A stretch of DNA of 53,619 nt from a virus. This document shows positions 1-53,619 of the stretch, in pieces (within the stretch, counting starts at the first letter, position 1; every line of letters begins with the position of its first letter). Made by a program: the position numbers and the translations under genes. The notes beneath the pieces are model-generated. The model was given only the letters and a program-made list of their open reading frames with translations, made no database searches and was not told where the DNA came from. The stretch lies in IMG/VR virus record IMGVR_UViG_3300020183_000101, positions 1 through 53,619 of that record; one strand, written 5' to 3'.

Positions 1-214
1 ATCCACCAATATCAAGTTGATTCATAAAATCGTCCATCGCATCCATATCAGGATTTTCTGCTTTCCTTCTTGCTTGACGAAGTATTGTAGCAGCAGAACG
101 ATTTGCCTTGGAAAGCTTCTCTGCCCAAATCATTTCACTTAGCTCTACTGATTCTCCTTTGATAATTTTGTCACATATTGCCTCTAATCTTAATCTATAT
201 TGCGTGGAGAGCAT
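1..214 (-). CDS. Conserved hypothetical protein, 3' end cut by window edge
   Basis: An open frame runs from an ATG at 214 down to the window edge with no stop, giving at least 71 residues. The start MLSTQYRLRLEAICDKI is followed by a charged, probably helical stretch rich in Lys, Arg and Glu (KANRSAATILRQARRKAEN), then an acidic segment (DMDAMDDF). It is the last gene of a co-directional run of small genes that begins at 2009. The upstream signal is weak (GGA, 10 bases before ATG). From memory, similar short proteins occur in T4-like cyanophages with no assigned role. I see no catalytic motif and assign no function. Confidence 0.7.
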   Translation of the reverse strand, partial: MLSTQYRLRLEAICDKIIKGESVELSEMIWAEKLSKANRSAATILRQARRKAENPDMDAMDDFMNQLDIGG

Positions 215-233
215 AAGATTTTCCAAATATAGT

Positions 234-473
234 TTATTTATTTTTAGATTGTAACTCATTCATCAACTCTTTTGCAAGTTGATTTGAGCGTCTCCACATT
301 ACATATTGTGCCCAGGGTGTTTTGGGATTGTTTATCACCCACCAACGAAATCTTGCAAGTTTATTATTTACAATCTTACCTGTAAAATAAACTGCCTTTG
401 CAATACTTTCATCGGTAACAATGAGGTATGTAACACAAGCAAAAATAATCAGATAAACATATTGAGCAGTCAT
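234..473 (-). CDS. Small membrane protein, 79 aa
   Basis: The N-terminus (about residues 5-20, YVYLIIFACVTYLIV) is one hydrophobic helix, followed by a strongly basic, Trp-rich tail (RFRWWVINNP, WRRSN). By the positive-inside rule the C-terminus should lie in the cytoplasm, with the helix in the inner membrane. The ATG overlaps the stop of the upstream gene by four bases (ATGA), so the two are translationally coupled. The function is not recognisable. Its place among small secreted and membrane proteins would fit a role at the host envelope, for example lysis or exclusion, but that is only inference. Confidence 0.75.
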   Translation of the reverse strand: MTAQYVYLIIFACVTYLIVTDESIAKAVYFTGKIVNNKLARFRWWVINNPKTPWAQYVMWRRSNQLAKELMNELQSKNK

Positions 474-640
474 CGTCTTAAAGTTTTAAGATATTCTAGA
501 ACATTCTCTCTGACCCACATCAATTCGTGATAACACTTTTGATTGTGAGCGCACTGTCTTAATTCATTATCTGGTTTATACACAGACTCAATAAACAAAT
601 CTAAACCACGATTCCATTTAACATCAGGTGATTCATCCAT
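470..640 (-). CDS. Hypothetical protein, 56 aa
   Basis: The chosen start is the ATG at 640 (MDESPDVKWNRGLDLFIE), which overlaps the stop of the preceding 55-aa gene in an ATGGATGA junction. A longer reading would begin at a GTG at 679, but it would lie wholly inside the neighbour, so it is less likely. The protein is hydrophilic, with two Cys in 'QCAHNQKC' and a C-terminal Leu/Arg-rich helix. No family is recognised. It is coupled downstream to the membrane-protein gene by a four-base overlap. Confidence 0.65.
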   Translation of the reverse strand: MDESPDVKWNRGLDLFIESVYKPDNELRQCAHNQKCYHELMWVRENVLEYLKTLRR

Positions 641-800
641 CTTTTTTAACAATCGCAGGACAGGTTGGAATAGTTTCACGAATTGTTTGAATAAGTTCGT
701 TTTTTAAACTTGTCGATATGGAACCATTAGATTCAATATTACGAATAACACTTGCTGCTTGATTACAACTAATGATAGTTGTGAGAAACAGAGCAACCAT
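633..800 (-). CDS. Short lipoprotein-like secreted peptide, 55 aa
   Basis: This frame starts at the ATG at 800, eight bases after a clear AGGAG Shine-Dalgarno sequence, and ends at 633. It begins MVALFLTTIISCNQAASVI: a short hydrophobic stretch ending in IISC, which fits the lipobox pattern [LVI][ASTVI][GAS]C, although the usual basic n-region is missing. The rest is hydrophilic with a second Cys near the end (TCPAI). A late-type promoter (TTAAATA on the minus strand, 823-829) lies just upstream. Small phage lipoproteins overlapping another small gene recall outer-membrane spanins, but it is shorter than typical ones, so that reading is weak. Confidence 0.6.
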   Translation of the reverse strand: MVALFLTTIISCNQAASVIRNIESNGSISTSLKNELIQTIRETIPTCPAIVKKDG

Positions 801-822
801 TGGCTTTCTCCTATTCTTCTAC

Positions 823-829
823 TATTTAA
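823..829 (-). promoter_or_regulatory. Late-promoter-like -10 box (TTAAATA)
   Basis: The minus strand reads TTAAATA about 23 bases before the ATG at 800. It resembles the T4-like late promoter box (TATAAATA) and the repeated ATAAATA/CTAAATA boxes seen in front of many genes in this window. It would drive the small-gene run from 800 downward. Confidence 0.45.
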
Positions 830-836
830 TCAAGTT

Positions 837-1235
837 TCAGTCCCAACTCACATTCTGAAGTAGAAATCCAGGCATCACCATTGACCAGGAACCCTGATCT
901 GCCACACCTGAAACTCTATATTGCCACTTGTAGGCAAACTTATTATGACTATCCCAAGTCATAAAACCTTTCTCCTTATCAAACCAGGACTTAATTGTCA
1001 GTCCAAAGCGATTAGAGTAAATGTTGCGAGTGCGAAGTGCTCCACCAGTCTCACGAGTTTCTACCACTTTACAGGTATCAAACTGCGTCTGCAGACTCAC
1101 ATCCAGAGCACACGGAGTTTCATAGGTGAATGTGCGATATACCTTTGGTTTTGTCGGTGTTTTGATAGTGACATCGTGATTATGTGCGAGTGCTGGTGTA
1201 GTTAGCAGTGCAGCAGTAAGTAATAGTGATTTCAT
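837..1235 (-). CDS. Secreted protein with Sec signal peptide, 132 aa
   Basis: The N-terminus MKSLLLTAALLTTPALA is a textbook signal peptide: a Lys, a Leu/Ala core and an ALA cleavage site before HNHD. The mature part, about 115 residues, has two Cys (TPCALDV and DTCKVVE) that could form a disulfide, and several aromatic beta-like segments. The ATG overlaps the upstream stop in ATGA. A phage gene with a signal peptide implies action in the host periplasm. No enzyme motif is seen and I cannot name the family. The signal peptide is certain from sequence; the role is unknown. Confidence 0.8.
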   Translation of the reverse strand: MKSLLLTAALLTTPALAHNHDVTIKTPTKPKVYRTFTYETPCALDVSLQTQFDTCKVVETRETGGALRTRNIYSNRFGLTIKSWFDKEKGFMTWDSHNKFAYKWQYRVSGVADQGSWSMVMPGFLLQNVSWD

Positions 1236-1450
1236 TTTTCAATCTTCCAGTGTTCGTTACCAGTTTTTTGTACCCAAAAGCAGTACTGACGATTTAGAGA
1301 AACAAGAAAGAGTTTATCATCAGTCTCCTGCTCTACTTCACAGGAGTGAAAAGAACCCATGATATTCACAAAGCGGTTCTTCGCTTTCGAACTCAGAGGA
1401 GTTACATTCACAAATTTCTTTTTGGTTTTTGGAGCTTTCATAGTGATCAT
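1232..1450 (-). CDS. Hypothetical basic protein, 72 aa
   Basis: The sequence has a Lys-rich start (MITMKAPKTKKKFVNV) and a beta-rich C-terminal half with two Cys and several aromatic residues (RQYCFWVQKTGNEHW). The first ATG at 1450 is preferred because a GGAGG lies ten bases upstream; a second ATG at 1441 is 19 bases from it. It is coupled to the secreted protein gene downstream by a four-base overlap. No function is recognisable. The basic tail followed by a compact beta unit could bind nucleic acid or a partner, but nothing in the sequence proves that. Confidence 0.7.
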   Translation of the reverse strand: MITMKAPKTKKKFVNVTPLSSKAKNRFVNIMGSFHSCEVEQETDDKLFLVSLNRQYCFWVQKTGNEHWKIEK

Positions 1451-1477
1451 AGTTTTTCAACCTCCACAAAGGTTATT

Positions 1478-1915
1478 TTACAGTGTTTGATTGGTCAGTG
1501 TCAAGTAGTGTAAATATTCTTCATAAAGCACTTCTTCCATTTGGTGTGCTTGTTGTTCCCAGGGTTGATCCTGATAGTCTAGTTCAGAGCAATCAATACC
1601 CCTCCAGTGTCTTTTACCATAACGGTCCTTAAGTGCCCCTTTAACGTGCTGATAGACGTGCCAGAGTTCATGTAAAAGAGTCTTGGTATAATGCTCATGA
1701 GTCATGAAATTATGCATTTCAATCTCAAAAGAACGAGGTCTGTAGTCACAGTCAGTTGCCCAGACCCACCCATAAACCCCCTCACGGTACAATCCACGGT
1801 GATGAATGGAAATGTCTAGTTTGTGTCTGGGAAGGTGCTTAGAGACGAACCAATGGACTATACGCTCGCAGCGTTTTTTGCTATAATTGTATCCAGAAGT
1901 TTCAAGAGAGAGCAT
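1478..1915 (-). CDS. Zincin metallopeptidase-like protein (SprT-like), 145 aa
   Basis: Residues 82-86 read HELWH, the HExxH zinc site, inside a predicted helix (KTLLHELWHVYQHVKG). A later Glu-rich helix (WEQQAHQMEEVLYEE, from about residue 118) may supply the third zinc ligand, as in small SprT- and ImmA-type zincins. The length of 145 aa matches minimal members of these families. The N-terminal part holds an antiparallel beta-like segment (LDISIHHRG, EIEMHNF), also usual for SprT-like domains. The target is unknown; DNA-bound or tail-associated proteins are possible. The gene overlaps the preceding 35-aa gene by 14 bases. The fold call is good; peptidase activity is inferred. Confidence 0.8.
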   Translation of the reverse strand: MLSLETSGYNYSKKRCERIVHWFVSKHLPRHKLDISIHHRGLYREGVYGWVWATDCDYRPRSFEIEMHNFMTHEHYTKTLLHELWHVYQHVKGALKDRYGKRHWRGIDCSELDYQDQPWEQQAHQMEEVLYEEYLHYLTLTNQTL

Positions 1916-2009
1916 AGTTCAAAACAGATTGGGTCAAACGAACGCCCCAGTTCATTAGAGCCATGAAGGACGCAACAAAGATCAGTCTGTCAAGATTTGA
2001 GTACCTCAT
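1902..2009 (-). CDS. Very short membrane protein, 35 aa
   Basis: A complete frame from the ATG at 2009 (MRYSNLDRLIFVASFMALMNW) to a stop at 1902. One hydrophobic segment (about residues 8-20) follows a basic start, which suggests a single membrane-spanning helix. AAGG lies six bases before the ATG, a usable ribosome binding site. The 14-base overlap with the metallopeptidase gene suggests coupled translation. It sits directly after the strong terminator at 2039-2065, so it would be the first gene of the next unit. No family is known to me. Confidence 0.55.
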   Translation of the reverse strand: MRYSNLDRLIFVASFMALMNWGVRLTQSVLNYALS

Positions 2010-2038
2010 TGGGTGCCTTGCGTATGTAACCACTATAA

Positions 2039-2065
2039 AACCCCCCAGGTCGGTTCTGGGGGGTT
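2039..2065 (-). terminator. Rho-independent terminator after the fibre block
   Basis: A perfect 10-base-pair GC-rich stem (2039-2048 with 2056-2065: AACCCCCCAG/CTGGGGGGTT) around a seven-base loop. On the minus strand the stem ends in a short T run (TTTTATAG). It lies 25 bases beyond the stop at 2090 and separates the long fibre transcript from the small-gene run. Confidence 0.85.
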
Positions 2066-2089
2066 AGTGTGCCAGTTTTTGAACTGTCC

Positions 2090-2986
2090 CTATGCGCCAG
2101 TGATTGCCTTATAATATCCACTAACTTCACCGAGAACAATATAGTTTGTCATTGTAGATGCGTTTCCTACAGTGTTAATTCCAACAAAGTCAAATACAGT
2201 ATAACCGATTGATGTGGTTAATGTTGGTCCAAGGTTGGAATTGAGACCACCATTTCTCCAGTGAATTGGTCTGCTAACTCCATTCAATGAAACTGCAGTA
2301 CAAGTTCTTGCTGTACCAGTTTGATGGACAATAACCTTAAATGGGATTGTGAAGTTATTGAAACTAGTTCCTGTTGGAATATCATTTACTTCCACAGAAA
2401 TGTCACCTGTTGGACCTGTTGCAAATCCAATATTTCCAGTTGTTCCCCCATAAGAAATAGTTACTCCAGTACCAGTAACTACTCTGATTAGTTTTTCTGC
2501 TCTATTAGTAATTCTTAAATCTGTTGCAGCAAATGCAACATTAGTTTCAAATGCGTCCCTGGTTAAATTATAAGTTAGAGTTCTATTTGTAATACCGTAA
2601 ACAAGAAGTCCAGCACCATCAACATCAGCGGTAATAGAAGACCAACCTACACCAATATAATTACTCTTTGTGTAAGTATTTGTTGTATCTAATTCAGTGG
2701 TAGATCCATGAACAATAATTCCATCATTTACAGTAGCAGCACTTACAACAATTGATGGTTCTTCACTTAAACCAGTGGAATTTCCAGTAACATTACCAGT
2801 AAGAACCCCAACAAATCCAGTAGCAGTTACAATTCCAACTTCACCTAGGAAAATGTTATTGCCAACTTGAACTGTTGATTTGGGATTACCTGTACCAAAA
2901 CCAATAGCACTCTTCTCAGTATTATATGAAATGGGTAAAGAACCAATACCAGATGTATAATCTGCTAATTGTGCTGCTCTAGTCAT
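2090..2986 (-). CDS. Virion structural / tail-fibre-like protein, 298 aa
   Basis: The start MTRAAQLADYTSGIGSLP resembles the 'MSRAxDL' start of the next fibre. It is followed by fibre-type repeats (VGNNIFLGEVGIVTATGFVG) and then a globular C-terminal half of about 200 residues. That half is clearly paralogous to the 250-aa protein at 12497-13249: both share 'AFETN', 'ELR/DLRI', 'GNIG', 'PTGDI', 'GxARTCTA' and a final 'NYxVxGxVSG'. Thr/Asn/Gly-rich composition and beta-strand periodicity are typical of trimeric fibres. An ATAAATA late promoter with a very short leader lies upstream (3001-3007). The likely place is the tail fibre or baseplate periphery; the receptor is unknown. Confidence 0.75.
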   Translation of the reverse strand: MTRAAQLADYTSGIGSLPISYNTEKSAIGFGTGNPKSTVQVGNNIFLGEVGIVTATGFVGVLTGNVTGNSTGLSEEPSIVVSAATVNDGIIVHGSTTELDTTNTYTKSNYIGVGWSSITADVDGAGLLVYGITNRTLTYNLTRDAFETNVAFAATDLRITNRAEKLIRVVTGTGVTISYGGTTGNIGFATGPTGDISVEVNDIPTGTSFNNFTIPFKVIVHQTGTARTCTAVSLNGVSRPIHWRNGGLNSNLGPTLTTSIGYTVFDFVGINTVGNASTMTNYIVLGEVSGYYKAITGA

Positions 2987-3000
2987 TATCGTTTTTTAGT

Positions 3001-3007
3001 TATTTAT
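3001..3007 (-). promoter_or_regulatory. Late promoter ATAAATA
   Basis: The minus strand reads ATAAATAACTAAAAAA and then leads into the ATG at 2986. The same 16 bases occur before the genes starting at 5934, 10919 and 17305. Confidence 0.75.
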
Positions 3008-3024
3008 GATTAGATTAGATTGAT

Positions 3025-5934
3025 TTACGTAACGATATTAAAAGTTCCAACCATAGCTGCGTGAATGGTGCATTGATAAACTAAAGTATTTGGGGCATCA
3101 AAAGGAACTGTAAATATTTGCGTTCCAGTTTGAGATCCACTCAAGAATGCAGAAGTATATGCAGATCCTCCACTGCTTGTGCGAATCGCAAATGGGTGAC
3201 TGCCTCCAGTAGAGTTTTCAAAAATGTAAGTAAATCCTCTGTGTAAATAAAGAGTTGGATTATCGGTGCTATTCAATACTCCAGGACCAGCGAGTCTATA
3301 TGCAGAAGCTCCACTTGAGGTTATATAGTATTTGAGAGCAAATCCAATATCTGTTCCATCACCAGTTGTAGTAGTGGATCTGAAAGAGGTTGCTGTTGTA
3401 ATACCAGAAACATTCAGTTGTTTAGCAAATAGTGTCGTCCCAGTGACCGTTGTAATACCAGCAAAGGTTGAAACACCAGAAACTGAAAGTCCACCAAGAG
3501 TGTTGATGTTATATGGAGTATTGATAAAGTTTGAATTCGTTTGAACCGAATTACCCATATAACCGTGATTGACACACTGATAATGTAAGACAATCGGTGT
3601 TGTGTCAGTGACAGTAATTTCTGTATAAGCACCAGCACTTCCAGCGGTTCCGTTTGGTGTTACATTAGTAGTGTATTGAGTTGTTTTATCTGCTTCTAGG
3701 TAAAAACGAAGTGGATGAGAACTATTACTACCGTCTGCTTGGTCAAAACGATATGTTTTTCCAGGTAACAGTGTAATAAATGGAGACTCTCTACCATCAA
3801 TAAGATATCCACTAGCAGATCCAGTTCCATAATAACGGTGATTTGTCGTCTTTGTAGCAACAGTGACAACAAATGTTTCTGTTGCAGAACTTGCAGCACC
3901 TACAAGTGCCTTGTAGTCAGAAAGTTGTCTAACGGTAGCAATACCAGTTACACTTAGATTATTAAATGTAGAAGTTCCTGATGTATTAATACCAGGAATA
4001 CCACCACCACCGCCAGGAAGATTAGTTAATCCTGATCCATCACCAACGAATGATGATGCTGTAACTACACCAGAAACTCTTACATTACCTTGAACAGTGA
4101 GTTTTGATGTTGGTTGTGTGCTACCAATACCCACATTTCCATTTGTATTATCACCACCAGTTACAGTAATTCTTTCAACAGCATTAAAGTCTGGAGTCCC
4201 AGTTCCAGAGAAAATTCTTACACTACTTTGTGCTGAAGTTGTTTGTGGTGCAATATAAAGATCTCCTGTTGCACTTGGAGAAATCTGAGAGTATGACTTG
4301 TCATCCAGAGATGCAACAATACTCGTATATTCATGGAACTCAAGTGGATTTGCTGCACTGACAAGTTCAAATCTCAGACCATCATTTAAAGATCCACCAC
4401 TAATATATGCTCCAGTTGTGCTGATGAATCTATTTGCTGTGGTAAGTCCTACGTTGATGTTAGTTCCTTGAATGTTAGAAATAGTTGCAACACCAGTAAC
4501 AGGTGAATCAATATTTCCAAAAAAACTTCCCGTCGCATGTCCCGATAAAGTTCCATAGAAAGTCGTGGCAGTAATTACACCACTTACATATTGATCACCC
4601 TCTATGCTCAAAGGTGATGATGGATATAAAGATCCGATACCAACTTTTGTGCTGGGATTAACTGCAAAGGTTCCAATTGCTGCGCCATCAGTTGGTCCAA
4701 CAATAATATTTGTAAGGGATCCAGATGCTCCACCCTCACCAATTAGAATGGTCTTTTGATAATCTGTACCATGAGCAGCAGTTGCAATTCCCACAAAAGG
4801 ATTTACGCTACCACTAGCATCTGCAATGACTGCAGTTGCATTTGCATGTGTAAATGCACCAGCAACACTCAGAGATCCTTGAAGAGTTGTAGATCCTGAG
4901 ATTGTTGCAGCACCAGATACTTGAGTTGATCCTTCAACCCATAGATTTGCTTTTGGATCTACAGTTCCAATTCCAACTTCAGATGAAATATATGCACTAC
5001 CAGTTACCTGAAGTCTTTGCTCAGGAACTAAAGTGGATGTTCCCGATCCTATTAGAACAGGACCGTCGATGAATGATGAAATTCCAGTTACTTCAATGGA
5101 TGGGAAGTTCTGAGTTGCCTGAGAAATTGCAGCGTTAATTGATGCTGCGGTTGTGCCATCAACAGAAGTGATATTTTTAAGTTCTCTTATTGAACTTAAA
5201 ACTTCAGTTGCACCAATGCTAATAGAATTTACCGTAGCAATTCCACTTACATTTAGTTTTTGTGTAGAAAGATCAGTTGTTGAAGTTACTCCAAGAGTTG
5301 TAATTCCAGTTACTCTGAGTTCTGTGAATAAGTTTGGAGAACTCTGAATTGCCGCTTCGATTGTTGCTGTTGTAGTAGCATCAAGTGAAGCAATATTTTG
5401 AAGTTGTCTAGCAGCAGTCAGGACAGTTGCTGCACCTATTGCAAAAGATCCTGTGGTAGTTACACCATTGATAGTCACATTGCCTAGAACTGATAATGTC
5501 GAACTTGCGGTTGTTGTCCCAATTCCAACATTACCAAGAGTATGAATACCAGTATTGTTCTGTGTCCATTTTGAAGAAGGACCAGTTGTTACAGTAACGA
5601 TACCTGAAGATACTGGAGTAACAAAGAAATTCTCTCCACCAAAATCTATGGTTCCCGCAACACCAACCAGAGAACCGCCATCGAGCACAACTACACCAGC
5701 ACCTTGTCCAACAATACCCGTGAGACCAGATCCGTCTCCAAAGAAAGCTCCTGTTGCTTTAAAGGAAGTTGCCGATACAATTCCAGTAAATTCACCATCA
5801 CCTTCTACACTAAGAGGAGATGTTGGAATTGTCGTTCCAATACCGACTTTTCCACTTTGAGTTATGGCAAAAGGAGATCCATCTCTGACCTCCAGTATAT
5901 TCACTAGTTTAGATAAGTCTCTAGCTCTAGACAT
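3025..5934 (-). CDS. Long tail-fibre protein with two C-terminal cupredoxin-like domains, 969 aa
   Basis: The N-terminal two thirds are tandem fibre modules of the type VGIGTT-P-x-S-x-L-S-V-x-G and ATSFxGDGSGLT (near residues 65 and 630). The last third differs. Two domains each show a His in 'SHP' (about residues 739 and 912) followed by Y-Q-C-x-x-H-x-x-M (YQCVNHGYM near 787, YQCTIHAAM near 955). That order and spacing (His, then Cys-x2-His-x2-Met) is the type-1 copper ligand set of amicyanin-like cupredoxins. The tail tip may therefore bind copper or use the fold as a beta-sandwich adhesin. A strong late promoter lies upstream. The fibre role is likely; copper binding is inference. Confidence 0.8.
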   Translation of the reverse strand: MSRARDLSKLVNILEVRDGSPFAITQSGKVGIGTTIPTSPLSVEGDGEFTGIVSATSFKATGAFFGDGSGLTGIVGQGAGVVVLDGGSLVGVAGTIDFGGENFFVTPVSSGIVTVTTGPSSKWTQNNTGIHTLGNVGIGTTTASSTLSVLGNVTINGVTTTGSFAIGAATVLTAARQLQNIASLDATTTATIEAAIQSSPNLFTELRVTGITTLGVTSTTDLSTQKLNVSGIATVNSISIGATEVLSSIRELKNITSVDGTTAASINAAISQATQNFPSIEVTGISSFIDGPVLIGSGTSTLVPEQRLQVTGSAYISSEVGIGTVDPKANLWVEGSTQVSGAATISGSTTLQGSLSVAGAFTHANATAVIADASGSVNPFVGIATAAHGTDYQKTILIGEGGASGSLTNIIVGPTDGAAIGTFAVNPSTKVGIGSLYPSSPLSIEGDQYVSGVITATTFYGTLSGHATGSFFGNIDSPVTGVATISNIQGTNINVGLTTANRFISTTGAYISGGSLNDGLRFELVSAANPLEFHEYTSIVASLDDKSYSQISPSATGDLYIAPQTTSAQSSVRIFSGTGTPDFNAVERITVTGGDNTNGNVGIGSTQPTSKLTVQGNVRVSGVVTASSFVGDGSGLTNLPGGGGGIPGINTSGTSTFNNLSVTGIATVRQLSDYKALVGAASSATETFVVTVATKTTNHRYYGTGSASGYLIDGRESPFITLLPGKTYRFDQADGSNSSHPLRFYLEADKTTQYTTNVTPNGTAGSAGAYTEITVTDTTPIVLHYQCVNHGYMGNSVQTNSNFINTPYNINTLGGLSVSGVSTFAGITTVTGTTLFAKQLNVSGITTATSFRSTTTTGDGTDIGFALKYYITSSGASAYRLAGPGVLNSTDNPTLYLHRGFTYIFENSTGGSHPFAIRTSSGGSAYTSAFLSGSQTGTQIFTVPFDAPNTLVYQCTIHAAMVGTFNIVT

Positions 5935-5950
5935 CTTATTGTTTTTTAGT

Positions 5951-5957
5951 TATTTAT
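5951..5957 (-). promoter_or_regulatory. Late promoter ATAAATA
   Basis: ATAAATAACTAAAAAA on the minus strand, 17 bases before the ATG at 5934 of the 969-aa fibre gene. Same leader as at 3001. Confidence 0.75.
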
Positions 5958-5963
5958 TCTCTT

Positions 5964-6638
5964 TTATCTCGCAGCATCCCAAGCACACTGAGCACGAATA
6001 CCATCTTGAAGAACATAGTGAAAAAAGATCTGATGATAATATAGACCTTCTTTTTCCACTCTTTTCCCATACCAAGTTTTTTCGTATTCTGTTGGCATTG
6101 GATCACGCCAATGCGGACGTTCGCACCCTTTATAAATCATACCGTCACCAGGTTCAAGATCTACAGATCTATGCTCACCATTTGGAGTTTTAATCCAAAT
6201 CGACCAAGGTTCTTGTAAATTAGTGCTGATATGAACAGTTACAGAGATTTCACACGCAGCTCTATCAGTATGTTTTGTTAATTCTTGTCCAGGAAAATAA
6301 AATCTATCGTAATAATAAGTATCGTATAATTTTCTTCCAATTATTTTTTCAAGTTTGATTCTAATCTGAGAATGAATTTCTCTGTATTGTGGATGATGGT
6401 ACCTGGCAAGAGATCCCTCCACTTGTTGTTCTACTGGGTCGTGATAAAATTTATCAATAGATCCAAAGTAATTTATTTGACCTCTTTCCATTGGGACTGG
6501 ATGATACAGTTCCTCAGGATCCCATAAATTTTTTACAACAAAGTATCCATCCCTATCAAAATCTTCATTTCTAGTCCATGAAGTTCCAGTGTTAATTCTC
6601 TCTTGAAAGAGAAGATCTTCTTCTGTCATTACATCCAT
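5964..6638 (-). CDS. 2-oxoglutarate/Fe(II)-dependent oxygenase-like protein, 224 aa
   Basis: The start is taken at the ATG at 6638, eight bases after the upstream stop and preceded by GAGG; an ATG at 6677 would lie inside the neighbour. The double-stranded beta-helix signature is visible: H123-T-D125 in 'LTKHTDRAACEIS', then 'LEPGDGMIYKG' and a distal His near 176 (ERPHW), with a basic residue beyond it for 2-oxoglutarate. Such enzymes hydroxylate proteins, nucleic acids or small molecules with O2, Fe(II) and 2-oxoglutarate. It is paired with another oxygenase just upstream. The substrate is unknown; its position between fibre genes makes a virion protein or a host surface component possible. 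Confidence 0.75.
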   Translation of the reverse strand: MDVMTEEDLLFQERINTGTSWTRNEDFDRDGYFVVKNLWDPEELYHPVPMERGQINYFGSIDKFYHDPVEQQVEGSLARYHHPQYREIHSQIRIKLEKIIGRKLYDTYYYDRFYFPGQELTKHTDRAACEISVTVHISTNLQEPWSIWIKTPNGEHRSVDLEPGDGMIYKGCERPHWRDPMPTEYEKTWYGKRVEKEGLYYHQIFFHYVLQDGIRAQCAWDAAR

Positions 6639-6645
6639 ATTCACC

Positions 6646-7266
6646 TCACTTCCAACGTGGTCCAACTGTCCATCCAACGATAGACTTTCTAATTCCTTTA
6701 GTTACTTTAAGAACCCTATGTTGTGTTCTTGAATCAAAAAGAATAATTGTTCCTTTCTTTCTGGGTGCAATATAAGATCTTCCAGATTCATCCAGAAGTT
6801 GAAGATTTCCTCCTTCATAATCATCTGGATCTGACAATTGAATTACAAAGGATAATTTGCGGACAAGTTCAATGTTTTCATTCAGAAAATCATTTGCAAT
6901 ACCTTGCTCTCTGTTGCCAACAGATTGTGGTTTATACATGCCAGCAACACCTGCATCATTATGCCAACCATAAAACTCCCCTTCACGATAGCGAGTAAAT
7001 TGAAGACTCTCGCCATCAATGTTCCTTAGATCATATAAAAAGTTTTCACGATTTGCTCTCTGTATATAATGCCAGAGGAATCCAGCAACCCAATGATTGG
7101 TTGGAATCCAGGCGTTTTGTGAATTTCTTCTATCTTTATTCAGTGCATCTCCATGAAGTTTGGAGTCTGCCATTTGATTTTCAAAGTTGTTGCTAACATC
7201 ACTTTCAATAACATCAACGATTTCTTTGGGAATGTCTGTATAGTACCAAATAGATTGAAATGCCAT
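6646..7266 (-). CDS. 2OG-Fe(II) oxygenase, prolyl-4-hydroxylase-like, 206 aa
   Basis: This is the clearest oxygenase of the set. It has W-H102-N-D104 (GWHNDAG), the core strand 'KLSFVIQLSDP' with 'YEGGNL', then 'KGTIILFDSRTQH183' and R193, giving the full HxD...H...R site with His-x9-Arg. These features match the P4H/PKHD (PiuC-like) group, which usually acts on Pro or other residues in proteins. The length (206 aa) fits a single catalytic domain. A sigma70-type promoter (TTGACT-17-TACAAT, 7292-7320) lies directly upstream, unlike the late promoters of the fibre genes. A substrate among the nearby glycine/proline-rich adhesins is an attractive but untested idea. Confidence 0.85.
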   Translation of the reverse strand: MAFQSIWYYTDIPKEIVDVIESDVSNNFENQMADSKLHGDALNKDRRNSQNAWIPTNHWVAGFLWHYIQRANRENFLYDLRNIDGESLQFTRYREGEFYGWHNDAGVAGMYKPQSVGNREQGIANDFLNENIELVRKLSFVIQLSDPDDYEGGNLQLLDESGRSYIAPRKKGTIILFDSRTQHRVLKVTKGIRKSIVGWTVGPRWK

Positions 7267-7291
7267 ACTATTTTAATTACACCTATAATTT

Positions 7292-7320
7292 ATTGTAAGA
7301 TACTTTTTTTGAATAGTCAA
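7292..7320 (-). promoter_or_regulatory. sigma70-type promoter for oxygenase genes
   Basis: On the minus strand TTGACT (7315-7320) and TACAAT (7292-7297) are separated by exactly 17 bases, each one base off consensus. The -35 overlaps the stop of the upstream gene. It suggests host-polymerase transcription before the late programme. Confidence 0.6.
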
Positions 7321-7856
7321 TTTTTGTAATGAAAGTTACCTGCAAGCACTGATCTCCCTTCGCACTTATTTTTAGGGACGCTATGGTAAATTCTACCAGG
7401 CATGATGATTGCCTGACCAGATTCCGCTTTAATTTTCTTTCTACTAGTATCTAGCACAAGAGGAGAGGAACCTTTTGGCGTATTTACATAGTAAATGAAA
7501 GAATAGGAAACATCATGTAAGTGTGAATATGTATAGTCTCCTTTATTATACACAACTCCCCAACAATCACAGAGAGATAATTTGAGAACTGCATCTGTAT
7601 TTACTTTATGAATATAATGGTGTTTGTAGATTAAAGTTTCAATCCAACCCACAACTTGTGCAATATATTCATCCATAATGAACCAATCAGTCATGTTAGC
7701 TTGAACATTTGTAGTTCTTTTTTGGGGATCATTCTTTGAAAGATTGACTATCCTCTCATGTATGAAAGGATTTAATAAAGATGCTCCAGGATGGTTATAA
7801 ATTCCTATTTTGTGATATTCTTTTACTAGGAAATCTAATTTATTAAAATTCAGCAT
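7317..7856 (-). CDS. Putative 2OG-Fe(II) oxygenase (2OG-FeII_5 type), 179 aa
   Basis: The start is the ATG at 7856 (MLNFNKLDFL); a GTG two codons earlier is less likely. The active-site pattern is H112-L-H114 ('YSHLHDVSYSFIYYVN'), then 'AIIMPGRIYH158SVP' and R168, so the first pair is HxH rather than HxD, as in the putative 2OG-FeII_5 / TIGR02466 family. The conserved 'SF/SGxxYVxxP' strand follows the metal motif. It overlaps the next upstream oxygenase gene by 14 bases, so the two are co-translated. The substrate is unknown. The family is often seen in cyanophages but its chemistry is not established. Confidence 0.75.
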   Translation of the reverse strand: MLNFNKLDFLVKEYHKIGIYNHPGASLLNPFIHERIVNLSKNDPQKRTTNVQANMTDWFIMDEYIAQVVGWIETLIYKHHYIHKVNTDAVLKLSLCDCWGVVYNKGDYTYSHLHDVSYSFIYYVNTPKGSSPLVLDTSRKKIKAESGQAIIMPGRIYHSVPKNKCEGRSVLAGNFHYKN

Positions 7857-8472
7857 ATGCACTCTTCAGACCAAATTTTCCAGTCAAGAAATAATTAAAG
7901 GAGATACAACGTCTTTTCTCTTTAGATTTAGAAACAGGAACAGAATGAAGAACATGTGAAGGGAATAAGACCATTGTTCCATCTGACACTTCTACTCCCC
8001 AATTTTTTGCATTAAAGATATTAAACTCTGATACGTTTGGTTCTAATGTGCAAGGTGCCCAGGTGGGAGATGATTGTGGGCAACTAAAATTTAATACTTC
8101 ACCGCTACCTTCAGGAACTCTGACATAAAAAACGCCACTAAAAAGACTATTGCTATGCAGATGATTAAAACACCAATCTTCTTTTTGATGATAGATTGCC
8201 CATGAACATGCGTGTTTTAAACCATAACTTTTATCAACTTTTAGAATTTCATACAAATAAAATTTTAGATGTGATTCCACAACATCTCTAATATCCGTAT
8301 AATCTTCTCTCAACAAAAGTGCCTGCTCCTTGGACATATATCCGTCCTGGTTATCAGTTCTTTCATATTCTAATTTATCAAGTCTCTCTACAAGTTCAGT
8401 TGGATCAAAGTGATCCAACTTTTTCTTATACACGGGAGAAGAAAATAAAGTATAAACTTCGGGGTGATTCAT
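7843..8472 (-). CDS. Putative 2OG-Fe(II) oxygenase (2OG-FeII_5 type), 209 aa
   Basis: N-terminal 'LFSSPVYKKKLD' is the usual opening of the TIGR02466 oxygenase family. The motif H104-L-H106-S-N-S-L-F-S-G-V-F-Y-V is the family signature, followed by 'GTMVLFPSHVLH176SVP' and an Arg pair at 187-188 for the co-substrate. It is a paralogue of the gene it overlaps downstream. The upstream region carries an extended -10 (TGCTATAAT, 8494-8502), which may be its promoter. As with its neighbours, the target is not known; a location between fibre and adhesin genes is the only clue. Confidence 0.8.
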   Translation of the reverse strand: MNHPEVYTLFSSPVYKKKLDHFDPTELVERLDKLEYERTDNQDGYMSKEQALLLREDYTDIRDVVESHLKFYLYEILKVDKSYGLKHACSWAIYHQKEDWCFNHLHSNSLFSGVFYVRVPEGSGEVLNFSCPQSSPTWAPCTLEPNVSEFNIFNAKNWGVEVSDGTMVLFPSHVLHSVPVSKSKEKRRCISFNYFLTGKFGLKSAYAEF

Positions 8473-8493
8473 GATTCAAAGATATTCAAATAA

Positions 8494-8502
8494 ATTATAG
8501 CA
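8494..8502 (-). promoter_or_regulatory. Extended -10 promoter candidate (TGCTATAAT)
   Basis: The minus strand carries TG-C-TATAAT, a perfect -10 with the TGn extension, 22 bases before the ATG at 8472. No good -35 is visible. It could serve the two overlapping oxygenase genes. Confidence 0.4.
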
Positions 8503-8511
8503 CAAATTTTA

Positions 8512-9309
8512 TCAGACAGTAACTGAAGTATTGTTAGTGTAAGTTGTGGGAGATCCATTGATAGATACGACAACTCTTTGCGGTTGTCCAGAATTTCCAC
8601 CATTACTATATGAGGGACTTTGTGCATTTTGTAAAGATGCTGGAACTGGAGATGTCAAGATAAAACCAGATCCTCCCCCTCCACCACCGCCAGTATTGCT
8701 ATCGAAATTAGATCCACCAGAACCTCCACCATAGTATCCACCACCACCTCCAGAATTAGAGTAACAAGTAGGAGCACCTTGCAAGAAACTTCCAGCAGAT
8801 CCTTGACACCCTCTTCCACTATGCCTACCAGCAGCACCGCCAGATCCACTTAAATAACCTGAAGTTGTTCCTCCACCTCCACCAGTTACGTTTGATCTGG
8901 GATTTCCTGCTACACCATTTAACCCCCCACCAGGACCACCACCTCCACCTGATTGAGAACCAAAAGCTCCACCACCACCTGCAATCAGGATAATGTTTCC
9001 TGGAGATACTGGACCAACATAAACTGCAGCATAGTTTCCACCAGGACCATCACCACCACCAAAACGAATATTAAAAGTAGTCCCAGGAGAAACTTGTCCC
9101 CAAGTAATAGAATTTAATCCACCAGCGCCAGAACTTCCAGGTCCACCACCAGCAGTTAATGCTACCGAAGTTCCTGATGTATGAAAGGTTCTCCAAGTAC
9201 CAGCATCATTAATATAACCAGTGTTTATAGTTCTCCAAGTCCCACCGTCATTTACATAAATTGCAGTTGCTGTTCTCCAACTTCCATTATCATTAACGTA
9301 AGCAGTCAT
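8512..9309 (-). CDS. Glycine-rich adhesin-like protein with three WRT repeats, 265 aa
   Basis: The first 42 residues are three 14-residue repeats of the form Y-[VI]-N-D-x-G-[ST]-W-R-T. The rest is a glycine-rich domain with runs such as AGGGG and SGGGGGYYGGG, interrupted by short hydrophobic strands (NIILIAGGGG, GSGFILTSP). This pattern matches ALK-type Gly_rich domains and the polyglycine-II sandwich of T4-like Gp38 adhesins (for example phage S16), which sit at the fibre tip and bind the receptor. The repeats may attach it to a fibre. It lies between oxygenase genes and a fibre chaperone-like gene. The adhesin role is likely but not proven. Confidence 0.7.
   Translation of the reverse strand: MTAYVNDNGSWRTATAIYVNDGGTWRTINTGYINDAGTWRTFHTSGTSVALTAGGGPGSSGAGGLNSITWGQVSPGTTFNIRFGGGDGPGGNYAAVYVGPVSPGNIILIAGGGGAFGSQSGGGGGPGGGLNGVAGNPRSNVTGGGGGTTSGYLSGSGGAAGRHSGRGCQGSAGSFLQGAPTCYSNSGGGGGYYGGGSGGSNFDSNTGGGGGGGSGFILTSPVPASLQNAQSPSYSNGGNSGQPQRVVVSINGSPTTYTNNTSVTV
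9188..9309 (-). repeat. Three tandem 42-bp coding repeats
   Basis: Units begin at 9188, 9230 and 9272, each opening GTTCTCCAA on the plus strand. They encode the 14-residue Y-x-N-D-x-G-x-W-R-T repeats at the N-terminus of the glycine-rich protein. The third unit is truncated by the start codon. Confidence 0.85.
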
Positions 9310-9321
9310 TATGTTCCTCCA

Positions 9322-10023
9322 TTATTCGTAATATTCTGTGAGTTTTGGTTTAGTTGGCCATGATTTTTCGTCAAAGAAATCAAATGTTCTAATGTTGGAT
9401 ACATTATCAGGTAAATCACGAAGAGCTTGTCTATAATCTTTTATTTTTTGACTTACTTTAACACCTTTCTCAAGGGCATAAGCAAAAACAAAGTCGGTTT
9501 GTTGAAGTTTTTTATCTCTTTCATATTTAAGATCTAACCAAATTTCAAAGTCTTTTACTTTTAATTCTTCTGGAGTTAAATCACGAACTTCATACTTAGC
9601 ATAGATTTTTTTGTTCTCTTTGTCAATCTCCCACTCTTTTTCAGAAAGAGTTGTATATGTCTGTTCGTAGGTTACTTTTGGTTCGTTGTAAATGTATTCG
9701 TAAATTGTGTAAGTTACGGTTACTTCTTCATCACCATGATCCCACTCTTCAGGTAGATTAGTATGAACTACATGATTGTGTGGTACTGTTTCTGGATAGT
9801 TTTCATGAAGTAGTTTCCATCCATCATTAACAAGAAGATACTCGTCAGATACGAGAGCACCGTTTAAAAAATACCAATTAGGATGAACTCTTGTAGTCCA
9901 ATCTGGAAGTAAATATCTTTTATTCCTCTGTTGTTCATTCCATTCAGCAGTTGGCTCTGGAATTTCATCAGGAATCCAATAATGCTTTTCTTCAGTTTGA
10001 GTTTCTTGTTTATGCCAACCCAT
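9322..10023 (-). CDS. Tail-fibre assembly chaperone-like protein, 233 aa
   Basis: The C-terminal third (about residues 160-233) carries a helix with 'YERDKKLQQTDFVFAYAL' followed by 'YRQALRDLP', a pattern typical of phage tail assembly chaperones (Phage_tail_APC-like), which help fold or attach fibres. The N-terminal part is Trp-, Tyr- and Glu-rich (WIPDEIPEP, HPNWYFLNGALVSDEYLLVNDG) and beta-like. It has no signal or membrane segment. It lies between a fibre gene (10059-10919) and the glycine-rich adhesin gene, as expected for a dedicated chaperone. It could also be a virion component itself. Confidence 0.6.
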   Translation of the reverse strand: MGWHKQETQTEEKHYWIPDEIPEPTAEWNEQQRNKRYLLPDWTTRVHPNWYFLNGALVSDEYLLVNDGWKLLHENYPETVPHNHVVHTNLPEEWDHGDEEVTVTYTIYEYIYNEPKVTYEQTYTTLSEKEWEIDKENKKIYAKYEVRDLTPEELKVKDFEIWLDLKYERDKKLQQTDFVFAYALEKGVKVSQKIKDYRQALRDLPDNVSNIRTFDFFDEKSWPTKPKLTEYYE

Positions 10024-10058
10024 TAGAATATTCCCTAAAATAACTAACTAAGATATAT

Positions 10059-10919
10059 TTAGTATTTGTACCAGATGTCTCCATTAGATCCACCAGCTGG
10101 GTTGCCACTAGAAAGTGTTCTATTTCCAAAGGCATTTTGAGAACTGGATCCAAAAGTAGTTGCAGTAATTGCACCAGCACTAAAGTTGCCAGATCCATCA
10201 CGAGCAACAATTGCTGATGCGGTGTTAGCACTCGTAGCAGTTGTAGCACTATTAGGAATAGATGTTAATGAAGCACCAGATCCAGAGAACGTAGTGGCAG
10301 TTACTGTACCATTTACATCTAATGCTGTTGATGGATTTACTTTTCCTACTCCAAGATTGCCACTTACATAAGCCCCACCAGTAACTTGAAGATTTTGATT
10401 TGCGGTTCCAGTTGCTGAAGTTGCTCCAATTAAAAACTCCCCAGTGGGGGCAAGTGTATATCTATATGAAGTTCCATCAAAGACACCAAATCCAGTAAAT
10501 CCATTAGATGTTGGATCTGCGTTAAAAAAGGTATAATTATTATTTGTCGTACTATTAGTGATTCTTAATGCAGCAGCTGCAGAATTTCTAATATGAACTC
10601 CATTAACTGCTGGAGATGGAGTACCAACACCCAAAACTCCTGTTACGAAAGCGCCTCCAGTAACCTGAAGTTTTGCTCCTCCAGTAATACCACTGGCACC
10701 GATGAGAACTGGACCATTACTAAATGTTCCAATTCCAGCGGTATTTACATCTCCAGAAAAACCTCCAGAAAAAGATGTTGCAGTTACAACTCCAGCAATA
10801 GTAACGTTGGTCACTGCAATTCCAAGTGCAGTAATATTACCAGTTACTGTGAGAGATGGAGTTGTTGGACCTGCCGTACCAACTCTGTTTTTTATAGTAT
10901 CAACATTAATCTGTGACAT
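10059..10919 (-). CDS. Tail-fibre-like protein, 286 aa
   Basis: It opens MSQINVDTIKNRVGTAGPT, the same head as the 250-aa protein at 12497 (MSKVQVDTIVNKAGTGAP), which suggests a shared attachment point. It continues with fibre modules (VVTATSFSGGFSGD, LQVTGGAxVxGxLGVG twice, ATTFSGSGASLTSI). The C-terminus ends in 'GGSNGDIWYKY'. Composition is Gly/Ser/Thr/Ala-rich with no Cys. The late promoter ATAAATAACTAAAAAA lies at 10943. It is a structural fibre; the exact place in the virion is not known. Confidence 0.75.
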   Translation of the reverse strand: MSQINVDTIKNRVGTAGPTTPSLTVTGNITALGIAVTNVTIAGVVTATSFSGGFSGDVNTAGIGTFSNGPVLIGASGITGGAKLQVTGGAFVTGVLGVGTPSPAVNGVHIRNSAAAALRITNSTTNNNYTFFNADPTSNGFTGFGVFDGTSYRYTLAPTGEFLIGATSATGTANQNLQVTGGAYVSGNLGVGKVNPSTALDVNGTVTATTFSGSGASLTSIPNSATTATSANTASAIVARDGSGNFSAGAITATTFGSSSQNAFGNRTLSSGNPAGGSNGDIWYKY

Positions 10920-10942
10920 ATCCTGGATACTACTTTTTTAGT

Positions 10943-10949
10943 TATTTAT
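10943..10949 (-). promoter_or_regulatory. Late promoter ATAAATA
   Basis: ATAAATAACTAAAAAA on the minus strand before the ATG at 10919. The leader continues TATCCAGGATATG, almost identical to the start region of the gene at 16264. Confidence 0.7.
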
Positions 10950-10951
10950 CC

Positions 10952-11560
10952 TCATTTTAAATTCAAATTCAATGATACAGTTATTCTCCTCTTATCTGAG
11001 GTATTTTTTTCAACTAGATGTGGGACAAATGATGGGAAAAATATAATATCTCCTTCTTCTATATCATCAAACTGTTGAATAGGTTGATACATTCTATTAT
11101 TAATTTGATTTGTCACAAATGTTCTTGTGACAACATGAGGATTAAAAAACTTAGGAGATTTATGCACTTGAGGATTATATTCAAGGAAATGAATCATTGA
11201 GAAATGATCTGGATAATGATCATGCCTTTCCTGATAATCGTTTTTATCATAGGCGTTATACCATATAGATCCAATTTCATAATTGGGAAGTTTATTCGTA
11301 TTCACTTGCATTACATGTAAAAATTCGCATATGATATCATGATAGAAATGTTTGTAAGCATTCATGACATTCCTATCAAGATGGTAACTTGTTTTTACAT
11401 CACAATCCCAGTTACTATTTTTACATTTTTCTCCAATATCTTTTTCAATGATCGGCACTAATTGTTTTTTTGCCCAATCATTGAAGTGTCTCTGCCTATA
11501 CTGATATTTTGTCGTATAAAAAGTGGTGGGAAAAAATTCCCATTTCATATTAACTGTCAT
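10952..11560 (-). CDS. Putative 2OG-Fe(II) oxygenase, 202 aa
   Basis: The metal site reads H113-D-H115 ('QERHDHYPDHFSMIHFLEY'), then 'EEGDIIFFPSFVPH181' with Arg 191/192 in 'DKRRITVSLNL'. This HxH...H...R set and the 'FPSxxxH' strand place it in the TIGR02466-like group. Residues 1-25 are unusually rich in Tyr, Phe and Gln. The start at 11560 lacks a clear Shine-Dalgarno; an ATG four codons in is also possible. It sits between two fibre-type genes, continuing the alternation of oxygenases with adhesins. The substrate is unknown. Confidence 0.75.
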   Translation of the reverse strand: MTVNMKWEFFPTTFYTTKYQYRQRHFNDWAKKQLVPIIEKDIGEKCKNSNWDCDVKTSYHLDRNVMNAYKHFYHDIICEFLHVMQVNTNKLPNYEIGSIWYNAYDKNDYQERHDHYPDHFSMIHFLEYNPQVHKSPKFFNPHVVTRTFVTNQINNRMYQPIQQFDDIEEGDIIFFPSFVPHLVEKNTSDKRRITVSLNLNLK

Positions 11561-11570
11561 AATAATTAAA

Positions 11571-12494
11571 TCAAACTTTTTTTATTCTAATTGCGCCTGG
11601 TTGTACTGCCGATCCCCAAGAACTTGGATCACCTGGGAATGTTCCACCCACACCAAAAGATCTATTTGTCACACTACTTGGATCTGCATATCCATTTGCA
11701 CCTGCGGCACTAAATCCACCAGAAGTATTGTTACCTCCAGCCCCACCAGCCCATCCGCCGCCTCCTCCACCGCCTGAACTATCTCCAGGAGCTACTCCTC
11801 CATATCCACCACGAGCATATCCAGATAATCCTGCGGATGGAGTATTTCCAGCTCCACCTCCACCATATCCACCAATTCCTCTTGGTGCATTTCCTCCAGG
11901 TGAGGTAGTTTGTCTTCCACCACCAGCAGCTCCTCCAGTATTTCCACTGGCACCTTGAGCACCTGCTCCATCAGGTCCAGGGTTACCTGTTGGACCTCCA
12001 CCACCTGCTCCACCAGCAGATCCAGGAGCTGCTTGCCCTCCTCCACCGCCAGCAACAAGAATTTCTGTTCCTGCGGCGCTTGGTGTGAGAGTTAATGCAG
12101 ATCCACCTCCACCACCATAACCAATTGGAGACCCACCAGATTTACCACCTTGCCCCAGATGTATCCAATAGGTTACACCAGGAGAAAATGTATATGTTCC
12201 TTGATTATTTCCACCTCTTCCACCAGCTCCACCACCACCGCCAGCACCATAGACACTAACTTGAGCAGTTAAAGAACCAGAAACCTGAAAACTTCTTGTA
12301 GAATACTCAAAAATTGTAAGATCTCCACTTGCAGTTAGATCCCAAGAAGTTTGACCTCCAGGTAAAGCTGGAGAAATATTAGTTAGTGTTGCCGAAGGAG
12401 GAGGTGGTGGTGGAGCTGGAGGGATGGGTCTTTTTCTAAATCCTTGACCAACTCTAACACCACCAAGAGATGCAATTCTTCCTAAAAAAGGCAT
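11571..12494 (-). CDS. Glycine-rich adhesin-like protein, 307 aa
   Basis: A basic start (MPFLGRIASLGG) leads to a proline run (PIPPAPPPPPPSA, about residues 23-35) that likely acts as a stiff hinge. A glycine-rich domain follows: 'AQVSVYGAGGGGGAGG', 'GVTYWIHLGQGG', 'TEILVAGGGGG', then short collagen-like triplets (GPTGNPGPDGAG). It ends in a closing strand 'GAIRIKKV'. The layout matches Gly_rich (ALK-type)/polyglycine-II adhesins. It shares the 'xILVAGGGGG' strand with the glycine-rich proteins at 8512 and 26491. Downstream lies an oxygenase gene. A receptor-binding or fibre-tip role is likely; whether its prolines are hydroxylated is an open question. Confidence 0.7.
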   Translation of the reverse strand: MPFLGRIASLGGVRVGQGFRKRPIPPAPPPPPPSATLTNISPALPGGQTSWDLTASGDLTIFEYSTRSFQVSGSLTAQVSVYGAGGGGGAGGRGGNNQGTYTFSPGVTYWIHLGQGGKSGGSPIGYGGGGGSALTLTPSAAGTEILVAGGGGGQAAPGSAGGAGGGGPTGNPGPDGAGAQGASGNTGGAAGGGRQTTSPGGNAPRGIGGYGGGGAGNTPSAGLSGYARGGYGGVAPGDSSGGGGGGGWAGGAGGNNTSGGFSAAGANGYADPSSVTNRSFGVGGTFPGDPSSWGSAVQPGAIRIKKV

Positions 12495-12496
12495 AA

Positions 12497-13249
12497 TTAC
12501 CAGAAACCTCCGCTTACCGATCCAAAAACTTCATAATTTGTCGCTGTACTTGCCGACCCTGTTACATTAATGATTGAAAAATTAAAAAATGCATATCCTG
12601 TCGTTGTTGTAACGCCAGATACTGCAGCACCTAATGATCCTCCAATCCACCTAATTGTTCTTGATGTATCATTAAGTGTAATTGCAGTGCAAGTTCTTGC
12701 TACTCCTGAAGAACTTACTGCTAAAGTCAATGCTATTGAATGACCATTAAAATCTGATGATGTAGGAATTCCACGAAGATTTACAGTAATGTCTCCAGTT
12801 GGATTAGTGCAAATACCAATATTACCACTACTTGAATTATACGTCAAATCCGCAGTGTTTCCATTAATTAAAACAACCTTCTCAGCGCCAGTTATAACTC
12901 TAAGTTCATTTGGAGCAATTGGAATATTTGTTTCAAATGCCTTCTTTGTATCATTGTAAGTAAATGTTTTATTTGTTTCCCCATAAATTAGAATTCCATC
13001 ACCACTAGCACCAGCATCAGTTGGAGTTGAAGTTGATCCAATACCAACTGACGAAGATCTAAGGTTTAGAACTGGTGTATCAATAGTAACTACACTTGAT
13101 CCAATACTTAATTGATTATTTCTGCCGCTGTAATTAGATGCACTTAAAACAGTGGCTGTAATAATTCCAGTGATGTTGGCTCCTAACGGAAACGAAGGAG
13201 CCCCAGTTCCTGCCTTATTTACAATTGTATCAACTTGTACTTTAGACAT
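12497..13249 (-). CDS. Virion structural / fibre-like protein, 250 aa
   Basis: The head (MSKVQVDTIVNKAGTGAPS) matches that of the fibre at 10059. The C-terminal 170 residues match those of the 298-aa protein at 2090 (shared AFETN, SGNIGIC/TGNIGFA, PTGDI, GVARTCTA, NYEVFGSVSG). It thus joins one protein's head to another's tail, which argues for module exchange. It has an ATAAATA promoter at 13268 and is followed two bases later by the glycine-rich protein gene, so these two are probably co-expressed and may assemble together. Confidence 0.7.
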   Translation of the reverse strand: MSKVQVDTIVNKAGTGAPSFPLGANITGIITATVLSASNYSGRNNQLSIGSSVVTIDTPVLNLRSSSVGIGSTSTPTDAGASGDGILIYGETNKTFTYNDTKKAFETNIPIAPNELRVITGAEKVVLINGNTADLTYNSSSGNIGICTNPTGDITVNLRGIPTSSDFNGHSIALTLAVSSSGVARTCTAITLNDTSRTIRWIGGSLGAAVSGVTTTTGYAFFNFSIINVTGSASTATNYEVFGSVSGGFW

Positions 13250-13267
13250 TTATTTACACTTTTTGAG

Positions 13268-13274
13268 TATTTAT
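13268..13274 (-). promoter_or_regulatory. Late promoter ATAAATA
   Basis: ATAAATACTCAAAAAG on the minus strand before the ATG at 13249; it touches the stop codon of the upstream gene. Confidence 0.65.
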
Positions 13275-16264
13275 TATGCCTGAGCTTCCGTCCAGGAAAG
13301 ACGACCAAATACAGTAACTGTATTAGCACCAAGATTAGTAACAATAATTGATAATGTATCTGGACCATCTGGGAAAATACCAGTATTTGCCGTAGATCCT
13401 CCACCACCAATAATAGAGTTTCCTAAATCTCTAACTCTATCAAGATCAACTGATTGGGCACCCGCACCAACGAAGAATCCAGCGGTAACTTCGCCACCAG
13501 TGATGGTTGTGGATCCACCAGCATAAGATGCAATTTGCGCCAAACTGGAATTAACTTCTGTTAAAGACCCACCAACAGCATTTGTCCAAGTAGTTGCTGT
13601 GCTAGGAATTCCGTTAAGAATTGCTTGTACAAGTAGGTTTGTTGAAGCCCCTCCAGTTGAAGTAATATCCAATGCACGAAGAACCAACTGCATTCGGTTA
13701 ATCAGTTCTCTTTGACCAATGTTTGCACCAATACCATTATCACAAGAAGGTGCTACACGAATTGCTAAAAGTGCTCTTGTTGCTCCTGATGTAATTGAAG
13801 TTGCTGTTCTCTGTCCAAATGTGAAAACCAGAGATTTATCATCGTCAAATCTACCATCCATAATGACAGAAGTTCCCCAGTGTGAAATAGATGGCGCAAA
13901 TGTTGGATATGCAAGTTCTATAGCAACTGGATCTAAAGCAGAAAAAGTGAATGTTTGTCCAGTTGATGCTCCCATAGAAACAATGGTAACAGATGGGTTA
14001 CCTGTAGTAACTGCTTTACTTAGTACAAGTTCTCCAGGTCTAATGGCAGTTACAAAAGTGTTATCTGGAACACCAGATCCAATTACTCTCATTCCAACTT
14101 GAACGTTTGTAGTGCTACCTGTAGCGACGTTTGTATTCGATGACATAGTAAGAGTTTGTGTGTTTCCAGGAAGTCCTCTAGTTAAACCAGTAAAAGTATT
14201 TCCAGAAATACCATTATAATTTACGTATTCATACGTCGATGCATTTCTGATTACAACGGTTCCTCTTGGAGGGAAACCTCCAGTAGATGTTACACCAACT
14301 GTAGTATCTCCCGAATTTAAAGTTGAGGTAATTCTAGTGGTTGGAGGAATACTTTCAACCTCATATCTTGCTGGTAGGTTACCAGATCTCATGTAAGCTT
14401 CGCTATTGACATTATTATTGACAAGTTTGTGGCAATATTTTACACTGCCATTGTCTGCCCTATATCCCCAACGAATGTATCCAGCACCATACCATGAGTA
14501 GTCAATATAGAACATCTGCATCTTATTGAAGTCTATACTATATCCAGATGGACCAGATCCGTCCATTTTATCAAGATTCCACTCACTCTGAGGAATTCTC
14601 AAATCAACAGTTCTTGATGCAATAACAAATTCAGCATTAGCACCTCTGTAAGAAGGGCTGATTGTCATGCTAGTGTCACTTGCAATATCAATAACTCTGT
14701 ATGACATTCCACGAATAACAATAAAGTCTCCAATGTTTAACTGTTTTGCAAAATATGTTGGGAATGAAGAGTTGGTTTGAGATACAGTATTTGAGTTTTG
14801 TACTACACTAATTCTTCCAGAAAGTTGGAATGTTGAACTTCTACGGCAAACATATGCTTGCTGACCATCATGTTCAAAGAAGATACCATTTTGCGAATCA
14901 AATAAACCAAGTCTTGTCTTAGATCCATACCAAGAATTAACAGAGATTACAAAGTTGCCAGAAGCAATGGTTGTTGTTGGGGTTGATCCTGCAGTATATT
15001 GGAATGTATTAAATCCAGTTACATTTGTAATTTCAAATGTTCCATTATATGCAGTTTCATTTGCTCCACTAACAGTAATTGTAGAACCTGGGAGAATATT
15101 ATGTTGCTCTTTTGTTTGAACTGTAACTATAGTTCCAGATGAAGTAAGTGAATCTATCTGATAATTTGGTTTTAAGATAGTACCAGAACTGACTTGAATA
15201 CCTTTACCAGACTGATAGCGGAAGTATCTTCTAGTTTGACGCACTCCCTGTTCAAAGTTACCACTTGCATTATTTGAGAAGAGAGTTCCGCCATCAAAGG
15301 GTCTATGTAAGAATTGTGCTTGAGGGAGAACATAAACAGATCCACTACTTACTGCTCCTGTAGGTGCTGCATTTGCAAATACTCTAAATGTCGTACTATT
15401 TACAATGCACGATACTGGGAAAGATCCGTTTGGTGCGTTTGATGATGCTGTAGTTCCAACGATTGCTACCTCATTTCCAATTGCAAGTCCGTGAGGGACT
15501 GATGTTACTACTGTAATATCAGTTCCAGAGTAAGTAATTGTTGGTGTTCCTCCGATTGCTGCCCCAGTATATAAAGTTCCTCTAAAAATTTGTGTTTTAT
15601 TTACATCAAATAAAGACGTTACGTTAGAGGTATTAACTGATTTACCTGTATATGTGATTGTATTAGATCCACCACCAGATTCAATAGTAAAGTTTCCGTT
15701 AGCAATGTTTAAAAAAGTATCATAAACGAAGATTGGTGTTCCATCAGCAGGGAATGTTCCAGAGGACAGAACAACTGTCACTGTTCTGGAGTTTGTATTC
15801 ATCGTGATGGTACTAATATTAGGAATAGACTCCTCGGATGGGAAAGCAAAGGGTCTATTATTAACTAGTCCAATATTTTCCCACTTGGTTGTCTGAAGCC
15901 CATACTCAAAGTCAGTGTCAATCAGAGCTTGTGGTTGAGTAACTCTAAATTTATCAACAGGATCTAGAAGAGGTTCAACTGGTTGAATATATGTAGAATC
16001 ATTTTCATAAAAAATCTGCAAGTCATCAGTTGCAGACATTGATGAAGTGTTTGTTTCAAGTGTTATCGTGGTTTTTCCTGTCGTAGCGTTATAGGAAACA
16101 CTAGCACCTTTAGTGGGATCTGCAAAATTATATAATAAGGTGCCACTAGTAACATTTGTGATGATCAGTAGTCTCTTTAGAGAGACTGCACCATCAAATA
16201 CAATCGTTCCAGCGTTAGCAGCTCCTGGAGTAAATACATAATTAAACTGTAATCTCTTTGCCAT
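13274..16264 (-). CDS. Large virion structural protein, 996 aa
   Basis: The protein is beta-rich, with a globular N-terminus (MAKRLQFNYVFTPGAANAG; about residues 1-110) and mid repeats of 'xxGNxFxITxVTGxNTFxYTAGS' type, which look like small beta modules in series. Residues around 540-640 are more globular and aromatic (YIDYSWYGAGYIRWGYRADNG). The C-terminal 250 residues are Ala/Gly/Thr-rich. No enzymatic motif is visible. From memory, T4-like cyanophages carry a conserved structural protein of this size and start; its place is probably the baseplate periphery or tail fibre. A late promoter lies upstream at 16289. The exact role is unknown. Confidence 0.75.
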   Translation of the reverse strand: MAKRLQFNYVFTPGAANAGTIVFDGAVSLKRLLIITNVTSGTLLYNFADPTKGASVSYNATTGKTTITLETNTSSMSATDDLQIFYENDSTYIQPVEPLLDPVDKFRVTQPQALIDTDFEYGLQTTKWENIGLVNNRPFAFPSEESIPNISTITMNTNSRTVTVVLSSGTFPADGTPIFVYDTFLNIANGNFTIESGGGSNTITYTGKSVNTSNVTSLFDVNKTQIFRGTLYTGAAIGGTPTITYSGTDITVVTSVPHGLAIGNEVAIVGTTASSNAPNGSFPVSCIVNSTTFRVFANAAPTGAVSSGSVYVLPQAQFLHRPFDGGTLFSNNASGNFEQGVRQTRRYFRYQSGKGIQVSSGTILKPNYQIDSLTSSGTIVTVQTKEQHNILPGSTITVSGANETAYNGTFEITNVTGFNTFQYTAGSTPTTTIASGNFVISVNSWYGSKTRLGLFDSQNGIFFEHDGQQAYVCRRSSTFQLSGRISVVQNSNTVSQTNSSFPTYFAKQLNIGDFIVIRGMSYRVIDIASDTSMTISPSYRGANAEFVIASRTVDLRIPQSEWNLDKMDGSGPSGYSIDFNKMQMFYIDYSWYGAGYIRWGYRADNGSVKYCHKLVNNNVNSEAYMRSGNLPARYEVESIPPTTRITSTLNSGDTTVGVTSTGGFPPRGTVVIRNASTYEYVNYNGISGNTFTGLTRGLPGNTQTLTMSSNTNVATGSTTNVQVGMRVIGSGVPDNTFVTAIRPGELVLSKAVTTGNPSVTIVSMGASTGQTFTFSALDPVAIELAYPTFAPSISHWGTSVIMDGRFDDDKSLVFTFGQRTATSITSGATRALLAIRVAPSCDNGIGANIGQRELINRMQLVLRALDITSTGGASTNLLVQAILNGIPSTATTWTNAVGGSLTEVNSSLAQIASYAGGSTTITGGEVTAGFFVGAGAQSVDLDRVRDLGNSIIGGGGSTANTGIFPDGPDTLSIIVTNLGANTVTVFGRLSWTEAQA

Positions 16265-16288
16265 ATCCCTGGATAATTATCTTTAAGG

Positions 16289-16295
16289 TATTTAT
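16289..16295 (-). promoter_or_regulatory. Late promoter ATAAATA
   Basis: ATAAATA on the minus strand 25 bases before the ATG at 16264; the leader ends TATCCAGGGATATG, close to that at 10919. Confidence 0.65.
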
Positions 16296-16302
16296 GATTT
16301 GA

Positions 16303-16518
16303 TCAACCACCAAGAGCGATACTGTACGCAATCGCTAAGGTGTCTATCGCAGTGCTGGAAACTGTCCCAGTTACAACTAAATTACTTGCAGTGAGAATTC
16401 CTGTAACGTTTCCATTATTATCAACATTCAAACTATGATTGATATCAACATCAGATTCTACGGTAATTTTTGAACCAGTTGTTCTTGCTGAAAGTTCGTC
16501 AGCAGCTATTCTAGACAT
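16303..16518 (-). CDS. Mini-fibre-like protein, 71 aa
   Basis: A short protein with the fibre-type pattern 'VDINHSLNVDNNGNVTGILTASNLVVTGTVSS' and a C-terminus 'AIAYSIALGG' that closely matches the ends of the mini-fibres at 22920-24051 and of the 409-aa fibre (SIGLAIALGG). The ATG overlaps the preceding gene by eight bases. It could be a trimerising cap or a subunit that extends another fibre. It may also be a remnant of a longer fibre; no frameshift is visible. Confidence 0.7.
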   Translation of the reverse strand: MSRIAADELSARTTGSKITVESDVDINHSLNVDNNGNVTGILTASNLVVTGTVSSTAIDTLAIAYSIALGG

Positions 16519-17305
16519 TTGGAATATCTCCTAATTGAAGGACATCAATAATTAAAGTTTTTCCAATACCAACAGTAACACCAACACCTGAAGCGACAGT
16601 TACGTTAGGAATAACTGTAAAAATGAATGTACTTCCATCACCAGCATTTGTAGTATCAAGTGTGATACTTTCGGAAACCGTTGATGCAGCAGAGATATAA
16701 CCAAATAGACCATCACGGTCTCCAACCTGCTCACCAATTACACCAACGGTTGGGAAAGAGATTGAAACTGTGCCACCAACTGATACTGCGGTAACACCTG
16801 TTCCAAGAATTTTAATATCGGTAATTGCGTATCCGACTCTAGCAGTACCAGATTGAATACCAACACCTCTTGGAAGATCATCTAAAAGTGCAGCACTTCC
16901 AGTGAAGGTAGTTGCATTGACACTGGAAGCGGTAATGATTCCAGTTGCTCTAATGTTTCCTGTAGCAGTAAGATCGGAAGTATTAGTTCTACCACCAACA
17001 GTCACATTATCCTGAAAAGTTACTGCAGACTTTGGATCTACTGTGTTTGATACATTATAATCTTCAAAAATTTGAAAGTCTAATACATCTCCACCAGCAG
17101 CAGGAGATTCTAATACAACGGTAACACCATCTCTTGCAGTATAATCAGAACCATCAACTAGATGAACACCATTTCTGAATACAGAAAGGAAGTTGATGTT
17201 ATAACCACCAGGAATAGTAAAAGATGTTTGTCCGTTAGTTGCAGTAAGGCTTATCGTCCTATTAACAATGTTGGACGTAAGCGTTACTGGATTTCCTATC
17301 GTCAT
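16511..17305 (-). CDS. Fibre-like structural protein, 264 aa
   Basis: Residues about 20-90 form a compact domain (QTSFTIPGGYN, VFRNGVHLVDGSDYTARDGVTV, GGDVLDFQIFEDYNV) that recurs in the 196-aa protein at 24074. It is common in marine phage fibres. Fibre modules follow (TATGNIRATGIITASSVNATTF), then a C-terminal beta region. The gene overlaps the mini-fibre gene downstream by eight bases, so the two are coupled. A strong late promoter with the shared leader lies at 17323. It is structural, probably a fibre or fibre-associated subunit. Confidence 0.75.
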   Translation of the reverse strand: MTIGNPVTLTSNIVNRTISLTATNGQTSFTIPGGYNINFLSVFRNGVHLVDGSDYTARDGVTVVLESPAAGGDVLDFQIFEDYNVSNTVDPKSAVTFQDNVTVGGRTNTSDLTATGNIRATGIITASSVNATTFTGSAALLDDLPRGVGIQSGTARVGYAITDIKILGTGVTAVSVGGTVSISFPTVGVIGEQVGDRDGLFGYISAASTVSESITLDTTNAGDGSTFIFTVIPNVTVASGVGVTVGIGKTLIIDVLQLGDIPNV

Positions 17306-17322
17306 ATCGACCTTTTTTTAGT

Positions 17323-17329
17323 TATTTAT
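17323..17329 (-). promoter_or_regulatory. Late promoter ATAAATA
   Basis: ATAAATAACTAAAAAA on the minus strand, 17 bases before the ATG at 17305; fourth copy of the shared leader. It overlaps the stop codon of the oxygenase gene upstream. Confidence 0.75.
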
Positions 17330-17985
17330 GTCTGATAGCAATTAACCTCACCCTTTGCCCAGAAAATAATCTGAAAAACTCTACGTGCAATATTAGATTT
17401 AACTTTAGTTACAGTATGCCAGTTCCTATAGTCTTTTGAGTTCTTGAAAAGAATACTAGAGTTATCCTTATATTTAATAGTCAATTTATTTTCAAATTCA
17501 TCAATCTCTGGATTCTTATCGTTATCATTACCGTCCAGAAAAATAAAGTCTCCACCTCCACCCCTCCAACAAAGATGTGGAAAGAAGAAAACGTGTGATG
17601 CTAATTTTCTGCAGCAATCACTATGAGGGCAAAGATCTGATCCATCTTCCATGATGGACCATTCAAAACCAATATCAAAATCATCTATATTTAATAGGTT
17701 CTTAACCTTGTTAATATAGTCTTCACTCTTAAAATAATCTATAAATCCTTCCCACTCAGAATTAATCGCAGAGGTCTCAAACAAATTATCTTTAATTTTT
17801 GAGTTAAAAGATAAAAACTTCTTCTTATGCTCTCTCTGATTGTTTCTACGATTATTGCCATCAAAATCCTCAAACTTAGAAGAACTAGGATATTGCTCCG
17901 TCAATCTATCAAATGTATGAGGATTAAAAGTTTTTTCAGAGAAATATCTATAGTTCCCAATATCTTCAAAATTGAAATTGATCAT
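17326..17985 (-). CDS. 2OG-Fe(II) oxygenase-like protein, 219 aa
   Basis: The motif H121-S-D123 ('DLCPHSDCCRKLASHVFFFP') is followed by 'GGGGDFIFLDG', a strand 'SSILFKNSKDYRNWH190TV' and Arg 201/202, the complete facial triad plus co-substrate Arg of a 2OG oxygenase. Cys residues cluster beside the metal site. The N-terminal half is helical and highly charged. It is the last gene of a five-gene overlapping cassette: its ATG lies 20 bases inside the KdsB-like gene. The context suggests it acts on a sugar, a glycan or a small precursor rather than on the fibres. The target is unknown. Confidence 0.75.
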   Translation of the reverse strand: MINFNFEDIGNYRYFSEKTFNPHTFDRLTEQYPSSSKFEDFDGNNRRNNQREHKKKFLSFNSKIKDNLFETSAINSEWEGFIDYFKSEDYINKVKNLLNIDDFDIGFEWSIMEDGSDLCPHSDCCRKLASHVFFFPHLCWRGGGGDFIFLDGNDNDKNPEIDEFENKLTIKYKDNSSILFKNSKDYRNWHTVTKVKSNIARRVFQIIFWAKGEVNCYQT

Positions 17986-18670
17986 AATTTAAATACGTTT
18001 GAACTACAGACAAATCAGCAGGAACATCAACTCCATGAGTAAAATGATCAATCGCATGACAATTGTATTCGTACCCGATTTCTATCCACTTCATCGGATG
18101 AATTTTTTCCAAAACTTCTAAATTAGTTTGTGGTATTGACATAAAATTTTTTAACTGATCTCTAGTGTAAGAATAAACACCAACATGCCTATAACCAGTA
18201 TTCAAGGGGTGACGAGTTATATAAACAATTTTTTTCTGGTAATCATCGGCAATTGCTTTACAGATGTTTTTATCTGCTATTTGAAATTGATCTAAAGGTG
18301 ATATCAAACAAGTTGGATTTTTAGTAATCAAACTTTTTTCGTATAGTCCAATCAAATCTTTTTTAGTAACCAGAGGTTCATCCGCTTGAAGTTCTACAAT
18401 CCTATTCGTTTTAATCTTAGAAATGTACTCGGATATTCTCTCAGTAGAATTATTATGATTACCCGTTATTTCAACAAATATTTTGTTCTTAATACATTCA
18501 TTCAAAATATCGTGATGATCTGTTAAAACGATAACATTATCCTTTCCAAAGGCATCAATTGCATTCCTTGCAGTATGAACAACCATGGATGTTCCGTTGA
18601 TCTTAGAAAGTGCTTTTCCAAAGAATCTAGTGCTACCAAGTCTTGCTGGAATTAAGCAAGTGACATCCAT
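17966..18670 (-). CDS. CMP-Kdo synthetase-like cytidylyltransferase (KdsB-like), 234 aa
   Basis: Residues 7-15 (IPARLGSTR, then FFGKALSKI) match the CTP-binding loop of 3-deoxy-manno-octulosonate cytidylyltransferases. 'VELQADEPLV' matches the Mg-binding QGDEPL motif. 'ITRHPLNTGYRHVGVYSYTRDQL' and the final 'GVDVPADL' match later family motifs. The length (234 aa) is close to the usual ~250. One difference: the family's LEQLR segment is replaced by 'LEKIHPMKW', so the sugar acid may not be Kdo itself. The reaction would be CTP + acidic sugar to CMP-sugar. It overlaps its neighbours on both sides and points to surface-glycan work. Confidence 0.85.
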   Translation of the reverse strand: MDVTCLIPARLGSTRFFGKALSKINGTSMVVHTARNAIDAFGKDNVIVLTDHHDILNECIKNKIFVEITGNHNNSTERISEYISKIKTNRIVELQADEPLVTKKDLIGLYEKSLITKNPTCLISPLDQFQIADKNICKAIADDYQKKIVYITRHPLNTGYRHVGVYSYTRDQLKNFMSIPQTNLEVLEKIHPMKWIEIGYEYNCHAIDHFTHGVDVPADLSVVQTYLNYDQFQF

Positions 18671-19434
18671 AGGTCTCTATAAGAATTACCATACATCGTA
18701 CCACAGGTATTACAGTTTTTGCAAGGAGAAATGTCTCTATTTTCTAAAAGAACTTTCCTATACTTTTGATAGGTCAAATCCTTCCAGACATCCATAAGAT
18801 GATTAGAGAATATATTTCCCAAGATATACTTTTTAGACCAGTCCTGAGGGCATAGGTAAGTGTCTCCGTTGTGATTAATGTACATGTAATATAATGGATA
18901 GTTACAAGGTTTTGTTACATCAATTTCTCCACCATAATTCACATATCCAGATCTATTTGTAAGAGTATCAAAAGACTGCCATCTTTCTCTTAGAGAATAA
19001 CTCAGACCATTCAATAAACTCTCAAATTTTTCTATTTGATGCGGACCATCATACATGCTAATAGAAACATGATCAGGTAGTTCCGCAATTTCTCTTGTCA
19101 GAAAATCACCATTCGTAACTAACTCTGCAGTCCATTTGGTACTTTTGACTGCTTTAATAATTTCCGAAACATTTGGATTTTGTAAGGGTTCGCCAAATCC
19201 ACAGAAACAAAGAATTCCTTCAAATCCAATTTCCTCCAGATCCTTTTTAATTTTCAGTGCCTGTTCAACAGACATGTATGATCCTTCATCTTTCCAACCA
19301 TGCGCTCTAGGGCAGAAATCACATTTACGATTACAAGTTGGACTGATGTTGATCTCAAGAAATGATGGAATAGGATGCCCATCAAATAAAATAACTTTAT
19401 CCGTTCTTTCTTTTTTCCAAGTTTTATAGTCCAT
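18652..19434 (-). CDS. Radical SAM enzyme with SPASM-like C-terminus, 260 aa
   Basis: The start is the ATG at 19434, sharing one base with the upstream stop (TGATG). C34-NRK-C38-DF-C41 is the CxxxCxxC motif that binds the 4Fe-4S cluster and SAM. 'CFCGFGEPL' is the GGE-type strand. The C-terminus carries 'KPCNYPLYYMYINHNGDTYL' then CPQDW and CKNCNTC, the Cys pattern of SPASM/Twitch domains that hold extra FeS clusters. Such enzymes modify peptides, sugars or cofactors by radical chemistry. In this cassette a sugar or a peptide on a surface structure is plausible. The family call is firm; the substrate is unknown. Confidence 0.9.
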   Translation of the reverse strand: MDYKTWKKERTDKVILFDGHPIPSFLEINISPTCNRKCDFCPRAHGWKDEGSYMSVEQALKIKKDLEEIGFEGILCFCGFGEPLQNPNVSEIIKAVKSTKWTAELVTNGDFLTREIAELPDHVSISMYDGPHQIEKFESLLNGLSYSLRERWQSFDTLTNRSGYVNYGGEIDVTKPCNYPLYYMYINHNGDTYLCPQDWSKKYILGNIFSNHLMDVWKDLTYQKYRKVLLENRDISPCKNCNTCGTMYGNSYRDLWMSLA

Positions 19435-19937
19435 CAAAAATAATTAAAGTTGAGGGTAATTCTTCTCCAATCATCAGTACAGTTTGTGCTGTTATGAAGA
19501 ATGTTCGACTTAAATATTGCCAGACGATTTTCTACGCTTTCAATTTTTGCACCATCTTCAAGTGCGGTGTATCCATTATTGGAATTAACATAATAGACTG
19601 CAACAAAAAGATCATGAGGCGAATCATAATGCTTCCCATGAGTTACAAATTGATTTTGATTTACATATAAGTTTCCTTTCACCCTAGACAATGCTTTTGG
19701 TTTTAAAATATTTAAGATTGGAAGTAGAATTTGATAATCTCTAGAGACATGAACATTATAATCAGTATGATATTCAAAGAAAGTGTGATAGAAATAAGAA
19801 AATGGAAATGCCTTTTCCTCTATGTCCTCAGTGATATTTTCTTGAAAATACCAATCACAATGATTCATCATGTAATCTTTTAGTTGAAAAAAATGCTCTG
19901 GAGATAAAGCATTATCAATGACCTCATAATTTTTCAT
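19434..19937 (-). CDS. 2OG-Fe(II) oxygenase-like protein, 167 aa
   Basis: A small member with H103-Y-D105 ('THGKHYDSPHDLFVAVYYVN'), 'ENRLAIFKSNILH148' and Arg 158/159 in 'DDWRRITLNFNY', so all the expected ligands are present at normal spacing. Its N-terminus 'YEVIDNALSPEHFFQLKDYM' is a common opening of phage-encoded oxygenases. It overlaps the gene before by 14 bases and the radical SAM gene after by one. Position two in the cassette suggests it works on the same product as the radical SAM enzyme and the cytidylyltransferase. The substrate is unknown. Confidence 0.8.
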   Translation of the reverse strand: MKNYEVIDNALSPEHFFQLKDYMMNHCDWYFQENITEDIEEKAFPFSYFYHTFFEYHTDYNVHVSRDYQILLPILNILKPKALSRVKGNLYVNQNQFVTHGKHYDSPHDLFVAVYYVNSNNGYTALEDGAKIESVENRLAIFKSNILHNSTNCTDDWRRITLNFNYF

Positions 19938-21009
19938 AAAAATCTTTTGCTTTCTGAGAAATAGTTACTGGTTTAAAATATTCACAATTTTCTTTTGTCT
20001 TTTCAAATAAATCATGAGGTTTGTTGAAAGGGAGTACCTCATAATCCTTATGCTTATCCCCTGTTAGTCTAACATAGTTTTCGTGCAACACCAATAGGTC
20101 ATCATACAGTTGTTCAGGTGGTTTAATTCTGTCAAGAGAGAGGAAGTTATAAATCCAGTAATTCTTGTCCTCAAGATCATTCACAAAAACATCCTGAGCA
20201 TAAGTCATAAAGTCTCGCCAAATCTGAGGTTTTCTATCCCAAGAAACAGTATATGTTTTTGAAGTTGCTTCATGAAATTTTCTCTGATTTTTTAAATCCC
20301 CAAGATCATCTGGTAGATCTGGTTGATAATGTATATCACTCTTGTATATTTTTACAGGTTTTTTACAGAAAGCAGCATATACCATACTAGAAGTCATCCC
20401 ATTAGTATAGACAACTTCTGATAATTCTAGAATATTTTTTTGTTTCTTTCTCCAATCAACATCAAATCCATTGAATCCTAAACAGTAAATCTTATCAACT
20501 ATTTCTCTCGGATAATGAGTCCAATAATATTCGTAGTCTTCTGGAAATGCAATATAAACTGGATTATCATGTCCCAACCCTTTAAGTTCATCAATTAAAT
20601 CTTTAATTTTTTGAGGATCTTTAGACAACCAAGTTTTAAATGGATTATCTCTCTTCGGTAAAAATACAGTTTGATATCTAGGAGTTGCTTTTATCGCATG
20701 AGAATCGTAAAGATACTCTGCATATGCAAAGGGAGAACAACCACCATAACGACCCCTCTTCTCTACTTTTTTATTACACTCATTACCCCAAAAATACTTA
20801 GCACTAGGGTATCCCATGATTTCACACCATGGAACTGGATTAAAAAAATTTTCTATACCAACACTATTATTTGTTAAAAACAAAAAATTAGATCCACACC
20901 AATCATTTAAGATTGTTTTTTGAGAAAAAGATGAATGTGGATCTAATTTTGTTTCTCTATTTACAAATATATTTCCGTTGATATCAAAATCAATTATTGG
21001 TAGATGCAT
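19924..21009 (-). CDS. Glycosyltransferase-like protein of unknown function, 361 aa
   Basis: No firm family. The mid region has the layout of a GT-B type nucleotide-sugar-binding domain: a strand 'HDNPVYIAFPEDY', 'VDKIYCLGF', then 'LSEVVYTNGMTSSMVYAAFC' followed by KKPVKIY. The last part resembles the 'xxTxxSSxxxxAxxxGKPV' loop of capsule- and Kdo-type glycosyltransferases. The N-terminus (MHLPIIDFDINGNIF) and C-terminus are charged and helical. It is the first gene of the five-gene cassette and so sets its context. A transferase using the CMP-sugar made by the KdsB-like enzyme is the simplest reading, but it is inference. Confidence 0.65.
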   Translation of the reverse strand: MHLPIIDFDINGNIFVNRETKLDPHSSFSQKTILNDWCGSNFLFLTNNSVGIENFFNPVPWCEIMGYPSAKYFWGNECNKKVEKRGRYGGCSPFAYAEYLYDSHAIKATPRYQTVFLPKRDNPFKTWLSKDPQKIKDLIDELKGLGHDNPVYIAFPEDYEYYWTHYPREIVDKIYCLGFNGFDVDWRKKQKNILELSEVVYTNGMTSSMVYAAFCKKPVKIYKSDIHYQPDLPDDLGDLKNQRKFHEATSKTYTVSWDRKPQIWRDFMTYAQDVFVNDLEDKNYWIYNFLSLDRIKPPEQLYDDLLVLHENYVRLTGDKHKDYEVLPFNKPHDLFEKTKENCEYFKPVTISQKAKDFYEKL

Positions 21010-21025
21010 TAAAATTTCAAAACTC

Positions 21026-21034
21026 TATTTTATA
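21026..21034 (-). promoter_or_regulatory. AT-rich promoter candidate for the five-gene cassette
   Basis: The minus strand reads TATAAAATA 17 bases before the ATG at 21009. It resembles both a sigma70 -10 (TATAAA) and a late box with one extra A; TTGGAC lies 18 bases before TATAAA. Neither match is good, so the class is open. Confidence 0.3.
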
Positions 21035-21041
21035 TATTTTA

Positions 21042-21452
21042 TTACTCTTCCAGTCCAACTACATTTCCATTTTCATCAATAACTAAACCTTGAGTTCCTT
21101 CTCCACCATTATTTGGTGGTCCTTCAACAGAAATCCAAATTTTGTGTCTATCGTCATAATAGTATTCTGATTCATTTCCTGGGCAAGGAACCGCTGGCAC
21201 CCACTTAAATGTTTCCAGATCAAGAGTTCTAGACCCTGCTACGTCAAGAGCATTTTTCTCTTCAAAAGCATCATACTCTGGATGATACTTTGCTCCGATG
21301 CAGGCAAAGTTTTTTCTAGAACCACCATCTCTCCAAGTTTGAATCCATTCTGTGGCGTTTGGGAAAGTATTGATTACCTCTTGAGAAGCAACGATAACTT
21401 CCTCAATAATATGATTGCCATTTACTCTTGCAAAATACGTTAAATCTTCCAT
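21042..21452 (-). CDS. Marine-phage conserved protein, 136 aa
   Basis: It opens 'LTYFARVNGNHIIEEVIVA' and holds 'WIQTWRDGGSRKNFACIGAKY' followed by 'HPEYDAFEEK' and 'FKWVPAVPCPG'. This corresponds to a protein type I recall as widespread in marine T4-like phages (start 'YAKVxxGxVxxVIVA', then 'RKNYAGIGYxYD'), usually near tail genes. The C-terminal 20 residues (TQGLVIDENGNVVGLEE) look like a short tag. It could be a minor virion protein or a fibre-associated factor. No catalytic motif is seen. It sits nine bases after the glycine-rich protein gene. Confidence 0.7.
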   Translation of the reverse strand: MEDLTYFARVNGNHIIEEVIVASQEVINTFPNATEWIQTWRDGGSRKNFACIGAKYHPEYDAFEEKNALDVAGSRTLDLETFKWVPAVPCPGNESEYYYDDRHKIWISVEGPPNNGGEGTQGLVIDENGNVVGLEE

Positions 21453-21461
21453 AATTCAATT

Positions 21462-22487
21462 TTATACGGGTACAGATATAATAACTAGACCATTTGATCC
21501 TGTTCCACCGCCAGAGTTGGATTCTCCACCACCTCCGCCACCACTACCATAATTAGATGCTGATCCAGCATTTCCAGGACCTCCACCACCAGGACCTCCT
21601 GGCGCACTTCCGTTGGGGTTCCATTGTCTAGATCCATGAGGAGGTCCAGGACCAGCTCCTCTACCACCTCCACCGCCACCAGCACCAAAACTATATGGAG
21701 TTCCTGCAATAGTTAAAGAGATTGCAGCTGTTCCAGTTGAACTATTCGTAGGAGAGGCTGCTAATCCACCACCTCCACCACCTTGTCCAAATCCTGGATT
21801 AGATGCATATGAGTTACCACTAAATCCTTCTGGTGGGTTAAATCCCCCTTCATTTCCAGACCCACCACTAGTTCCAGTGTTAAAAAATGGACCAGATCCA
21901 CCACCATTACCACCGTTTTGACCATTATTACCACCACCAACACCACCACGTCCTCCACCAGTTGCACTAAAACCAAATGCGCTGGATGGATTTCCTTTAG
22001 TGTTTGCACCACCCCCAGATCCAACAGTAACTGTTACAGGAACTCCTTGAATTTGAGGATTTTGTAATGCACCATTGATGGCATTAGGAATTGTTTCATT
22101 AAATGAAATTGCAGGTGCTCTAAAAGTGGCAGGAATACCAGGAAAACTTGCACGAATTCCTCCTCCTGCTCCACCGCCACCTTGACCAAGTTGAGTGCCA
22201 GGAGAACTTCCACCCCCTCCACCACCTGCAACTACAAGATAATCAACATAGGTTGAATTCGTTGAGACATCAGACCTAATAACTCTAGAGAATCCAGTAT
22301 TAGAATTTTTTGTTGGATTATAACTAGATCCAGATTTTACATTAACTGATCCAGTTGATGTAAATACAAAATAATTCCTAGTTCCATCAGTACTGGTACT
22401 GGCTGCTCCAGTTTGACCAGTAATTGTGATGGACTTAGTAATATTATCAGTAACTCTGATACTTGATCTTAATCTTTGAATTGGCAT
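21462..22487 (-). CDS. Glycine-rich adhesin-like protein, 341 aa
   Basis: The N-terminal 85 residues form a beta domain (SIRVTDNITKSITITGQTG, RNYFVFTSTGSVNV) leading into 'VDYLVVAGGGGGG'. About 230 residues of glycine-rich sequence follow with aromatic and Pro insertions (GGPGGGGPGNAG), ending in a closing strand 'NGLVIISVPV'. The first strand before the Gly run and the last strand after it are the marks of Gly_rich (ALK-type) domains, which fold as polyglycine-II helices closed by beta strands. It is thus a likely fibre-tip adhesin. It is one of four such proteins in this window. Confidence 0.7.
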   Translation of the reverse strand: MPIQRLRSSIRVTDNITKSITITGQTGAASTSTDGTRNYFVFTSTGSVNVKSGSSYNPTKNSNTGFSRVIRSDVSTNSTYVDYLVVAGGGGGGSSPGTQLGQGGGGAGGGIRASFPGIPATFRAPAISFNETIPNAINGALQNPQIQGVPVTVTVGSGGGANTKGNPSSAFGFSATGGGRGGVGGGNNGQNGGNGGGSGPFFNTGTSGGSGNEGGFNPPEGFSGNSYASNPGFGQGGGGGGLAASPTNSSTGTAAISLTIAGTPYSFGAGGGGGGRGAGPGPPHGSRQWNPNGSAPGGPGGGGPGNAGSASNYGSGGGGGGESNSGGGTGSNGLVIISVPV

Positions 22488-22500
22488 ATTAGTTACCTAA

Positions 22501-22875
22501 TCACTGAATTCTTTCGAAAGAACATGTAGCGTGAATAGTGTTAATTGGATTGACTTGAACAGTAATGGATCTACCTTCTTCAACATAGATTGAAGATGCT
22601 TTATCCATGAGAACCAAACTGGTTCCTGTCGCAATACCAATGTTACTAGAAAGTGAGAAACTTACTCCCAGACCAGCAGCAGCAGTATGAGTTCTTACTG
22701 TTGCATAACCAACTGTTGAGTTGGTTATATTTGAAAGGGTAAGGTTGTTGATTTTTAGAACAGCACCACTTCCAGCAGCATTTGAAACGAGAACTGTTGG
22801 AGCAGCAGTGTCTAAGTTGATTGCGGTTGTAAAACCGACAATTGTTGTTACACCTACAATATTTGGAGCAGCCAT
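22501..22875 (-). CDS. Small beta-rich virion protein, 124 aa
   Basis: The protein is a run of beta-strands without Gly-rich loops (VGVTTIVGFTTAIN, TVLVSNAAGSGAVLKINNLTL). It has 'SLVLMDKASSIYVEEGRSIT' and one Cys near the end (ATCSFERIQ). The pattern 'NNLTLSNITNSTVGYATV' resembles phage head- or tail-decoration beta-sandwiches that carry a bound-state hairpin. A tandem late promoter lies upstream at 22904-22916. The place in the virion is unknown. Confidence 0.65.
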   Translation of the reverse strand: MAAPNIVGVTTIVGFTTAINLDTAAPTVLVSNAAGSGAVLKINNLTLSNITNSTVGYATVRTHTAAAGLGVSFSLSSNIGIATGTSLVLMDKASSIYVEEGRSITVQVNPINTIHATCSFERIQ

Positions 22876-22903
22876 AGTTAAATTCTAATTTCTTGTCTTG
22901 TTG

Positions 22904-22916
22904 TATTTATATTTAT
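22904..22916 (-). promoter_or_regulatory. Tandem overlapping late promoter boxes
   Basis: The minus strand reads ATAAATATAAATA: two ATAAATA boxes sharing one A, 28 bases before the ATG at 22875. Confidence 0.65.
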
Positions 22917-22919
22917 AAT

Positions 22920-23195
22920 TTATGCCCTTAGTGGGGGGTCAGCAAGAATAAACTTAAGACCGACAATTCTACCACTATCAATAGGACTTAATCCAGTTAA
23001 TGACGCACCACTACCAACAAGAATTGCATTGGCACTTGAAACAGAAACTGCGCTTACGTTTATATTGCCAGTAGTGGTAACTCCACTAAAGTTTGCATCA
23101 CCCGTAGTAACCAAACCAACAATGGACAATCCATTCGTAAATTCTGTTGGTCCATCGCCAGTGGAGTTTAAAATTGCATTCGCTTTTATATCCAT
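22920..23195 (-). CDS. Mini-fibre paralogue 4 of 4, 91 aa
   Basis: The start is the ATG at 23195, one base after the upstream stop; an in-frame ATG at 23222 lies inside the neighbour. It contains 'MDIKANAILNSTGDGPTEF' followed by TNG, 'GDANFSGVTTTGNINVSAV' and 'SGASLTGLSPI'. It is the fourth copy of a tandem family and shares the final 'ILxDPxxRA' with copy three. Such short proteins may form knob or collar units of the fibres, or be cassettes from which longer fibres are built. Confidence 0.7.
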   Translation of the reverse strand: MDIKANAILNSTGDGPTEFTNGLSIVGLVTTGDANFSGVTTTGNINVSAVSVSSANAILVGSGASLTGLSPIDSGRIVGLKFILADPPLRA

Positions 23196-23196
23196 A

Positions 23197-23487
23197 TCAT
23201 GCTCTAAATGGTACAGGGTCAAGAATCATTCTTAATGCAACACTCTTTCCTCCAGTTATGACGGGAAGACCAACCATTTGAGATCCATCACCAGAAAAAG
23301 TTCCAGTTATGACCCCAACAACACTCACATTTGTTGCAATAACAGAGTTCGCAGTGCTAACACCAGTAATATTTACATTTCCAGCAACACTTAATACGCT
23401 ACTTGATCCAAAAGTAGCACCTTTTGTTAATTCAGGTGCGCCTTCATCAAGTTTGTTAGATATCGCATTAACTTTTATTTTAGACAT
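23197..23487 (-). CDS. Mini-fibre paralogue 3 of 4, 96 aa
   Basis: The sequence has the shared head 'MSKIKVNAISNKLDEGAPEL' with TKG, the module 'GNVNITGVSTANSVIATNV', and 'FSGDGSQMVGLPVI' in place of the usual GDGSGLT. It ends 'ALRMILDPVPFRA'. One base separates it from the gene downstream and one from the gene upstream, so the four copies are read as one unit. All four share a 'GP/APxEF/Lxx/NG' segment near residue 20. Function as in the other copies is unknown; it is structural by composition. Confidence 0.7.
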   Translation of the reverse strand: MSKIKVNAISNKLDEGAPELTKGATFGSSSVLSVAGNVNITGVSTANSVIATNVSVVGVITGTFSGDGSQMVGLPVITGGKSVALRMILDPVPFRA

Positions 23488-23488
23488 T

Positions 23489-23770
23489 TTAACTAATTAG
23501 TGCGTATGCAATGACTTTTGCTTCTGAAACAACAGGTATATTTGTTAGTCCAGAACCATCACCAGAAAAACTTCCAGCGGTAATTGTTGTTGCGTTAATG
23601 CTTGTTCCAACAATATTAGATACTGTTGAGACACCAGAAACATTTACGTCTCCTTGTGCGATAAGTGTTTGCCCAGCAGGAACTGTAACACCATTTACAA
23701 ATTCAACTGGACCATCATTTGTTAAATTAACAATCGAATTAACTCTAATTGCAGACTGAAGTGCAGGCAT
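23489..23770 (-). CDS. Mini-fibre paralogue 2 of 4, 93 aa
   Basis: The head 'SAIRVNSIVNLTNDGPVEF' with VNG matches the other copies. The central module is 'GDVNVSGVSTVSNIVGTSIN' and then 'FSGDGSGLTNIPV', the full form of the motif. It ends 'EAKVIAYALIS', the short hydrophobic terminus seen in the family. It lies 11 bases after the first copy and one base before the third. It is probably co-translated with the others. Confidence 0.7.
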   Translation of the reverse strand: MPALQSAIRVNSIVNLTNDGPVEFVNGVTVPAGQTLIAQGDVNVSGVSTVSNIVGTSINATTITAGSFSGDGSGLTNIPVVSEAKVIAYALIS

Positions 23771-23781
23771 TTTTTATCCTC

Positions 23782-24051
23782 CTATGTTATTAAAGTTAAT
23801 GCAATTGCTTTTGAATTGGTGGTTCCTGATAAACCAGTTAGCCCAATCCCACTGCCAGAAAATGTAGTTGCAGTGCATACTCCAGACATTGTGATATTAG
23901 TTGCAGTCAAATTTGAGACTGTCATAATACCAGAACATGTTAAATTTTCAACGTTCAATGTTGAAGTAGAAGGAATAACTGCCCCCTTTGTAAATTCTAC
24001 TGGACCGCTTCCAGAGGCATCAGTGATTTTATTAACTCTAAGTGTCGACAT
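23782..24051 (-). CDS. Mini-fibre paralogue 1 of 4, 89 aa
   Basis: First copy of the array: head 'MSTLRVNKITDASGSGPVEF' with TKG, module 'NVENLTCSGIMTVSNLTATN', motif 'FSGSGIGLTGLSG', end 'NSKAIALTLIT'. It carries two Cys absent from copies 2 to 4. A CTAAATA late box (24071-24077) lies 20 bases upstream and probably drives the whole array. Four tandem paralogues of ~90 aa suggest repeated duplication of a short fibre subunit. Confidence 0.7.
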   Translation of the reverse strand: MSTLRVNKITDASGSGPVEFTKGAVIPSTSTLNVENLTCSGIMTVSNLTATNITMSGVCTATTFSGSGIGLTGLSGTTNSKAIALTLIT

Positions 24052-24070
24052 AACTTATTCCTCTTTGACC

Positions 24071-24077
24071 TATTTAG
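24071..24077 (-). promoter_or_regulatory. Late promoter CTAAATA
   Basis: CTAAATA on the minus strand, 20 bases before the ATG at 24051 and overlapping the stop codon of the upstream gene. Confidence 0.55.
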
Positions 24078-24664
24078 AGAATTGCATAAGAAACACCAGT
24101 GCCAACAGTAACAGTTGCTCCAACTGCAACTTGAATTGGTCCAATCATACCATAGTTAGTTCCTTCATTATAGAAGTCTGGCATGATAATGCTGTCAGTG
24201 ATTACAGAAGAGTTAGCAATTCCTCTACAGGTTAAGATACCAGTGGTGGAAACACCAGCTCCTCCACCTTGAATACTAATATCTACTGTGTTTCCATATG
24301 CTTTAAAAGTATTACCAGCACCAACAAAGTTCAGTGTAGTGATATTATTTGAAATTGGAAGACCAGCAGATGTAATACCTACAGTGGAAGGAACTGTTAG
24401 ATTGAATGCCTTATAAGCAACAATCTCAACAGCATCTCCATTTTGTGCTGCAACATTTAGATAAACATTGACACCATCTTGTGCGATGTAATCTGTTCTT
24501 TCAAAGAGTCTGGCACCATTCAGATAAACATCAACATAACCGATGTTATATCCCGCAGCAAAAACAAATTGAGTAGTATCTACAGTTGGTTCAAATAGTT
24601 GTCTAGCAATAACTACTGGTGAGTTATCTGGATTATTACCAACGTAACCGTACTTTGATGGCAT
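24074..24664 (-). CDS. Fibre-like structural protein, 196 aa
   Basis: Residues about 25-95 repeat the compact domain of the 264-aa protein at 16511: 'TTQFVFAAGYNIGYVDVYLN' with GARL, then 'DYIAQDGVNVYL' and 'NGDAVEIVAYKAFNL'. The second half is a small beta region (TTLNFVGAGNTFKAYGNTVD) with a Cys in 'ILTCRGI'. It is one base downstream of the 175-aa gene, so the two are coupled. It is likely a fibre- or baseplate-associated subunit. Confidence 0.7.
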   Translation of the reverse strand: MPSKYGYVGNNPDNSPVVIARQLFEPTVDTTQFVFAAGYNIGYVDVYLNGARLFERTDYIAQDGVNVYLNVAAQNGDAVEIVAYKAFNLTVPSTVGITSAGLPISNNITTLNFVGAGNTFKAYGNTVDISIQGGGAGVSTTGILTCRGIANSSVITDSIIMPDFYNEGTNYGMIGPIQVAVGATVTVGTGVSYAIL

Positions 24665-24665
24665 A

Positions 24666-25193
24666 TCAATTTACCCCATCAAGAATACTGAGACTTAGAT
24701 CTGCACTATTGTTTGCATTAACCGCTAGGTTAATTCTATCACCTGGTTGAAGTAATGTTTTACCTGCATCACTTACAACCAAAGAGCTTCCTGCAGGAAC
24801 AGGAACACCATAAAGTAAATTATATGCAGTAGATCCACTTGCAACTTGAATAGTTGCTTCAATCTGACCTTGAGTAAGATTGGAAAGTGTTCCTCCAATC
24901 AGAACACTCTTGTTTGTGGCAACATAAGATGTTGTAACGCCCAAGAAACTTACGATTGTTCCAGTTACAGTAGAAGTGTTTGTTGATTGTATATCAACTG
25001 TTACTTCTCCTGTTCCAACTGCAGTTACTTTAGTTCCACCAATAAAATGAACATTATCAACTAGAGATCCAACTTGAATATTGGTAGTTGAAATACCAGT
25101 AATAGTTGTCGCAGCAGCGGCAAAAGATGCATTAGAACTGCTTGTAACAATTCCCGCTGCTCTAGTAAATGAATTGGTAAAAATTTCTGCCAT
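24666..25193 (-). CDS. Virion structural protein, 175 aa
   Basis: A beta-rich Ser/Thr/Ala protein (ITGISTTNIQVGSLVDNVHF, GTKVTAVGTGEVTVDI). Its second half, 'LSNLTQGQIEATIQVASGST' followed by 'VPVPAGSSLVVSDAGKTLL', recalls beta-sandwich capsid or tail decoration proteins that present a bound hydrophobic edge. It has no Cys and no charged clusters. A late promoter lies at 25214. No firm family; it is structural by context and composition. Confidence 0.65.
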   Translation of the reverse strand: MAEIFTNSFTRAAGIVTSSSNASFAAAATTITGISTTNIQVGSLVDNVHFIGGTKVTAVGTGEVTVDIQSTNTSTVTGTIVSFLGVTTSYVATNKSVLIGGTLSNLTQGQIEATIQVASGSTAYNLLYGVPVPAGSSLVVSDAGKTLLQPGDRINLAVNANNSADLSLSILDGVN

Positions 25194-25213
25194 TTTTCTT
25201 TATTTGTTGTGAG

Positions 25214-25220
25214 TATTTAT
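25214..25220 (-). promoter_or_regulatory. Late promoter ATAAATA
   Basis: AATAAATACTCAC on the minus strand before the ATG at 25193; similar to the box at 13268 (AATAAATACTCAA). Confidence 0.65.
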
Positions 25221-26449
25221 TAACCGCCTAGGGCGATAGCAAGACCAATTGAGATACCCGCAGGGGGAAGTGTCATGGTTGCAGCAGACCCAGATGCTGA
25301 GAATGTTGCGCCGCCACCGACAATATTAAATAACGTAATTCCATAACCAACCTGATTGTTATCAGAAGTAATTCCGATAGCAGCAGTTAAATTTGGAGAG
25401 ATACCATACAATCCAGATCCATCACCATAGAAGGTGACAACTCCAGATGTTGCAGTGACTACTCCAGCACCAATTTGAATATTATTAATTGTTGCAACAC
25501 CACTTACCAATGCATCACCAATAACTGTCAGTCGTGATGTCGCATTGGTTGTTGCAATACCAACTCTTCCAGAATTTATACTTGAACCAAGACTGATGTT
25601 ACCACCACCTTCGTTTAAGTGTAGATCTTGGAATACTCCATTATAAGCACCAATTCTACCCAAACGCTGAGTAGTATCGAAACCAACATAAACATGACCA
25701 GAGATATTACTACCAACTCTTAGTTGTTCGGTAGTTCCATCCCTAATCTCAGTTTTTACTTGTGGATTTGTTGTACCAATTCCAACAGATCCAGATACAT
25801 ATGCTCCATAAGGAGTTGCCGCACTACCAACTTGCAATCTCTGATTAGCAGTTCTAGTCGATGAACCAGTACCAATCAAAACATATCCAGAAGTTGCAAG
25901 AGTAGAAATACCAGTGTTTCTAAAGTTGGTATTTCGGATATTTGTAATAATACCAACACCGATTGTTGCTTCTGCAGGAACAAAAAGTGCTGTAATAGTT
26001 CCAAATCCAGTTACATTTAATCTGGTTGAGGTAGTAATACCAGGAACTAACAGGTTTGCAAATGACGCACCACCCGCGAAGTTAATTACCTGACCATTCA
26101 ATGTACCTGAAATATTTGCATCACCATAAATGTTAAGTGATGTGGTTCCAGAGGCAACAGGACCACGAACATCTAACAGAAATCCTGGTAAGTTTGTTCC
26201 AATACCAACAGATCCACCAATACCTGTTGCAAAAAGAATTGTCCCTGCAATACCAACGAAAAGTCTATCGTTGAAGGTTCCAATTCCCGAGACGGCAATA
26301 TCGGTTGCAGCGATACCACCTCTAACATCTAACTTAACCCTTGGGTTGGTACTACCGATACCAACCTTTTCACTAACAGTATCTGCGAGGATGAGGCTTG
26401 TAAAGACCTCAAGACCGTTCTTGACAACAAAATTCTTATTTACTGCCAT
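25220..26449 (-). CDS. Tail-fibre-like protein, 409 aa
   Basis: A classic fibre of this phage: repeated 'VGIGxxxPxxxLDVRG' units (residues about 28-45 and 78-95), 'TTNPQVKTEIRDGTTEQLRV', then 'VVTFYGDGSGLYGISPN' near residue 345 and a C-terminus 'GISIGLAIALGG' shared with the 71-aa mini-fibre. Residues 230-300 differ (HVYVGFDTTQRLGRIGAYNG) and may be a knob. Its own late promoter lies at 26478. The composition and lack of Cys are usual for trimeric fibres. The receptor is unknown. Confidence 0.75.
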   Translation of the reverse strand: MAVNKNFVVKNGLEVFTSLILADTVSEKVGIGSTNPRVKLDVRGGIAATDIAVSGIGTFNDRLFVGIAGTILFATGIGGSVGIGTNLPGFLLDVRGPVASGTTSLNIYGDANISGTLNGQVINFAGGASFANLLVPGITTSTRLNVTGFGTITALFVPAEATIGVGIITNIRNTNFRNTGISTLATSGYVLIGTGSSTRTANQRLQVGSAATPYGAYVSGSVGIGTTNPQVKTEIRDGTTEQLRVGSNISGHVYVGFDTTQRLGRIGAYNGVFQDLHLNEGGGNISLGSSINSGRVGIATTNATSRLTVIGDALVSGVATINNIQIGAGVVTATSGVVTFYGDGSGLYGISPNLTAAIGITSDNNQVGYGITLFNIVGGGATFSASGSAATMTLPPAGISIGLAIALGG

Positions 26450-26477
26450 TCGGGTTCACTCTCCCCCTATTTTTTAC

Positions 26478-26484
26478 TATTTAT
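26478..26484 (-). promoter_or_regulatory. Late promoter ATAAATA
   Basis: ATAAATAGTAAAAAA on the minus strand. The leader continues with AGGGGGAGAG, a purine-rich stretch before the ATG at 26449. Confidence 0.65.
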
Positions 26485-26490
26485 CTAGAA

Positions 26491-28986
26491 TCAAGTTACA
26501 AGTCTGACTCTGAAATTTCCAGGTCCAGGGTTTCCACCTTGACGTGTAGAAATAATGGTTACGGATCCATCAGTATATCCAGATCCTCCCCCACCTCCAC
26601 CGCCACCATTTCCACCATTTCCGCCAGTTGCACCATTACCACCTTGACCACCACCATTTAATCCAAGACCAGCAGTTTGTCTAATACCAAGACCCGCTTT
26701 AAATCCACGACTAATTACGTCACTATTGGTGACTATTCTGCCATCTGCAATTCTAAATTGAACATCGCCTAAATTTTGACATGGAGACAATCCTTGATTC
26801 CTATAATATCCTCCTCTTGGACATGGTAATACTCTTCCACCAAGAGGATTGGGAGCTGTTGCATCAGGGGATTGAGCAGCTCTACCGAAACTTGATCCAA
26901 AAACTCCATTTGGAGGTAGAGTCCCTGGTGCAAATAATACTCCACCAGCGCCGCCACCTGGACCAAACCCAGATCCGCCAGCAACATTTACACCACCAGC
27001 ATCACCACCATTACCCCTATTTCCAGCATTTCCACCACCACCCATTACAGCAATCAATGACGCTCTTCTATAAAAATAGATGGCATCGCCAACGTTTGCC
27101 TGACTAAATCCAGTAACAAGATATTCTTCATTTCTCCTCATCGTAAATCTAATAACAGAAATTCCACCTTGACCACCAACAAATCCACCATTACCATTTC
27201 CAGCAGGTCCTTGCATTTCTACAATAACATCAATATCTTTTTCTACAGCATGTAAAAGTGTCAATGCATAAAAATTATTACCAGGGAATACATAATCTCT
27301 TTCAAATAAATTAACATTTTCTATTGTAGCAATTGTCGAATCCTGGGGAACTGTAAGAACTCTAATAAGTTCTCTAGAAGGAACAGTCGTGAAGGTAGCA
27401 GAGTTTGTGATGACTGGAGAATTGCAAGCAGTAGGGTGACTAATAATACATTTAACAGATTGAGATCCTGCTTCTTCAGAAGAAATTGTCATTGTAGATG
27501 ACTGTGCTCCAGACACAGTATTTCTATACGTGGAAGTTCCACCACCAGTTCCAAAAATAATTTCAAAATTTCCGTCATTTCTATTATTAAATCCACCACC
27601 AGAGAAGTCTGCTGGAAATGTTCCCGAAACTTCTGTAACATAACTTCCATTAGTTACTAAAGTTGTATTAATAAATCCAGAACCACCACCACCTACTCCA
27701 ACAGGACCTCCGCCTCCTCCACCAAAATATCCACCTCCACCACCAGAAGAATACAGAGAAGCAACACCATCACCACCTTTTAAAGCAGTTCCAGCATTTC
27801 CACCATCTCCACCAGTTCCACCAGCGGTTTGAGTTGCGGATCCTCCAGATCTTCCTGGTCCCTGATTTGATCCATTGCTAACACCAGAAGATCCACCGCC
27901 AGAAGCACCTCTTCCAGGGTCTCTATTTGCTCCACCACCCCCACCAGCAATTAAAACTGCATTTGATTGTGCAATACTTGTTATGAATAGTCCAGTGTAT
28001 CCACCACCTTGAGCACCGCCACCAGTTCCAACAAATGTACCAGATCCACTTCCTCCGCCAGATGCAGTTGCTGCTGGGTTTTGTTGCGCTAAAGTATTAT
28101 CAGAATGAACTCCAGCACCCGCAACGATTAATTTATAAACTTGGTTTTGAACAAAAGTAAATGTGCCTTGTGCATATCCACCGAGTCCTCCAGTGTTTCC
28201 ACCTCTTTGTTCTGTTCCACCTCTTCCACCAACAGCACGAATTGTTGTAGAAAAAGTTCCTTGAGGAACTAAAGTATAAACAACACCTGGAGTAAATGAT
28301 GAATATCTTCCGACAGTGTTAAAATTTACAGATACTGTTTGACCTGTAGATTCATTTGTAATATTTAAAACGGTTAAAGATACTCCACCACAAGCAGGAG
28401 TATAAGTATTAGTTCCATTTACAGCATTAACACATCCTATTTGCCATTGATAATTAACAGGACTGCTATCAGTTGCTACTCCTTCAGCGGTAAATGTTGC
28501 GTTTCTTCTTTGTGCAGCAGTAGCATCTGATGGATTTTTTGTTATGCTGATATTGGGAAAAACATTTATAGTTGCAATATTAGTATCTGAAGGATCATTA
28601 AGAGCATTACCTGTAGATTTTGCTATTCCAACTTCTTCGTAAGCAGATGGAATATAATCAACTCTTAAGAAAAATTGTCTTCCAAAATCATTAGTTGATA
28701 AATTAGATATTGTTAGGGTTGTTGTAGAAGATCCAACAACATTTGGACCATCAGTTACAGGACCAACTCCAACTTCATACCATTCATATTTTATTTCACC
28801 ACTATTTTCTGCTGGATTTGTTGGAACTTGTGTGGGAAAAGTTGCCGTGGCAAGTCCAACAAAACTGACAGTAGATCCAGCACAAACTGAAACTGAACTT
28901 GGGTGTTGGAGGATAGTTATTACTGGACCGTTTAATTCGATCCTAGTTGGAATATCTTTAAAGACCTGTAAATCTATAGGGCTCAT
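26491..28986 (-). CDS. Ig-like and glycine-rich adhesin protein, 831 aa
   Basis: Residues ~15-115 form an Ig-like domain (LQHPSSVSVCAGSTVSF, YEWYEV, TTTLTISNLSTNDFG). A second Ig begins near 145 and reaches 'VNYQW' (~179). It is then interrupted by a glycine-rich insert (~240-465; NAVLIAGGGGGANRD, GGYFGGGGGGPVG) and resumes at 'STMTISSEEAGSQSVKC' (~499). A second glycine-rich domain fills about 590-831. The layout is that of a surface adhesin. The ATG overlaps the upstream stop by four bases (ATGA), so it is translated with the 1954-aa protein. It could be the largest receptor-binding protein of the virion; the ligand is unknown. Confidence 0.75.
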   Translation of the reverse strand: MSPIDLQVFKDIPTRIELNGPVITILQHPSSVSVCAGSTVSFVGLATATFPTQVPTNPAENSGEIKYEWYEVGVGPVTDGPNVVGSSTTTLTISNLSTNDFGRQFFLRVDYIPSAYEEVGIAKSTGNALNDPSDTNIATINVFPNISITKNPSDATAAQRRNATFTAEGVATDSSPVNYQWQIGCVNAVNGTNTYTPACGGVSLTVLNITNESTGQTVSVNFNTVGRYSSFTPGVVYTLVPQGTFSTTIRAVGGRGGTEQRGGNTGGLGGYAQGTFTFVQNQVYKLIVAGAGVHSDNTLAQQNPAATASGGGSGSGTFVGTGGGAQGGGYTGLFITSIAQSNAVLIAGGGGGANRDPGRGASGGGSSGVSNGSNQGPGRSGGSATQTAGGTGGDGGNAGTALKGGDGVASLYSSGGGGGYFGGGGGGPVGVGGGGSGFINTTLVTNGSYVTEVSGTFPADFSGGGFNNRNDGNFEIIFGTGGGTSTYRNTVSGAQSSTMTISSEEAGSQSVKCIISHPTACNSPVITNSATFTTVPSRELIRVLTVPQDSTIATIENVNLFERDYVFPGNNFYALTLLHAVEKDIDVIVEMQGPAGNGNGGFVGGQGGISVIRFTMRRNEEYLVTGFSQANVGDAIYFYRRASLIAVMGGGGNAGNRGNGGDAGGVNVAGGSGFGPGGGAGGVLFAPGTLPPNGVFGSSFGRAAQSPDATAPNPLGGRVLPCPRGGYYRNQGLSPCQNLGDVQFRIADGRIVTNSDVISRGFKAGLGIRQTAGLGLNGGGQGGNGATGGNGGNGGGGGGGGSGYTDGSVTIISTRQGGNPGPGNFRVRLVT

Positions 28987-31900
28987 AAGAAGTTCTGTCC
29001 TCCAACAATACCATACATTCCATCACTAGTTAGGTTAGATCCATCAAAGATTTTGAATGAATAGATATCCGTTCTATCAGCAGTTGTAGTTACAATAGGT
29101 AGAACTCCACTTGGCCAGAAGATTGGAATTACGTTTCCACCAGATGTTCTGAATGTATCAATTCCAACACTATTACCACCAGTAGAATCTTGCTTCAACT
29201 TCAAAGTAAATGCTGTAGATCCAGGAGGTGCATTAACCAAAGTAAATTGATCAATTCTATCATTAACTGTGAGAGTAAATGTGAGTGCTCTACTAAGATC
29301 AAGAGTTACAACATTTGAATTGATAGTGACTGGTTCAACAACTTCATAGTATGTCTTAAATCTTACCGCACCATCAATATCTAATTTTTCTCTTGGAACG
29401 CTTGTACCAATTCCAACACTTCCAGATGCAACAGCGGAGAGTGTTAATGCTCCAGGTCCAACTGCCAGCGTAGTGGTGGTAACGAATCCTGCATTAATTT
29501 TACCTGTTCCGCCATTCAGATCATATTGATATGCAGTAAGCATTCCACCTACAGCAACATCAGATATAAATGTTACAAACCCAACAAAGATTGACTTGTT
29601 ATTCACATAGAGATCAGTTGTTCCCGCACCAGCAACACCAAGTTCAAGATTGTAGTTTGGTGTGGAATTACCAATACCTGTATTGTTCAGATATGTGTTG
29701 TAGATTCCTGTTCCAAGTCCAGCAGCAACATTAGACCAACCACTAGCAGCAATGTTGAGATTGGTTAGTCCAGATCCATCTCCACTGAAGTTGAGTGCAT
29801 AGCAAGTTCCAATAATATTGGTATTTCCATTGACATGTAACTTAAATGGACTTGCGCCAGTTCCAATTCCAACTCCAAATCCATCCACACAGAATACGCT
29901 AGATCCAGATCCAACTTTTAAAGTACAATCTCCAGGAGAAGTTGTTGCAATTCCAACCTGGTCATAGACCATAATATCAGATTCTTTGGACAAGCTAATT
30001 GCACCAAAGCGATACCAATCATTATTAGAAGTATAAACCCATCCAAGATAACCACCTTTATCTGGGTTATCTAGATAATTAACATCACCTGGGTTACCTG
30101 CAAGAATTGGAGTTGCAATACCTACAGTATATTTTCTAGCAACAGTAGCTTCACCTTGAACAAACAGAGATTGAGCTTCAATACCTTTAGGGGAACTAGA
30201 TGTTATTTTGTTGGTAAAGACAACAGGACCATTAAATTCAGAGAGAGTTTTGTTATCTGGACCACCTTGAACTTTAACAGATCTATCAAACGATCCCTCA
30301 AGAGCATTTGTAATATTGATTGATGGAAGACGGCCAATATCTTCACCAGTAACTGTTTGAACTGGGGTTTCAAAGATTTCTTGAACACCAGTGATTGTAC
30401 TGATCTTGGTATTTCCGTTAAAAGAAATACCTCTGTCGTTCATTCCAGTGTAGAAATTAACACCGCCATTTAGTTTAGTAGATTGTGAGAGAAGTTCCTC
30501 TGTTGAAGAAAGAGCACGATCTTGCTTTAGTGGTAATGCAGTAGAGTAGTTACCAGGACCATATCCAACATATTCAAAAGTATGTCCAGACGCTCTGTTG
30601 ATAGAATGTCTTCTAAATTCTATTGGATTTACAGAAATTTTTCTGACTACTGCATTATTGGCATGATTAACTGCTTTTGTTCCCAATACTCCACGGAAAA
30701 CATAAAGTGGGTTTGCTGGAGTGCTAGGAACAGTAGTCTTAACACGAATAATCTCATCATCAATTACAAGATAATCACCAATATTAATATCAAGGTTTTG
30801 AATATTTTGAATATTGATTTGATCTGTAGATGCATCTGGAATAAGAGCGGACAGAGTAGTTGTAATTCCAGCATAGTTTGGAACCATTCTACCATTCAAG
30901 TTTTCATTATCTGCAGTGATAATACCATCATTAGAAGTAATTCCTTCACGGAATATGAAGATCTTTCCAGTTGCAGATGGTGAAGAAACTCCAATACCAA
31001 GATTAAGAGTTAAAGAGTTTTGTCCGATAATCTCTCTTACAATGAAAGATCCATTATAAGTATTTTGATCAGCACCGACTACACGAACCTTAGCATCAAC
31101 TCTCAGTCCATGTCTGTTCTTAGTTGTTACTGTTGCAATTCCAGCAGAGAAATTGTAATCAATCGTATTTACTGAAATTGCTTGACCAGTATTATATGCA
31201 CTAGCACCTGTTACATATTCTTGAGTTACTCCAGTGCTATTAACACCAATTATAGGAGTTGCCGATGCAACAGTAAATGACTTTGCAGCACCTACATAAA
31301 CTTCACTAACTCTATAAAGATCATTGTACTTCAGATAAGTTTCTGATGTGACACCAGAAATACGAACAACATCACCAACGTTATTATAAATTTGCGTTAC
31401 AGTGACAACTGCTTGCTGGAAAGCAAGAGTTGTTGTAACTCCAACAACTGCAAGTGTGTTACCAATACCATATGCAGATCCACCATCCATGATCTTGATG
31501 TTGGTAATACCACCGCCAGCATCAACAGTGATCTTTGCAGTAGCACCTTGTCCTGTGGTTGATCCAGCAAATCCTACAAGTTTTGCGTTATAGATTTCTC
31601 CAGCGGACCCAGATCCGTATCCAAGACCACTATTTGCAATACTAACTCTAGTAATTCTATTAAATCCGTGATCAATTTCAGTCCAAACTATATGCGAAGT
31701 GCCTCCAGTTGCAACAGAAGTAACAAGATCTGTTAGTCCAACACCAACTTCAATATCATTTACAAACTTAGTAACAGTTTCTTTGGTTACACTCTTACGA
31801 ACATCATTGACAACAACCTCACCAATTGTTGAAGATAGAGCATATGATCTTGCAGCATCAGGATCAGACTGTGGATTATCTCTATTTGTTTGTGGATATA

Positions 31901-34847
31901 GTTCTTTTACTGGTTGAGAGAACTGTTGAGAAGTGAATGGAGATGCAGTTGGTGAATTAGATGCATTCAGAACAGTCAGATAATAAATGCCATCTTGCTC
32001 TCCAAAGATATAATTCTGCGCCTCTTCAGTTCTAAAGACGTAATATGTGTTTGTATAATTTTTTCTCTTAAAGTGAGGTAGATTGGTGTCTCTTGTATTA
32101 ATGTCATTCTGGAAACCACCAGGGCTTGTTACAATACCAACACTAAATTGCTTAGAACTAGAAATACCAGTAACAACAAAAGTTCCATTGTAACCATCAT
32201 TCATCACAGCTGCTACGTTTTCAGCACTCTTAATTTTGTTGAGTTCAACAACAGCGCCAACTGTCAAATTGTGAGGAAGTTCTGTTAGAATGTTTGCGGT
32301 TCCACCACTCCAGTTTGCATTAGCAATGAATCTATAATTTCTTTGCTGACCAACATTAGTGAGTGATCCAGATCCAAAATAAGTCTGAATCTCTGCAGTT
32401 GTTGATCCAATAGAAGTATTTGACTCTTGAATAATAAAAGCATCACTTGGCGGTCTTCCCAATGTTGGGGCAGCAGCAGGAAGAACATATCTGAAGCGAT
32501 AAGTTGTATCTGCAGCGTTTCTATTATCCTGCTTTCTCTTAATGAAAGTTCTGGGGGTTGCTTCTCCAAGAACAGTGCTTCCCAGACTTACAATAGCATT
32601 ATAAATCGTATTATCGGTTGCAGAGGTTGATACCTTAACATACCATTGAGATCTGGAAATATCATACTGAATTGGGTGCCCAATATCACCAGAGTTCTTA
32701 TCAGACACTCTACTGACAACAGACAAGATTCCACCATTACTATTAATACTCAACGTATTTCCGTTCAATGCATCAGTCAAAGTCTTTGCAACTTTGATTT
32801 GAGTATTCGTGGTTAATCCACTTAAAGCATTTGAGTTGGTGACTGCGAAATAAACTTGGTTTGGTGTTAAACCATCAGGAATTTGACCCGTATCACTTAA
32901 AACTCTGATCGTTTCTCCGTTAATGAAACTGTGTGCTTGTTGGAATGTAATAGCATTATTTGAGATACTATTGATACCCGTTACGCTTCTATTAACATAT
33001 AGGAATTTCTCAGAACTTGTCTGAGATCCTGGCATTACAATTCTAGAACTATATTCAGTTACATTTCCATTAGCAGAAAGGAGAACCTTGATAGCATCAC
33101 TTTCTCTTGCACCAACCCTGAAACCTTCCAATACGTTTTCTGGTGGAACGTCAACGTTCTTTTCATTATAAAGATAAAGATGACCCGTCGATGCAACTCC
33201 AACAGTAGAATCAACGTCAATAGCAGAAAATTCAATTGCAGACTCTGTTAGAGGAATTTCTTTGGGTGGAATGATGTGAGTAATGTATCCAACATCATCC
33301 TGTAAGAATGCATCTTTTCTGAATCCCTTTGCAATTAGAGACTTTGCACCAAAGTTAGAGTTGGAGTTGGTGATTGAAGCGTCACCACCATTTTCTACAA
33401 CAAAGTGCTCAGCAAATCCGATAGCAAAAATTGAAACAGCTTGAATAACAGAATTGTTTGTTGCTTTAATATGAAAGTTTGCGTATTCAGGTTTAAAGAC
33501 TGCTCTAGAATTATTACTTAGAGTTTCATTGCCTGGTGTGGTATTGTCATCAAAAACACCAGTATCTTCATTATAAATTACAAACGCTTGGTCATCTTTT
33601 TGAAGTCCAATACCCGTAAATTGAGCAACAACCATGGACTTGAATCCAGTTGCACGGGCTCCATCTGCATTAAGACCACACATTCCAAAAACAGAACGCA
33701 GAGAGCAGTTAAAGACATATGGAGATGCTGAAGTAACTGTATCAGACTGCAGTGAAAGTGTTGCACCAGTTACTGATGGGAGTGCAAGTAAAGGTGCGTT
33801 CTGAACTTGATAACTGATTTGAGTGTCATTGAGTTTCTCAGTTACAACAAATTGTCCATTATAACCAGAGGCAGTAATTCCTTCCACTCTGAATGGAGTA
33901 TCAACATCAAGACCTTCAATAGGAACTGCTGTAGTGACAGTAATTGTTTTGGATGGAAGTACACCATCACCAGATCTGATGCTGGTGATACCTACGGATT
34001 CTCCAATAGATCCTACAATTCTATATTCATCAACTTTTGGTTGAATATCAAGTCCTGACGAGGGATAGTCAGGTTCAATTGTTCTACCACTAGCTTCACC
34101 ATAGACAAGACCAACCTTTTCATAATACATATCCAGATCAGTTCTAGTTGTTGAGTAACTCATGAAGGCGTCATTAATCGTAACTGGATTAACGCCATCA
34201 GCGTATTCAAAACAAGCCAGTTTGTGATGAGAGAAATTGGGAACAAACTGGTTTGCAGTATAATCAATATATACCTGACCATTTGGATCACCATCAAACA
34301 TGGTGAATTGCCAGAAATAGCAGGCTCCTGTTACACGGAAAATAGAAGATCTTTCAATATCAGCGTTTGTTGGATCTGGAACATATTTTGGACGAATCTT
34401 TGTTTTACGAAGATCAAATCCAACAAGAGAAGTACCACGAGGAAGAATAACGCCCCCGTAAATACTATTCATCTTGTAAAGAGCATTATCTGGAGCAGTC
34501 AGGTCATAATTTGTAGTAAGATCCCAAGGTGGAAGATTACTAGAAGTTCCACCATTTCTTAGTCTAAAAAGGTTTTCTCCATCAGGAATCCATCCAGGTC
34601 TGTTATCAATAACGTGATCACCTGGATATACAAGAATTGTGGTTTTACCAAATCTATCGTTGTTAAGACCTTTTTGATATGAAAATCTTGCAGACTCAAT
34701 AAGTGCCCTTTGAATTGTTTTAAAAGGACGGGTTAATGAGTTGCCCTGATTTTCAATACTATCAGTCGCGTCTAGATCATTTGGATTGACGTAGAGAATA
34801 TTGCCACGAGCATTCTTTAGAAAATTATCTAATCTGGAGAGACCCAT
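28983..34847 (-). CDS. Very long virion structural protein, 1954 aa
   Basis: The start 'MGLSRLDNFLKNARGNILYV' with 'LTRPFKTIQRALIESARFSY' is a conserved opening of cyanomyovirus structural proteins (from memory). It is followed by pectate-lyase-like beta-helix sequence (TTILVYPGDHV, GGVILPRGTSLVG, residues ~60-330). Long beta modules follow. The last ~350 residues are fibre-type (VGIATTSPGDCTLKVGSG, FSGDGSGLTNLNI) and end in a beta domain (ALTFTLTVNDRIDQFTLVN). It is probably a baseplate-attached fibre or wedge-associated protein. It has a late promoter at 34877 and is preceded by a terminator, so it starts a new unit. Confidence 0.8.
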   Translation of the reverse strand: MGLSRLDNFLKNARGNILYVNPNDLDATDSIENQGNSLTRPFKTIQRALIESARFSYQKGLNNDRFGKTTILVYPGDHVIDNRPGWIPDGENLFRLRNGGTSSNLPPWDLTTNYDLTAPDNALYKMNSIYGGVILPRGTSLVGFDLRKTKIRPKYVPDPTNADIERSSIFRVTGACYFWQFTMFDGDPNGQVYIDYTANQFVPNFSHHKLACFEYADGVNPVTINDAFMSYSTTRTDLDMYYEKVGLVYGEASGRTIEPDYPSSGLDIQPKVDEYRIVGSIGESVGITSIRSGDGVLPSKTITVTTAVPIEGLDVDTPFRVEGITASGYNGQFVVTEKLNDTQISYQVQNAPLLALPSVTGATLSLQSDTVTSASPYVFNCSLRSVFGMCGLNADGARATGFKSMVVAQFTGIGLQKDDQAFVIYNEDTGVFDDNTTPGNETLSNNSRAVFKPEYANFHIKATNNSVIQAVSIFAIGFAEHFVVENGGDASITNSNSNFGAKSLIAKGFRKDAFLQDDVGYITHIIPPKEIPLTESAIEFSAIDVDSTVGVASTGHLYLYNEKNVDVPPENVLEGFRVGARESDAIKVLLSANGNVTEYSSRIVMPGSQTSSEKFLYVNRSVTGINSISNNAITFQQAHSFINGETIRVLSDTGQIPDGLTPNQVYFAVTNSNALSGLTTNTQIKVAKTLTDALNGNTLSINSNGGILSVVSRVSDKNSGDIGHPIQYDISRSQWYVKVSTSATDNTIYNAIVSLGSTVLGEATPRTFIKRKQDNRNAADTTYRFRYVLPAAAPTLGRPPSDAFIIQESNTSIGSTTAEIQTYFGSGSLTNVGQQRNYRFIANANWSGGTANILTELPHNLTVGAVVELNKIKSAENVAAVMNDGYNGTFVVTGISSSKQFSVGIVTSPGGFQNDINTRDTNLPHFKRKNYTNTYYVFRTEEAQNYIFGEQDGIYYLTVLNASNSPTASPFTSQQFSQPVKELYPQTNRDNPQSDPDAARSYALSSTIGEVVVNDVRKSVTKETVTKFVNDIEVGVGLTDLVTSVATGGTSHIVWTEIDHGFNRITRVSIANSGLGYGSGSAGEIYNAKLVGFAGSTTGQGATAKITVDAGGGITNIKIMDGGSAYGIGNTLAVVGVTTTLAFQQAVVTVTQIYNNVGDVVRISGVTSETYLKYNDLYRVSEVYVGAAKSFTVASATPIIGVNSTGVTQEYVTGASAYNTGQAISVNTIDYNFSAGIATVTTKNRHGLRVDAKVRVVGADQNTYNGSFIVREIIGQNSLTLNLGIGVSSPSATGKIFIFREGITSNDGIITADNENLNGRMVPNYAGITTTLSALIPDASTDQINIQNIQNLDINIGDYLVIDDEIIRVKTTVPSTPANPLYVFRGVLGTKAVNHANNAVVRKISVNPIEFRRHSINRASGHTFEYVGYGPGNYSTALPLKQDRALSSTEELLSQSTKLNGGVNFYTGMNDRGISFNGNTKISTITGVQEIFETPVQTVTGEDIGRLPSINITNALEGSFDRSVKVQGGPDNKTLSEFNGPVVFTNKITSSSPKGIEAQSLFVQGEATVARKYTVGIATPILAGNPGDVNYLDNPDKGGYLGWVYTSNNDWYRFGAISLSKESDIMVYDQVGIATTSPGDCTLKVGSGSSVFCVDGFGVGIGTGASPFKLHVNGNTNIIGTCYALNFSGDGSGLTNLNIAASGWSNVAAGLGTGIYNTYLNNTGIGNSTPNYNLELGVAGAGTTDLYVNNKSIFVGFVTFISDVAVGGMLTAYQYDLNGGTGKINAGFVTTTTLAVGPGALTLSAVASGSVGIGTSVPREKLDIDGAVRFKTYYEVVEPVTINSNVVTLDLSRALTFTLTVNDRIDQFTLVNAPPGSTAFTLKLKQDSTGGNSVGIDTFRTSGGNVIPIFWPSGVLPIVTTTADRTDIYSFKIFDGSNLTSDGMYGIVGGQNFL

Positions 34848-34876
34848 CTTTATTCTTATAGATTTCCGTTATGAGT

Positions 34877-34883
34877 TATTTAT
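34877..34883 (-). promoter_or_regulatory. Late promoter ATAAATA
   Basis: ATAAATAACTCATAA on the minus strand, directly after the UUCG terminator and 29 bases before the ATG at 34847. Confidence 0.7.
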
Positions 34884-34890
34884 CATACAA

Positions 34891-34914
34891 CAAAACCTCC
34901 CGAAGGAGGCTTTG
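34891..34914 (-). terminator. Rho-independent terminator with UUCG loop
   Basis: On the minus strand CAAAGCCTCC-TTCG-GGAGGTTTTG forms ten pairs closed by a UUCG tetraloop. One pair is G-U and would be an A-C mismatch on the plus strand, so the signal is directional. It closes the tRNA/small-gene island. Confidence 0.8.
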
Positions 34915-34952
34915 AAGCACACGGAAGGGGTTTGAGTATCGCCACTTATATA

Positions 34953-35129
34953 TTATGATACTTTCTTAAGCTTGTCAAGCATGTATTCTACAGTATTTGC
35001 AATATCATTCATTGCATCACGAAGATCTGGTTGCTGACCAGATTCTTGCTTTAAAACAGGTCTAGAATCATCAACCAAAGTCCATCGCCATTGACTCATA
35101 TCCTTACAATACCAGAGATTAATTTTCAT
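34953..35129 (-). CDS. Conserved small protein, 58 aa
   Basis: The start is the ATG at 35129 (MKINLWYCKDMSQWRWTLVD), which overlaps the stop of the preceding 52-aa gene by 11 bases and has GGAG ten bases upstream. A longer frame to 35168 would overlap that gene for no reason. The N-terminal part is Trp-rich and beta-like. The C-terminal part (DLRDAMNDIANTVEYMLDKL) is one amphipathic helix. It is a familiar small cyanophage protein with no known role. It is the last gene before the UUCG terminator. Confidence 0.7.
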   Translation of the reverse strand: MKINLWYCKDMSQWRWTLVDDSRPVLKQESGQQPDLRDAMNDIANTVEYMLDKLKKVS

Positions 35130-35277
35130 TTTTGAAATGCTCCAGTCGCAACCAGTTGATAAGGGCATTGACTTCCATTCGGTCTTGTTCAGACCAGTCT
35201 AAGGCATCTTTAACTCTAGCATAACAGGTAAGCGCATCAATAGCAAGTTGCCGATCTCTTTGTGAAATTAATGACAT
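35119..35277 (-). CDS. Small helical protein, 52 aa
   Basis: A complete frame from the ATG at 35277 (MSLISQRDRQLAIDALTCYA) to a stop at 35119 that lies inside the start region of the next gene (ATGAAAATTAA). It looks like two helices: one from residue 6 to 26 and one after 'DWSEQDRMEVNALINWLRL'. The ribosome site is weak. Codon use and the tight overlap support a real gene. It lies between tRNA-Thr and the 58-aa gene. Function is unknown. Confidence 0.6.
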   Translation of the reverse strand: MSLISQRDRQLAIDALTCYARVKDALDWSEQDRMEVNALINWLRLEHFKNEN

Positions 35278-35298
35278 TTTGGAGTTTATAGAACTCAG

Positions 35299-35370
35299 AG
35301 CCCCCGACAGGGATCAAACCTGCGACCTGAAATTTACAAAATTCCTGCTCTATCACTGAGCTACAGAGGC
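35299..35370 (-). tRNA. tRNA-Thr (anticodon UGU)
   Basis: A full cloverleaf on the minus strand: acceptor GCCTCTG with CGGGGGC (G-U pairs allowed), D-stem GCTC/GAGC, anticodon stem GGAAT/ATTTC around the loop TTTGTAA, and T-stem GCAGG/CCTGT. The loop gives anticodon TGT, which reads ACA. The length is 72 bases with discriminator T and no encoded CCA. Confidence 0.9.
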
Positions 35371-35372
35371 GA

Positions 35373-35642
35373 TTAATCAACAGGCAACATTTCTGGATTT
35401 TCCAGTTCAACTTCAAACATGAGAGGATGACATAATTCATCAATTAAGTAAAAAGATGACTTATATAAGTCCTCTGGTTCAAACCTTCTTTCGTTGTCTG
35501 CTAGATGAATCACTTCCAAATCTTGCATTGCACAATCTGGAAGTTCGTCAAAAGTAAATGGAACTTGGTTTATGAAATATATTAGAACTATTTTTGTCCC
35601 TTTATTGTACCAACAATAAGCAGTATCAATACGATATTTCAT
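35373..35642 (-). CDS. Conserved small protein, 89 aa
   Basis: It starts MKYRIDTAYCWYNKGTKIVL with AGGAG eight bases before the ATG. The first half is beta-rich (KIVLIYFINQVPFTFDELPD), the second has 'MQDLEVIHLADNERRFEPED' and ends acidic (VELENPEML). Three Cys are spread without a metal pattern. It lies three bases from tRNA-Thr and 48 from tRNA-Leu, so the three are co-transcribed. A CTAAATA box lies at 35665. No family is recognised. Confidence 0.7.
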   Translation of the reverse strand: MKYRIDTAYCWYNKGTKIVLIYFINQVPFTFDELPDCAMQDLEVIHLADNERRFEPEDLYKSSFYLIDELCHPLMFEVELENPEMLPVD

Positions 35643-35664
35643 AGGATTTGCTCCTACTTTTGAC

Positions 35665-35671
35665 TATTTAG
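35665..35671 (-). promoter_or_regulatory. Late-promoter-like box CTAAATA
   Basis: CTAAATAG on the minus strand 23 bases before the ATG at 35642, between the tRNA-Leu gene and the 89-aa gene. Confidence 0.45.
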
Positions 35672-35689
35672 AGGTCAGTTAAATCATCA

Positions 35690-35773
35690 TAGGGCGAGAG
35701 GGACTTGAACCCTCACGGGATTACTCCCAACAGATTTTAAGTCTGGTGTGTCTACCACTTCCACCACCGCCCC
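35690..35773 (-). tRNA. tRNA-Leu (anticodon UAA)
   Basis: 84 bases with a long variable arm (TTGGGAGTAATCCCG), as expected for tRNA-Leu. The acceptor GGGGCGG pairs with TCGCCCT (two G-U pairs), the T-stem is GAGGG/CCCTC, the anticodon loop CTTAAAA gives TAA (reads UUA), and the discriminator is A. No CCA is encoded. Confidence 0.9.
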
Positions 35774-35779
35774 AGAAAA

Positions 35780-35986
35780 TCACACTTGGTACGTGATAGG
35801 ATTATACTTGAGATACTCCCAAAAAGTCAATTTCATCTCTTTTTGTGACATTCCGCAGTGTTTTGCTGCTTTTGGCAAATTCCACTTTACCGTAAAAAGT
35901 GCCTCATTTGCCTCTTTTACGTTTTCTGGAGTTGTCTTGACTGGTTCCTCTTTGAGGGATTTATATGAAATTTTATACAAATTCAT
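35780..35986 (-). CDS. Small conserved protein with HTH-like helix pair, 68 aa
   Basis: The start is taken at the ATG at 35986 (MNLYKISYKSLKEEPVKTTP); the longer frame would need a TTG at 36010. The middle, 'NLPKAAKHCGMSQKEMKLTF', resembles a helix-turn-helix unit (A-A-K-x-x-G-M-S-x-x-E). I recall close relatives in cyanophages with no known role. A DNA-binding or host-directed function is possible but unproven. It lies six bases upstream of tRNA-Leu and downstream of a perfect hairpin. Confidence 0.7.
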   Translation of the reverse strand: MNLYKISYKSLKEEPVKTTPENVKEANEALFTVKWNLPKAAKHCGMSQKEMKLTFWEYLKYNPITYQV

Positions 35987-36010
35987 ATTTTGAAAAAAGT
36001 AAATGGGCAA

Positions 36011-36042
36011 ATTTTTGGCGGAATTTTTTTTGCGCCAAAAAT
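36011..36042 (-). other. Perfect 10-bp hairpin with A-rich loop
   Basis: 36011-36020 (ATTTTTGGCG) pairs perfectly with 36033-36042 around a 12-base loop that reads CAAAAAAAATTC on the minus strand. It lies between two small genes. The stem is not followed by a T run, so it may be a processing or attenuation site rather than a true terminator. Confidence 0.55.
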
Positions 36043-36065
36043 GAAATTAAAGGTCAATTTTGGTT

Positions 36066-36248
36066 TCAGAGTGGATTTGCATACGAAAGTGTATCTTCAT
36101 CAAGCGTAGCACGAACGAACTCTAGCACGTTCATAAACTCCTCAACAGTATCACAAGACACTTGCTTTTCTGCACCTTCATTAGAATACAGATACACTGT
36201 GCGCTTAACTGGGTCAATTACGCATCGTGTCAGGTACTCGTCTTGCAT
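36066..36248 (-). CDS. Small conserved protein, 60 aa
   Basis: The frame can start at ATG 36257 or 36248; AGGA lies nine bases before the second, while for the first it touches the start codon, so 36248 is preferred. The protein (MQDEYLTRCVIDPVKRTVYL and on) is a short beta hairpin followed by a helix ending 'VEEFMNVLEFVRATLDEDTL'. It is the first gene after a strong sigma70-type promoter, which suggests early expression. It resembles small early proteins of cyanophages; the target is unknown. Confidence 0.7.
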   Translation of the reverse strand: MQDEYLTRCVIDPVKRTVYLYSNEGAEKQVSCDTVEEFMNVLEFVRATLDEDTLSYANPL

Positions 36249-36273
36249 TCGATTCATTCCTGATTACTTGATC

Positions 36274-36303
36274 AGTATAGCAAGGCACAGTGCCCCCTGT
36301 CAA
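36274..36303 (-). promoter_or_regulatory. Strong sigma70-type promoter
   Basis: The minus strand has consensus TTGACA (36298-36303), an 18-base spacer and TATACT (36274-36279). The leader to the next gene is short. It drives the small-gene/tRNA island and points to early host-polymerase transcription in the middle of late genes. Confidence 0.8.
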
Positions 36304-36309
36304 GGGGTA

Positions 36310-37017
36310 TCAGTTTTCCTTGACATCATAGTGGTAACCAGCAACAGAGTACTCAGAATTATCTCCAGGGTAGTCTGCTGGCGTTTCACCCTCATATTCT
36401 ACAATCAAGTTTTCACCATCGGTGCGAGTTCCATGAATAAGATAGAAGCAATCAATTGCTGATGCATTACCAGACTTAATAATAATCTTTGATCCCCATT
36501 CAATCTTATCTACGATCAGATCTTGAGATGTTCCAATCTGAGTAAGAGATACCGTTATACTTTCAGGATCAACAAATCCCTTCCAATAATCTGGAAGATC
36601 AATTACATTTGCTCCTGTGAGTCTTCCCCTAAAATAAACAGCATTTTCTGGTCCCTCTAGACAAGTATGGCGAAGTCTCCATCCTGGTTTGTTTGGATGG
36701 GGAATATCAAAGTTTTTCTTATTAGAAAGGCTATGACCTGGGCAAGTAACATCAATACCAGATATAAGATTACCAGTTGCTCTAAAATTAACAACACCCG
36801 AAGAGTTACTTGCTACAAGAGCAGATGTGGCACCACCATCTAATGCAATATAAGCATAGTCTGCAGGAGAATCAGAGGTTTTTACAAGAGTCATGGCGAT
36901 TAAATTTAGATTAAAAGATCCACCATAAGTATCTGTTGAAAAGTCATTGTTATCTCTAAATTCAAATGGAGTTCCTGGTCCAGTAAATGTGCCGTAATTT
37001 TCAAATGTAAATGACAT
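36310..37017 (-). CDS. Virion protein with 'CLEGPEN' domain, 235 aa
   Basis: The C-terminal half carries 'FDIPHPNKPGWRLRHTCLEG' continuing PENAVYFRGRL, then 'IDLPDYWKGFVDPESITVSL'. This domain is found near the ends of many phage fibre and spike proteins, often next to an intramolecular chaperone. The N-terminus (MSFTFENYGTFTGPGTPFEF) is a beta region unlike its neighbour. It shares the domain with the gene upstream, which it overlaps by one base (TAATG). No serine/lysine peptidase residues are visible, so self-cleavage cannot be claimed. It is likely a baseplate or spike component. Confidence 0.75.
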   Translation of the reverse strand: MSFTFENYGTFTGPGTPFEFRDNNDFSTDTYGGSFNLNLIAMTLVKTSDSPADYAYIALDGGATSALVASNSSGVVNFRATGNLISGIDVTCPGHSLSNKKNFDIPHPNKPGWRLRHTCLEGPENAVYFRGRLTGANVIDLPDYWKGFVDPESITVSLTQIGTSQDLIVDKIEWGSKIIIKSGNASAIDCFYLIHGTRTDGENLIVEYEGETPADYPGDNSEYSVAGYHYDVKEN

Positions 37018-37676
37018 TATGCATTAATCTCCGTAATTAGTTTTGGAACGTCTTTTCTCTCAGCAAACACATGATAATAACAATTGATAGGAACTCCAGG
37101 TCTTGCTTGAAGATAGACTACGTTATCAACCACTCTCTTTACAATAATCTCCTGAAAAGCTCCAATAGGAGTAATTGAAACTGTAATTGTTTGAGAATCA
37201 ACAAGTCCTCTCCAATATTCTGGAAGAGCAATTTCATCTCTATTTAAAAGTCTCCCTCTGTAATAGACTCCATTTTCTGGTCCTTCAAGACAAGTATGGA
37301 CTAGTTTTTTACCTTTAATAGTTGGGTGATCAATTACAAAGTTTTTAATTGATGCCTGAAGAACTTTAGTGCGAACAATTTTTGCTTCAATGAATTTTAC
37401 CTTAAGCAAAGTGTCAATTCTAACAAAACTTTGGAAACGAGCATACATTTTACACCACAAAGAATAAAGTGGTGAAACTGTATCGGAATTTTGCAATTTC
37501 CCAACCATAAGTGTTGCTTCTGGAGCACCGTATTCTCCAGCAGCACCTGCTTGAAGGGGTCCCTCAATAAAAGCAGATCCTCTAATCTTTGAAGGACCAA
37601 CTCCTAAGGCAACTGGTCTTCCTGCGCCGACTAAAATTTGTCCGCCTGCGCCAATATCATCCATCAGGAACGACAT
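37017..37676 (-). CDS. Virion protein with 'CLEGPEN' domain, 219 aa
   Basis: It starts 'MSFLMDDIGAGGQILVGAGR', a head I recall as conserved in cyanomyovirus structural proteins. The second half repeats the partner domain: 'NFVIDHPTIKGKKLVHTCLE' continuing GPENGVYYRGRL and 'IALPEYWRGLVDSQTITVSI'. An AGGAGG lies six to seven bases before the ATG, the best ribosome site in this window, so high expression is likely. The two copies may form a hetero-trimer or be alternative caps. A structural role is firm; the detail is inferred. Confidence 0.75.
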   Translation of the reverse strand: MSFLMDDIGAGGQILVGAGRPVALGVGPSKIRGSAFIEGPLQAGAAGEYGAPEATLMVGKLQNSDTVSPLYSLWCKMYARFQSFVRIDTLLKVKFIEAKIVRTKVLQASIKNFVIDHPTIKGKKLVHTCLEGPENGVYYRGRLLNRDEIALPEYWRGLVDSQTITVSITPIGAFQEIIVKRVVDNVVYLQARPGVPINCYYHVFAERKDVPKLITEINA

Positions 37677-37688
37677 AATTTTTCCTCC

Positions 37689-38312
37689 TTATACTAATAA
37701 TTGTTGTGTTTGAAAGATTTTACCACCTACTTTAGAATCTCTGTTGGCTACAGCATCAGTTATACCCTGAATCATTGAACTATATATTTTCATGTTACTG
37801 TTTGCAACAATTTCTGCTTTACCAACAGATGACAGTCTGTAAAGTGATGTTGCAGACAGTAAAAATTTTTTACATTCCACCTTTATAGATTCAGTTGCAC
37901 TGATTTGAATGTTTCCCTTAGATCCCCCATCACCGACCGCAATAATTTCAATATCAGTTGCCTGAAGTCTTATTTTTCCATTTGTTGCAATAATATCTAT
38001 ATTACCATTCACTGCATGAAGCATCATTGAATCTTGCGATTCCTCGTTATCCTCTCCACAATCAACTTGAAAGTTTTTTGGAGCAACAATAGTAGTGAAA
38101 CCTTTTCTTGGTCCATCTTTATCCATGGACAGGTGATGTCGTCCATCTGATGCTTGAAGCATAACATCAGATCTAACGGCTCCATCTTTATGAAGATGCC
38201 CCAAACTCAAATGCCCATGGTCATTCCCATATCTAATTGTAGTGTAAGTCTGTTTTGCAGTGCTATTGCCATCACCTACTTTAGTATTACCAGTATTCGA
38301 GGGAGTTGCCAT
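37689..38312 (-). CDS. Beta-helix spike-like protein (detached gp5 C-terminus type), 207 aa
   Basis: Residues ~95-190 show short repeats with alternating hydrophobic residues and Gly/Asn turns: 'GNIDIIATNGKIRLQATDIE', 'GNIQISATESIKVECKKFLL', 'GKAEIVANSNMKIYSS'. That is the pattern of the triple-stranded beta-helix at the end of T4 gp5 and VgrG spikes. The OB-fold part of gp5 is encoded separately at 43164. The N-terminus (about 1-90) is His/Asp/Gly-rich (YGNDHGHLSLGHLHKDGAVR). It may form the membrane-piercing tip of the tail. A TTAAATA box lies upstream at 38335. Confidence 0.7.
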   Translation of the reverse strand: MATPSNTGNTKVGDGNSTAKQTYTTIRYGNDHGHLSLGHLHKDGAVRSDVMLQASDGRHHLSMDKDGPRKGFTTIVAPKNFQVDCGEDNEESQDSMMLHAVNGNIDIIATNGKIRLQATDIEIIAVGDGGSKGNIQISATESIKVECKKFLLSATSLYRLSSVGKAEIVANSNMKIYSSMIQGITDAVANRDSKVGGKIFQTQQLLV

Positions 38313-38334
38313 TGTATTATTTTCTTATTATTTC

Positions 38335-38341
38335 TATTTAA
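38335..38341 (-). promoter_or_regulatory. Late promoter-like TTAAATA
   Basis: TTAAATAG on the minus strand, 23 bases before the ATG at 38312. Confidence 0.5.
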
Positions 38342-38346
38342 TGGGT

Positions 38347-41300
38347 CTATTGTTGTGGATTTCCAGGAGTTCCTGGAATATTAAGTCTGGGATCATTGCT
38401 AGTAATATCAGTACCAGATCTCTCGATTGCATTTGGAGCAGTAGTAACTCTGCCAGTAATGCTTTCTTGCAGAGTGTCATAGACTCTAATGAGTTGTCCA
38501 GGTGTTCTATAGTATCCAGCATATCTGGCGCCATCTTCATAGAAGACTGCGCCATAGTATGCTCTACCATCGACATATCCAGTCTGCTTAAGACCAGCAA
38601 GATCAGTTACTTGAATTAATCTTTCTGGTTCAACTTCAATAGGATCTCTAACAACCTCAAAAACTGGAACTGCTTCAAAATTAACCCCTGTTGGTTGTAA
38701 AGGTCTTCCCTCAGGATCAAAATCTGGAGTTTCTACAATGATTCTTGGATATGAAGTAAATCCTTCTCCAGGAACCTCAACTTTAACATTCGTTATTCTT
38801 CCAAAAGATTCGCAAGAATATGACAGCTTAGTTCCATTGTCTGGTACAACTTTAATAACATCTACTCCACAATTATAGTTTATTCCTGGATTTATTACAA
38901 CAACCTCTGTTAAACGAAGAAGAACTGGATATGTTTCTGCCTGTGGTGAAGGTTGTAGATAACCATTTCCAGGTTCTTCAACGATAACCTTCTCAATGAC
39001 ACCTCTTCCATTAATTTTTTTAGCGCAGGGTGGTGGAATTAAAATTGCAGAAATTCCCATTGGATTTTGATTCCAAGAGATATTATTTTGACTTCTCTTG
39101 GTAACAACTTTATCAATAAAGAGAGAAACTCCCATTGGATTATTCAAAAAGATATCAGTTCGATCCTTTACATTTGTTAGATCTATAGTGATATTATGTT
39201 TTCCAGCATTTACATTCACAACTTTATCAGTTGGTTCAGATGCAAAATCTGTAGTTTTAAAAACTTCCACACCATCAATTTTTAAAATAGCAATATTGTC
39301 TGCTTGGAATTTGAGACTATAATCACCAGTTTCTGGGAAAGGAACATTTTCCCAGTTAAGTATAAATGTGCCATTAATCTTTTCATCTGGTTCATCAATT
39401 TTATTGAAAACTTTAGGGGAAACAGAATACTTATTCATAAAATCACTCCATCCCTTTCCATTAGGACCACCAGTAGTTTGTTTGTGGCTGAAGAGTAGAG
39501 GACCATTATAAACTATCCCATTTTTAATATAAGGTTTTGGTTCTGCCTCAATGATAAAGTTGCATGTTGATCCATTTAAGTTATAGAACTTACCAGTGCT
39601 TGTAGAGCATTCCATGTCCCGCCAGTTAAAATCCTTGTGGTCTTCTACTTGCAGTACGTTATCTCCAGCAGTTCTGAGTTTAATACTACCGCTAGGACTT
39701 GTTGAAAGATTTACTGTATAAATTCTTCCAACCTCAACAGATTTAGTAATTTTTTCTTGTTTTGAGGGTCCATTATATTCCTTAGAAACAGAAATTCCAA
39801 GGTCTTTTATTTCAAACTTATTTGCAAAACTACCACTAACAGAAATAGAAAAATCAACATTAACAGTTTTATTTGAAGCATCTCCAAAATTTCTCCAATC
39901 TTGAGTGCTAAAAATTTTCTCTCTCTCCACAAAAGTCCTAAACTGTGCGGTATTAATCACTTCGGTTGTTATTGTATGAGACCCAGACTCAAGAAGAACT
40001 TTAGTGACCTTTGGATTTTCAGTATTGAACCCCTCAGATTTAGCAATTTCATTGCCATCAATTAATATTCTTCCTTTGTTATCAGCAAGAACTTGTACTC
40101 CATAAAATCCTCTGGAGGGAACATTTACATTCCAAGTATTACTATACTGAACACCTGCTTGATCGCTACCTGGAACATTTAAAGGTAATACTGGAGATAC
40201 AGCATACCTATTCATAAATTTACTCCAAGTCTTACTGGTGCTTGACTTAGTAACTGTACTAGTGCTCTGTACAGTTGCTCCTTTTATGATGACATTAAAA
40301 TCAATATTATCCTTTAAGTCACCATCTCTAAGATCTTTGGTGGATTTTTTATCTAAAGATCTTATTTGATAAGGATTTCTCAAATCAACTGAACTTCCAG
40401 AGTCTGCGCCCAAGAATTTTATAGGTCCATATAATTTTCCACCTGCGACTTTAAAAGATTTTGATCTAACAGCATCTGTCAAAGCTTTCCCCGACTGTTT
40501 AGATCTATCAAATTTAACATTAGTTCCTCCAATTTCAAAAGCAGTACCAGCAAATCCACCGCCACCTTTTTTAGTATCTTTGATCAAGAATTCCATATCT
40601 AAATTAACCTCGCCTTTATACTCTCTCAAATCCAGATAATACTTTCCATCCTTTTTATCTTTAATAAATTTTGGGCGAACACTTTCGTTTTGAGTTTTAG
40701 TTGATGTTGATGCAGTTACATTTTTTCCGCGCCTATCATATCTAACAGGATACCACTTTGAACTACCATTAGGAAATCTAGATGACCAAATTGGATTTGG
40801 TGGGCAAGGACCATCTTGAGGGGGTGGAGTTTCCTGTGGAATTGGTGGAGCAGGTGCCTCAATTGTCAATGCAACACCCATGGGATTTTCGCACCAAGAT
40901 TTGCTAGAGACAACAGTTTTTTCGATAAAGTCTGTTGTGATATCAATAGCAAGAGCCATCGGATTGATACCCTTTATGGAACTAAATCCAAACTTACCTC
41001 CAGGAATTTGTTCCAGTTCTGCGAGGATTCTATACTTTCCCTTTTTAAAGAATTTTGTATCAGAATAATTTGGAAGAGCCCTACTACTATTAGCTGGAAA
41101 TCCTTTATGATCTATTACAACTTCATCACCACCACCAGTAGCAGCATTACCAATAAAAAGTTTTACGTTATCATCAACAGCAATATTGATTCTGTAATTT
41201 CCATCTACAGGAAAATTAATATTTTCCCAAATAATAGTATGAACACCTGCATAAGGGTTGTCTTCAAGTTGAACTGTGGTATCAAATGGAGCGATTCCAA

Positions 41301-43110
41301 GTCTATGAATTAGACTATCGTTTGTAGATGCTGAAGGATTAATTCTCCAAAGTGTTCTGTTTGCTTTTGAAATATAATCAACAGTATTAAAAACATTTTT
41401 TGACTGAATATCAACATTCCCGTTTTGAGACGAAGATTGTGTGATAACATTTTCATAGATAGGAACATTAAGTAAATCAACCCTAATATTATGAACGCCA
41501 GCATTTACTGTTTTTGTGATTGCTTTGGGGGAATCAGCAAAAGATTTTAAATCCTCAACAAATTGATTATCCAGATATAATTTTGCTTTGTTATCTGCCA
41601 AACCTCTAAAAATATATTCACCATCATAAGGAAATTCTTCCTGCCACTCCATCGTAAATAATGTTCCTGCATTATCACTTCCAGGAACATTTGATTTATC
41701 AACTGGAGAAACAGCATACTTATTCATGAAGTCACCCCAAGTTTTATTTGGATTGGCAGCTTCAGTTGGTCTATATGCAGTGCTCTCGCTGGATTTAGTT
41801 TTTTGAGATGTTGAATTTTTGTTTGTTGGACCCGCTGGTTTTCCTGCTTGACCTTCAAAAATATAAAACAACTCATAAGTATTTCTGGTTTTGTCCCCAT
41901 CACTCACTTTGGTTTTATTTCCAGCAATAAATTTACCAGCACCCCTCGGAAGTGTAACTCTCAGATCATCATTATCATTATCAGATCCAAGAAAGTCAGT
42001 AAATATTCTATTTCCAGTCTCGTCTTTTCCAACCTCTTTATTTTTTTTATCAGATAAACCTTTCTCTAAAGTAGTTCGTGGTTGTGCTTTATCTAAGTCT
42101 GTAATTCTAGATTCTACAGTATATTTTACATTCTTCAGAACATTTTGTTTAATGTTATAGGTTTTTTTATTTTCATCCCCGCTAGTTAAAACAAAACGAT
42201 CTTTTCCATCTGAAGAAGAAAAGATAAACTCCAGGTACTTAGTGGGATCTCCCCCTTCACGTTTGACTTGAAACTCAACTTCAACTTTTTCAGACGTTGC
42301 ACTAGGTTGAGATGAACCATCTGATATTAATCTTACCCGTTCATTATTGCATGGATGAGAAACTGAATATGCTGTACTATAATTTTTCCCTCCTGCGCTG
42401 ATTTTAAGAGGTTGTTTTTTTCTGGTATCCCAGAAAGGTGTTTTAAGTTCTTTTAAAAACTTCTGATACTTCTCAATTTCTTTTTGAATAGGATCCTCAT
42501 CGGGAGAAGTTGAATAAATTTTTGGGTTCCACTTACCAACTGCTTTTCCATTTTTATCATACAAGTTACCATAGTCTTCATCGGAAATATCACAAAGTTC
42601 ATACTCTTCAAAGTCTGCCTCATTCTCATACGTTTGAATTTTTTCTGGAGTATCGCCAAGGATTGCAGTCATGACTGCACCATTTCCATTATAACAAAAA
42701 TCATCAACTTGAGTTATTGGAGGATACTGAAATGCAAAACCACTGGCGACTATATCTACTGCAAGAATAGCTCCATCAGTTCCAACAATTGGATTTGCTT
42801 TTGCGCCAACACCTCCGCCACCATAAAAACTTACTGTTGGCGGACCGCATTCACTTCTTTTTTTGACTCCACCACAAGTGCTTGCAGTTGATACAATATC
42901 CTTTGGAGTTAATCTATTAACCTCGTTTATTCTAAGATATTTTAGATCCCCATTACCATTCTTGAAAATAAAAACTGTACCTGGATTTTTCTTAGCATAT
43001 TCATTCGCCTGACATACACCAATCCCAGTAACATATCCCAAGGTTGGATCAATATAACCAACCTTAATATCGTCTTTAGTGGCGGCACCAAGTAAATTAA
43101 ATGTACTCAT
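38347..43110 (-). CDS. Large virion protein with PA14-like repeats, 1587 aa
   Basis: At least three copies of a ~100-residue unit begin '[KG]-W-x-x-F-M-N-[KR]-Y-[AS]-V-S-P' (near residues 455, 960 and 1218) and continue with 'G-x-Y/F-x-x-x-x-x-A-D-N-x-x-x-[LI]-x-[IL]-D-[GN]' and 'x-H-[NT]-I-x-x-[DE]'. A fourth diverged unit lies near 585-720. This resembles PA14-type carbohydrate-binding beta-barrels, with the 'ADN...D' loop as the likely Ca/sugar site. The C-terminus has 'YVDGRAYYGAVFYEDGARYA'. It probably binds glycans at the cell surface from the baseplate. A CTAAATA box lies at 43151. Conserved in cyanophages by memory. Confidence 0.75.
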   Translation of the reverse strand: MSTFNLLGAATKDDIKVGYIDPTLGYVTGIGVCQANEYAKKNPGTVFIFKNGNGDLKYLRINEVNRLTPKDIVSTASTCGGVKKRSECGPPTVSFYGGGGVGAKANPIVGTDGAILAVDIVASGFAFQYPPITQVDDFCYNGNGAVMTAILGDTPEKIQTYENEADFEEYELCDISDEDYGNLYDKNGKAVGKWNPKIYSTSPDEDPIQKEIEKYQKFLKELKTPFWDTRKKQPLKISAGGKNYSTAYSVSHPCNNERVRLISDGSSQPSATSEKVEVEFQVKREGGDPTKYLEFIFSSSDGKDRFVLTSGDENKKTYNIKQNVLKNVKYTVESRITDLDKAQPRTTLEKGLSDKKNKEVGKDETGNRIFTDFLGSDNDNDDLRVTLPRGAGKFIAGNKTKVSDGDKTRNTYELFYIFEGQAGKPAGPTNKNSTSQKTKSSESTAYRPTEAANPNKTWGDFMNKYAVSPVDKSNVPGSDNAGTLFTMEWQEEFPYDGEYIFRGLADNKAKLYLDNQFVEDLKSFADSPKAITKTVNAGVHNIRVDLLNVPIYENVITQSSSQNGNVDIQSKNVFNTVDYISKANRTLWRINPSASTNDSLIHRLGIAPFDTTVQLEDNPYAGVHTIIWENINFPVDGNYRINIAVDDNVKLFIGNAATGGGDEVVIDHKGFPANSSRALPNYSDTKFFKKGKYRILAELEQIPGGKFGFSSIKGINPMALAIDITTDFIEKTVVSSKSWCENPMGVALTIEAPAPPIPQETPPPQDGPCPPNPIWSSRFPNGSSKWYPVRYDRRGKNVTASTSTKTQNESVRPKFIKDKKDGKYYLDLREYKGEVNLDMEFLIKDTKKGGGGFAGTAFEIGGTNVKFDRSKQSGKALTDAVRSKSFKVAGGKLYGPIKFLGADSGSSVDLRNPYQIRSLDKKSTKDLRDGDLKDNIDFNVIIKGATVQSTSTVTKSSTSKTWSKFMNRYAVSPVLPLNVPGSDQAGVQYSNTWNVNVPSRGFYGVQVLADNKGRILIDGNEIAKSEGFNTENPKVTKVLLESGSHTITTEVINTAQFRTFVEREKIFSTQDWRNFGDASNKTVNVDFSISVSGSFANKFEIKDLGISVSKEYNGPSKQEKITKSVEVGRIYTVNLSTSPSGSIKLRTAGDNVLQVEDHKDFNWRDMECSTSTGKFYNLNGSTCNFIIEAEPKPYIKNGIVYNGPLLFSHKQTTGGPNGKGWSDFMNKYSVSPKVFNKIDEPDEKINGTFILNWENVPFPETGDYSLKFQADNIAILKIDGVEVFKTTDFASEPTDKVVNVNAGKHNITIDLTNVKDRTDIFLNNPMGVSLFIDKVVTKRSQNNISWNQNPMGISAILIPPPCAKKINGRGVIEKVIVEEPGNGYLQPSPQAETYPVLLRLTEVVVINPGINYNCGVDVIKVVPDNGTKLSYSCESFGRITNVKVEVPGEGFTSYPRIIVETPDFDPEGRPLQPTGVNFEAVPVFEVVRDPIEVEPERLIQVTDLAGLKQTGYVDGRAYYGAVFYEDGARYAGYYRTPGQLIRVYDTLQESITGRVTTAPNAIERSGTDITSNDPRLNIPGTPGNPQQ

Positions 43111-43150
43111 GCGTTTCTACTTAGTATTTCCATATTCCAGATGTTATTGA

Positions 43151-43157
43151 TATTTAG
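43151..43157 (-). promoter_or_regulatory. Late promoter CTAAATA
   Basis: CTAAATA on the minus strand 41 bases before the ATG at 43110, in the gap after the gp5-like gene. Confidence 0.55.
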
Positions 43158-43163
43158 TGTCAA

Positions 43164-45083
43164 TTAAAGGAAGGTGACTTGTCCGCTTTGTACAGCCTGG
43201 ATTGCTTCCTCTCTAGTACCAAAATCAACATCGGATTGAGTCGTTGCTGGTTGTGCAAATTGTTTTGGTTTAGTTGGAGTTGGAACTGGCGAAGAATTTT
43301 GAGCCGCATTTGCCACATTACCCATAGTTGGTTGAGATGCCTCTGGAGAAGCACCACCTCCATTTTGTAGTGTATAATAGTCCGATGTTGGGCAACTTGG
43401 ACTTAAATCGCAACCAAAAATAGAAATAGTGATGTTCTTAAAACTTAAAGCTGCTGTCAAACTTCCAGTTATTCCACTCAGTAAAGAACTAACTCCAGAA
43501 ATTGCACTAGAACCCGATCCCAACAGATCCTGAATGTTTGATAACTGACCAGTAGCAGTGTCTATAAATGAAGGTTCACTATCAATAGAAGTTGTGGAAG
43601 ATGTATTACTCTGATCGACAGAATTTTGAGTTAGAACGTCTTCTAGAAAATCATTAACTAAACCAACTGTACTATCAACTGTAGAGTTTATTTCTCCTAG
43701 ATTTGCTCCAAGAACATCTCCGCACAACTTTTCAACAGAACAAACTGGAACCTTAGGAGCTTTAACAGGTCTTCTTTTTCCAGTGGTTTCTGGAGTTTCT
43801 TGTTTTTTCTCTTCCGCTAATTTTTTTTCCTCTTCTTTAATAGATTCTGGATCTGTTTTTAGTGCGCTATTTAAAGCAGATTCTATTTGACCAGAAAGTT
43901 TATCAGTTATTTTACTGTAAAGACACTTAATTAACTCGGTAATAATATCTTTTAAGTCTAGATACTTATTTCTTTCATTTGGAAATAAAAGATCTACAGT
44001 TGGAGTGAGAGCCTTATTAAGTGTTTTAAGGATATATTCAAAAATTTTATCAAAAATAACTTTCATGTATTTTGAAATTTCACTTGCAGCATTTTTTATA
44101 ATTGTCTGCAACTGGGAGATGATACTTGAAGCGGCATCAATATATGATTGTGCTGCCTCAAGTATTTTATTAATGGCGTTGGTAAGATTTTCAAGAGCTG
44201 TCTGAATTCCTTTCATTGCAGAATCAGCAAGATCACAAGGACTCATGAGAACAATTTTTTTCAGATATTTGTCCTGCCTCTTGACATCAGATATTGTCAC
44301 CAAATGAACAGAAGTAACATCTTCTACAGTAGCACCTGGTTGAGCAGGAGATGTTGGAGAACTTGCTTGTTGGCAACGATTAGAAATACCTTCAGCAACT
44401 TTTGATTGAACAAAATCATCTCTGGCAGATCCAGTCAAACCCCTAGCATCTGCCTCTGCTCTTGCACTTTGAGCGTCTTTAAATTGAGTGCTTGAAAGAG
44501 CTTTATCTGGTCTAAGACCATACTTGTTAGTTTGAGTTCCTGGAGGTGCGGGAGAACACTCTGCAGACTGCTCAGCACTTTTTGGTTTCTCTGTACTTAA
44601 AGTATGATCTGGTGCTTTAATATTTGGATCTGGTTCTTTTCCTTTGGCAAATCCACTTGTTCCAGCAAAATTACTACTAGTTGTCCCTATTTTTGTACTT
44701 AAACCAGTTTGAGTATTGTTTCCAAGAACTCCCATGATGACAGGAACTTGCATGTCCTGACCATCTAAGAAGAAACCAAATACAAAATTACCTTGACGTA
44801 AATTGGGAATCGTTCCACCACCAGCTTGACCACCACCACCTGTGATGGGGTACATCACTTGAGCCCAAGGAAGTTGATCTGATGGTACAGTCTCTTCCTC
44901 TTTATCGTGAAGACCTATAATTCTAACTTTGTAACGATATCCCCATCCTTTTGGAGAATTTTTTCCTTCAAATTTTCCTGGGATGATATTATCTCGCCAG
45001 GTAGCATCGTCAGCAATCTGACCAACCCACCAGTTAAAACTAGCGCCAAGAAATCCAGGATTAAATAATGTTCCTTCAGTCAT
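43164..45083 (-). CDS. Baseplate hub protein, gp5-like (OB-fold), no lysozyme domain seen, 639 aa
   Basis: Residues ~15-125 are the gp5/VgrG-type OB domain: 'NWWVGQIADDATWRDN', 'YRYKVRIIGLHDKEEE', 'LPWAQVMYPITGGGGQAGGG', 'QGNFVFGFFLDGQDMQVPVI' with MGVLGNN. In T4 gp5 a lysozyme and a beta-helix follow; here I find neither. Instead residues ~270-440 are a long helical domain (AINKILEAAQSYIDAASSI) and the rest is low-complexity. The beta-helix appears as a separate gene (37689). The ATG shares one base with the stop of CP12 (TGATG). The role is in the central spike/hub of the baseplate; the missing lysozyme is notable. Confidence 0.85.
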   Translation of the reverse strand: MTEGTLFNPGFLGASFNWWVGQIADDATWRDNIIPGKFEGKNSPKGWGYRYKVRIIGLHDKEEETVPSDQLPWAQVMYPITGGGGQAGGGTIPNLRQGNFVFGFFLDGQDMQVPVIMGVLGNNTQTGLSTKIGTTSSNFAGTSGFAKGKEPDPNIKAPDHTLSTEKPKSAEQSAECSPAPPGTQTNKYGLRPDKALSSTQFKDAQSARAEADARGLTGSARDDFVQSKVAEGISNRCQQASSPTSPAQPGATVEDVTSVHLVTISDVKRQDKYLKKIVLMSPCDLADSAMKGIQTALENLTNAINKILEAAQSYIDAASSIISQLQTIIKNAASEISKYMKVIFDKIFEYILKTLNKALTPTVDLLFPNERNKYLDLKDIITELIKCLYSKITDKLSGQIESALNSALKTDPESIKEEEKKLAEEKKQETPETTGKRRPVKAPKVPVCSVEKLCGDVLGANLGEINSTVDSTVGLVNDFLEDVLTQNSVDQSNTSSTTSIDSEPSFIDTATGQLSNIQDLLGSGSSAISGVSSLLSGITGSLTAALSFKNITISIFGCDLSPSCPTSDYYTLQNGGGASPEASQPTMGNVANAAQNSSPVPTPTKPKQFAQPATTQSDVDFGTREEAIQAVQSGQVTFL

Positions 45084-45301
45084 CAGTCTTCATACACTCT
45101 ACATTCTAGTGCATCGGGATTGTCATTACAAAAAAGTTCAAGACCAGTAGGGTCATGATGATCATTTGGATGATTATCAACCCATCTTTCTAGAGCTTCC
45201 AACTCTTCTTCGGTGTGTCTTCTTGCCTGAGCGGAGACCCTTGGATCATCCAACACATGTCTGTCATGTTCTATGTGCTTTTCTACGCTTTCCATAATCA
45301 T
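45083..45301 (-). CDS. cp12: CP12-like Calvin-cycle regulator, 72 aa
   Basis: The C-terminus 'LELFCNDNPDALECRVYED' is the GAPDH-binding end of CP12, with the Cys pair (C58, C67) eight residues apart. The helix 'EEELEALERW' takes the place of the AWDxVEELQ core. The N-terminal Cys pair of many plant and cyanobacterial CP12s is absent. CP12 joins GAPDH and PRK into an inactive complex; phage CP12 is thought to turn down host carbon fixation and favour the pentose phosphate path. The start at 45301 or 45295 is uncertain; a longer TTG frame overlaps the promoter. It lies oddly between two hub genes. Confidence 0.85.
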   Translation of the reverse strand: MIMESVEKHIEHDRHVLDDPRVSAQARRHTEEELEALERWVDNHPNDHHDPTGLELFCNDNPDALECRVYED

Positions 45302-45318
45302 GCGTATAATAGTATTAC

Positions 45319-45325
45319 TATTTAA
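45319..45325 (-). promoter_or_regulatory. Late promoter-like TTAAATA
   Basis: TTAAATAG on the minus strand 18 bases before the CP12 ATG at 45301. It implies that this metabolic gene is expressed late, with the hub genes. Confidence 0.5.
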
Positions 45326-45330
45326 CAACT

Positions 45331-46713
45331 TTATGGCGCACTATATGCTGCACCCTTTTTACCAATAGAATCCCTAACCAAAGTTAATTTGGTATATCCA
45401 CCTCTTGAGGTATTAATATAATGGCAGAGATCTGCAACGACAAAAAATCCACCAAACTCTGGGTTCCATTCTGGATTATTTTTATTAGATAGTTCTGGAT
45501 AATCTATAAAGACCAAATCTCCAGCATGAATACTAAAGTCTGCAGTGATTGTTATAGTAGTTCTAGATGAAAACATTTGATTATATCTCATCGTAGATTG
45601 ATTCAAAATATTTTTTGGATCAAAATTTTGTTCTTTTGATTTGTTGAGTTGTTCTTGAGAATTTCCAACTCCACTTCCAGTAGGAAGAGAACCACAATCA
45701 ATTAGCATGTATTGAGTTCTAGAGAAGTCTTTGTCTTTACCCTCTCTATTAAATTCTTTATTTATTTTTGGAAGTTCTTTTCCAGCCAATTTTAAACTTT
45801 TCTCATTTTCAGAAGCAACTGGATTAACTATTTCATAATAACAATTAAATGGATTAAAGAGAATAGTTCTTGTTGAATAAGTTCCAATCTCTAGTTTAGA
45901 TTGAATATCTCCAGCTGAAGTATCTGTATTGTGTTCAATGATTTTTCCATCATAACCTTTAGGTATTGCACTACCACCACCATCTGGAGTTTGGTTATAC
46001 ACTAATTTTTTATATTTCTTTTTGCCACCGCTTAATTCAGTTTCAGAAAGTAATCCATCAATAGATTTAAATTTAAATCCATCAGAAGTTTCATAAAAGA
46101 AAAATCCTGCAGTCTTTCCTGGTTGGACTCCTTTTGGAACTGCTTTTTTAGCTAACCAAACACATGCATAAAAAGGTCTTCTATTATTCCCCATAAAATT
46201 ATAATTGTTATCAGTCTCTTCTATATCAAGTTCTTTTTTTGACTTTAAGTAATTTTGATCGGTCAATATTTTTTTAATATGATCAGAAATCTTACCGTCA
46301 AATCTAGTATTTAAGACTGTTTTATAATTTAATATTGCTTCATTGCTAGTAAGATCTAAAGCAACTAAAGATTTATTTTGATCTTGAGCCGCTCCTTTGA
46401 CTTTATTGATATAAAGAGTTAATGATAACTCTTTACCATTACCATCCGTCATTTTCAGAGATGTATTCTCTGTTCCAGTCAAAGGCATACCTTCAATTAA
46501 GGTTTTAAATCCACCATCTTTTTCAATACTCTTACCAGTATCAATATAGAATATACTTACTCTAACACATTCTTGCAGAATACTTTCATAATAATAAACA
46601 TCACTAATAATATCTACAATATCTTTTTTAGTCTTCTCATCGAGGGACGTGATAATACATTCTTTAATATCAACTTCTCTGTTGTCTATAGAGATTAATG
46701 GTTTGTCTGCCAT
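45331..46713 (-). CDS. Probable baseplate hub protein, 460 aa
   Basis: It lies directly before CP12 and the gp5-like gene and after two tail proteins, where T4-like phages keep hub genes. The C-terminus, 'SSRTTITITADFSIHAGDLV' with 'FIDYPEL' and 'FGGFFVVADLCHYI', 'YTKLTLVRDSIG', has the beta-barrel pattern of the second domain of hub proteins such as T4 gp27 and Mu gp44. The N-terminus (ISIDNREVDIKECIITSLDE) opens with a first barrel. The length (460 aa) is close to gp27 (~390). The similarity is of pattern, not clear identity. It would form the ring on which the gp5-like spike sits. Confidence 0.65.
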   Translation of the reverse strand: MADKPLISIDNREVDIKECIITSLDEKTKKDIVDIISDVYYYESILQECVRVSIFYIDTGKSIEKDGGFKTLIEGMPLTGTENTSLKMTDGNGKELSLTLYINKVKGAAQDQNKSLVALDLTSNEAILNYKTVLNTRFDGKISDHIKKILTDQNYLKSKKELDIEETDNNYNFMGNNRRPFYACVWLAKKAVPKGVQPGKTAGFFFYETSDGFKFKSIDGLLSETELSGGKKKYKKLVYNQTPDGGGSAIPKGYDGKIIEHNTDTSAGDIQSKLEIGTYSTRTILFNPFNCYYEIVNPVASENEKSLKLAGKELPKINKEFNREGKDKDFSRTQYMLIDCGSLPTGSGVGNSQEQLNKSKEQNFDPKNILNQSTMRYNQMFSSRTTITITADFSIHAGDLVFIDYPELSNKNNPEWNPEFGGFFVVADLCHYINTSRGGYTKLTLVRDSIGKKGAAYSAP

Positions 46714-46734
46714 TTAAAAACTTATTGTTAATAC

Positions 46735-46741
46735 TATTTAC
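46735..46741 (-). promoter_or_regulatory. Late promoter-like GTAAATA
   Basis: GTAAATAG on the minus strand 21 bases before the ATG at 46713; a weaker form of the box. Confidence 0.45.
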
Positions 46742-49700
46742 TTACATGGCGAGCATGTCTTGAGAGGGATCAGATCCCGATGAAGATTTAGATTTAGAAT
46801 TCATACCCATATCAACCATAAGAGGAAGGGGGTAATAGATACTGTCTTCTTCTACTATGTATGTGAAATCATCTTCGCTTTCTGGGTAACCATCTTCAGT
46901 ATATTGACTGAGCATTGATATTAATGTTGCCGCAACATTTTTCCTTTGAGTTAAATTTTCAGCGTTGTTAATCATTTCAAAAAAATCTCTACCAAAAATT
47001 TTAACAGAATCAGCATCAATAACAAATTCTTGAGGATGGACTGTATATTTTCCCGTTTCGGATACGTACCTACCATGGAACATCTTACCTTTGATCATGG
47101 AGCGAATTTTATCTCCACCAGATCCCCTAGGATCGTTTTTGTATAAGTGAAATAAATCCCAACGTTCTCCAGTTCCACCCCATATTGCTGGACCATAATT
47201 GTCATGTTTTTTAGATCCATCTTTATTTGCACCCGCTTCAGCATGTGTCATCACATTTTTTATATTGATGTCAGATGCAGACCATTCCCATCCCTTTGCT
47301 ATTCTAGCAACTTCCTCTGCCATCTTTTCATATTGAATTGACTTAACAGGTATGGACCAAGGATCTGGACTTCCACCCATAGCAGCAACACTTATTCCAA
47401 CTGCATTTGAATTTCTGTTGTAAGTATGTGGAACTCCAGAACTAGTGTATGGAGTAGATCTATTAATTTTACCATCACCAGTAATAGTTGTATGATAGTT
47501 TCGAGAAACTCCACCATAAGATCCAGCAGTCCAATGCAAGTATATTTTTTTACCCTTTCCACTACCCAAGTCACCTAGACTACCATTGTCACTAGATGGA
47601 GCTGCTGCAGTAATATCACCCTCTCTTTTGTCTTTTAAAGACTTGTAGGTAGCAGCATCACCATGAACACCTAAGGCTTTATCACCGCTTGCATCAAATC
47701 CACCGTAAAAATAAAAACCATACTTCTTAACTATTTGTTCTAATTTTTCATTGACATTTCCATTTTTTGAGCTCCACTGCTTACCAACACCAAGAACTCT
47801 AACCTTCGCTCCTAAAGACTTTAGATGAGATAATTGAGCTTCAGCTGATGCCCAGTCTGTTGCTGAGTTTGCAATACCAGTCGATAGATCAATAAGTGCT
47901 CCCTTCAATGCATCTCCTTTAGACTTCAATATTTTTAAAACATCCGCAGCCTTTCGACCAACCATACTATCATCAGTATCTTTTCCATTACCACTTCTAC
48001 CCGCAAATCCATGGGCAATACTATCACCAATTACAAATTGAGCTTCCCCACCAAATCCATCTAAAGGATTTTCTGTAGCACCTGGTCCTTTCTGTGCAGA
48101 AGGATTTGGACCACCAGGACCCTGATTTCGTTTTAAGTTTAATTGTTTTGCCAGACTATTAATAATTTCATTTAATGGTCCAGATATTAAAGAAAAGATA
48201 GAATCTCTAGCCCATGTTCTAATATTCAATTCGCCAACTTCATCTAGTAAAGTTTTATCATTTTCAATCTTAATATCGGAAAAAATTTCATTCACAAAAG
48301 AATTGAATCCTAATCCAATATTTTGATAATCAATTGACGATGGTTTATCACCCAACAACCCCTTCATAGTAACTCCCAGCAATGGATGTAAGAAAGGAGC
48401 ATTCTCTATGTCAGAAAAAGATTTTTCAAATACTTTATAAGTATTCATATTTTTTGCATAACCTGGATTTGGGAAGAAAACTTCTATCTTTTTAGTATTA
48501 GTTTCAGGATAGAGAGCATCTCCTCCAACATCAGATCCTATTTTTAGAGTGGGTGGTTGAGGATCTAACTCACGGACTTTTACTTTCTGTACAGTTCTCG
48601 TATAAAGATTGGTGGGAATACCTCCCTCAGCATACCCCATGTTCTTAACTGCTTTATCCCCATATAGACTTCCAAATGCTCCTGGTTTATTGATTTGATT
48701 TGCCCAATCTTTCTTTCCAAGAAAACCAAAAATAGGACCTAAAAATGCTGCAAAGTATTCTCTTATGCCATCACGAATACGAGCATCAAATTTACCTAGA
48801 TTTTTCTTTTGCTCCTGAATTCCTTTTTGATCGTTCGATGCCAACATCAAAGCAAAACGAATTAATTCGATGGCATATCTAAATGGAGCGCCAATTATAT
48901 CAAGAGTAACACCGATGCCATTCAATAAGAAATTAGTAAATTTCATTCCAGGCATTGCTATAGCATTATAAAAACTAACTTTCAAAAATCTTGTAATTGG
49001 ATTTGGATCTTTCTTGGCATTTTTTAATCCACTTACAGTATCATTTTCAATTTTTTTTGTGAATTTTTTAAGTTGAAATGCACCTTCACCTAATGCTGAT
49101 GCAAGCAATCCAACACCAGAAACAATAGCAGCAGCTGCACCTACTCCCATAGCACCAGTTCTGGCGATGTTGGTGGCAACTGTTTGACCAACTCTCTTCG
49201 CACCCTGATCAATCGCAGTATCTACTATATCACTTACAGGACTTCCTTTCTGTTTTGCATCACTTTCAGCCAGATCTGAAAATAGCATACCAGCGATCAA
49301 CATTGAGTTGATTACCTTGTTTGCAACTCCCATTGTTTTATCAAACAACTGGAGACCATTTTCACCACCAACTGTCTTTATAAATCCACGAGTTGCATCA
49401 TATGCTTTATAACCCCAATCAATCATGCTGACTAAACCGTTCAAAAACATTCCACCAAAGTCAGTTACAACTTCACCTACCTGAAGTATTAGTTTAAAAA
49501 CACCTATGAGTTCAGGTAAATGCTTTACAAATCTAACAGCAAAATATCCAAGCACAACATTAAAAATAAAATCTTTAACTACACTCAAGAATCCAAGTTT
49601 GGGAGCACTTATTTTTTTACTTTCATTCTCCTCGTTTTTTTCTGGTTTTGATTCTAATTTTTTTTCTCTTTGTGCCCTAATATCCTTTTCTCTTTCTACT

Positions 49701-49876
49701 CTTTTTTTATCTCCAAGTTTTTTCTGAAAAACATTTCTACTCATTAAAAGTTTTTCAACTTTAATGACTTGAGTTCTCAAAACAAAAATACTGGAAGCAC
49801 TTCTAGGAGCACCCTTCACTTTCTCGGGTGATGACATCTTTGACGGTGACAAAAGTTTTGCTGTATTGATTGCCAT
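46742..49876 (-). CDS. Tail-associated protein with SGNH-like and amidase-like domains, 1044 aa
   Basis: Residues 1-90 are basic and coiled-coil-like; ~92-170 and ~255-345 are hydrophobic (FIFNVVLGYFAVRFVKHLPE, FRYAIELIRFALML). Both are shared with the next gene upstream. Near 619 lies 'FVIGDSIAHGFAG', the GDSx block of SGNH hydrolases, then 'ALIDLSTGIAN'. Near 782 'KIYLHWTAGSYGG' and near 878 'NVMTHAEAG' fit the zinc His positions of N-acetylmuramoyl-L-alanine amidases (Amidase_2). The end repeats 'EFVIDADSVKIFG' of the paralogue. AGGGG lies eight bases before the ATG. It probably travels in the virion, acting on peptidoglycan or surface polymer at entry. Confidence 0.75.
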   Translation of the reverse strand: MAINTAKLLSPSKMSSPEKVKGAPRSASSIFVLRTQVIKVEKLLMSRNVFQKKLGDKKRVEREKDIRAQREKKLESKPEKNEENESKKISAPKLGFLSVVKDFIFNVVLGYFAVRFVKHLPELIGVFKLILQVGEVVTDFGGMFLNGLVSMIDWGYKAYDATRGFIKTVGGENGLQLFDKTMGVANKVINSMLIAGMLFSDLAESDAKQKGSPVSDIVDTAIDQGAKRVGQTVATNIARTGAMGVGAAAAIVSGVGLLASALGEGAFQLKKFTKKIENDTVSGLKNAKKDPNPITRFLKVSFYNAIAMPGMKFTNFLLNGIGVTLDIIGAPFRYAIELIRFALMLASNDQKGIQEQKKNLGKFDARIRDGIREYFAAFLGPIFGFLGKKDWANQINKPGAFGSLYGDKAVKNMGYAEGGIPTNLYTRTVQKVKVRELDPQPPTLKIGSDVGGDALYPETNTKKIEVFFPNPGYAKNMNTYKVFEKSFSDIENAPFLHPLLGVTMKGLLGDKPSSIDYQNIGLGFNSFVNEIFSDIKIENDKTLLDEVGELNIRTWARDSIFSLISGPLNEIINSLAKQLNLKRNQGPGGPNPSAQKGPGATENPLDGFGGEAQFVIGDSIAHGFAGRSGNGKDTDDSMVGRKAADVLKILKSKGDALKGALIDLSTGIANSATDWASAEAQLSHLKSLGAKVRVLGVGKQWSSKNGNVNEKLEQIVKKYGFYFYGGFDASGDKALGVHGDAATYKSLKDKREGDITAAAPSSDNGSLGDLGSGKGKKIYLHWTAGSYGGVSRNYHTTITGDGKINRSTPYTSSGVPHTYNRNSNAVGISVAAMGGSPDPWSIPVKSIQYEKMAEEVARIAKGWEWSASDINIKNVMTHAEAGANKDGSKKHDNYGPAIWGGTGERWDLFHLYKNDPRGSGGDKIRSMIKGKMFHGRYVSETGKYTVHPQEFVIDADSVKIFGRDFFEMINNAENLTQRKNVAATLISMLSQYTEDGYPESEDDFTYIVEEDSIYYPLPLMVDMGMNSKSKSSSGSDPSQDMLAM

Positions 49877-49879
49877 GTT

Positions 49880-52800
49880 TTATCCCCTAGCAGCTAACAT
49901 GTCCTGTTCCCAATTAGGAGAGGATCCACCATCAGAACCTGAGGGAGATCCCTCACCCATAACTACGGGATATGGCATTGGAATATTTTCTCCTTCTTCA
50001 ACAATCAAATCTGGCATTACCTTTCTCCCCGTATATGATTCCAATAAACTAATCAATTTGGAAGAAGCTTCAGAAAGTTGTGAAACATTTTCTACATCAT
50101 TAATTATATCAAAAAATCTAATGCCACCAAATAACTTTACTGAGTCTTTATCAATTACATATTCACCCTTGTGCAAATATACATTACCACCTTTTTCTCC
50201 AGTAGAACCTCCCATGAATTTACTCATTCCAGTATCACGTACAGATCCTCCATGAAAATACATAGCTGCACCTTCTTGAGGAGCTTGCTTTCCTTTTTCA
50301 TCATATCTACCGTGAGCAACAGAAGCATTTGCTCCAACAACTTTAGCAACAACACCAAATCCACCTGGACGGTATTTCATATCTTCAACTTGTAGTGGAA
50401 ACTTAACTGCAGCACCTGGATAGTAAGCGCCACCAACCTGCAAATCAATACCACCCTGAGATCCCTTGGCAGTATGTGCTACCTGCTCCGATTGAATTTT
50501 ATTTTTGAGAGTAGAATCATCTTCTTTGCCAGAAATAGTTGCACCCGATCTTCCAAGATATATTGATTTCTTACCAGCAAATGCTTTTGCAACTTGGAAA
50601 GCAACAGTTCTAGCAGATGCATTATGAGTTGCAGAAGTTATATCACTAGTCTGATAACTACCTGGTGCAATGTGGAAGTGAATACCATATGATGCACCCG
50701 AGTTACCCTGGACAAAATTACTTGATCCGACTACTCCACCAGTACCATCTCCAGGATCTCCAGGATCTCCATTTGGTGTATCTGGATCACAAACACAATC
50801 ATCAACATTAGCAGCATCTGATCCAGGGGAAATTGAAGATGAAATCGAAGCCATTCCACCAGCACCAGATTTTATCCTCTTTAAAGATGCCATGTACTGA
50901 CCCCAAGAGATGTGTGCCTTATTTGGAGTTCCATCAGCATAAGTTCCAGCAGGACTATATGGAAGACCACGCCAAGTTTTAGCCATTTGTTTTCCAAAAG
51001 TTTCATCAGATACAGAACCACTTCTCCACTTGTCATAAGGGTGACTGGTTCTCAAAAAGTGTAAAGTAATTTTATCTTGATTGGCGGGGGTAAATTTCTC
51101 ATTTGAATTTACACCAGCGGCTTTTGCTCTACCAACAAGATACTGTGGCATATGTTGATAACGACCTGTAGCACCACGTCCTCTACGACCAATCTCTTCA
51201 ATGGTCATAGAAGTTGGTTTTCCTATTGATGATCCATAAGTAGTATTAACACTATCATAACCACCAGATTCCACAGATGCAATCAAATCTAATATTGCTT
51301 TATCGGTAGCATCACCAGATACAGCACTACCAGATCCACCACCACCGCTTTCTTCTGGACAAGGACATCCATCAGCAGAAGCTTCCTCAGCACCTTTGAC
51401 TGGTTGCAATCCAAGTTGAAACCTAAGTTCATTTTGAATAGATGTAAGTCTCTTGTCAAGGATTTTTAAAAGAGATCCTTCAATAATTTTGGCAAGTTCA
51501 TCCTCCCTAATAATATCAATCATATCTTTATCACTATTCTTTTGAACGCCTCTAATGACCCAGGAATTCAAAGCAACGCTGGCATCTTTAAAATCAGATT
51601 TATTAACATTGTCACCAAGAAGAACTCTGGTAACAAGTGACATTAAAGGACCAACAAATTTAATATCAGCGATTTTTTTATGAGATGACAACATATATCC
51701 ATAAGGATTCATCATCTCATCTTTTTTAATTTTTCCCCTATCCTCAGACGCTGGGAATAATTCTTGAATTTTTTCTACTCCGCCAACATCAGAACCTGGA
51801 TCAATCTTTCTGGGTTCTGGTGTTAGTATTCTGCTTGATGTAACTTTTTTCACCTGCCTCTTAACTGCAGTCTTGCTGATATCACCTGCATCAATCGTTG
51901 ATCCACCTTCAGCAAATTTTCTAACTACACCACCATTCATATAGCCCATGTCTTTAGTGGCTTTATTACCATAAAGACTTCCAAAAGACCCTTCTTTTTC
52001 AAGACCTTCTCCAACCTTTTTCATTCCCAATAGTTTAAATGCAGGAGCTAAGAATGCAAATTGCTCTCTTATACCATCACGAACTCTTGCATCAAATTTA
52101 CCAAGATTTTTTTTCTGCTCTTCCATTCCTTTCTGATCATTGGCAAGTTTCATGACACCAAAACGAATTAATTCAACGGCATATCTAAATGGAGCACCTA
52201 TGACATCAAGCACAGTTCCAATACCATTCAAAAACCACAAACCAACTTTGAATTGGTTTGAGATCATGGACCAAAAACCTTGCTTTAAAAATCTAGTGAT
52301 TGGATTCTTATCCTCCTTCGCCCCCTTTATCTTATCATCAAACCATTTCTGAGTTCCTTTTCCAGCTTTCTTAAGTTGAAAAGCGCCCTCACCTAAAGCG
52401 GATGAAAGGAGACCTACACCAGCAATAACAGCAGCAGCTGCGCCCGCGCCAACGCCAGCGGCACTACCTGCACCTCCTGCGGCAGATGATCCACCTGCTG
52501 CACCAGCTGCTTGAGATGCTCCAGTTGTGACTGCTTGTTGTGCTCCTCTTTGAAGTAACTTATCTTTTATAAAATCAGCTCCAGCATCTATCAATCCACC
52601 ACCCAATCCACCCTTACCAACACCACCAAAATCGGAGAACAATAGACCACCAATGATCAATGTTTGAATGGTCCTATTCATTAGACTAGTCAAACTATCC
52701 ATTTGTTCTACACAAAATTGTGCAGCGCCTTTTCCACCTATACCACAAATTTTTTCTAGACTGCTCCTAGCAAAGTCATAGGCTTTGTATCCAGCATCAA

Positions 52801-53251
52801 CAAAAGTAACTAAACCATTCAATAAAAATCCAGCAGTATCAAGTATAAACTCTTGCACCTGAAGAATCATTTTTAAAACACCAATAAGTTTTGGTAAATG
52901 TTTTACCAATCTCACTGCAATAAATCCAAGTATAACATTAACAATAAAGTTTTTGACCAAATCTAAAAATCCAAGTTTAGGAAGACTCGGAAGTTTAATA
53001 AGTGGTTTTATATTGAAAGAGGATTCTAATTTTTTCTCCCTCTGCCTAAAATTAGTTTGTTCTTCAGTTACTCTCTTCCTTTCTTTCTCTTTCTTTTGAA
53101 TACCAGCCAAACCAGATATTAAATTTTCAACTTTAATAACTTGCTTTTTAACGATCACATACTCTGGATTGACAGTCTTATTTGTTTTTGAAATTTGAGA
53201 TAGTGATTTATTATTAACTCTAGGTAAAAGTTTTGAACTACTTACTGCCAT
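49880..53251 (-). CDS. Tail-associated protein with muramidase-like domain, 1123 aa
   Basis: The start is the ATG at 53251, sharing one base with the upstream stop (TGATG). Its first ~470 residues match the next gene: coiled start, 'FIVNVILGFIAVRLVKHLPK', 'LGEGAFQLKKA', 'NPITRFLKQGF', 'GAPFRYAVELIRFGVMKLAN', 'ARVRDGIREQF', 'FGSLYGNKATKDMGYMNGG'. Near 655-720 'AILDLIASVESGGYDSVNTT', 'GATGRYQHMPQYLVGRAKAA' and 'FTPANQDKITLHFL' match lambda-type muramidases/transglycosylases, with E of 'VESGG' as the likely acid. Near 858 'YGIHFHIAPG' may be an M23-like site, less sure. The end is 'EYVIDKDSVKLFG'. It is likely a virion-borne wall enzyme on a tape-measure-like scaffold. Confidence 0.75.
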   Translation of the reverse strand: MAVSSSKLLPRVNNKSLSQISKTNKTVNPEYVIVKKQVIKVENLISGLAGIQKKEKERKRVTEEQTNFRQREKKLESSFNIKPLIKLPSLPKLGFLDLVKNFIVNVILGFIAVRLVKHLPKLIGVLKMILQVQEFILDTAGFLLNGLVTFVDAGYKAYDFARSSLEKICGIGGKGAAQFCVEQMDSLTSLMNRTIQTLIIGGLLFSDFGGVGKGGLGGGLIDAGADFIKDKLLQRGAQQAVTTGASQAAGAAGGSSAAGGAGSAAGVGAGAAAAVIAGVGLLSSALGEGAFQLKKAGKGTQKWFDDKIKGAKEDKNPITRFLKQGFWSMISNQFKVGLWFLNGIGTVLDVIGAPFRYAVELIRFGVMKLANDQKGMEEQKKNLGKFDARVRDGIREQFAFLAPAFKLLGMKKVGEGLEKEGSFGSLYGNKATKDMGYMNGGVVRKFAEGGSTIDAGDISKTAVKRQVKKVTSSRILTPEPRKIDPGSDVGGVEKIQELFPASEDRGKIKKDEMMNPYGYMLSSHKKIADIKFVGPLMSLVTRVLLGDNVNKSDFKDASVALNSWVIRGVQKNSDKDMIDIIREDELAKIIEGSLLKILDKRLTSIQNELRFQLGLQPVKGAEEASADGCPCPEESGGGGSGSAVSGDATDKAILDLIASVESGGYDSVNTTYGSSIGKPTSMTIEEIGRRGRGATGRYQHMPQYLVGRAKAAGVNSNEKFTPANQDKITLHFLRTSHPYDKWRSGSVSDETFGKQMAKTWRGLPYSPAGTYADGTPNKAHISWGQYMASLKRIKSGAGGMASISSSISPGSDAANVDDCVCDPDTPNGDPGDPGDGTGGVVGSSNFVQGNSGASYGIHFHIAPGSYQTSDITSATHNASARTVAFQVAKAFAGKKSIYLGRSGATISGKEDDSTLKNKIQSEQVAHTAKGSQGGIDLQVGGAYYPGAAVKFPLQVEDMKYRPGGFGVVAKVVGANASVAHGRYDEKGKQAPQEGAAMYFHGGSVRDTGMSKFMGGSTGEKGGNVYLHKGEYVIDKDSVKLFGGIRFFDIINDVENVSQLSEASSKLISLLESYTGRKVMPDLIVEEGENIPMPYPVVMGEGSPSGSDGGSSPNWEQDMLAARG

Positions 53252-53619
53252 CACTTAATACCATATTGGTTTTTAGTTCTTCTTTGTGATGCCGAAGTAG
53301 CCTTAAATGAAGGTGGTTTTGAAGCTCCACCCCTTGCTCCACCCATACCACCTCCTGCTGGGTTGAACTTTTTAGTAATAACTTTTGGTTTTGGTTTTGG
53401 TGTTGGAGTTATTGCAGCACTTTTTTTCCTTTGATCGCTTGCAAGTTTTGCTGCATTATAATCTTTATAATACTTTCCATCTGAAGAGGAATAATATCTC
53501 CCGATGGAAGCAGCACCTGCTTGTTTTACTCTTGCATCAGAGGCTTTCTGTTGTGCATCTAATCTTTTTTGAGCCTCGGGTCCGCCAAACAATCTCTGCC
53601 CGAATCTACTAAAACCACC
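53251..53619 (-). CDS. Gly/Lys-rich protein, 5' end cut by window edge
   Basis: The frame stays open to the window edge (GGFSRFGQRLFGGPEAQ...), so its true start lies outside; a TTG at 53592 would only be an internal guess. The visible 122 residues are basic and low-complexity: a helical part 'RLDAQQKASDARVKQAGAAS', 'GRYYSSSDGKYYKDYNAAKL', a Pro/Lys hinge (TPTPKPKPKV) and a Gly-rich end (GGGMGGARGGA). The stop overlaps the next ATG by one base, so it is made together with the muramidase-bearing protein and may bind or carry it. Function is unknown. Confidence 0.65.
   Translation of the reverse strand, partial: GGFSRFGQRLFGGPEAQKRLDAQQKASDARVKQAGAASIGRYYSSSDGKYYKDYNAAKLASDQRKKSAAITPTPKPKPKVITKKFNPAGGGMGGARGGASKPPSFKATSASQRRTKNQYGIK

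Follow-up and report, generated by a model that had tools for sequence, protein, structure and literature searches.

What would a pair of copper-site motifs be doing at the tip of a phage tail fibre? The question is raised by a gene on the minus strand of a 53,619-nucleotide stretch of viral DNA, here called the window. This 53.6-kb virus record holds genes for the baseplate, the tail and its fibres, so that a gene of the fibre type at positions 3025-5934 is no surprise; the open reading frame there encodes a 969-residue protein. Its residues 659-858 match PHROG 30742 (tail fiber, E 5e-79) and its residues 831-968 match PHROG 677 (gp9 connector, E 1e-40). Blue copper sites have been described in electron carriers and in oxidases. 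The initial annotation had proposed that the fibre ends in two domains, each with a His in SHP followed by YQC-x2-H-x2-M, and that these might be amicyanin-like copper sites or a cupredoxin fold kept as an adhesin.

Motifs and predicted fold of the fibre end

The motif positions were confirmed in the open reading frame, and both sets lie within the last 290 residues of the protein. In the first domain (D1), SHP occupies residues 739-741 and YQCVNHGYM residues 785-793; in the second (D2), SHP is found at residues 912-914 and YQCTIHAAM at residues 953-961. On the minus strand, the candidate ligands of D1 are His740 (codon 3715-3717) and the loop Cys787-x2-His790-x2-Met793 (3556-3576, with the Cys codon at 3574-3576, the His codon at 3565-3567 and the Met codon at 3556-3558). 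Those of D2, on the same strand, are His913 (3196-3198) and the loop Cys955-x2-His958-x2-Met961 (3052-3072, with the corresponding codons at 3070-3072, 3061-3063 and 3052-3054). The distance from His to Cys is 47 residues in D1 (H740 to C787) and 42 in D2 (H913 to C955), so that both ends of the range of 43-48 given initially are one residue too long. In cupredoxins, the upstream His stands about 38-47 residues before the Cys. Both domains have the type-1 ligand order His...Cys-His-Met at these spacings.

Could the motifs have arisen by chance? The string C-x2-H-x2-M appeared in 2 of 20,000 shuffles of the fibre protein, whereas the real protein contains it twice, each time with an upstream His, and a chance origin was rejected. 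The only two Cys and the only two non-initiator Met residues of the protein all fall inside these motifs. D1 and D2 are homologous to each other (hhalign E 7e-52).

D1 covers about residues 680-800 (3535-3897, minus strand) and D2 residues 855-969 (3028-3372, minus strand), the C-terminal end of the fibre. The AlphaFold models, built with locus alignments, are confident, with a pLDDT of 95.6 and pTM of 0.88 for D1 and values of 95.2 and 0.85 for D2. Both models show the Greek-key beta sandwich typical of cupredoxins, as their Foldseek and VIA matches indicate. In the VIA comparison with 2dv6, D2 scored Z 10.8 with an rmsd of 2.3 over 94 residues; for D1 the values were Z 9.2 and 2.5 over 97 residues. 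When D2 was searched against the PDB with Foldseek, 123 matches were obtained at E<=1e-3, and the best 50 of the 123 were all cupredoxins or multicopper oxidases/nitrite reductases; for D1 the same folds were found among the matches listed, with one exception. Rusticyanin, nitrite reductase, amicyanin, plastocyanin, pseudoazurin and laccases are among these proteins. The structure prediction and fold comparison suggested by the initial annotation have thus returned cupredoxins almost exclusively, with weaker matches for D1 than for D2 in both sequence and fold.

Do sequence profiles point the same way? The D2 profile (A2) matched solved structures of copper nitrite reductase (6hbe at 1e-5, 9cck at 1e-3) and amicyanins (0.015-0.15), and in the HMM alignment with amicyanin the phage H, C, H and M coincide with the amicyanin ligands. 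Judged from the alignments, the four side chains would lie close together in space. The D1 profile (A1) matched 6hbe at 9e-5. Pfam Copper-bind was the commonest weak family among alignment members (21 of 52 and 11 of 55), and the amicyanin family TIGR02657 was weakly matched by 15 of 55 members of the D1 alignment (best member E 4e-4). No match was obtained with Pfam on the 969-residue protein or with NCBIfam TIGR02657 on the window D1 itself. As single sequences, D2 gave weak matches to copper nitrite reductases among solved structures (E 0.19-0.36) and D1 gave weak matches to unrelated proteins only. Taken with the fold search, the profile searches against solved structures uphold the cupredoxin proposal, and the fibre is predicted to end in two tandem domains with this fold.

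Ligand conservation and the nature of the site

If the four residues bind a metal together, how constant are they among relatives? The set H, C, H, M is complete in 161 of 171 unique domains; this count and the one below are not of independent cases, since the domains share lineage ancestry. A contig end truncates one of the other ten, and each of the rest lacks at least three ligands; some of the ten are weak, partial matches. The patterns of the first scans included the ligands, and the scans were therefore repeated with queries ending before the first of them. All four ligands were again present in 90 of 92 complete unique domains (one 9-bit match was set aside as spurious), and each of the two exceptions had lost three. 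Retrieval bias toward the ligands was rejected on this ground, and the outcome that would have told against the copper site, a fold kept while its ligands are lost, was not seen as a rule. Neither among the 171 domains nor among the 92 complete domains of the ligand-blind set was there one missing just a single ligand. At the ligand His and Cys positions, synonymous codons are used in roughly equal shares (CAC/CAT and TGC/TGT) although the residues are constant, which argues for selection on the residue.

The exceptions bear on whether the domains might be metal-free. As an adhesin with a cupredoxin fold, the fibre end would bind nothing in the virion, and His, Cys, His and Met would form a packed, hydrogen-bonded core. 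Family members without ligands do exist: the first domain of P-HM2 gp7 is one, and three or four ligands have been lost together, with the fold sequence kept, in L043 (4004-4336), L175, L176, L182 (residues 722-830) and L330. Because these few domains keep the fold, a metal is not indispensable to it. The domain is also found in very large proteins, of adhesin size, in marine Bacteroidetes and Flavobacteriaceae. However, the loss of three or four ligands together and never of one fits a shared metal better than it fits four independent roles in packing. The length of the loop also varies while the ligands stay, as in S-SKS1 L187 and in L060 (3998-4339), where it is extended to C-x4-H-x2-M in otherwise intact domains. 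A metal-free adhesin is therefore considered unlikely.

Which metal would be bound? Two His, one Cys and one Met on a cupredoxin fold make up the type-1 copper set, and copper is strongly predicted for the sites of D1 and D2. A metal such as Fe, Zn or Ni would instead make the domains a counterpart of the iron-bearing HxH fibres. Cys/His sites are able to take Zn or Fe, but no His-x-His motif occurs at any His position of the 969-residue protein. T4 gp37 is reported to carry iron via HxH, as are candidate HxH motifs in marine phage tails (PMC11705849). This is the nearest published idea; HxH fibres such as T4 gp37 and that of alterophage R22Y have the notion of a metal-carrying fibre in common with D1 and D2 but differ in ligands and fold. 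A metal other than copper is judged very improbable.

Relation to known copper proteins and a possible role

To which cupredoxins are the domains closest? Amicyanin is a stand-alone periplasmic electron carrier. The likeness to it that was first proposed stands for the copper loop, since both phage domains share C-x2-H-x2-M with amicyanin (TIGR02657), and does not extend to the rest: amicyanin 1id2 has Asn after the first His (HN) where D1 and D2 have Pro, D1 has insertions, both domains sit on a tail protein, and the overall structure is nearer to nitrite reductase. The best structural match of both domains is the blue-copper N-terminal domain of the Hyphomicrobium three-domain nitrite reductase (2dv6, 6tfo), at 16-21% identity; that domain is part of an enzyme. 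The Pro after the first His is found also in multicopper oxidase 6vox from the same profile search, and the site, judged from sequence, thus combines a His strand like that of an oxidase with a Cys loop like that of amicyanin.

The plastocyanin loop is C-x2-H-x4-M, and it is absent from D1 and D2, which both have C-x2-H-x2-M. A host-derived plastocyanin carried as an auxiliary gene was rejected: its loop is another one, the nearest relatives are not the same, and the phage domain occurs in fusion with structural proteins. The C-terminus of cyanophage gp9 (PHROG 677) is of the D2 type, and the four ligands are present in the gp9 proteins L178, L191, L192, L193, L186 and L194. By contrast, the window protein lacks the N-terminal part of gp9 and matches PHROG 677 only at profile positions 269-409 of 412. 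By predicted fold and ligands, D1 and D2 are cupredoxins; on stricter criteria they are neither amicyanins nor plastocyanins, and the fibre protein is no gp9 despite having the C-terminal domain of gp9 in common.

A copper-loaded structural or adhesion module at the end of the fibre is favoured, with a probability of roughly 60%. The domains would belong to an undescribed family in which each holds a complete type-1 set in a short amicyanin-type loop and binds one copper ion. Free copper is scarce at the site of phage assembly, which counts against this explanation; the ion would probably be taken up in the periplasm, the lysate or the water, since the cytoplasm is poor in copper. Bound there, it could lock the loops that carry the ligands, at one end of the sandwich, stiffening a compact domain and shaping its exposed face. 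The domain would be a module with a structural or adhesive task, placed at the end of the fibre and, in relatives, at the joint between baseplate and fibre (gp9). The copper may serve to stabilise the domain or to recognise a surface; a part in electron transfer is possible and less likely.

A redox-active copper domain would exchange electrons with a partner on the host surface or in the periplasm, for example as an infection trigger or sensor. Among solved structures, the nearest folds belong to copper proteins that transfer electrons or catalyse reactions, and one relative carries a PetE annotation. However, neither a partner gene nor a conserved docking face was identified, and no known tail step requires electron transfer. 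A structural or adhesive role is preferred because the module occurs here and there in many structural proteins and has no evident partner; the redox reading is a poor prospect. A broader proposal is that virions of most T4-like cyanophages, and of some SAR11 and Methylophilales phages, have a number of type-1 copper centres both in the fibres and where these join the baseplate, and that attachment or the triggering of infection involves this copper, either through its redox state or through how available it is at the host surface. This is speculative and, on balance, doubtful.

If copper is bound by a module of this kind, it would join the short list of virion metals, and aquatic phages would gain a role in trace-metal chemistry beside that of the iron hypothesis.

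Relatives and neighbouring genes

How widespread is the domain? A tblastn search with D2 found 325 phage records, most of them from phages of Synechococcus and Prochlorococcus, where the protein bears the annotation gp9 baseplate wedge tail fibre connector; the S-SSM5 gp9 copy of D2 as query found 349. Relatives of D2 thus form the end of gp9 connectors and of further virion proteins in about 325-350 phage records, the majority from cyanophages. With D1 as query the count was 58, phages of SAR11 and Methylophilales among them. In the records examined, the domain is located at the gp9 C-terminus and in tail fibres, gp7 and other virion structural proteins. Many tail proteins of cyanophages in a viral structure library have the D2-type fold. 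For the N-terminal part of cyanophage gp9, 828 records match, enterobacterial T4-like phages included, while the cupredoxin end is hardly found outside cyanophages and other phages of aquatic origin. This domain accounts for the C-terminus of cyanophage gp9, where database profiles name none. Many further copies are present in viral contigs, with the D1-D2 tandem repeated in L015, L016, L084 and L085, and the domain is found also in large proteins of marine bacteria and an archaeal bin.

These data point to a real and widespread family of virion cupredoxins that is apparently undescribed. Its novelty is not proven: a literature search on cupredoxins with phage tails or virions, which covered openly accessible published papers, found no relevant one.

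In phage S-SCSM2R, a 168-residue stand-alone ORF annotated as PetE (L161, 4836-5342) adjoins subtilase-type and FhaB-type genes, in a virion-like gene neighbourhood. It is probably a virion part and not a photosynthetic plastocyanin, a caution for reading such labels. In BFVD, A0A481Z6J5, A0A481YWX9 and others match the D2 fold at E values of about 1e-7 to 1e-6; these are 'Beta-sandwich' proteins from metagenomic giant viruses that resemble pithoviruses and marseilleviruses.

Several neighbours of the fibre gene are encoded on the same strand. The gene at 837-1235 specifies a 132-residue protein with a signal-peptide-like start and no Pfam match, and its core is strongly conserved in 71 viral contigs and one Synechococcus phage (DSL-LC03). 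Its product is read as an exported phage protein; a copper-binding His at the mature N-terminus was rejected, since most relatives have Gln there. The 145-residue protein encoded at 1478-1915 has an HELWH zinc-peptidase-like motif, matches PHROG 10499 (function unassigned) and, weakly, SprT-like and Peptidase_M76 families. The fibre region also holds several 2OG-Fe(II) oxygenase genes, at 5964-11560. The PHROG label of 5964-6677, 'ferrochelatase', may be a mislabel of the adjoining oxygenase-like family.

Follow-up and report, generated by a model that had tools for sequence, protein, structure and literature searches.

Here, we describe a cassette of five overlapping open reading frames, all on the minus strand, at positions 17326-21009 of the window, i.e. 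of the whole 53,619-base stretch of DNA that was analysed. From the first to the last gene, the cassette reads:

19924..21009, minus strand: 361-aa protein, first cassette gene, likely a GT-B glycosyltransferase (GT) of an unnamed phage family (family profile and model)
19434..19937, minus strand: 167-aa predicted 2OG-Fe(II) oxygenase (PF13640 below cut-off, phrog_274, residues HYD 103-105 and H148)
18652..19434, minus strand: 260-aa radical SAM/SPASM enzyme (PF04055, PF13186, cysteine motif)
17966..18670, minus strand: 234-aa KdsB-family cytidylyltransferase (PF02348, NCBIfam, PDB matches, motif table)
17326..17985, minus strand: 219-aa predicted 2OG-Fe(II) oxygenase, last cassette gene (PF13640 below cut-off, residues HSD 121-123 and H190)

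The five genes form four junctions, with overlaps of 14, 1 (of the TGATG type), 19 and 20 bases. The overlaps listed in an earlier note on this DNA are real, but the note gave five numbers, the 1-base junction being entered twice. The radical SAM gene starts at ATG 19434 (260 aa) or, alternatively, at TTG 19437 (261 aa), and a scan for promoters and terminators gave nothing above chance. Tail, fibre and baseplate families of a T4-like cyanophage flank the cassette, as expected from its earlier placement inside a fibre block, and the baseplate hub protein of the window has its best matches in S-SM2 and Bellamy (43-44% identity). By its position among fibre genes, the cassette belongs with the cargo of the host recognition cluster of marine T4-like phages. 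The record is probably a fragment of a phage genome; within this fragment we found no KdsA-like gene for sugar-acid synthesis and no SIS or HAD partner gene. Genes for tRNA-Thr(TGT) and tRNA-Leu(TAA) lie inside the fibre block at 35298-35774, and tRNA-Leu and tRNA-Thr genes likewise adjoin the fibre and radical SAM genes of the phage S-SCSM2R. A DNA search of phage records returned a sole match of 92 bases. When the 361-aa, KdsB-like and radical SAM proteins were each used as a single query against viral contigs, no match was returned; the relatives on viral contigs were detected with alignments, not with single proteins.

The 260-aa protein contains SPASM (PF13186, 4.5e-14) and Radical_SAM (PF04055, 9.4e-12) domains, both above cut-off, together with a C34-x3-C38-x2-C41 cluster motif and five auxiliary-cluster cysteines (177, 195, 238, 241 and 244). 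Its Pfam domains and CxxxCxxC motif thus bear out the original radical SAM/SPASM call, and the KdsB-like call holds up equally on PF02348 (CTP_transf_3, 1.7e-25), on PDB matches that are all KdsB (best 1gq9, 8.7e-20) and on the conserved catalytic motifs IPARxxSxR...K, QxDEP and VD. The NCBIfam KdsB models match the 234-aa protein (E 8.5e-44) with scores below their cut-offs (NF003952, 149.6 bits for a cut-off of 193; TIGR00466, 93.9 bits for a cut-off of 155.2). In the two predicted oxygenases the iron-binding HxD...H residues are present, but their matches to PF13640 (2OG-FeII_Oxy_3; 3.9e-4 for the 167-aa and 8.6e-4 for the 219-aa protein) score 21.8 and 20.6 and remain below the cut-off of 27, so that the earlier oxygenase assignment is weakly supported. 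The 167-aa protein in addition matches phrog_274 (2.4e-40). This PHROG is labelled 'DNA endonuclease V' (denV in S-SSM7) and matches 2OG-oxygenase-like proteins at 19434-19937 and 7317-7862 of the window, for which the label is probably wrong.

Is the five-gene order a fixed unit? In a related viral contig (L008, an 84 kb record), the GT, 2OG, radical SAM and second 2OG genes are found in the same order and overlapping, within a fibre block that shows partial colinearity to the window. The amino-acid identity between both phages is 37% for the GT, about 55-56% for the 167-aa oxygenase, about 65-66% for the radical SAM enzyme and 65% for the 219-aa oxygenase. The three better conserved genes show 2-3 times fewer changes at codon position 2 than at position 3, whereas the contrast is weak in the GT gene (0.38 at position 2 versus 0.52 at position 3). 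The cassette does not reflect chance, since four of its five genes recur in L008, overlapping and in unchanged order. In L008, however, kdsB is absent between the radical SAM gene and the second 2OG gene, the stop of the former overlapping the start of the latter by 8 bases, which rules out a fixed five-gene unit that includes kdsB. A second L008 operon, about 10 kb downstream, holds overlapping GT, kdsB, HAD and SIS genes. When queried with the 219-aa oxygenase, the viral contigs yielded L008 alone, and no viral relative of this protein other than the L008 copy. Together with the missing kdsB, this result defines a core of four genes seen twice, with kdsB as an extra in the window. Thus, GT-2OG-radical SAM-2OG makes up the conserved core, to which this phage has added kdsB. 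Of the proposal that all five genes form one system, the co-occurrence of four in a related phage survives, but the five-gene unit does not.

The fibre block of L008 holds several further 2OG-like genes. Two window proteins at 5964-7266 have 60-75% identical counterparts in L008 directly after its cassette; their PHROG matches (phrog_2954, phrog_3531 and phrog_61) carry the label 'ferrochelatase' next to one for a 2OG family, and this labelling looks mixed up.

The 361-aa protein found no family match in Pfam, PHROG or NCBIfam. Members of its family were first spotted near kdsB in AG-345-D19, and a profile constructed from 34 distant relatives linked to kdsB, with the window, L008 and the viral contig L096 left out, retrieves the 361-aa protein at E=6e-7 without hitting any unrelated protein. 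A scan with the GT family only yielded 47 viral loci, 41 of which contain kdsB (32 of 38 when the 9 contigs previously found via the kdsB scan are set aside); the other 6 contigs end before the expected kdsB. The loci lie in the fibre block with SIS and HAD genes as usual companions, and in many contigs the GT family shows strict synteny with particular fibre genes. In L096 and L107, GT and kdsB overlap by 4 bases and form a single operon. A profile search of 300 Prochlorococcaceae and 247 Pelagibacteraceae genomes found no member of the family; in the positive control, the same search gave matches in all six viral records. By sequence comparison, the 361-aa protein belongs to an undescribed phage protein family.

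A model of one family member (pLDDT 91.4, pTM 0.91) has a short N-terminal half, and its C-terminal end is long and helical. Of the 16 entries that match this model best in the PDB, 14 are glycosyltransferases, as are 15 of the best 16 in BFVD; almost all are of the GT-B type, none reaches E<=0.001 and the TM is at most 0.36. The model of the window protein itself is weak (pLDDT 57) and serves as a ranking only, in which TagF, a CDP-glycerol polymerase, came first. A profile search of the PDB with the GT family and a comparison of its members, one by one, with Pfam returned chance matches only. Structure prediction hence leans toward a glycosyltransferase fold, as the earlier note had suggested, but without a match at the threshold given above. 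Judging from the models, the 361-aa protein is likely a divergent GT-B enzyme, and our one reason to propose a CMP-sugar donor for it is the linkage of its family with kdsB.

Which sugar acid would be activated? LEQLR, which we take from the E. coli KdsB structures to be the Kdo-contact motif, is kept in the Prochlorococcus KdsB copies inside Kdo operons; at this position, the window KdsB reads IHPMK and the GT-linked phage copies read GLDTIGF. Due to this exchange and the scores below the curated cut-offs, the substrate sugar is probably not plain Kdo. CMP-Kdo as the product, and plain Kdo as the substrate of the window enzyme, accordingly appear doubtful. In a tree, the window KdsB sits on a long branch outside the phage kdsB clade, with an unsure placement; the tree rejects the idea that this gene is the usual phage copy, and GT and kdsB have thus probably been paired at least twice.

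The cellular relatives of the radical SAM enzyme, about 31-41% identical and mostly from marine bacteria, are in many cases located beside KdsB-family genes. In 24 of 78 cellular loci, the relative has a KdsB-like gene at a distance of at most 3 kb, whereas the twelve such genomes examined contain 1 to 6 PF02348 matches each over their full length. Five of the 300 Prochlorococcaceae genomes contain a close relative (E<=1e-55), in all five cases within 3 kb of a Kdo8P synthase gene; these five loci may share one ancestor and would then not be independent events. In three Prochlorococcus single-cell genomes (L115-L117) the radical SAM gene lies inside a full Kdo operon. Its neighbours in L115 and L116 exceed the curated cut-offs for KdsA, KdsC, a KpsF/KdsD-type isomerase and a KdsB subfamily model, and a class III aminotransferase is encoded upstream in L115. 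Since Kdo8P synthase scored over the cut-off in 10 of the 41 searched genomes of the genus Prochlorococcus, some hosts may make Kdo. On the viral side, the contigs L058, L081 and L085 carry aminotransferase-radical SAM/SPASM-kdsB-methyltransferase operons near fibre genes, with kdsB directly after the radical SAM gene and overlapping it.

Radical SAM genes were also found in other arrangements. Four viral contigs (L067, L069, L070 and L073) contain about a dozen radical SAM genes in 20 kb, adjoining an aminotransferase gene, and in Campylobacter phage CJLB-12 (L004 3216-10243) five radical SAM-like genes, an amidinotransferase-like and an aminotransferase-like gene form one block annotated as hypothetical. 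The Synechococcus phage S-SCSM2R encodes KdsB, KdsA, an amidinotransferase and two 2OG oxygenases in one block (L002 9995-14413).

Here, we observed directly the gene order, the membership in protein families and two genetic linkages, that of the GT family to kdsB and that of the radical SAM relatives to Kdo genes. The GT-kdsB linkage and the radical SAM relatives in Prochlorococcus Kdo operons support the joint pathway of a CMP-activated sugar acid that had been suggested for this locus. We consider this pathway class, a CMP-sugar acid plus its transfer, to be probable, with a sugar acid that is probably related but not identical to Kdo. To the full reading, in which a CMP-activated 2-keto-3-deoxy sugar acid is tailored and then moved to a surface glycan of the infected cell, we assign a probability of roughly 0.4; which reactions take place and in which sequence, on which sugar and with which acceptor, is what we infer from the genes. 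The KdsB-family enzyme would couple the sugar acid to CTP, and the radical SAM/SPASM enzyme would oxidise or otherwise alter the sugar or its precursor. BtrN-type radical SAM dehydrogenases oxidise aminosugars. One or both 2OG oxygenases could hydroxylate the sugar, as the Fe2+/2OG-dependent Kdo hydroxylase KdoO does with Kdo (PMC8533242), and the 361-aa GT-B-like protein would attach the sugar acid to a glycan on the surface of the infected cell. We speculate that such a change could alter the receptor and shut out other phages, or stop progeny from sticking to debris. The cellular relatives of the radical SAM and KdsB enzymes, which sit in surface-glycan loci, speak for the host surface, and passages of PMC7029224 propose a surface change by such phage cargo.

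Several observations count against this full reading: the IHPMK found in place of LEQLR, the KdsA-like, SIS and HAD genes not present in the window, the structural matches that do not reach E<=0.001, and the LPS of the tested marine Synechococcus strains WH8102 and CC9311, which contains no Kdo (PMC4515613). Transfer of Kdo to host LPS therefore needs a differing host or another sugar. We regard the pathway class as well supported, but not Kdo itself, given the altered Kdo-contact motif and the Kdo-free Synechococcus LPS.

Could the same pathway act on the phage's own fibres? Hydroxylation by the 2OG enzymes would then target the sugar or residues of the fibre, to which the 361-aa enzyme would attach the sugar acid so as to tune adhesion or conceal the fibre. 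The GT family is phage-only among what was searched, and that none of the 547 likely-host genomes contains it lends no weight to a host-type acceptor; its strict synteny with particular fibre genes, the additional 2OG-like genes in the L008 fibre block and the Kdo-free LPS of the tested Synechococcus would also suit a fibre acceptor. However, the cellular radical SAM and KdsB relatives come from surface-polysaccharide and Kdo loci and not from protein glycosylation, and genes that mask a receptor would be co-inherited with fibres, too, so that we judge a fibre acceptor to be somewhat unlikely. A broader form, in which a phage-only family of CMP-sugar-acid transferases with its own activation genes is inherited with particular fibre genes in marine T4-like phages and glycosylates fibres, the radical SAM and oxygenase tailoring being added here, seems unlikely. 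We found no description of such a combination of GT, activation gene and radical SAM/oxygenase tailoring.

The cassette might also reflect no joint pathway, with separate tailoring genes joined by shuffling and translational coupling in a hypervariable host-recognition region. Such fast-changing cargo is exemplified by the kdsB missing at this place in L008, by S-SCSM2R, in which the radical SAM/SPASM gene lies near a tail fibre and about 60 kb from kdsB on the circular map, and, in passages of PMC7029224, by radical SAM cassettes of pelagimyophage host-recognition clusters that vary among close relatives. We nevertheless consider this quite unlikely, given that the order and overlaps of four genes are maintained between two phages whose proteins diverge by 35 to 63%, and that kdsB is paired repeatedly with GT and with radical SAM genes. 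Many SPASM enzymes act as peptide maturases, and the weak similarity of the window enzyme to these, among many radical SAM models, as well as the position among fibre genes would agree with radical SAM and 2OG enzymes that modify fibre peptides, kdsB being unrelated cargo, but no precursor-peptide gene was seen and the close cellular radical SAM relatives lie in Kdo and polysaccharide loci, which makes this highly improbable.

How does the preferred reading, a tailored sugar acid transferred to the cell surface, relate to known systems? The host recognition cluster of marine T4-like phages (pelagimyophages and cyanophages) is described in passages of PMC7029224 as a hypervariable fibre block with glycosyltransferases and radical SAM cassettes, like the surroundings of the cassette, and its cargo is proposed there to alter the host surface. 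Unlike our findings, these passages mention no sugar-acid pathway, no such GT family and no GT-2OG-radical SAM-2OG core, and the word 'cytidylyltransferase' does not occur in PMC7029224. The Kdo pathway (KdsD-KdsA-KdsC-KdsB) with KdoO shares with the cassette a KdsB-family CTP enzyme and a 2OG oxygenase for a Kdo-type sugar, and in the Prochlorococcus relatives the radical SAM gene forms part of such an operon; the window differs in having the KdsB-like step only, with other Kdo-contact residues, and in adding a radical SAM enzyme and an unrelated transferase. The GT-B enzymes TagF/TarL, WaaF and KpsC resemble the 361-aa protein in the structural ranking of both the GT family and the weak window model, but show no significant sequence or fold match, and the GT model departs from them with its short N-terminal half and long helical C-terminal end. 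The viral operons of L058, L081 and L085 share the radical SAM gene followed by an overlapping kdsB near fibre genes and, unlike the window, contain an aminotransferase and a methyltransferase in place of a transferase of the 361-aa type.

In summary, surface-modifying cargo in the fibre blocks of marine T4-like phages is not new, but the four-gene core and the repeated association of kdsB with an unnamed GT-like family are. The analysis also ties a radical SAM/SPASM family that has no assigned reaction to Kdo operons of Prochlorococcus, though the LPS of the studied marine Synechococcus is reportedly free of Kdo. Sugar genes among the fibres of these phages were known, and the recurring GT-cytidylyltransferase unit adds a testable chemistry, a CMP-activated sugar acid, and names the first enzyme to assay as well as the places to seek its product, the host surface or the virion.
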